Assembly: GCA_025201705.1 (NCBI GenBank) | Contig: MU616866.1 | Coordinates: 1 to 35,791 of the forward strand | Direction: 5' to 3' | Length of the DNA: 35,791 nt | DNA from: Dissophora ornata | Lineage: Eukaryota; Mortierellomycota; Mortierellomycetes; Mortierellales; Mortierellaceae | Shown here: in pieces, positions 1-35,791 of the stretch | How positions within the stretch are numbered: position 1 is the first letter of the stretch | Layout of the letters: every line of letters begins with the position of its first letter | Made by a program: the position numbers and the translations under genes | The notes under the pieces: generated by a model | The model's input: the letters and a program-made list of their open reading frames with translations, nothing else | Told to the model about the DNA's origin: nothing | Database searches by the model: none

Positions 1-262
1 TTCCTCGTAGAGCAATCAAATAAAATAAGAACACTCCAAAAACTCAATTGAGAGAGATGATCACAACAACGAGATGGAAAGAACCACAAAAATTGGTTTC
101 TCATGTAAGGATGGACTAGCGTCCTTTCTTTCCCGTCCCTGCAGGAGCAGAAGAAACCATCTCTTCCTATCCCGACCTGGAAAATAAAAGCTATTCCAAC
201 GGTCCGGAAAAGGGTCCACACAAACCCAAAAAAAAAAAAAGAGAATCAAGAGATGGACTTAC

Positions 263-598
263 GTTCAATGAACATTGCGTCGTAAAGGCTGACAGTGTAC
301 TGTTGACGACCCAGGATACGGTCGCAGGTGAGGTCTGGTTCAATGTCGTGAGCGTCTGAATCAGCAGGCCGGTCTGCACACAGTACAGGTCGAGGTTGAA
401 GGTATCGATCTGAACCGTCTGTGTGTCGTTCCACTGAAATTTGATCGTCGATCCAACGTGGAACGTGTCAGTGCCGTACTGCGTGCATGTAATATCCGCC
501 TGTGCTGGCGACGGCATCATCGTCAGCATCAACAGACCGGCAGCGGAGGCCAGGGATGCTGCTACTGACGAGAACAGGCTGGATCGTGATGGTCGCAT
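263..598 (-). CDS. Secreted Kre9/Knh1-like cell-surface protein, 5' exon only (gene runs off the left edge)
   Basis: The first exon encodes 112 residues. It starts at the ATG at 598-596 and ends at a GTAAGT donor (262-257), leaving phase 0. Residues 1-34 look like a cleavable signal peptide: a basic MRPSR start, then an Ala/Leu/Met-rich core ending in AQA. The mature part begins DITCTQYGTDTFHVGSTIKFQWND. This is the opening pattern of the Ig-like Kre9/Knh1 N-terminal domain found in fungal Ser/Thr-rich, often GPI-anchored, wall proteins: GxxFxxGSTixFxW followed by a strand with LY. Three Asn-X-Ser/Thr sites (NDT, NQT, NST) fit secretion. I could not place the second exon in positions 1-256, although several CT (AG) acceptors exist there. 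The family call rests on pattern memory. A small secreted protein is well supported; the exact role in the wall is inferred. Confidence 0.6.
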
Positions 599-3500
599 GG
601 TTTGTTGCTGTTGTAGCGCGCTACCTTTTTTTCTTCTGTTTCTTGCGAAAAGGGAGAGAGTGAAAGCGTAGTGTAGGGTGGGTGGAGAGGGTGAATGCGA
701 GGGTCGAGAGAGGGTCGAGAGTGCTGGAACGGTATGAGGAACGCTCGGTTGGGTTCCTTTCTTAGTGCTTGGATGGGCGACAAAGAAGGTTAAACAAGAG
801 GAAGTAGTAAAGAAAGGTGAGTTACCGAGAGAAGAGGAAGGACAAGGGAGTATGTAGGGTAACGTAATGTATGTGTAAAGACAAGATGTGAAAGAGAGAA
901 AAGAAGAGCTGTCGGAGAGAGGGGAAGACATATAATAGCTCTCTGAAGCATGTGTATCGCGACAAACAGCTTTGCACCAAAAAAGAAAGGTGCTGTTTGG
1001 TGGCATGTCCACAACAAGGCATTCAGTCGCTTTTTTGGGCTGGTATTCTTGTCCACCAGCAGGGAAACCTTCCCTTTCAACCCCAGGCACCCTAGCAGTT
1101 AGAGTCTCTCTCACCTTTTTTTTTTACTGCTATGGCAAGTGTTCCGTACTTGAACAGTCAGGAACTGGAAAGCGAAACAACAGGTTTTAAAAGATTTTAA
1201 TTTTAGGGGAGGATGTGTCGTGCAGGGCAAAGCTGAATAAAACGACTGGTGCTGATCCTGAATGCAGTGAATGCAGGAATGAGAGAGAGAGGTAGAGATT
1301 CGAGAAAGTGAACGAATGGAAGGGGAAGCTGTGGGTGTGCAATGGCCTGAAGAGAAGAAGAGAGAAACGCTGAAAAGGGAAACGGAGGCGAGTAATTAAA
1401 CCAAGACAGCGCGGACTGGATGGCAATATAAAATTATAAACAGCGACATGCAAGTGCATGGTAGCGGGCGACCGCACCCGACCAGTGCGGTGCCTTCCCA
1501 TCCCTGATGACTCCGTCTTCAAGTGATAAAGAGCACCCGTTGCACTTGAACATATTATGTGTACTGTACGTCGGACCGTGTACTGACCACACTCTATTCA
1601 TATCCTCTCGCTCATACAACTGTGATGCTGTCTCTCAATTTTGCTCTGCTCTCTAGTCACTCCATCCCTTTTCCCCTTTTTCAAAAAGTGGAAAAAATTT
1701 GTTGAAAATAAAAATAGGCCTATGAAAGCGCGCGCGTTAATGCACAGTAGTGGGATCGTGCATTCCATCAAACTATGATGATGCCCCATGTCATAGATCC
1801 TAGGCGTTATTTATACAACCGTAGCCTGCAATCACATCGGCTCTTCATCGCCTTACCTGATACTTAGTGTCGTCCACGCAGACGACAATGGCACCATGCC
1901 CCACATTTCTTTCTTTGGACTGGAACCAAAATTGGAGCTTTAGTCCGCGTTCTTGTGGCGATCCATTTGTCAAGTTTCATTCGAAAACTCTACTCCTGAT
2001 GTGATGTTGCACCACGACAATGCGTCCGTCTTATGCTTCATGACAAAGTTGATTCGCGAAATTATAGATCGGATCGGAGACGAGATTAGCGCTTGGTCTG
2101 GACCCTTTTAATCTAGCAAGAGAATAGTCCAACAGGGATCTGAACAAATATGGAGGGGGAGAGAGGTATGCATCTTCTTGTACGCCTGGACGGGGCAGGG
2201 CATAACTAGACCATCTCGCTTCTCCCTGGTAAACGTCAAACTGTTGAGCAAACGGTCTTTGGGTTCAGTTTTTGGGATAGATGCATCGAGTGGAGAAATT
2301 TTAAGGACCCAACTTTTTATTAATGCGCCGCCACTACAACCTCAAAGGCAGAGAAAACAAAGCGGAAAATGCAGGCTCTCGCTTGTCATGAACAATATTG
2401 GCCAACGATTCTAACCATGTGTATGCATTTGACCATTTCTGGCAATCGGTCAGTGTGCTGTACTTCTCAAGCAAACATGAGGCAGTGTTCATACTCTGTC
2501 TGGCAACAACTTGGAGGGTCGACGGATTAAAAAACGTGAGCGGCGGATCAGGGGAACCGGCCGTCTGAGTTGGAAATGACTAAAGTGGAAGGCAATGAAA
2601 AATACATATTTGAAGACAACTCTGACATGATGCAATCAGCACATGCGATGGTCGTATGCTTGTTTCCGACATACTTTAGTGTACAGTAGACTATGCAGTT
2701 TGCTACTATGAGAATACACCATATTATGTCGATGATGATTATGGCCACTGGCCGAGTTGCTTATAAAGCCCTTACAACAGCGCCGACGAGGACCGCAATG
2801 GCGGTTGAGAACAACAAAAAAAGCGCGACATGCGCCATCTAAACAATCTACGTTCTTTTTCAGAAGGGGCGTTTGCGATCCAAGAACGCGTCGCCTCACT
2901 GCCCGGCGAGCCCTTCCTTCCCTTTTCGAGAAAGCAGACAAGGTGCGTTTTGAGGCATTGGTGATTGTTTCACGCATTTGCACGTGTGTTCCTGGTCCTG
3001 CCAGTGCCTTTTGGGTGCCTTTGGCCACTGGCCTACCATTCGCAGTGTGTGGAATTGGAAATGAGTACAAGCAAAGAATACGGATGGGTTGAGTGGACAA
3101 AGTCGGCCCAGGGATCAATTATTACCGAGAGTCCTGCAATATTTAAAGGAGCATGATCGGAATGCAAGAGAACTCCTTGGTCATGTGTCCGACGAGAGGA
3201 CGCGCTATTTGTCTCTTCGGCCCTATGTAATTGCGTCTTTGTTTTGAAATCGGCTTGCCTCTCGGTCTGTGCTGTCTGCAGATGAAACTGCAATACGACT
3301 CTTCTGTTACCGAAAAGCAATGGGGGTTTCACTTCCAAGGGCGAAGTGCCAAGGACCACATGAAAGCGGAACGTGACAGGGTAGACACATCTCGACTGTG
3401 TAGCATCGGAGTATCCTTTTTGACAGCTATGCTGCCGGTTTTCCGTTGGCCCTGGCAAAAGACCTCGAATGCGACCTGTGGGACCACGTTGTGCTTGCGT

Positions 3501-3944
3501 GCTTGTGTGCAGCGGTAGTGGACGCGTTGTGTGCGTGTTGCGGCCCCTTTTTTCGTTCTGTCTTCCCTCTGATTGATCGAAAAATAAAAAAGTCGTCTTG
3601 GCTGGGTGGTCAATGCCTTCGGCCAAAGAACAAGCCTCGATTTGCACAATATAACCATGTCTTGTCTTCGCTCATTGCAAATCAACCCTCTTCGCACTCT
3701 AATTGCCAATCTTCTCCCTCTTTGATCACGCCTCATTGCTCTCTTGTTGTGATCCATCGGCTCAACAAGCACCACACTCCCTCACTTTCACACTTTACAT
3801 CACGCACTTTACACCTCACAGCTCATTCCTCCTCCTCCTCGCTTCACCTTTTGCCTTGCCTGCTTTCCACCATACACCAGCGACCAGCCTCGACATCACC
3901 AGGGCACTTTGTGTCCTCATTCCATTCATACACACTTTTCGCTC
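599..3944. other. Gene-free 3.3-kb spacer between divergent genes
   Basis: This stretch separates two divergently transcribed genes. It contains only short open frames on both strands, with no recognisable domain, no start supported by splicing and no tRNA-like box B. The part next to the left gene (about 600-1130) is purine-rich on the plus strand, so it is pyrimidine-rich in the direction of transcription of the left gene. The part just before 3945 (about 3690-3940) is C/T-rich, as expected of leaders and core promoters in this genome. A CACGTG core sits near 2980. One local inverted-repeat structure is listed separately. Confidence 0.6.
1451..1548. repeat. Nested inverted repeat (possible structured RNA or cruciform)
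   Basis: An 8-base arm CAAGTGCA at 1451-1458 is matched perfectly by TGCACTTG at 1541-1548. CGGG at 1465-1468 can then pair with CCCG at 1536-1539. Inside these lies a perfect 7-base hairpin, ACCGCAC (1471-1477) and GTGCGGT (1485-1491), around a 7-base loop. The stems nest in one fold of about 98 nt within otherwise featureless DNA. I cannot match it to tRNA, 5S rRNA, SRP RNA or U6. Confidence 0.35.
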
Positions 3945-6900
3945 ATGGACCGACTTAATCACGTCTATGCTCTCGCAGGAGGGGCCCCACCATTGTTGGA
4001 GCACAGTCGGCAACAGCCCCTTGGGTCTGTCTGGGAGCGACATTCCAACCTGCAGATTGCCTGCATGGTCCTCTCCATCTTCTTCTGGTTCTTCTCCTTC
4101 ACTGCTGCCTTTTGCGCAATCACAATCAGGTAAAGACGAGAACAACTCCCAAGGAGCAACACCCTCCTCCTCGTTTTGTTCATGCAACCTACCCTTGCTG
4201 TTACTTTCTTTTTTTATTTTTATCGAGTGTGGCCACAAACCGCCTTTTTTTGACGGCGTCCATGCCAAATGAATGGGCTTTGGGTCCAGAATTATCGACG
4301 TGGGGATGGCGCCACTTGCAGCACTTCCATTTTCGTCGTAATTGGGATCAACCGAATCCTTTTCTGGCCTCCGCCCTTTTTGTTTCCAATTCAAATGTGG
4401 TCTGGAAAAGATAAAAAAAAAGGGATCATGAGAGACAGAAAGTAAGGGCTACAGCTATTAAGGCCGGAGGAATAAGAGCGGGCTGGAACGACGTGGCGCT
4501 TTATTCTTTTTTTCTTGTTTTACACCATTGTGCACAGTGTTCGAGTAATTGGAATATTCGGTCTTATTCCTCCGTTATCAAAGACAATCGCTTCTTTCGT
4601 ACAAATGTCTGCAGCTACAAATGTCTGCAGCTACTAAAGAGATTCCTAATGCCTTTTGGATGTGCGTGTCGTGTGGATATGCCTGTTTAGTCGATCGAGA
4701 TACTCCGGACAACATAAACGATCACAGTCGTCCCTGCTATCGGCAGATGAAGCCCCCGGTGTATCCATTATCCGTCCTCTCCGCGGAATCGACTGTAACA
4801 TGTACGAGAACTTGGCCGCGAGTTTCCGACAGGACTATCCTCGTTTTGAGATTATCTTCTCGGTTGCTCAAGCCAATGATCCTGCCATTGCGGTCGTCAA
4901 GGATTTGATGAGGAAGTTTCCTAGAGTCGATGCTCGTCTCATCATAGGTAATCTACGCAAACCAAAAAGCCTCGGTGATTTTTTTTTTTCGATCTCCTTT
5001 TTTCGCTCTTGGACTATAGTCGTGGACTTGAGCAACCCTGAAGGGGTTACCCTGCGCCGAATTACTAAACAACATACAGATTCAGATACACGAAAATGAG
5101 GAGCATAAGAGAACAGGGGGGGGTGGAGGGGAGGTATCCAAGTTGGCTGAGCCATGTTATTGTTGTTGTCGATTGGGGAAGGAGGTTTATAATGAGCGGC
5201 TCATCAAGATTGCAGGAATTTCTATTCTTCCATGCTTAATTAGTAGGATTGAAGGCTGTGGTGCTTAGAGATGGTGGTTTTGTTTTCTTTGAGCTCTTTA
5301 TTTTCTTTTGACAGAGAGCCAGCAGGTGAATTATGGGAGCAAAGCTATGTTGACGATATATTGTCTTTTGCAGCTTTTTAAAACACGGAGAACTTGCACG
5401 CAGAGATCGAGAGGCCTTTTTTTTTATTTTTTTTTAACATGAGGGTGGGTGGAAAATGGCTTGTCTGGACTTGAAAAAGGGTCAGTCTTGGCACGGATCA
5501 AAGGAGGGACCGTCATCCATGCTGCACTTTGTATTTCGCCCTCGGCTCAGAGGCATAAGCCCATGGGCGTATTTTTTTTTTCTTGTTGTGACACATGTCG
5601 GTCTCTAAATATCCAAACAAACGTTTCCTTGATGTAGGTGAGAAAGATGTGGGCATTAACCCAAAAATCAACAACATGATCCGGTCGTACGAGACCGCCA
5701 AATACGACATTCTCTGGGTTCTGGATTCGAACGTCTACGTGGATCCAGGATGCATGGGACGATCTGTCGACAAGATGATGTTGCCTGGCGTCGGTCTTGT
5801 CCACCACCTCCCCTTTGGCGTCCGTCCCCAAACACTTGGCTCGGAACTGGAGCTCATGTTCTTGGACACTGTTCACGCAAAAATGTATCTCTTCATCAAC
5901 TGGACAGGATTGGCCTCTTGTGTCGTTGGCAAATCCAGCCTGTATCGACGTTCAGATCTCGACAAGGTCGGAGGGCTAGCCAAGTTTGGAAAGTACATGG
6001 CCGAGGATAATCTAGTGGCGACCGAAATCTTCAACATGGGATACAAACATGAGATGACCAGTGATCTGGCCTACCAGTCCTTGGGGTCCATGACGCCCTC
6101 GGATTACTTCTTGAGACGCGCACGATGGACCAGGATCAGGAAATATACAGTGACGGCCGCGACGGTTGTGGAGCCGTTTATTGAGATGATCGGATGTGGA
6201 CTGGTGGCGTCGTATGGGTTCAACCTGTTGTGGCAGACTCATTTCCTAAACTTTTTGGCCTTCCATGTCGTGATCTGGTTCCTGATCGATCTTTCCATGT
6301 ACCAGGCGCTGTCCGGCGAGAAGGTCAATAATCTGAGAGGGTTCTTAATGACATGGTGTTTAAGGGAGATGGCGGCGCTGCCATTGTATGTGTACGCGGT
6401 GGTGGGCTCGACAGTGGAGTGGCGGGATCAGACGTTCTTGTTGCATAGAGATGGAACTGTTCAGCCGCTCGGCGGCATCTCACCACCTGTTGCAAGTATT
6501 AAGGGCACGAAAACCGGACCCTCGTCATCATCATCATCATCAAGTTCAGGATCGTCATCCGGCTCCTCTGCGAGGGAGGGCATCACAGAAACGGCTACTG
6601 AAGCGGTGTCTACTTTATCTTCACCAACGCCATCAACACCAACAACATTTGCAAATATCGCCAACACTGTCGTTCCTGAATCTACACAAGCCTCACTCCG
6701 AAATTTCTTCCGTCGCCCTGCAGTGATTTCGGTCGTCAGCAGCACATTTGCTGTCATTCATTTTGTAGTCGATATCCTTCTCAAGAGTCAACGAAATGGA
6801 AACGAGGACGAAGAGGAAGAACTGTCAGAGGATGAGCTTGAAGATGCGCTATTTGTCGGCGAGGTTCTCGAGGCCGATGGCGCTACTCTGGAGGGCCCGA

Positions 6901-7289
6901 TTATGAAGCTGAAGAAGACCCCAACGAAGAGACCGCATCTTCTCCAACAACAACGACCCAGCAGCGGAGGCTCCACCGGCAGAAAGTACCGAAACGCAAG
7001 TTCGGATGACCACCTGTACGATGGCGATGACAGCAGTAGCGCAGCAGAAAATGGCGGCGCGTTTCTTCCAAGACGAAGTGCGCGGATAAGGATGATGCGG
7101 ACAAAAGTGCTGGCGCACGATAGTGGCGAGAGCGAGACAGAAGCTGAGCACCAACATGGTCGTTGGTCAGCGTCGACAGAGGAGGATGCGCTCTCGAAGG
7201 CGGTCGAACCTTACCTGTCGGACTCTCTGAGTCGGCGTGGAAGGATCCGACGCGAATTATCAGCCTCGTCACAGTTCATGAGCGTATAA
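3945..7289 (+). CDS. GCS1: Ceramide glucosyltransferase (glucosylceramide synthase, GT21), with a long C-terminal extension
   Basis: The enzyme transfers glucose from UDP-glucose to ceramide in the Golgi/ER membrane to make glucosylceramide. Exons are 3945-4129, 4691-4947 and 5638-7289 (697 residues). Introns are 561 and 690 bases (GTAAAG..TAG and GTAATC..TAG), and phases join exactly across both. Residues 36-61 form the N-terminal membrane anchor. The GT21 signature is complete: D1 in ANDPAI (Asp125), GINPKINN after the second junction, D2 in WVLDSN (Asp177), D3 in YMAEDN (Asp271) and the (Q/R)XXRW motif RRARW at 307-311. Hydrophobic segments follow up to about residue 410. The conserved enzyme ends near residue 428. 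About 270 further residues hold a poly-Ser tract from six TCA codons (6525-6542), a hydrophobic stretch near 509-529, an acidic run and basic Arg-rich segments. The start is the ATG that leads directly into the membrane anchor. Confidence 0.93.
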
Positions 7290-7719
7290 GATGATAGATG
7301 ATACCCCCCTCCCACCTTCCCTTTACAGTAATAATAACAACAACAATACAATAATAATATTTTGTGGATTTACAACGTTTCCAATGTTTGTGGTGGGGTG
7401 CATGTTGATGTAGTAGGATTTCTCTTTGTGGACTGTACAAAAGTATGTTTGCTCAGAGTGTGTAATAGCGCCCTGTATTGTCTAGAATAAAAGGGTCAAC
7501 TCATCATTTGTGTACCAGAACTTTCGTGTCCGTCATTTTCCAAGATGCGAAACCCCGAAATTCTCGTGTCCATCGTCCGTCTCGTCACTCATATTCATAC
7601 AAACCTGCTAATCACTATAAGTCATCGATTCCTGTACTGCAGGGGCAACTCACACACACACACTCGCGCCCATTCTTTGCTTGCTAACACTCTTCTTTTT
7701 TCCTCACCACAGTTTCATT
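7290..7719. other. 3' flank of the glucosyltransferase and spacer
   Basis: An A/T-rich tail with ATAATAATA-type runs directly follows the stop codon and is probably the 3' UTR and polyadenylation zone. A short CA dinucleotide run lies near 7650-7662. No gene is visible. Confidence 0.5.
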
Positions 7720-8500
7720 ATGGGTGTGCAGGGGGCGTTTGCATACCTACAAGACCACGGCATTGAGGGAGAGCAGGTCGACCTGGCCCGAGAAGACACC
7801 CATATCCATATGCACGTCCTATCCACCTATTTCCCTATATTGTTGCTTCTATTCCACGTTTTTCGCGGACAAAGCGACTCGTCTCTGACCGATATAACGG
7901 CACAAGCACGCGCCTCGATTGTCGCATCTCTGACAACGTTGCTGAACATCAAGATTTCGCGGTCCTTCAAAAAGGAGTATGTCGCCCTCCATTTCGACAG
8001 CGGGCCTTCAGCCCAAAAGGCAGTAGCTCATACCTCAAGGGCTGCACTTTTCGAGGCGAACAAGTCACGGGTACTAAACGCGGCCTCCCTGGCTTGGCTC
8101 CATCTGACCCTTCCTAGCGGGCAAGAACCTGCTATTCAGCCTGCACCCCGTTCCCAGATAAAAAGGATTGTCCGGTCATACAAGTCAGCCATCCAGATGT
8201 GGAGATCATTGAATCACGGAACAGGAGACGCGTTGGTGGGTGGTATGCTTCCAATGCAGGACAGAAGGGAGGATGGTCATGCGGGCGATCCAGTGTCCTA
8301 GCTGCAACCAAGTGAGGGACCGTTGCCACAATGGTGCAAATGATATGGCCTTGGCTACGCTGTGTCTTCTCAACAACGCCAGCTTGGCACGTAAAGCTCT
8401 GTGTGGGGCAGAGCACAGGCTGCGCGGATATTGGCATTTGGGGGGGGGGGGGAGCCAATTGAATATACTGGAGCAAGAGGTACAGAATGGCGAGGATTGA
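7720..8500 (+). pseudogene. Decayed XPG/FEN1-like PIN-nuclease family gene with an out-of-frame zinc-ribbon-like tail
   Basis: An open frame starts at ATG 7720 with MGVQGAFAYLQDHG. This resembles the MGVxGLwxxL opening of XPG/FEN1-type nucleases, in which the N-terminal Gly is part of the active site. An H.H.HVLSTYF segment follows. The frame stops at 8299-8301. A different frame (about 8265-8500) then carries CPSCNQVRDRCHNGAND and an LNNASLARKALC stretch, which looks like the C-terminal zinc-binding tail of the same family. The two halves are therefore separated by a frameshift. The acidic residues expected in the middle of a PIN nuclease (GDSD-type) are absent, so an internal deletion is also likely. 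A run of 13 G (8440-8452) lies in the tail. The family link is from memory of lineage-expanded fungal proteins and is only moderately secure. The broken state is seen directly. Confidence 0.45.
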
Positions 8501-8617
8501 AACCTGTGAAAGATATCGGATTTATTTACACTGTATTGTGGATGAGGAAGACTCTCCTCGTCTTTCCTAGAGTCCTCGGACCAAATTCTCAAGAGAGGGC
8601 TCAAAGAACGTAATAAT

Positions 8618-8644
8618 CTATTACAGCTATTACAGCTATTACAG
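8618..8644. repeat. 9-bp tandem repeat, three perfect copies
   Basis: CTATTACAG occurs at 8618-8626, 8627-8635 and 8636-8644. It lies in the gap between the two decayed genes, close to the left end of the second one. Confidence 0.9.
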
Positions 8645-8669
8645 CTGCATACATCAATGACTCTTTCAA

Positions 8670-9727
8670 ATGAACTCAGTAGTATACTATGTCGGTCCGC
8701 TATCCGAGACAGTGTTCTCAAAACTGTTGACGAAATATCCCCGCCTGAATCAAGCCGATATTGTCGAGGAGGTAACAAATCTTACGAACCATGTACCGGG
8801 AGAGCTTGTGCGCTTAAGTGACGCCATCGAGGACAAGGAAGGCCCGATTACAAACGAAATCCTCAAAGACTGTGCATCTACAAGATCCAATAATTTCTAT
8901 GCCATGGCGTGGGAGTACTTTGTCGGTCTACGCGAAGTGTCGAAGCACAAGCTCTATAATGCCCTTTTGAGAACCTTCTTTAGGAACGCGCCTCCACCGC
9001 TGATTTCGAATGGGGTTTCGTGGACTTAGGACTTGTATATCGTCTCAAAGGCGACTTGAACAGTACGAAGAACTGTGCCTTATGCCCTCCTGTCCAGAAA
9101 TCTCATTTAAAGGTCCTCATGGACATGCCGCCTACAAAGGATATCATGAGTCGCGTTAATCTTAGAAATAACTTAGGTGAAGAATTCGAGCTGGCGCTGT
9201 TGATTCAGTTCATCGCTTCAAACAAGCCAATCGTCCTTGCTACTACAGACCTCGTCAATGCAAACCCAACTCCCATTACATTGAACTTTGACCACTGCGA
9301 GGCTATCAGATTTCCAAACAAATCCCTTGGCCAAGGCAAAGGAGAGGTTCTAAGTCGTTGCTGGCCAACATATCCTCCCTTCCACTTCATACTCTGACCA
9401 ATGTTTGTCCAGGTGTCTGTTAGTGACTTCCAGGAACACGACAAGAACTACAGCAAGAACATCGAGGAGGCGTTCACACCAACAAGCAAGAATCAGATCG
9501 AGAATATTTTGGATGAAGTTTATGGAGCTGGTCATACTGCTGTGTTGACAGGAAGTGGGGATTTTGATGTTAGGAGGAATGGAGTTCTAGTCGTTGGATT
9601 TAAAATAGTCTATATGCGCGGTTGTTCTGGTGCACCAAACCACCCTCGTCTAACCTCGAAGTGCCAGGATTTGTTGCATGTCACCTTCGAGGAGATCAAA
9701 GAGAAACTTTTTAGGAATATTCCTTAA
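8670..9727 (+). pseudogene. Crinkler (CRN)-like C-terminal region, truncated, with a frameshift and an internal stop
   Basis: Three open pieces on one strand read as one protein. The first, 8670-9029, contains RSNNFYAMAWEYFVGL and a KLYNALL segment. The second, about 9012-9397, contains VDLGLVYRLKG and a CALCPP motif. The third, 9398-9727, contains FVQVSVSDFQEHD and ends at TAA. The first and second are in different frames, and the switch falls within about 9011-9029. The second and third share a frame but are separated by TGA at 9395-9397. From memory, this order of motifs matches the C-terminal part of large Crinkler-type proteins expanded in Mortierella and Glomeromycotina. The N-terminal ubiquitin-like and P-loop ATPase parts are missing upstream, so the copy is also 5'-truncated. 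The disabling changes are direct observations. The family name needs a profile search. Confidence 0.5.
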
Positions 9728-10674
9728 TACGATTTGCCAGATTTTGGTCATTCTTAGCATCCAGACATGCAAATTGATGAATATCGGAACTCATAGTGCA
9801 CTTTTTTAGCCTAGGCGGCTACCCGAATCCAAACACACCTTGCGCAATCAAAATATTCTTTTTAAAAAGTCTCCAGCAAGTCTCTATATTGGTAATAAAG
9901 AGATGAGGGCAAGCGTGGAGGAGCACCATGTCTTTGCTGCCCTCACGTGTTTTTTTTTGTGGGAAACAAAATTGAGGTTGTCTTCCCAGAAAACAGTGTT
10001 CCAGCAGCACAACCTCACACGCAGTTCGATGGAGCATCTTTGCCAATTTTAAACCTTGTTGATGAGCTCTGTGATATAAAGACGCCTGGCCGTCTACTTC
10101 AAATCGTCGAGCCGCAAACTTGGACATAGCAAATGCCCCCTTGAAAGCAGGTCGTCAAAGTATTGCTGCTCATTGGGGCCAGCCTTCAGTGTATTGCAGC
10201 GTCAATAAGGAGCACATTTCTATCATCTTCAAACGTTCACTTACGTTCCAGTTGAATACTTGAGAAATATAGTAAACAATATCGTCTGTGTGGTCCTGCT
10301 TCCGAACAGCGTAGTCTAGTGCATCTTCTCAAAGGTATCGTTTTCATCGAAAAAAATGAAGTCCAGCAGCGAGTTGACCTGATTGTCAGATTTGATTTGT
10401 AGGACATCAGAAAGGGTACGTTCAATTTCGACCTCCGACAGAATTAACAAGAACTTCTCCTTCTTCAATAAAGTCAGCGATCTGACTGTTGCTCCTTTGC
10501 GAACTCAGAGCACAAGTCGAAAATAGCTTATAAATATCAATAGACGGTCTATGAACTGGGAATATTTTTAATAGCGATAGTGGTGGGTTGTCTACTTTGT
10601 CTACAGATGAAAAAAAAAAAATGAACGAGCGAAACAAGAAAGAAAAGAAAAAAGTGTTGGAACACATCTATGTT
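9728..10674. other. Spacer with scattered coding fossils
   Basis: No intact gene is visible between the Crinkler-like remnant and the ERG25 stop. One protein-like fragment on the minus strand is listed separately. Another protein-like stretch appears at 9947-10129 on the plus strand, ending in a GRLLQIVEPQTW segment, while the opposite strand of the same DNA is also open (9819-10127). I cannot tell which, if either, was ever coding. A CACGTG core lies near 9946. Confidence 0.4.
10245..10438 (-). pseudogene. Unassigned gene fragment with a frameshift, ending at an intact splice donor
   Basis: Read on the minus strand, one frame gives SEVEIERTLSDVLQIKSDNQ and then SLLDFIFFDENDTFEKM before a stop. 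A second frame continues as ALDYAVRKQDHTDDIVYYI and then SQVFNWN. It ends exactly at a perfect GTAAGT donor (10244-10239). The composition is that of a folded protein rather than chance translation, and the donor suggests a former exon. The frame change lies near the TTTGAGAAGATGCACTA stretch. I do not recognise the family and see no partner exon that restores a gene. Confidence 0.3.
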
Positions 10675-12114
10675 TTACAATGCCTTCTTGGTGGCCTGAG
10701 CCTTGAGCTCACTCTCCTTTTTCTCCCTGTAGGCAAGGTACTTCTTGTTCGTTCCGAAGATGTGATCCCACCACCTGAAGCTCGTCGAGAAGTTGTTCGT
10801 GAAAGCCATGTGGTGGTAGTCGTGGTGCTCAGCGCCAGACCAGCCGGGCAACCAGTTGTGGGTCGACCAAGGGAAATCGTATCCAGAGTGAGCCTCAACG
10901 GCCTGGAAGAGACGGAGAGTCATCCAGGTCAAGGTCGTGATCAAGTGCAAATCACCCGAGAACCAGCACCAGATGAGAGGGCCACCGATGGTACCGGTAC
11001 CGAGAATGAGAACTTCAACAGGGTGGGCATATTCAGCAGCGAGACCGAAGGGAGCAGACCACTCGTGGTGGAGTTTGTGAATGTGCTTGTAGAAGGGTCC
11101 GTAGTGGAGTCCACGGTGAGCCCAGTAGTGGAAGAAATCCTCGAAGAGGAAGAACAAGAAGATCTGCATTGCCATCTTGGTCCTATGTTTTTGGGAAATG
11201 GAATATGCACACAAGTTTTCGTTAGGGTGTTTGTCACGGCTACATTTCATAAAGCGGGAAAAACAACAACATCGAACCGGAAGAAATGAGATTAAAATCT
11301 GCAGAAACTTACAGAGGAGGGAAAGGAACAGAGGAAATAGCCATGCCAAAGTAAACTGCGATGGGGTGGAATCCGACAATCATGGGCAACTCAAAGACGA
11401 AATGAGACAGCAACACATAGCGGAAGACCTTCCACTGGTTCTGGGCTGTGTTTTGGATCGTCTTCTGCTGGATCTTGTACTTTTGCAGGGAAGGCATCTG
11501 GTCTGCAATCAGGTAGGGAAGACAGCGCGTGAAGTAGATGATCTCGTGCGAGAGAAACAACAGCGCCAGCGTCACCAGGGCCTCGTTGCGTCCCTCAAAG
11601 AGGGACTGCCACTGGGTTTCTATGTAGGATGGTGTCGTCGTGAACGGAACCGTCGTATTAGACCTAGAGATAGGGAAACAGGTGAGAATATAGTTAGACA
11701 AAGTGCACCAGAGGTGGGATGATTTTTTTTGTATAGTGTCCGTTGAGTGTAGGGCAAAATAATCGAACCCCTGAAAATCGGATCTGCAAGATAAAGCATG
11801 CATTCCATAGAAATATTGACGATCAAGCTACTGGCAGCGTTGACTAGAGCGAACAGGGGCCAAGGTAAGATGCCAGCCAGGTTGTATATTGTACTCTTTG
11901 TCACACACAGCTAAGAGCGCTGTATCTGGCAGAGGTGGCGATCGCTCAATTGATCGAGGCTGGGGCCAACCGTTTCCAGCGCAGGTGTGCCATGGGTCCT
12001 CCTATTTCGGCGAGGAGATATTCCGGTGGGCGAAGGGTGTGGTGTGTGCGGTTGTCGTTCCTGGCCCTGAGAGTATGGCGCCGAAGGCGACGTGTGCTGG
12101 GTGTCTACTTACAT
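10675..12114 (-). CDS. ERG25: C-4 methylsterol monooxygenase (ERG25/MSMO1), start codon split by an intron
   Basis: This is the ER di-iron oxidase that begins removal of the sterol C-4 methyl groups in ergosterol synthesis, using electrons from cytochrome b5. Exons on the minus strand are 12114-12113 (coding AT only), 11663-11313 and 11182-10675 (286 residues; the yeast protein is 309, the human 293). Introns are 449 bases (GTAAGT..CTAG) and 130 bases (GTAAGT..TAG), with phases matching at both. The histidine clusters of the fatty-acid hydroxylase family are complete: HRGLH (140-144), HKLHH (153-157) and HDYHH (238-242), with AEYAHP between the second and third. Two hydrophobic regions precede them. 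The last four residues, KKAL, form a classic KKXX ER-retrieval signal. No ATG occurs in the 100 bases of leader upstream of the first donor. The only start that keeps the N-terminus is the one created by splicing, giving [19 protein letters not shown]. Confidence 0.93.
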
Positions 12115-12183
12115 GATGCCGCTTGTGATGAGGGGAGAGGGGGATGAGGAAAGTGATGAGAGATGATGAGCAGGAAGAACCCG

Positions 12184-12190
12184 TTTTATA
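12184..12190 (-). promoter_or_regulatory. TATA box of ERG25
   Basis: TATAAAA on the minus strand lies within the palindrome TTTTATAAAA (12184-12193), about 70 bases upstream of the split start codon. The leader between them is C/T-rich, which fits a short 5' UTR. Confidence 0.6.
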
Positions 12191-12693
12191 AAAGAAGCGA
12201 CAACTCGTCCCGCCCAGCACAGTCGTTCCTCAGAGCGCCAGTCTTCTCTCTCCTTCGCGGTGTGAGGTGATGTGGGATCAGCTCAGGCCGCGTTGGCCAA
12301 TCAGATCCCGGGGATAGGACGACACACACAAAAACAAGAAAAAAAACCCGCCAGTGGCTTTGGACGTGCTTTGCAACAATCCCATTTCGATAGCCTGATC
12401 TGGCAAGTGGTCAGGGCATACCAAGAACAGGGAACTCTCCTGCCCTGTCCAGCCGTGCTATTCGACCCGATGCCCTGCGGAATGGAGTGCATATCTGAAA
12501 ATAGAGGTCGGCCAAAGCCTGATCCAGTCTCGGCTGACACTATTAAGTTTGCTGGCGTCCATCGCTGGCTACACAGTGCATTCACATGCATGATATTCGC
12601 CTACCCATCCCCACTCTGTGCTGCGTGTCCCAAAATCACCCAAAAGAAGAGCCTGCACGGTCTCAAGCAGGAACAGGATCAGATCAGAATTAT

Positions 12694-12716
12694 ATCACGT
12701 GAGGAAGATCACCCGG
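12694..12716. promoter_or_regulatory. Palindromic E-box plus SRE-like half site
   Basis: ATCACGTGA at 12694-12702 contains the perfect palindrome TCACGTGA. Five bases later comes ATCACCCGG at 12708-12716. TCACGTG is the Cbf1/Met4-type site of sulfur and methionine genes. ATCACGTGA and ATCACCC are, respectively, the E-box and sterol-regulatory-element forms recognised by SREBP-type bHLH factors. Both adjoining genes, methionine-cycle MTHFR and sterol ERG25, are sensible targets. Binding is inferred only. Confidence 0.4.
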
Positions 12717-12995
12717 TCGCATATGCAGTGGCAGATAAGATCGGATTTCATGTGGCCCTGGCTCTCCCGCCTGGATGACTGTGTGCAATTCATAATTAAA
12801 AAAGAATAAAAGGCCAGTTGTTTATGTTCTTTGCTCCTTGCTACTCTCTCTCGCTTCCTCTCCCTTATCCCTAGTTCTACTCAGGACAGGAACCCCTCAT
12901 TCGCCCTTTGCGATCGCATTCTTCATTCACGCATTGCCTTCTTTTTTTTCTTTCTTTTTGCCTTATCTATTTCCTTTTACCAAACACCTTCAATC

Positions 12996-15900
12996 ATGAA
13001 GATCATTGATCGCATCAAGAAGGGCCAAGAGGAGGGCCGCCCCCTCTTCTCCTTTGAGTACTTCTCGCCCAAGACCGCCCAGGTAACCTCAGCTGCCGAC
13101 ACTGCTCGTCTTCTTCCCCTTTCCCTCTGTCGATGTTCTGCTTCGGTAGCTGTCCCTGTTACTCGGTTCATGATCGAAATCTATCGAATTTTGTGACTCA
13201 GCTCGTGAAAATGGGCCAAGAGGGCAAGAAAAGAAAACCTTGGATGAAGTGCCACTTTTCTGTGTTGCCCCCAACCAACAAAGAGGTTGAAAAGGAACTA
13301 CATGGAACACAGATCAATCGCCCTAAAAAGGGCCAGGGTCATGATCCTCATGGGCTTGAACTGAACCCCCGATGGATCCATTCTCGCCAGAGCAACCAGC
13401 ACCTGGAACGTCTTCAAGGCTCAACGTCAGAAAACATATCCCGTGTATGCTTTGCAGTGCGGGTGGATTCATGGGGTGTACATGGGCTCTGTGATTCTCT
13501 CGCCATCGAAAATACACTTCGCTGTCTCCCAATCTCTCCACAAGGGAATGGATCACAGACAGCAACGGACAGACACGGACGTTTTGACAACGGAAATCGT
13601 TCACCCACATGCAATGTTTGTTTGATCTTGTGCGCGATGAACATGGGATTTGAGAACAAGGCTAAACGGGCGAGGGATTGGATGGCGATGGAATATCAAC
13701 CTTCGTGCGTCCCCCTGAATCAAAACAAAGAGAGAATGCAAACTAACATTTGAGGTCGCTTCAACATTAGGGTATGGTCAACCTGCACGACCGTATCGAG
13801 AGAATGTGCTATCTCGGACCCGAGTTCATCGACATCACCTGGGGTGCTGGAGGTTCCCGCCCTGCTGCGACGCTGGAGGTTGTGTCGAATGCGCAGAAGG
13901 TGTACGGTGTTGAGACGTGCATGCACTTGATTTGCACCAACAACCCGACTGACAAGATCGACAAGGCCCTCAACGTAAGTCCTTTTCTCGTCGTCCCTCA
14001 CTCCTCCTTGACTCTTGGCTTTGTACACGTACACGTATCGGAAAACCTTGTTGGTTTGTTTGTAAATCTCCGCCTCTGTGGACTGGGCGCATTTGCTTAC
14101 TGAGAAAGGAACGTGGGTTCCTGTTGGCTGCGAAGATGTGGCGGACTGTTTCCTTCGTTACATCTGAAGAGATGAGGGGATATCCCCGGCTTTTCATTTG
14201 CTGGCGGGGTAATTGCCATGTGAGATGGAATGATGCGATATGGTGCAGCACCACTTAAAATCAGGAAAGAAAAATGGGGGAAGACCGTTGCTGCATGCAG
14301 CAAACTTCCAGGCCATTTAGGCTCTCATTTTTTTTCCTGACTGTGAGTCTTGACTCAAAACACACGGGCTACCAGTCTCCCAACCCCACGATTTTTTTTC
14401 ACTTTTATTACATTCCACTATTTCATGTGTTAGCCAAGGGATCAGAAATATCCCACTTTCCTGCAAATGCACAGACGCTTCGTCGGAGGGGTTTCAGACT
14501 TTCAGAGTCTGTGGGTTACACACACCGATCACCATAGCATATTTTCACCAAACAAGCTAGACTCGCCATAAACTTACCAACCTACTTTTCGCAATCAATA
14601 GGAGGCACGCGCTTGCGGCAACCAAAACATTCTGGCCTTGCGTGGAGACCCTCCTCACGGCCAGTCCGAGTGGACAGCCTGCGAAGGTGGATTGAACTAT
14701 GCGGAAGATCTCGTCCGCTACATCCGTAAGACCCATGGCGACTATTTTGGCATTGGTGTCGCGGGTTATCCCGAAAAGCACCCCGAGTCTGCCACGATGG
14801 AGGATGATCTGAAGTATCTGAAGGCCAAGGTCGATGCAGGTGCGGATTTCATTGTCACGCAGCTCTTCTTTGACGTGCCCATGTTCTTGGACTGGGTTAA
14901 GCAGTGTCGCGCCATCGGCATCAACTGTCCCATCATTCCCGGTGTGATGCCCATCCAGGCCTACGCCAGTTTCAAGAAGAACATTGTTGGCGTCAGCGTG
15001 CCCCAGTGGATTCTTGATGGTGTCGAGCCGATCAAGGTATGAAAGCAAAGGAGATGCTCCAATTTACTTTTGAAGATGAATTATACCTTGGTCCTAAAAT
15101 TTGCGCGTGAATTATTTTAATAGAACGACGATCAGGCAATCCGTGCGTTTGGTGTGGAGGTTGGAATCAAGATGACCCAAGAGCTTATCCAGGGTGGCGT
15201 GTGCGGCATCCACTACTACACCTTCAACCTTGAGCGCAGCACCCGCTTGATTCTCGAAGGCGCGGGACTTGTCAGCAAGACCGACTACATCAAGAAGAAC
15301 ATGCCTTGGCGCTCGAGCTTTGATGAGAAGCGCAAGGAGGAGTCTGTCCGCCCCATCTTCTGGTCCAACCGCGCAAAGTCCTACATTAGTCGCACTGACA
15401 ACTGGGACGAGTTCCCTAACGGTCGTTGGGGCGACTCTCGCTCTCCCGCATATGGTGACTTGGACCGCTATGGCGTCTACTTGAAGTACACGGCAGATGA
15501 AGCGCACCAGCACTGGGGATCGCCCAGTGATGTAACGGAGGTCTGCAAGTTGTTTGTGAAATACTGCCATGGCGAGACCTTGACGCTGCCCTGGAGTGAT
15601 CAGGCCCTGGCGCTGGAGTCAGGATCGATCATGGATCGTCTTATCGAGTTGAACTCGCTTGGATACTTGACCATCAACTCCCAGCCCGCGGTCAATGGTG
15701 CCAAGAGCGACGACAAGGTCTTTGGATGGGGACCCAAGGGCGGCTACGTCTACCAGAAGGTAAAAAAAGTGCAAAGAATTGATGGCACAAAGAGAGATTT
15801 AACAATGTAAATAGCTTTTTTACTGACCCACTGCTTCATTCGTGCTACGCATAATAGGCCTATTTGGAGTTCTTTGTGTCGCCGGAGACGTTGGAGAATC

Positions 15901-16412
15901 TCAAGCAGCGTATGCCCAAGTTCTCAAACTATACATACATGGCAATCAACAAAACTGGCGACCTGTACACCAACACCAACGGCAGCAAGCCCAACGCCGT
16001 CACTTGGGGAGTCTTCCCTGGACGTGAAGTTGTGCAGCCCACGATTGTGGAGCTCTCGAGCTTCGACGCATGGAAGGACGAGGCCTTTGCGTTGTGGGAG
16101 CAATGGTCGAAATGTTACCAACAAGACTCCAAGCCCCGCGAGGTGCTGAGCGAGATAGGAGAGACTTGGTACCTTGTCAACATTGTCAACAACGACTACC
16201 ATGCGAAGGACGGCATCTTCGAGCTGTTCAAGGAGGATGTTTTGGCATTCCAGGCTCAACAGGCTGCTGCGAACGGCGAAGTCGACAGCGCTGAGAAGGT
16301 TCATGCGGAGACGCGGGTCGCTGTGGACCAGATTGCAGCCAAGCTGAGGGACGTCCGTGTCAACAGCGTTGAGGAGGTTGTCTTGCCTTCCGCTGAACCC
16401 CTCCGCGTTTAA
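12996..16412 (+). CDS. MET13: Methylenetetrahydrofolate reductase (MET13 type)
   Basis: The enzyme reduces 5,10-methylene-THF to 5-methyl-THF using FAD and supplies methyl groups to methionine synthase. Exons are 12996-13082, 13771-13974, 14602-15036, 15124-15759 and 15858-16412 (638 residues). All four introns fall in phase 0. The first two are long (688 and 627 bases) and the last two short (87 and 98). The catalytic barrel covers about residues 1-300. It has FEYFSPK with the catalytic Glu21, DITWGAGG, CMHLICTN, NILALRGDPP with flavin-contacting Asp113, and FIVTQLFFD. The C-terminal half is the eukaryotic SAM-binding regulatory domain, including DEFPNGRWGDSRSPAYGD, NSLGYLTINSQP, FGWGPKGGYVYQK and WGVFPGREVVQPTIVE. 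It resembles yeast Met13 more than Met12, notably in FPGRE and in the KRKEESVRPIFW stretch. The ATG has A at -3 and follows a C/T-rich leader. Confidence 0.95.
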
Positions 16413-17081
16413 AGGAACTGACGCAGCATTGATGGGACAGTGGCCCGTGTCTCCTACTTTCTTTCTCATTGCTGTTGCATCTGGCCCCTCCTCACTTTCC
16501 CCCTTTTAATCTACCTGTTCAACACAGGACACTTCTTTGTCTTTACAGTATTGTATATTGCCCATTATTTGTATACCTATGACGCTTGTTCAACACACCT
16601 GTACATAAAAACACAACTTCTTTGCTTTTTTTTTGTCCTTTTTGGAGGCGATGGTGGCGACAGCTGAAATAAATGGAGGCGACTCTCCTCATTCCCTGCT
16701 AAATAGCATGTTATACACTGGTGTGATCGTGTCGGCGATGATCATTTGTATTGGATCGTTTGTCGCCTGCATAGACGAGCACGCGCCACTCCATTCATTC
16801 CAGATTCCGCATAGTGCTGTGGGGTGGATCTGCAGGTGGCGCACTGTGATCCCATCGAAATTGAGCACTCGCCCTCCCCCGAGTCCATGTGTGGACGTGT
16901 CATTCGCTTCGTTCATTCTTTCAGTCCTTACATTGGTTATGCATCAGCAATTCATCCTTCCACAGATCAGCTTCCAGTTCTTTCATTACCCCATATTGGT
17001 TCCTTACTCTTCCTTTTGAGAAAGGAGAGCTTAGTTGCTGCTGCACGTTTTAACTTTCTGCGTCCCCCCTGCTTACTCACC
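16413..17081. other. Spacer between MTHFR and CDC14 (tandem genes)
   Basis: The first 250 bases are T-rich and form the likely 3' UTR of the MTHFR gene. The last 100 bases before 17082 form a C/T-rich leader ending in CTCACC before the ATG. No gene or repeat stands out. Confidence 0.5.
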
Positions 17082-19862
17082 ATGCCGCCCTCCATGACCA
17101 TGAACGCTGACGAGCTGGCTGACGAGTCTGCGCTTGCATCTACACTATCCACTTCAACCTTGACCCTCACTCCCACCCTAAGCTCAGATGCAAACACGAC
17201 TACAGCATCATCCACAGCGTCGTCGTTCGTGGTGGCGGGGAGGAAACATCAGTCCACACCTCCGCCAACGCCGTTCGCTACTCGCTCTCGGCGTCAACTC
17301 GAACCTTCGGTCTCTGTGGTATCCTCAGCGGTAGCGGCGGCCTTGGTGAGCGGGATCGACTTTCAGAAGAATGGGACAACACGCTCACATGCAATAGAGC
17401 TGGGGAAGGTGACAGAGTATGAGCAGCCTGAGAAGCAGAAGGAACATGAGGGCAGCAGAGAGCCTGATGGCGCTCGGGGCGAGAATAGCACATATACCAA
17501 TACGAGCAGCAGTGCAGATGGACTTCGAAACATTGATTGTAAAGCGTACAATGTTCGCGAGTTCATTCCAGGTAAAAGGTCTAATGCGTATTTGTGGGGG
17601 TTTTGCGTGAGCTTGGATCTTCTGTCGATCAACACATGGTTTCGTGTACGCGAAAAAAAAAATCTCTTTAAAGTTTGGTCTGTGCAGAGAGCCTTCACCT
17701 TACTGAGAACACCTTTTGTGCCATGCCGGATACATTCATAGGCCACCTATACTTCATGTGCACTACCAAGAAACCGATTGGCAACAACAAAACGACGTAC
17801 CTTACTGTCGACGGCTACCTCGAGTATTCGTCCTTCTTTTCGGACTTTGGGCCGTTTGATATTGCAAGCATCTTTCGATTTATCAGCCTCATCAAGGAAA
17901 GACTCGAGGTAACACAACAAGGAAGTTCTTTTGTAAGAGGATAAAGTAGGAGACGACTCACATACACTCCTGTTCTCCAACCAGATAGCTACCTCGAGAA
18001 GAAAGGCGCTCTGCCTGTACACGGAACCCGAAGATGGGAAACGCGCCAATGTCGCTTTTGCGATGTGCTGCTACATGGTAATTCCACTGAACAAAACAGA
18101 CATAAATGCGACTATTCTGTGACATCTCCCTACTCATAGTTTTATCCTTCATTAACTTTTCCCTATGCATTAGATGTTGATACGCAATAAGACCCCTGAG
18201 GATGCCTATGCCCCAATCAAACACTTGCACCCCCCCGTCAAACCCTTCCGGGATGCCGGATCCGGGCCTTCAACCTATACTCTCAGCATCCTCGACTGTC
18301 TACGCGGGCTTCGTAAAGGACTGGATTTAGGACTTTTGAGACTGGAGGACTTTGATCTGAATGAATATGAACATTATGAGTTGAGGTCCAATGGAGATCT
18401 TAATTGGATCACCCCATCCTTCGTGGCGTTCGCCGGGCCGGTTGACCGTATGACACACGCGAAATTGGTTGGGCTAAAGAAGAAAGAGATTATGAGAGAG
18501 CAAGAGCAAGTCAAAGACAAGGCAGAAGAGGAGGAGAAAGCGGGAAGAGCAGAGGGAGCAAAGGGAGCAGACTTGCAGTTAGCGCCAAACTCGATGAGCG
18601 AGAATGAGGATGATTCCGGGTCGCAGTCTTCGTCGGGATTGTCGACGGTTTCATCTTCATCTGAAGCTCCAACTTACCCATCCACACCTACCTCATTACT
18701 CCAACCTTTCGCGCGGCCGTCCGATACTGGACCAACAGACAGGCAACAGAAAGATAACAAAGATGCAGAGCACTTACTCAAGAACGCTGATGAAGATACC
18801 GACTATACCGACTATACCGACTATACGAAGCCTCGAACACGTCTGCTCAAGCCCTTCCAGAGCGTCCTTGACTACTTCGAAACCCACCGTATCCAGTGCG
18901 TGATCCGACTGAACGACAAGATGTACGACGAGACACATTTTCGAGTCCGAGGGATTGAGCACTTTGATCTGATTTATCCTGATGGTCATTGTCCTCCTCC
19001 GGGTATCATTAATCGGTTCTTGGAAATTAGCGAACGAGTGATTATGGGTGTAAAACGTCAAGGGAAGGAAAGGATTTCAGATGAAAAATCGGAAAGAGAA
19101 GGACAAAGACCGCTGAGTGGAGAAGAAAAAGAAGACGAAGGAAGAGGAGGCGTTGTTGCAGTACATTGCATGGCAGGATTGGGCAGGACAGGCACCCTGA
19201 TCGCAGTATATCTGATGCGACATTTTGATATGACTGCGCGGGAAACGATTGCGTTCTTGAGGTTGATGCGACCGGGCATGGTGGTAGGCCCGCAACAGAA
19301 CTGGTTGGCGTTGAACGAGCGGCAGATCCGACAAGGCGGTCAACAATGGAGACGACGACTGCAGCAGCGCAAGCAACAGCTACATAGTGTTGCTTTGCAG
19401 AATAGGCTAACTACGGACAGTGATCACGACGAGGAGGATGTGGATGTGGAAGATAGCGATGATGTCAGCTCCATGTCGATGACAACAACCGATGACAGCG
19501 GCGACGAGAATACGGGAACGGAGGGATCGTTGTCAGGGGTCTCTTACAGCACTTCACGATCGACAACGCCGGGTTCATCTGAGTTGGATATGGGTGCTAC
19601 CACCGACATCGAGGACAACATTGATGACAGCGACGGCGACAGCGACAGCGACATCGAAGCCCCAATATTGGCGATGAAGGAAGTGGGTGATGATGACGAA
19701 GATATGCGAGAGGTCAAGGCTGTACACCGTGACATGGAGGGTGGGTTGGCGACGGGTATGCAACCCGACAAAGAGCGTGTCGGCGGCATGGATTATGTCA
19801 TTCCGATCCAACCCCGGAAACAAGTGCATCGTTCTTACGCTCAATGCCCACGATCATGTTAG
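17082..19862 (+). CDS. CDC14: CDC14-family dual-specificity phosphatase with large acidic insertions
   Basis: CDC14 reverses CDK phosphorylation, preferring phospho-Ser-Pro, at mitotic exit and cytokinesis. Exons are 17082-17571, 17742-17908, 17985-18077 and 18174-19862 (812 residues), and all phases agree. Residues 1-155 are a Ser/Thr/Ala-rich tail absent from short homologues. The N-terminal domain runs from about 156 (NVREFIPGHLYF, then FGPFDIASIFRF, KTPEDAYAP and VKPFRDAGSGPSTY with ILDCL) through EYEHYE and FVAFAGP. The catalytic domain has IRLNDKMYDE, YPDG with the general-acid candidate Asp520, and the P-loop HCMAGLGRTG with Cys582 and Arg588. RPGMVVGPQQNWL closes it. The usual P-loop Lys after Cys is Met here. 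Insertions of about 115 residues (355-470, with a 9-bp repeat coding DYT units at 18797-18823) and about 38 residues (542-579) split the core. The C-terminus is acidic. The exact 3' end is uncertain (see findings). Confidence 0.9.
18797..18823 (+). repeat. In-frame 9-bp tandem repeat inside CDC14
   Basis: TACCGACTA is repeated three times without mismatch. In the CDC14 frame it codes a TDYTDYTDY stretch within the first large insertion. Confidence 0.85.
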
Positions 19863-20838
19863 TGGCCGTGACCGTAGCCATGGATGGAAGAACCTTCGAC
19901 GCCACACATAACGGGATTTTCACCTACAGCCGCCGGAGGGAACTCCGTTGGTACTCCAACATATCATCATTAACGTGCGCACACCGACTCTATCCCTCCT
20001 TCACATTCGTCTGTAATATCAACAGGCGCAAGCTTATCGTGCCCCACACAAACAACAACGATTATAGCCATAGTGTACATAGACGATAAGGGTGATAGCA
20101 ACAACAACAACGACGACGACGATGAAGGCAACAGCTCCCACGCTGACCCGAGCTAACATCAACAAACAATCAAAAGACAACGACGACAACAACAACAACA
20201 ACAATAGAGCTTCTCACGATCAGCCGAGCCTGTCTTCGCAGAGCAACGACAACAGTGTCATGGACCCCTCGGTTCCTGTGGAGGGATTATGGTTGGAGGT
20301 ACAACAGCAGCGACAGCCTCAACACCACGGACAAAAGCGAAACACCCGCAGCAGTGACTCTGCAATGGGGTTTAAACTCATTATTGAATCACCCAGACAC
20401 GTTACATCCATCCATACAGAAAACTATAGTATAGACGTATAGACTACTGCATTGAGTAGACTAGTACATTTATCGATAAATCAATGATCGATTTGTTTGA
20501 CATCATGTTGAGTCGATATTGTAGCAATGGACAATTGGAAACTAAAAAGAAAATTTTGGTCTCATGGTTATCATGCTCGGCGGGCTGCAACCCCCCCCTC
20601 CCAGTCTGGAACGAAATCAAAAGAACCTTTTTCTTGTTTTGCACTAGACTACCGAACTATCCCAGACGATGCAGACAGGCAGGTAAACAAGAGAGAGAGC
20701 GAGAGAGAGAGGAGTGTGTGTGAGTGAATACATGTATGTTATACAATGGGCTTTATACAAGTTGACTTTTGTCAAGATAACGGTCTATTCTAGTGTTTAC
20801 AATATTAAGAAAATCTTCTTTCGTCTATCCCTCTTCCT
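19863..20838. other. Convergent intergenic region with a possible extra CDC14 exon
   Basis: This region lies between the CDC14 stop and the stop of the opposite gene. It contains a plausible alternative terminal exon of CDC14 (20026-20156, discussed in findings). An Asn/Asp/Gln-rich open stretch with AAC/GAC runs lies at about 20092-20442. A GAGAGA-type purine run is at about 20690-20712. No independent gene can be supported. Confidence 0.45.
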
Positions 20839-22716
20839 CTAGCCACAGGCAATTGCCTGCGTCTGAAGAGTCTCCCTCCAGTTCTTGGTCTGCATCTGCA
20901 CCCTCTGCTTTATCTCCATCATTCGTGCCTCCTCCTCGGCCTCTTGCTGTTTCTCCTGGAGCGTCCGGACAGGGGGGATTTGAGGCCAGACCTGAAGCAG
21001 GTCCCTGTGCATCAACACCTTGCGCATCATCAACTGACAGCGACATTCGCTCCGCTTCGAGTGGATCGGGACCGGCGATGCGAGTGTTGGGCGGTCCTCG
21101 TCTAGATGAACAATGAACGACTGGCGCGTTGGTAGGAACTGATGTGGCTGCAGGTATTGGATCCTTGGGATGTACTGTAGTTCGTAGAGACCGTATTCGA
21201 ATTGATCCTGTCCATCTGTGGATGCGTCCAGGAGTGGGGAGTAGGGTTCCTGAAACTCGGACGAATGCTGGCGGTGGTCGTCCTCGAGGCCAGAGCCGTT
21301 AGTGCTGTTATTGCTATTGCTGCCAATGGTGTCCGTACCTGCACTCGTACTGTTGTCGCTAACAGTAGAGGCGGCGGTGTTATTATCGTTGTTGTTGCCA
21401 TTGTTGGTAGCAGTAGGAGCAGTCGTTGTGTTGCTAGCATTGTCCCCCTTGTTATCGTTCGACTCTTCCTTCTCGACTCGCTCGCCGTCACAAGGAAGCG
21501 CCCCTTTGTCACCTAGCCCTCCAGTCTGTGCACGGCCCTCAGTCTCGTCATCATCCAACGCGACTTCTCCTTTGTCCCCACCGTTATCGTTATCTCCTTC
21601 CCAGTCGGCAGATGCAGTGGATTGTTCGTAGGCAATGACTTCTTCATCCTGGTCCTTATCTTGTTCGTGCTCAACAACAGCCACCGATGCAACTGTCGCG
21701 TCACTCCCACCGTTGCTACTAGCGCTATGCTGATCATATGTTTGTTGTGCAACACCTTCCTCACTGCCGTTCTCATATCCATCACCATCCACTCCTTGGT
21801 CATCGGACGATGAAGGGTCGATTGACCTTGGGTACAGGTACGACGATTCTGGTCCAAGAACCGGTTCGACAAAGATGTACCTGCGCCCACGCTTCAAATG
21901 CGCGACGCCCTCGCGGATAAAAGTCTTTTGCGCCATGTAGTAGTCTCCCTCCGCCCAGACCATATCATGAGCTGCAGCCCAGTCTTGTCCCGAAGCTGCT
22001 ACTGTTGACCACGACGACGACAAAAACATCTGAGCCTGCTCCGTTGAATGTTGATGCGTTTGATCGATATCGATAACGAATTGTTGTTGTTGTTGATCGT
22101 AATGCTCGTATGGCTCCTTCTGTACTCCATTCTCCTCGTCCTTGTCCTCGTATTGACCTTCTGGTGCCTGGATCAGCTCTTCTGATACTGCCCACCTGAG
22201 GAACCGATGTGCGAGAGCGGATTGAAGCTGGGCGAGGGGGATATTGGAGGCTGGCGGTTGCCATTCCGAGAGAGCGGCTGACAAGGCAGATGTTGAAGAA
22301 GACGAAGAGACATCCTGTTGAGAGGGAATGGAATTATCGTGGGAGTCTTGGGAGGGAATTATACTGTCGACGGCAACAGTGTTGCTGCTGCTGCTGTCGT
22401 GGTTGATTACACTATTTGAGTTGTTGAAGAGGGCACACAATTGGGTGGCGCCTGAACGACGCTGACGGGGAGAGGGAGTCGAGGAATGCGCACGGCAAGT
22501 CGTGTGATCGACAGTCAAAGGCGAGGAGCAGGAACAGGAGCCAATTCTTGTGGGTATTGAGGATCGCTGCACGATCGAGACTCTGGGCAGGAATTCTTGC
22601 AGACAACACGTTCGCAACCTGTAGACCAATGGGTTGGAAAGCGACGGTGGCGACGGTGTCAACTCCTGCGTAGAGTGTGGGGGTGGTGGTGGCGGAGGAG
22701 CGGCACGGCACGGCAT
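20839..22716 (-). CDS. Uncharacterised 625-residue low-complexity acidic protein, single exon
   Basis: A single uninterrupted frame of 626 codons runs from ATG 22716-22714 to TAG 20841-20839. The N-terminus (1-90) is rich in Pro, Ser, Arg and Cys, with very few acidic residues. It could be a mitochondrial presequence, for example the RLRTCCLQEFLPRVSIVQR segment. Around residues 150-290 is the most ordered part, with LQSALAHRFLRWAVSEELIQ and a DWAAAHDMVWAEGDYYMAQ stretch followed by IREGVAHLKRGRRYIFVEP. A Gln run of five residues lies between these. Residues about 300-500 are strongly acidic and Asn/Gly/Ser/Thr-rich, and look disordered. The end is a Gln/Glu-rich predicted coiled coil (TLQEKQQEAEEEARMMEIKQ). 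I do not recognise a family. Real-gene status is supported by length and by two conserved-looking blocks separated by low complexity. The mitochondrial location is a guess. Confidence 0.6.
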   Translation of the reverse strand: MPCRAAPPPPPPPHSTQELTPSPPSLSNPLVYRLRTCCLQEFLPRVSIVQRSSIPTRIGSCSCSSPLTVDHTTCRAHSSTPSPRQRRSGATQLCALFNNSNSVINHDSSSSNTVAVDSIIPSQDSHDNSIPSQQDVSSSSSTSALSAALSEWQPPASNIPLAQLQSALAHRFLRWAVSEELIQAPEGQYEDKDEENGVQKEPYEHYDQQQQQFVIDIDQTHQHSTEQAQMFLSSSWSTVAASGQDWAAAHDMVWAEGDYYMAQKTFIREGVAHLKRGRRYIFVEPVLGPESSYLYPRSIDPSSSDDQGVDGDGYENGSEEGVAQQTYDQHSASSNGGSDATVASVAVVEHEQDKDQDEEVIAYEQSTASADWEGDNDNGGDKGEVALDDDETEGRAQTGGLGDKGALPCDGERVEKEESNDNKGDNASNTTTAPTATNNGNNNDNNTAASTVSDNSTSAGTDTIGSNSNNSTNGSGLEDDHRQHSSEFQEPYSPLLDASTDGQDQFEYGLYELQYIPRIQYLQPHQFLPTRQSFIVHLDEDRPTLASPVPIHSKRSECRCQLMMRKVLMHRDLLQVWPQIPPVRTLQEKQQEAEEEARMMEIKQRVQMQTKNWRETLQTQAIACG

Positions 22717-24570
22717 TATGGATACGAGTTATAAAAACGAGGGGGTAAATGCACGGGATTAATGGAGAGGAGGAGGGAAAGACAAAGGAGTGGGATAGGA
22801 TTGACTGTGCGGCAGAGAGACAAGGATAGGTGAGATGTGGGATTGATGTTCACGCTTTTCTCTCCTCACACGCTGCTCGCCGTGTTTCCAGATATAAGAA
22901 TATAAGAAGCGGGTGTTGTGAGTGGTGCGCTGTTGCTGTGTGGAGACAATCCGAAAAGAGTCAAGGAAAAAGGCTTTGTTGACACGAAGAATGACACCGT
23001 GAATGCTACACAAAGAATAAGGTGTAACAAGGTTGGCGAGCTCTTGGTTGGAGAGGGAGGAAGGAGTAAAGCGAGAGAGAAATGAGAGTGGGGAGTGTGG
23101 CGTTGGAATGGGACAGGCGAAAAGAAAAGAGGATGGCGGAAGATGGGAGTTGGTTGTACAAGCAAAGAAGCGGAGCAATGAAGCGAAGCAATGAAGCCAA
23201 GCAATGAAGCGAAGCAAAGAGACGATGGCGACGACGAGAAGAGAGTCGATAGAGTCGATCCTGTGTGCGGGTAGAGCAGTTGGACGAGGCGATTGGGAGG
23301 AGCGGAAGAGAGGAGGCATATGTTAGAATCAGAATCGGAATCTTGCGCGCAACACGGATCGGATTCGGGAAGCAATGATGCATGGGTGTGCAGTGGACAC
23401 CGAAAAGTACCTCTCGCACGCAGCAGCACAACAGCGGTGGACAGGTGCGGTGCAGTAGTGGTGCGGTTGAAGACAGGCGATCAAAAGGCAGAGTGGCAGA
23501 AAAAGGGGAGCGGAGAGGGGAAGGGGGCACTGGGACGCGTCCCTCTTTATAGAATGCATGCATGGATGACGCTGTCATGTGATTCCCGCACACGACCCAG
23601 GTCCCTGTTCTCCGTTCCTGTCCCCTTGTCCTCCAGTGCGCTGCGGGAAGAAAGCCGAAGGCGATGACCAATGCTGCCACCGCGGACAGGCAACTGTGTT
23701 CTGCCATGCGGTGCAGCACTATCCATCCATTCATGTTTCCATGAAACCATCTTCACTCTCTCGGCTTTGCTCTCGCTCCCGCTCTCCGTCCTATTTTTGT
23801 CATGTAAGGAATGGGTCCCCGCGACCTTCCTCGCTGTTCATTTCCACCACTCCGTCGGCTAGGAAGCTACTTATTCTAACAATTAATAATAAAGCATCTC
23901 TGTTCCCCGCTGGACCGGGGACTAACATCTATCACACACACATGTACACTCACTCTCACTCTCTCGCTCTCTCATTCTTGGCTATAACAAAGCCGAAAGA
24001 GCTGCCGACTTACAAATAGAAATCTGTAAAAACCCGATGTTCATGCATGGATCACTTTTCCTCTCCCCCTTGTGTTCTCCCACTCCTTATCCTTATTTCA
24101 CTCCCCCATATCATGAGGTCTGCGCAGAGTTCTTTCCAACGACGAGAACACGGACCAACGTGCACACCGGAAATAAATAAAGGGCCCACGAGTAATGTTT
24201 ACGTGATGTTGCCATCGCTTGCATACACATCCGACCAAAAGATGTCTAGTCTATCATCATCGACATGGACTTTGTCTAATTGCATATCTCTGATGCCGAT
24301 TGTCCAGTGTTAAAAAGAATGACGATCGAACACACTATTTTTTGAGCTGTTCAGTCTTTTCTTGGATCTCTTCTGAACCCCCCTCACTTCTTGTCCGAGG
24401 AGAAAGACAGAAACGGGAGAGGACGGAGGGGTGGAGGGCGTGTCTCCCGATAATCTGCATAGTATCGTCGTCGTCCTCCTTGAAAAGGGATCGTGCGCAT
24501 GGATCGACGCAATGATTTTCCGTCCCCCCTTCCGACTTTGTTTACCCTGTGGCTCTATCAAGCTATTACT
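22717..24570. other. 1.85-kb spacer, leader side of the 625-residue gene
   Basis: On the minus strand, 22740-23730 is C/T-rich and stays open in several frames at once, giving Ser/Pro/Leu/Phe-rich translations. This pattern reflects base composition of promoter and leader DNA rather than genes. A 13-bp tandem repeat sits at 23174-23212. Near 23940-23975 is a CTCACTCTCACTCTCT-like run. The end near 24570 is the probable 3' UTR of the acetyltransferase gene. I see no gene. Confidence 0.5.
23174..23212. repeat. 13-bp tandem repeat, three copies
   Basis: The unit AGCAATGAAGCGA occurs at 23174-23186, 23187-23199 (one mismatch, CCA at the end) and 23200-23212. A partial fourth copy follows. It lies in the spacer upstream of the 625-residue gene. 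Confidence 0.85.
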
Positions 24571-27788
<3,218 letters not shown>

Positions 27789-28730
27789 CCTGTTGGTTTG
27801 AATCAGTGTTTGTGGCATCAGTCAGTCGATCACTCTTCAAACCTCCTTTGTTCAACGGCTTTGTTCCCTTCTGGGACAAGCCACCTCTGTCATTCTCCAT
27901 ATTATTGGTGGCGCATAACACGAAAAGCGCTAGGCCATGCAGGCGACAGAAAAACATGCGAAGTTGCTATTCCACAGAATAAACACATTGGACGAGGCAT
28001 CACGAAAGGGTTTTTACTCGTATGGGCCTTGCAGAAGAGAACTGCTTGGTATATCAGTCAGCTTCAGTCTGTATCTATCAAATATAAATAAAGCGACTAA
28101 CCCAGCATTGATGCCGAACTGGAACAAAAAAAAAAGGAGTTTTGAAGTCATTCTAGGTTGTGGAGTATCCAATTATCTAAATCCTAGTCCTCAACAAGTC
28201 AAAGGTCATGAGGCTGGACTTGATGCGTACATAGAGTTCCCTTAGTCTCCGACTACACTGGAAAGGAGAGTTGAACTTCTGGTATTGAAGATCTAAGACC
28301 AGTTTCAGATCGTGCACGAATGCCCTGAACTTGAGGTTTAACCTTGGCTCTCGGAAAACAGCTGTACGTGTCTGCGACCGAGTAAAGCAGTTGGATCTCC
28401 TTGCCGAGACGGGTCGGCCCCGTAACGATCGGCTCGCGTGAATCGCCACTGCGGTTAATTGGAATCTGCCCTTTACCCGATGCGAAGCAAAGGTGCGCAG
28501 TGAGGATGCGTTCGTTTGTGGACAACAGGGTACTAGAAAAGCAGCGGGGCACACCGCGGGAGTAAATGCGGTTCGCGCCCAGATCATTCCGAGAGACACC
28601 AAAGGGAAGAGGAGTGTAGCACAGGTGGTTCCCGTCGGATCCGTATGGGAGTACATAAGAGTTTCTTACTCCTCTCTTGTTTTACCTTTTCATTCAGTCC
28701 TCTTCCTCATCGCTTTCCCAACCCGGCACA
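27789..28730. other. Divergent promoter region of the acetyltransferase and cytochrome b5 reductase genes
   Basis: About 940 bases separate the two starts. A C/T-rich leader (28670-28728) ending GGCACA precedes the reductase ATG. No TATA box, repeat or RNA gene is convincing. Short open frames here, for example 28177-28656 on the minus strand, show no domain. Confidence 0.5.
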
Positions 28731-30102
<1,372 letters not shown>

Positions 30103-30466
30103 AGGCCAGAACGAGGGTGGTGGAATGAATGAAGAATGGAACAGGACATAGGGTATTTTTAAGTGCCTTAGACTAGATAATTTTACTGTTTGAGTGTACA
30201 AAAAGTATTTCATTTTGAATGCCATGTGTTTTCCTCATGTCAGTGCTTCGTTCCAACGCGTCAAGAACGCCGAGCAGTCACTTCGCGCAACATGAGCTTA
30301 AGCCAAAAACATTCATTCCGCCTCGAACTCCTTCCCAGTCCCTCCCAGTCCCTCTCCCTCCCTCCCCCCCACAACTCTGGCGAGCGATCACCAAAAGTCA
30401 CTCTTTACCGCAGAATCCGACAGGAAAACAAAGAGCGGGTACCGGCAGCCCCATCAAGACAGCGAC
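30103..30466. other. Spacer between cytochrome b5 reductase and the ADIP gene
   Basis: The first 100 bases are A/T-rich and are the probable 3' UTR. The next 250 become C-rich, with CCCTCCC runs near 30338-30366, then lead to the ATG at 30467 in the context GCGACATGAA. Nothing else is seen. Confidence 0.5.
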
Positions 30467-33400
30467 ATGAACGGAGCAACAATCAATGCGAAATCATTAA
30501 GACGCGGTCCAGAACAGACCGACCCTGATTCGGACGAGAATGAATGGCAGGACGACGACTCGGATCTCGACCAGGACGAGAGCTACTACGTCCCAAGTAT
30601 ACCCTTCGTGCAGCAGTTGACGGCCCTCGATCCTTCATTATATCGTGGCTCTGGGTAAGGGTTCTGACTATCTGCCAAAACAGCCCGCTATCTTGCAGCG
30701 TCTCGTCCTTTCTCGACCCTCGCCATGCACGGGGCAGCATTGAACGAGGTTCCGACCGCGCTTGAAAAAAAAAAAAAGTCTAAATAGCCCATTGCCTTTT
30801 TATTTGTTTATCTGATGCAGGGAGGATTTTTCCACGGAAGAGAATTTTGACCAGACAAGTGCGTATATCAACCACCAGCTCAGCATGCAGGGATTTGCCT
30901 CCAACCTTCAGTTCTTGGACGCGGACAAAGCAAGCGCATCAAGGATCGTCACGACGCTGTATAAGATCCTGCAACTCCATTTGGTAATATAAACTAAACA
31001 GGGCAACTTTTTTAATCAAACGGCAAGCAACAACGCAGCCCGCCAAAACCTAATGGAAATATCTGCAATGCGGGTACCCCTTTTTTTTCACCCCTATGCT
31101 TGTCTCGGACCGTTAGAAAGACACAGAATACAAGGAAGAAATGGACTTGAATTGGAGGAGGCTTTCGAGCGACCATGATATAACTCTCCAGAACCTGGTA
31201 AGCTGGAACACCCTAAAGGCATTTAGCATATACGCCACATCAAACCGGGGATACTAACTCACTCGATTTGTTTTTTCTATACCGTCCCTCTTTTTTCTTT
31301 TCTTTCTCGCTTTCGCTTTACAGCACACTACGAAGGCACAGCTGGAGAAATCGGAGCGGGAGACAGATATTCTTGGAGGCAGGATTGCGTAAGTCCCTTC
31401 GACATTTTAAAAAAGAAAAGGGATGATATATGCAGTATCCGAGCTGACCCCTAAGATCATTGCTACATTACTGCTTTTCTTTTTAGAGCTCTGGAGGAGG
31501 AACTAAGGGTTGAGGCGGAGAAACATCGGTATACACGAGAGGAGCTGAAGTCTGCAAAGGCGAATCTCCAGTACACAAAGACACAATATGCTGTACGCTT
31601 TACTTTTATGCAAGGGCGATGCTTGATATCGCGATCAGGAGATGTTCATGATCTTTGATGGACATTCTAACAGCAATCACCATTATGTTCGCATAAAATT
31701 CCAATTGATAGCATGAATCAAGGAAAAAGGAGCAGGAGATGAATGTACTCAAGGATAAGTTACAGAAATCGATCAACAAAACCATCAGCTCATCGCCATC
31801 AATACCTGGAGGGATAAAGATAATCAACCCCGTACCACGGTCTTTGTATGGGAAGCAGCAAGTGAACGAGGCAGAGCAGTTGCTCAAGGAAGTGATTGAG
31901 CAGCAACAGACAAAGGAAGCGGAGATCGTAGAGGAGAACGAACAGCTCCGGAGGACGTTGTATACTGTCCATGTGGAATTAGAGGGCCTGATCAGGAAGC
32001 ATTCAACCTTAAACAACTCCACAACAGTAAGTCTTTGTTCGACTTGCGCACACGCTTGGCTTGTCCTGGATCAGAGTGCGAGAGCTGGAGTGTTGAAAAA
32101 TGCAATCTTCCAACACCCATGTAATTAGACACCCTATGGTCTACCGTATGGCATGGTCAAGGACAGGATTGAAACAGAAATCCGTGACACTTTAACGCTG
32201 CTAAGCGATCAGTGGGCACATCGGCCTTCTATGGATCCAGTTATTTCACCAAGCGAGGTTGTTATTCGGGACCAGAGGATCGAAGACTTGCAAAAGGAGA
32301 TTGAAAAGTTGCAGCTGGAACTCGAAGACTCGACCCTGCTGGTTCAGGGTGCGCAAAAGATGATTGACAATTTGACAGGAGGAAACTTTTTGGCCGGCTT
32401 GCAGGATCTCAAGCTGAACGTGGAGGGGTAAATTTGGCGTTGATCATTGTTCTTATCGTCATACTTATGTTGCGCATCTTACGGTTGCCTCCGTAGCACT
32501 TGACTAAGATCGAGTTTGCTAATGTCCCGCGCCTTTATTTTGCAGATCCGAAATGACTTTACAGGAGATTGATGATGCCGAGGCTAAGATTCGTAAGCAA
32601 CGCGAAGATCTGGCAGTGGAAAGGAAAAGATTCACAGAGGCATGCCTGGACTTGGGAAAGCAGCGAAAGGAGCTGGAACAAGCCAAACTGGACTTTGAAG
32701 AGAGCAAGAGGACCTTTAGGCTGGACAAGGTCATGTCATTCTTGTCGTTTTCACCAAGGTATGTCGCATAGCCGCATTTTCCAAAGGATATGCGCCCACA
32801 ACTGTCTTAAGTTGTAGTAAACCAACATGATGGTATTGAATAATTTGCGATGCAGGTCAGATAAACGTGCAATGGATCATACTCCACCATCCTCACCAAC
32901 GCGCCAGAACAGAGGCCCGTCCAAGAAACGAGTGGCAACCTCACCACTCCCTTCAAGTGCTATGACCGGGCGATCAGTGAGACCCAAAATGCAGACAACC
33001 CTTATTGAAGTGTCGGATGAAGACATCGAAAACGAGGAGCAAGTTCATCAGAGCAGGCCCTCCAGCCGAGCTAAAGAGGTGTACGAACATCAGGAAGAAG
33101 AAGAAGAACAAGAGGAGGCACTGCTACGGACACCGTCTCGACAACGAACCAACCGTATGCCGTCATTTGACCCGAGTGAACTCGCTAGGAGCAACCACGA
33201 AGCGACGAAGCAAAGGCTTGGAGCCAGTAGTTCCCCAGGGCCATCATTCTCATTCTCATCATCCACAACTGCAGCGGCCGGGAATTCCAAGCCTTCCAAT
33301 CAAGCAAGCGCACAGAAGAGTACAGCTTCAGCTGCACCACCACCTACAAGGCAGCGCACGGTCCCCGATTTCATTCTCAACTCTCGATCTGAGGCAATTA

Positions 33401-33924
33401 TACCCACACTATCTGCCATCAGTAATGCCACGACGAGTAAAACGATGGCCAGAACAGGCGCCAAAAATAGCAGCACGCCGACTTCCACAGTAACGCCTGT
33501 GCCTTTACTGAGTGCTGCCAAGGTCCCTCCTGGACTCTCTAAGGCAGCAGCTCATCTCGCAGCCAGAAAGTCGACCAACACCCGATACCCAACATCCAGT
33601 ACAGCCAGTACTAGCGCTGCTGCTGCTGCTACAGTTCCTTCAGGAAATGGAAATGGTAGCTCGACAGCATCGAAATCTGTAGCGGCTGCTTCAACACAGG
33701 CACTATCGTCGCTGTTCTCCTCGACGACTGCACAATCGCCGAGGCTGTCACGGACACCTACGCCGACAACAGCGGGGTTCATGCGAACAACCGCAGCAAC
33801 AAGGGCAGCAACTGTAGCGGCAGCAGAAGGAAGCGTTGCAGGCAAGACTCAGCAAAGGGCAACAACGCCTATGTCATCCCGATCATCATCTTCCCCATTA
33901 CTCTCGCGCAAACTGAAGTTTTGA
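30467..33924 (+). CDS. msd1: SSX2IP/Msd1-type (ADIP domain) coiled-coil protein
   Basis: Homologues anchor microtubule minus ends at spindle pole bodies or centrosomes (Msd1 in fission yeast, SSX2IP/ADIP in animals). Nine exons: 30467-30654, 30821-30983, 31117-31197, 31324-31388, 31487-31592, 31712-32026, 32129-32427, 32546-32758 and 32856-33924 (832 residues). All eight introns are short (98-167 bases) with consistent phases. After an acidic start, residues 70-115 hold INHQLSMQGFASNLQFL, matching the 'xINxxLxxxGF' head of the ADIP domain. A long coiled coil then runs to about 475 (LEKSERETDILGGRIAALEE, LQYTKTQYAHESRKKEQEMN). The last exon is a disordered Ser/Ala/Thr/Pro-rich tail with many SP/TP sites and basic patches, plausible for microtubule contact and CDK control. 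The eighth donor is GTATGT at 32759; an earlier GTCATG would break the frame. Confidence 0.85.
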
Positions 33925-34948
33925 GAAGACAAACAATTCCAAAAAAAATAAAATAAGAATAAGTTATGGGTGCAATCATACAACAACTTGAAGCCCGATG
34001 CCTTGAACATATCCATCTAGTGTTTTCGTCGGATTGGGCAGCAATGGGCAAGAACCAGAGCGTTATCGATGTGAGTTTCCGAGTGGTGAGCTGGCCGACC
34101 TCTGAAAGAACGCCTGATCCACAAATGACCCAACAATGCCGACAACGCCCTCTCCTGAATCCGCATGGACACAGGCTAAGAATGAAAAGTGGGATGGATG
34201 AATCCAGTCTGCCATTATTTTGGCCGCACCACATAATATGAATTGACTTGAGTTGACTGGTCAACTCATTTGTATTCACCCAAAAGTTGTGGAGCAAAGC
34301 ACAACCATAAAAAAAAAAAGTCGCAATAGTGCACTAGCGTTGTGCTGTCAGCTTGTTGCAGCTGAAGTAGTAAAGGTTGCTGAAAATGGATTGCATTGTT
34401 TGACCCGAAATTTGGTGGCGTTCATTTGCGTTCTGGTGGTCACCAATTCAAAGTACTCAACTGCCTGCCCCACGGAAGTAAGCACCCAATCTCCTTGTTC
34501 TTACGTTCGCCTTGCCCGATCCCCAGTCGTCATGATCCAAGCAGGGGTGAGGGGGGGGGGGGTCTTGGGATACTTATTGCAATCTGGAGGCCCAGTCAAG
34601 CCAGCGATCTTTTCAAGTGAGTAACGTTAGTCAGCCTTAGTAAGGAACGAACGAAGATCAAGATCTATGGAGTTCGGAGCACATCCGTTGGTTGATGTGT
34701 CCAATAATGCAATCAACATCTTGCAAAGACACCTCTCTAACCGCAATATCAAAGACGCGTCGCAAAGACATTTGCAAGAGAACAATCACCCTTCTTCAAT
34801 GCCGTGCACAGCTTTCACCAAAACCACACCCTGATTTTTTAAATACATGATTACAAGTGTTTTTTGTATTTGCAATGATTTTTTTTTGTTTTGTTTTTGT
34901 TTTTGTTGCCAACTCTTAAAAAAAACCAAAAAAAAATTTTGTTTTCGT
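33925..34948. other. Convergent intergenic region
   Basis: The region holds the 3' UTRs of two convergent genes and A/T-rich DNA. There is a G12 run at 34551-34562 and T/A runs at 34880-34940, next to the NAC beta stop. A short open stretch at 34396-34480 (FDPKFGGVHLRSGGHQF) ends at a GTAAGC donor-like site, but nothing joins it. No gene is supported. Confidence 0.5.
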
Positions 34949-35587
34949 TTAGGCGGTGGCCTCCTCCTTGGTCTCCTCGACCGAAACCTCCTCGAAGGAC
35001 TCGACCAAAGCAGGGACCTCATCATCGTCGTCCTCGGCAGCAAGGGCAGCCTGGCCAGCAGCGGACTTCTGGTAGGTCTCAGCGAGCTTGCGGAGGCTGT
35101 TGAGAGAGTCAGGGCCGAGCTGGTTCAAGATGCCGGGGACAAGCTCGGTCAACTCCTTCTCCTCACCACGGCCGTAGATGGCGTAGGTGTTGGAGGCAGC
35201 CGAGACGTGGACTAGATAAATTATAAAGACGGATATAAAGAATGTCAGCATCTCATTCTCAATGGCATTTTCCACGATCCTTTATCTCCTTTTTTTGCCT
35301 CCCGCTTCCATTCTGGTTTCTGAATCTCTCTCTCCCTCTCTCCCCTTTTTCTTGGTTGGGATGTTCTTACCCTTGGGCTGACGGAAGTGGATGACGGTGC
35401 CCTCCTCCATGAACATGTTGACCTCCTCGACGTAGGGCTGGGCAACGAGCGACAACTTCTCAAGAGCGCCCTGGAGCTTGCGGTCGTCCTGGGCAACAGC
35501 GCGGTGGACCTTCTTGACCACGCGACGAGGAGCACCCTTGGAGCGGTTCTGGTTAGCCTGAAGCTTGGCGAGTTTCTCGGGGTTCAT
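34949..35587 (-). CDS. EGD1: Nascent polypeptide-associated complex subunit beta (BTF3/Egd1)
   Basis: The beta subunit pairs with NAC alpha at the ribosome exit tunnel and shields nascent chains. Minus-strand exons are 35587-35371 and 35211-34949 (159 residues; yeast Egd1 157, human BTF3b 162). The single 159-base intron (GTAAGA..CTAG) splits a Val codon and rejoins in frame as [12 protein letters not shown]. The start [10 protein letters not shown] matches the family start. The N-terminal basic ribosome-contact stretch is [11 protein letters not shown] (residues 19-29). The NAC domain follows with [36 protein letters not shown] and [11 protein letters not shown]. The tail is acidic ([20 protein letters not shown]), as in all homologues. 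Codon use is strongly C-biased, fitting a highly expressed gene. Upstream is a T15 run (35648-35662 on the minus strand). Confidence 0.96.
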
Positions 35588-35791
35588 GATGTATGATATG
35601 TTCTGGATACAAGTCGGAAGCAAGAAATTTTAGAAAACGGGCTGTTCAAAAAAAAAAAAAAAATTGCACGTTGATTGATCTAATCGGCCCTGTTGAAGGT
35701 TGAGAGATGAATGAGGTCGAAAGTGGAGTTGGCAGCACAATCCCAAGAGCTGGTCTGACGATAAAGCGTGGTGGGGGGGCTGACGAACGGA

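Follow-up and report, generated by a model that had tools for sequence, protein, structure and literature searches.

A predicted C-4 methylsterol oxidase gene of Dissophora ornata with an intron inside its start codon

Introns that disrupt the start codon (phases 1 and 2 of codon 1) are described as relatively rare in the consulted sections of a study on the phase-0 peak directly after the ATG (PMC1626468, BMC Genomics 2006). In Yarrowia lipolytica, 42 start-codon introns have been reported, their 5' splice sites following the A, the T or the G of the ATG (PMC13309789). According to the consulted sections of that work, splicing is most efficient for these introns, whose genes are also the most strongly and least variably expressed across 12 conditions; a figure legend in the same source places start-codon and ORF introns jointly above UTR introns. 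Upon retention, 383 of 561 5'UTR introns would make uORFs and 1426 of 1738 ORF introns have early stops, suggesting that retention generally costs a gene its product there (PMC13309789). Two further systems, seen in excerpts of their reports, concern the RNA and the reconstitution of the start codon. An AUGUAA hexamer in the 5' untranslated region of Arabidopsis NIP5;1 causes boron-dependent ribosome stalling and RNA decay (PMC11915504). The RETS reporter is a designed trans-acting ribozyme for plants, split at the U of AUG, in which splicing rebuilds the start codon and gates expression (PMC12363958). The consulted portions of PMC10182648, PMC12363958 and PMC10352661 do not deal with natural split starts; a printed example may have been missed elsewhere in the literature.

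We analysed a 35,791-nucleotide stretch of the Dissophora ornata genome (contig MU616866.1), referred to here as the window, which carries a gene named ERG25a on its minus strand. Its features are as follows.

12184 to 12190, minus strand: TATAAAA, taken from the meaning of the motif to be the TATA box of ERG25a; its first base lies 76 nt ahead of the A in the ATG.
12113 to 12114, minus strand: coding part of exon 1, AT, bases 1 and 2 of the start codon, with an A at -3 (ATC-ATG).
11664 to 12112, minus strand: intron 1, 449 nt, GTAAGT...CTATCTCTAG, phase 2 inside the start codon, at the same position as in the paralog.
12109 to 12114, minus strand: ATG TAA start-stop, in unspliced RNA only.
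11313 to 11663, minus strand: exon 2, in which the G at 11663 completes the ATG and is followed by TCT AAT ACG ACG.
11183 to 11312, minus strand: intron 2, 130 nt, GTAAGT...CATAG.
10675 to 11182, minus strand: exon 3 up to the stop codon, with the fatty acid hydroxylase domain (Pfam PF04116) inside.
11664 to 11803, minus strand: intron stretch from ATG 11803, with a frame open into exon 2, giving 46 further residues and an Arg if intron 1 is kept.
11664 to 11768, minus strand: 105-nt intron that the deposited model P0001 removes, with the donor GTTCGA, probably a gene-caller artefact.

With slashes marking the exon-intron borders, the minus strand reads ...ATCACAAGCGGCATCAT/GTAAGTAG...CTATCTCTAG/GTCTAATACGACG.... 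Intron 1 is of the canonical GT...AG spliceosomal type and lies between bases 2 and 3 of the ATG, as read from the sequence and as required by the deposited protein of the paralog. Removal of both introns yielded a joined CDS of 286 residues beginning with MSNTTVPF, in which a Pfam search found PF04116 with 79 bits. The interval 12300-12114 contains one ATG, the split one at 12114. These results bear out most of the anatomy proposed in an earlier sequence-only reading of the locus, namely an AT (12114-12113) before a GTAAGT donor from 12112, a G at 11663 opening exon 2, a 286-residue ERG25 after splicing, an ATG TAA in unspliced RNA (codons at 12114-12109) and no other ATG in the leader. The prediction that the start codon of ERG25a is made by splicing AT to G is well supported by the sequence.

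The best protein match of ERG25a was P0001, a D. ornata C-4 sterol methyl oxidase with 100% identity over all 286 residues. Among the matches listed, the nearest one outside the Mortierella group was the uncharacterized protein P0009 (63% identity over 99%); P0010, deposited as a C-4 sterol methyl oxidase, has 63% identity to ERG25a over 94%. The histidine boxes were visible in the alignment as HYWAHR, HKxHH and HHDYHH blocks. A PDB sequence search with ERG25a revealed no match at E 0.001. By its hydroxylase domain, histidine boxes and full-length homology, ERG25a is a predicted C-4 methylsterol oxidase.

Lying in phase 2 inside the ATG of a coding gene, intron 1 resembles the class in PMC1626468, although the consulted sections of that study contain no Mortierella-group example and no mention of a start-stop in unspliced RNA. 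It belongs to the same anatomical class as the Yarrowia introns, also in a fungus, whose efficient splicing and high, even expression are documented by RNA data. Furthermore, in the part of the report consulted, the Yarrowia class, from a distant fungus, pools split ATGs with introns after a whole ATG, and its statistics do not describe split starts only (PMC13309789). With the sister copy and an unrelated chaperonin gene built alike (see below), the start-codon intron of ERG25 appears to be an ordinary, if uncommon, arrangement of a known kind.

A second copy of the gene, ERG25b (contig C503), is 77% identical to ERG25a. Its start region reads CCAT/GTGAGT...CCAATTAG/GTCAAATACGACG, with a 93-nt intron and an AG/G TCA AAT ACG ACG junction. 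The spliced ERG25b model with a split start is the deposited protein P0006 exactly, in 294 of 294 residues, and the deposited model of the paralog therefore already has a split start codon. SNTT follows the junction in both copies and in the same codon phase. Unspliced ERG25b RNA reads ATG TGA, and there is an A at -3 as in ERG25a. No ATG was found inside the ERG25b start intron. The two start introns differ in length (449 vs 93 nt) and have common words of at most 7 nt, in a comparison of only two introns. An NCBIfam search with P0006 found no model at E 0.001, and a search with its residues 1-70 returned only P0006 itself; a scan of viral contigs yielded no DNA of relatives.

In a tree of 14 rows, the Dissophora a copy grouped with Entomortierella lignicola, represented by a shortened protein, leaving the Dissophora b copy outside with a support of 100/97. 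The grouping of Dissophora b with E. beljakovae was weaker (92/89), and the remaining branch order among the eight Mortierella-group rows was without resolution. The exclusion of Dissophora b from the pair of Dissophora a and E. lignicola suggests that the ERG25 copies parted before those genera did. In the simplest reading, the shared split probably predates the duplication of ERG25.

The upstream regions of the two copies were also compared. The sequence CTGATTGGCCA (12294-12304), presumably of the CCAAT-box type, is common to both in 11 of 11 positions, with an E value of 0.15. We likened ATCACCTCAC at 12271-12262 and ATCACACCAC upstream of the paralog to the SRE motif; with one mismatch each, and with three such sites in the whole window, they were rejected as too weak for regulatory evidence. 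From 12996 onward, a gene starting MKIIDRIKKGQEEGRPLFSFEYFSPKTAQ runs on the plus strand, divergent from ERG25a and with the start codons about 0.9 kb apart; it resembles a methylenetetrahydrofolate reductase gene.

Eight Mortierella-group proteins (seven named and one unnamed) were aligned. All but P0006, which begins with M-SNTT, are either shortened or have a different start. P0008 begins with M-TTP, near the expected start, and P0005 and P0007 start some 12 to 19 residues further in, according to which copy they are compared with. P0004 starts at the residue aligned with residue 35 of ERG25a, within the first hydrophobic stretch, and P0002 has a different long N-terminal extension. As a guess, the P0003 start M-Y-A-SNTT would fit an AT/GTAT donor, and the ...NR-NSTIPF of P0002 might likewise fit an AG/G ahead of NST. 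The scattered N-termini fit with gene callers missing a split start in the Mortierella group.

The deposited P0001 (297 aa) is an explicit gene model contrary to the split start. Beginning at ATG 11803 and excising the 105-nt intron 11768-11664, the window translation reproduced P0001 exactly. ATG 11803 might be the true start or a second one, used either as in P0001 or by reading through the last 140 nt of intron 1, with a longer N-terminus as the outcome. Besides the exact match obtained from this ATG, a donor at 11768 and the shared acceptor, the frame is open across the acceptor: keeping intron 1 and removing intron 2 gives a form of 332 residues, with 46 extra residues and an Arg before SNTT. 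The spliced ATG had been called the only one that gives a full-length ERG25, and this 332-residue frame, starting within the intron and in phase with exon 2, contradicts that claim. RNA retaining intron 1 would first present the AUG-UAA, then a 15-codon ORF at 11993 and, out of frame, an ATG at 11808, all ahead of ATG 11803. The GTTCGA donor is unlike those of the eight introns that we read (GTAAGT, GTGAGT, GTAAGC, GTATGT), the start intron of ERG25b offers no ATG, and it is exon 1 that the TATA box precedes. The extension of P0001 was present in none of the seven other Mortierella-group rows, being absent in P0002, P0003, P0006 and P0008, while P0004, P0005 and P0007 fall short of that region. 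Because of the poor donor, the paralog intron lacking an ATG and the missing extension in the rows that reach there, P0001 is probably a gene-calling artefact with a wrong N-terminus, and a start at ATG 11803 is regarded as quite unlikely. P0001 is listed on a contig of 40,532 bases, against 35,791 for the contig studied here, and may stem from another D. ornata assembly.

The split is found beyond the sterol genes. The gene for CCT6 (TCP-1 zeta) lies at 490-2700 of the first 6,000 nt of contig C17 (locus L017), with a 288-nt start intron at 492-779, and reads CATCATCAT/GTAAGT...AG/GTCAGGAGG (AG/G TCA GGA); its unspliced RNA contains AUG-UAA. The 538-aa product matched TIGR02347 with 868 bits, aligned from residue 6, and aligned with solved zeta chains in the PDB from residue 5. 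We know of no sterol link of this chaperonin subunit. The same AT/G split in CCT6 indicates that the layout is not confined to sterol genes.

A census of ANCATGTRAGT in the genome revealed 74 sites vs 77 for the reversed control, showing that the motif by itself means nothing and that the evidence is the homologous protein starting right after it, in two paralogs. The narrower pattern CATCATGTAAGT gave 6 sites vs 2 for its reversed control. The census covers only AT/G splits with an A at -3, a C at -1 and a GTRAGT donor. We inspected 73 of the 74 sites and judged 72, leaving out the site on C871 and L080, which ends about 180 nt past the site; L034 and L046 were judged on only about 340 nt of downstream sequence. 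Apart from the cases settled by homology, sites were judged with an approximate coding score, for which 43 open frames (46,788 bases) served as the training set, and 14 of them also by eye; Pfam was applied to five. Homology identifies at least three of the 72 judged sites (ERG25a, ERG25b and CCT6) as clear split starts, so that starts of this form are few. A split start was rejected for NAGLU (L050) and for a kinase tail (L057), where the intron lies within the gene. At three further sites, which may or may not be split starts, Pfam found WD40 repeats (L028), a galactosyltransferase (L045) and no family (L052).

The lack of enrichment of the motif would also be expected if the AT/G arrangement in ERG25a arose by chance and the real start lay elsewhere, for instance at a Met further along exon 2, and the deposited P0004, P0005 and P0007 do begin further in. 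However, ERG25a has its next Met only at residue 57, beyond a hydrophobic stretch, and chance does not readily account for SNTT at the junction of both paralogs in equal phase. We consider the absence of a split very improbable.

The sequence of the unspliced RNA follows from the donor. After AT, the G of the donor completes the ATG, and the second codon consists of T and bases 3 and 4 of the donor, so that GTAA gives ATG TAA, GTGA gives ATG TGA, GTAG gives TAG and GTAT gives Tyr. In the eight introns of ERG25a, ERG25b and CCT6, six donors are GTAA or GTGA and two are GTATGT; if the three start introns, towards which the census pattern is biased, are set aside, the share is 3 of 5. A start-stop is thus the commonest outcome expected of an AT/G split, though others are possible. 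As a candidate AUG-stop uORF, the element in ERG25a is missing from the spliced RNA model and present only with intron 1 kept. Since the AUG-UAA is set by the donor, it provides no independent clue to regulation.

The sequence-only reading had proposed a compact switch by which splicing is tied to the making of sterols. In such a switch, the sterol state would shift the retention of intron 1 and the AUG-UAA would trap or discard ribosomes, thereby setting the output of ERG25. The start-stop is present in both paralogs (UAA and UGA) with an A at -3 in each, and the reported effects of the NIP5;1 hexamer and the gating already engineered in RETS suggest that an effect of this kind could in principle occur. 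The likeness to NIP5;1 is the AUGUAA hexamer in a leader, here in a hypothetical RNA: in the excerpts consulted, the NIP5;1 element belongs to the 5' untranslated region, whereas that of ERG25a forms part of the splice donor and requires retention of intron 1 (PMC11915504). RETS likewise shares with ERG25a a start codon rebuilt by splicing, but ERG25a has a natural spliceosomal intron rather than, as the consulted text describes, a designed ribozyme (PMC12363958). The proposal is left unsupported by the findings at hand. The donor forces the AUG-stop, CCT6 has an identical layout with AUG-UAA, and the two paralog introns are unlike. The efficient splicing of Y. lipolytica start-codon introns, in genes with the highest and most even expression, also argues against it, as far as the consulted sections of that report go (PMC13309789). 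At E values up to 1, an Rfam search over 10400-13200 gave a single chance-level match, to NEAT1_2 on the opposite strand with 18.9 bits vs a cut-off of 60. In the consulted portions of the literature on ERG25 with intron retention, ERG25 was named once, in an expression table. A regulated switch appears quite improbable.

Taken together, we find it likely that ERG25a carries a constitutively spliced start-codon intron, probably old, and that the start-stop is not an evolved sterol sensor. Transcription of ERG25a would begin a short way past the TATA box. Joining of AT to G by splicing would then yield the initiator AUG of MSNTT..., and the enzyme would normally be made only from spliced RNA. 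Any unspliced RNA leaving the nucleus would present an AUG-UAA with an A at -3 and would be mostly unproductive. The start-stop would be a by-product of the donor consensus, acting by chance as a fail-safe. We give little credence to a further possibility, that the start-codon intron was kept in both ERG25 copies as an absolute splicing gate, with the AUG-stop coming first in unspliced RNA, to which ATG 11803 of ERG25a could add a longer variant made from RNA that is retained or started internally; if this were true, splicing efficiency would set the amount and the form of the ERG25 enzyme.

A start-codon intron such as that predicted for ERG25a has consequences for reading other genes. Every AT/G split with a GTAA or GTGA donor would turn the unspliced RNA into an AUG-stop RNA. 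The split in ERG25a calls one deposited gene model into question and draws attention to others. The same layout occurs in two D. ornata ERG25 copies, yet the start of P0006 is the expected one and that of P0001 is probably wrong, which suggests that gene annotation may be prone to overlook split start codons. Correct N-termini matter for expressing or tagging ERG25, an enzyme of the sterol pathway.
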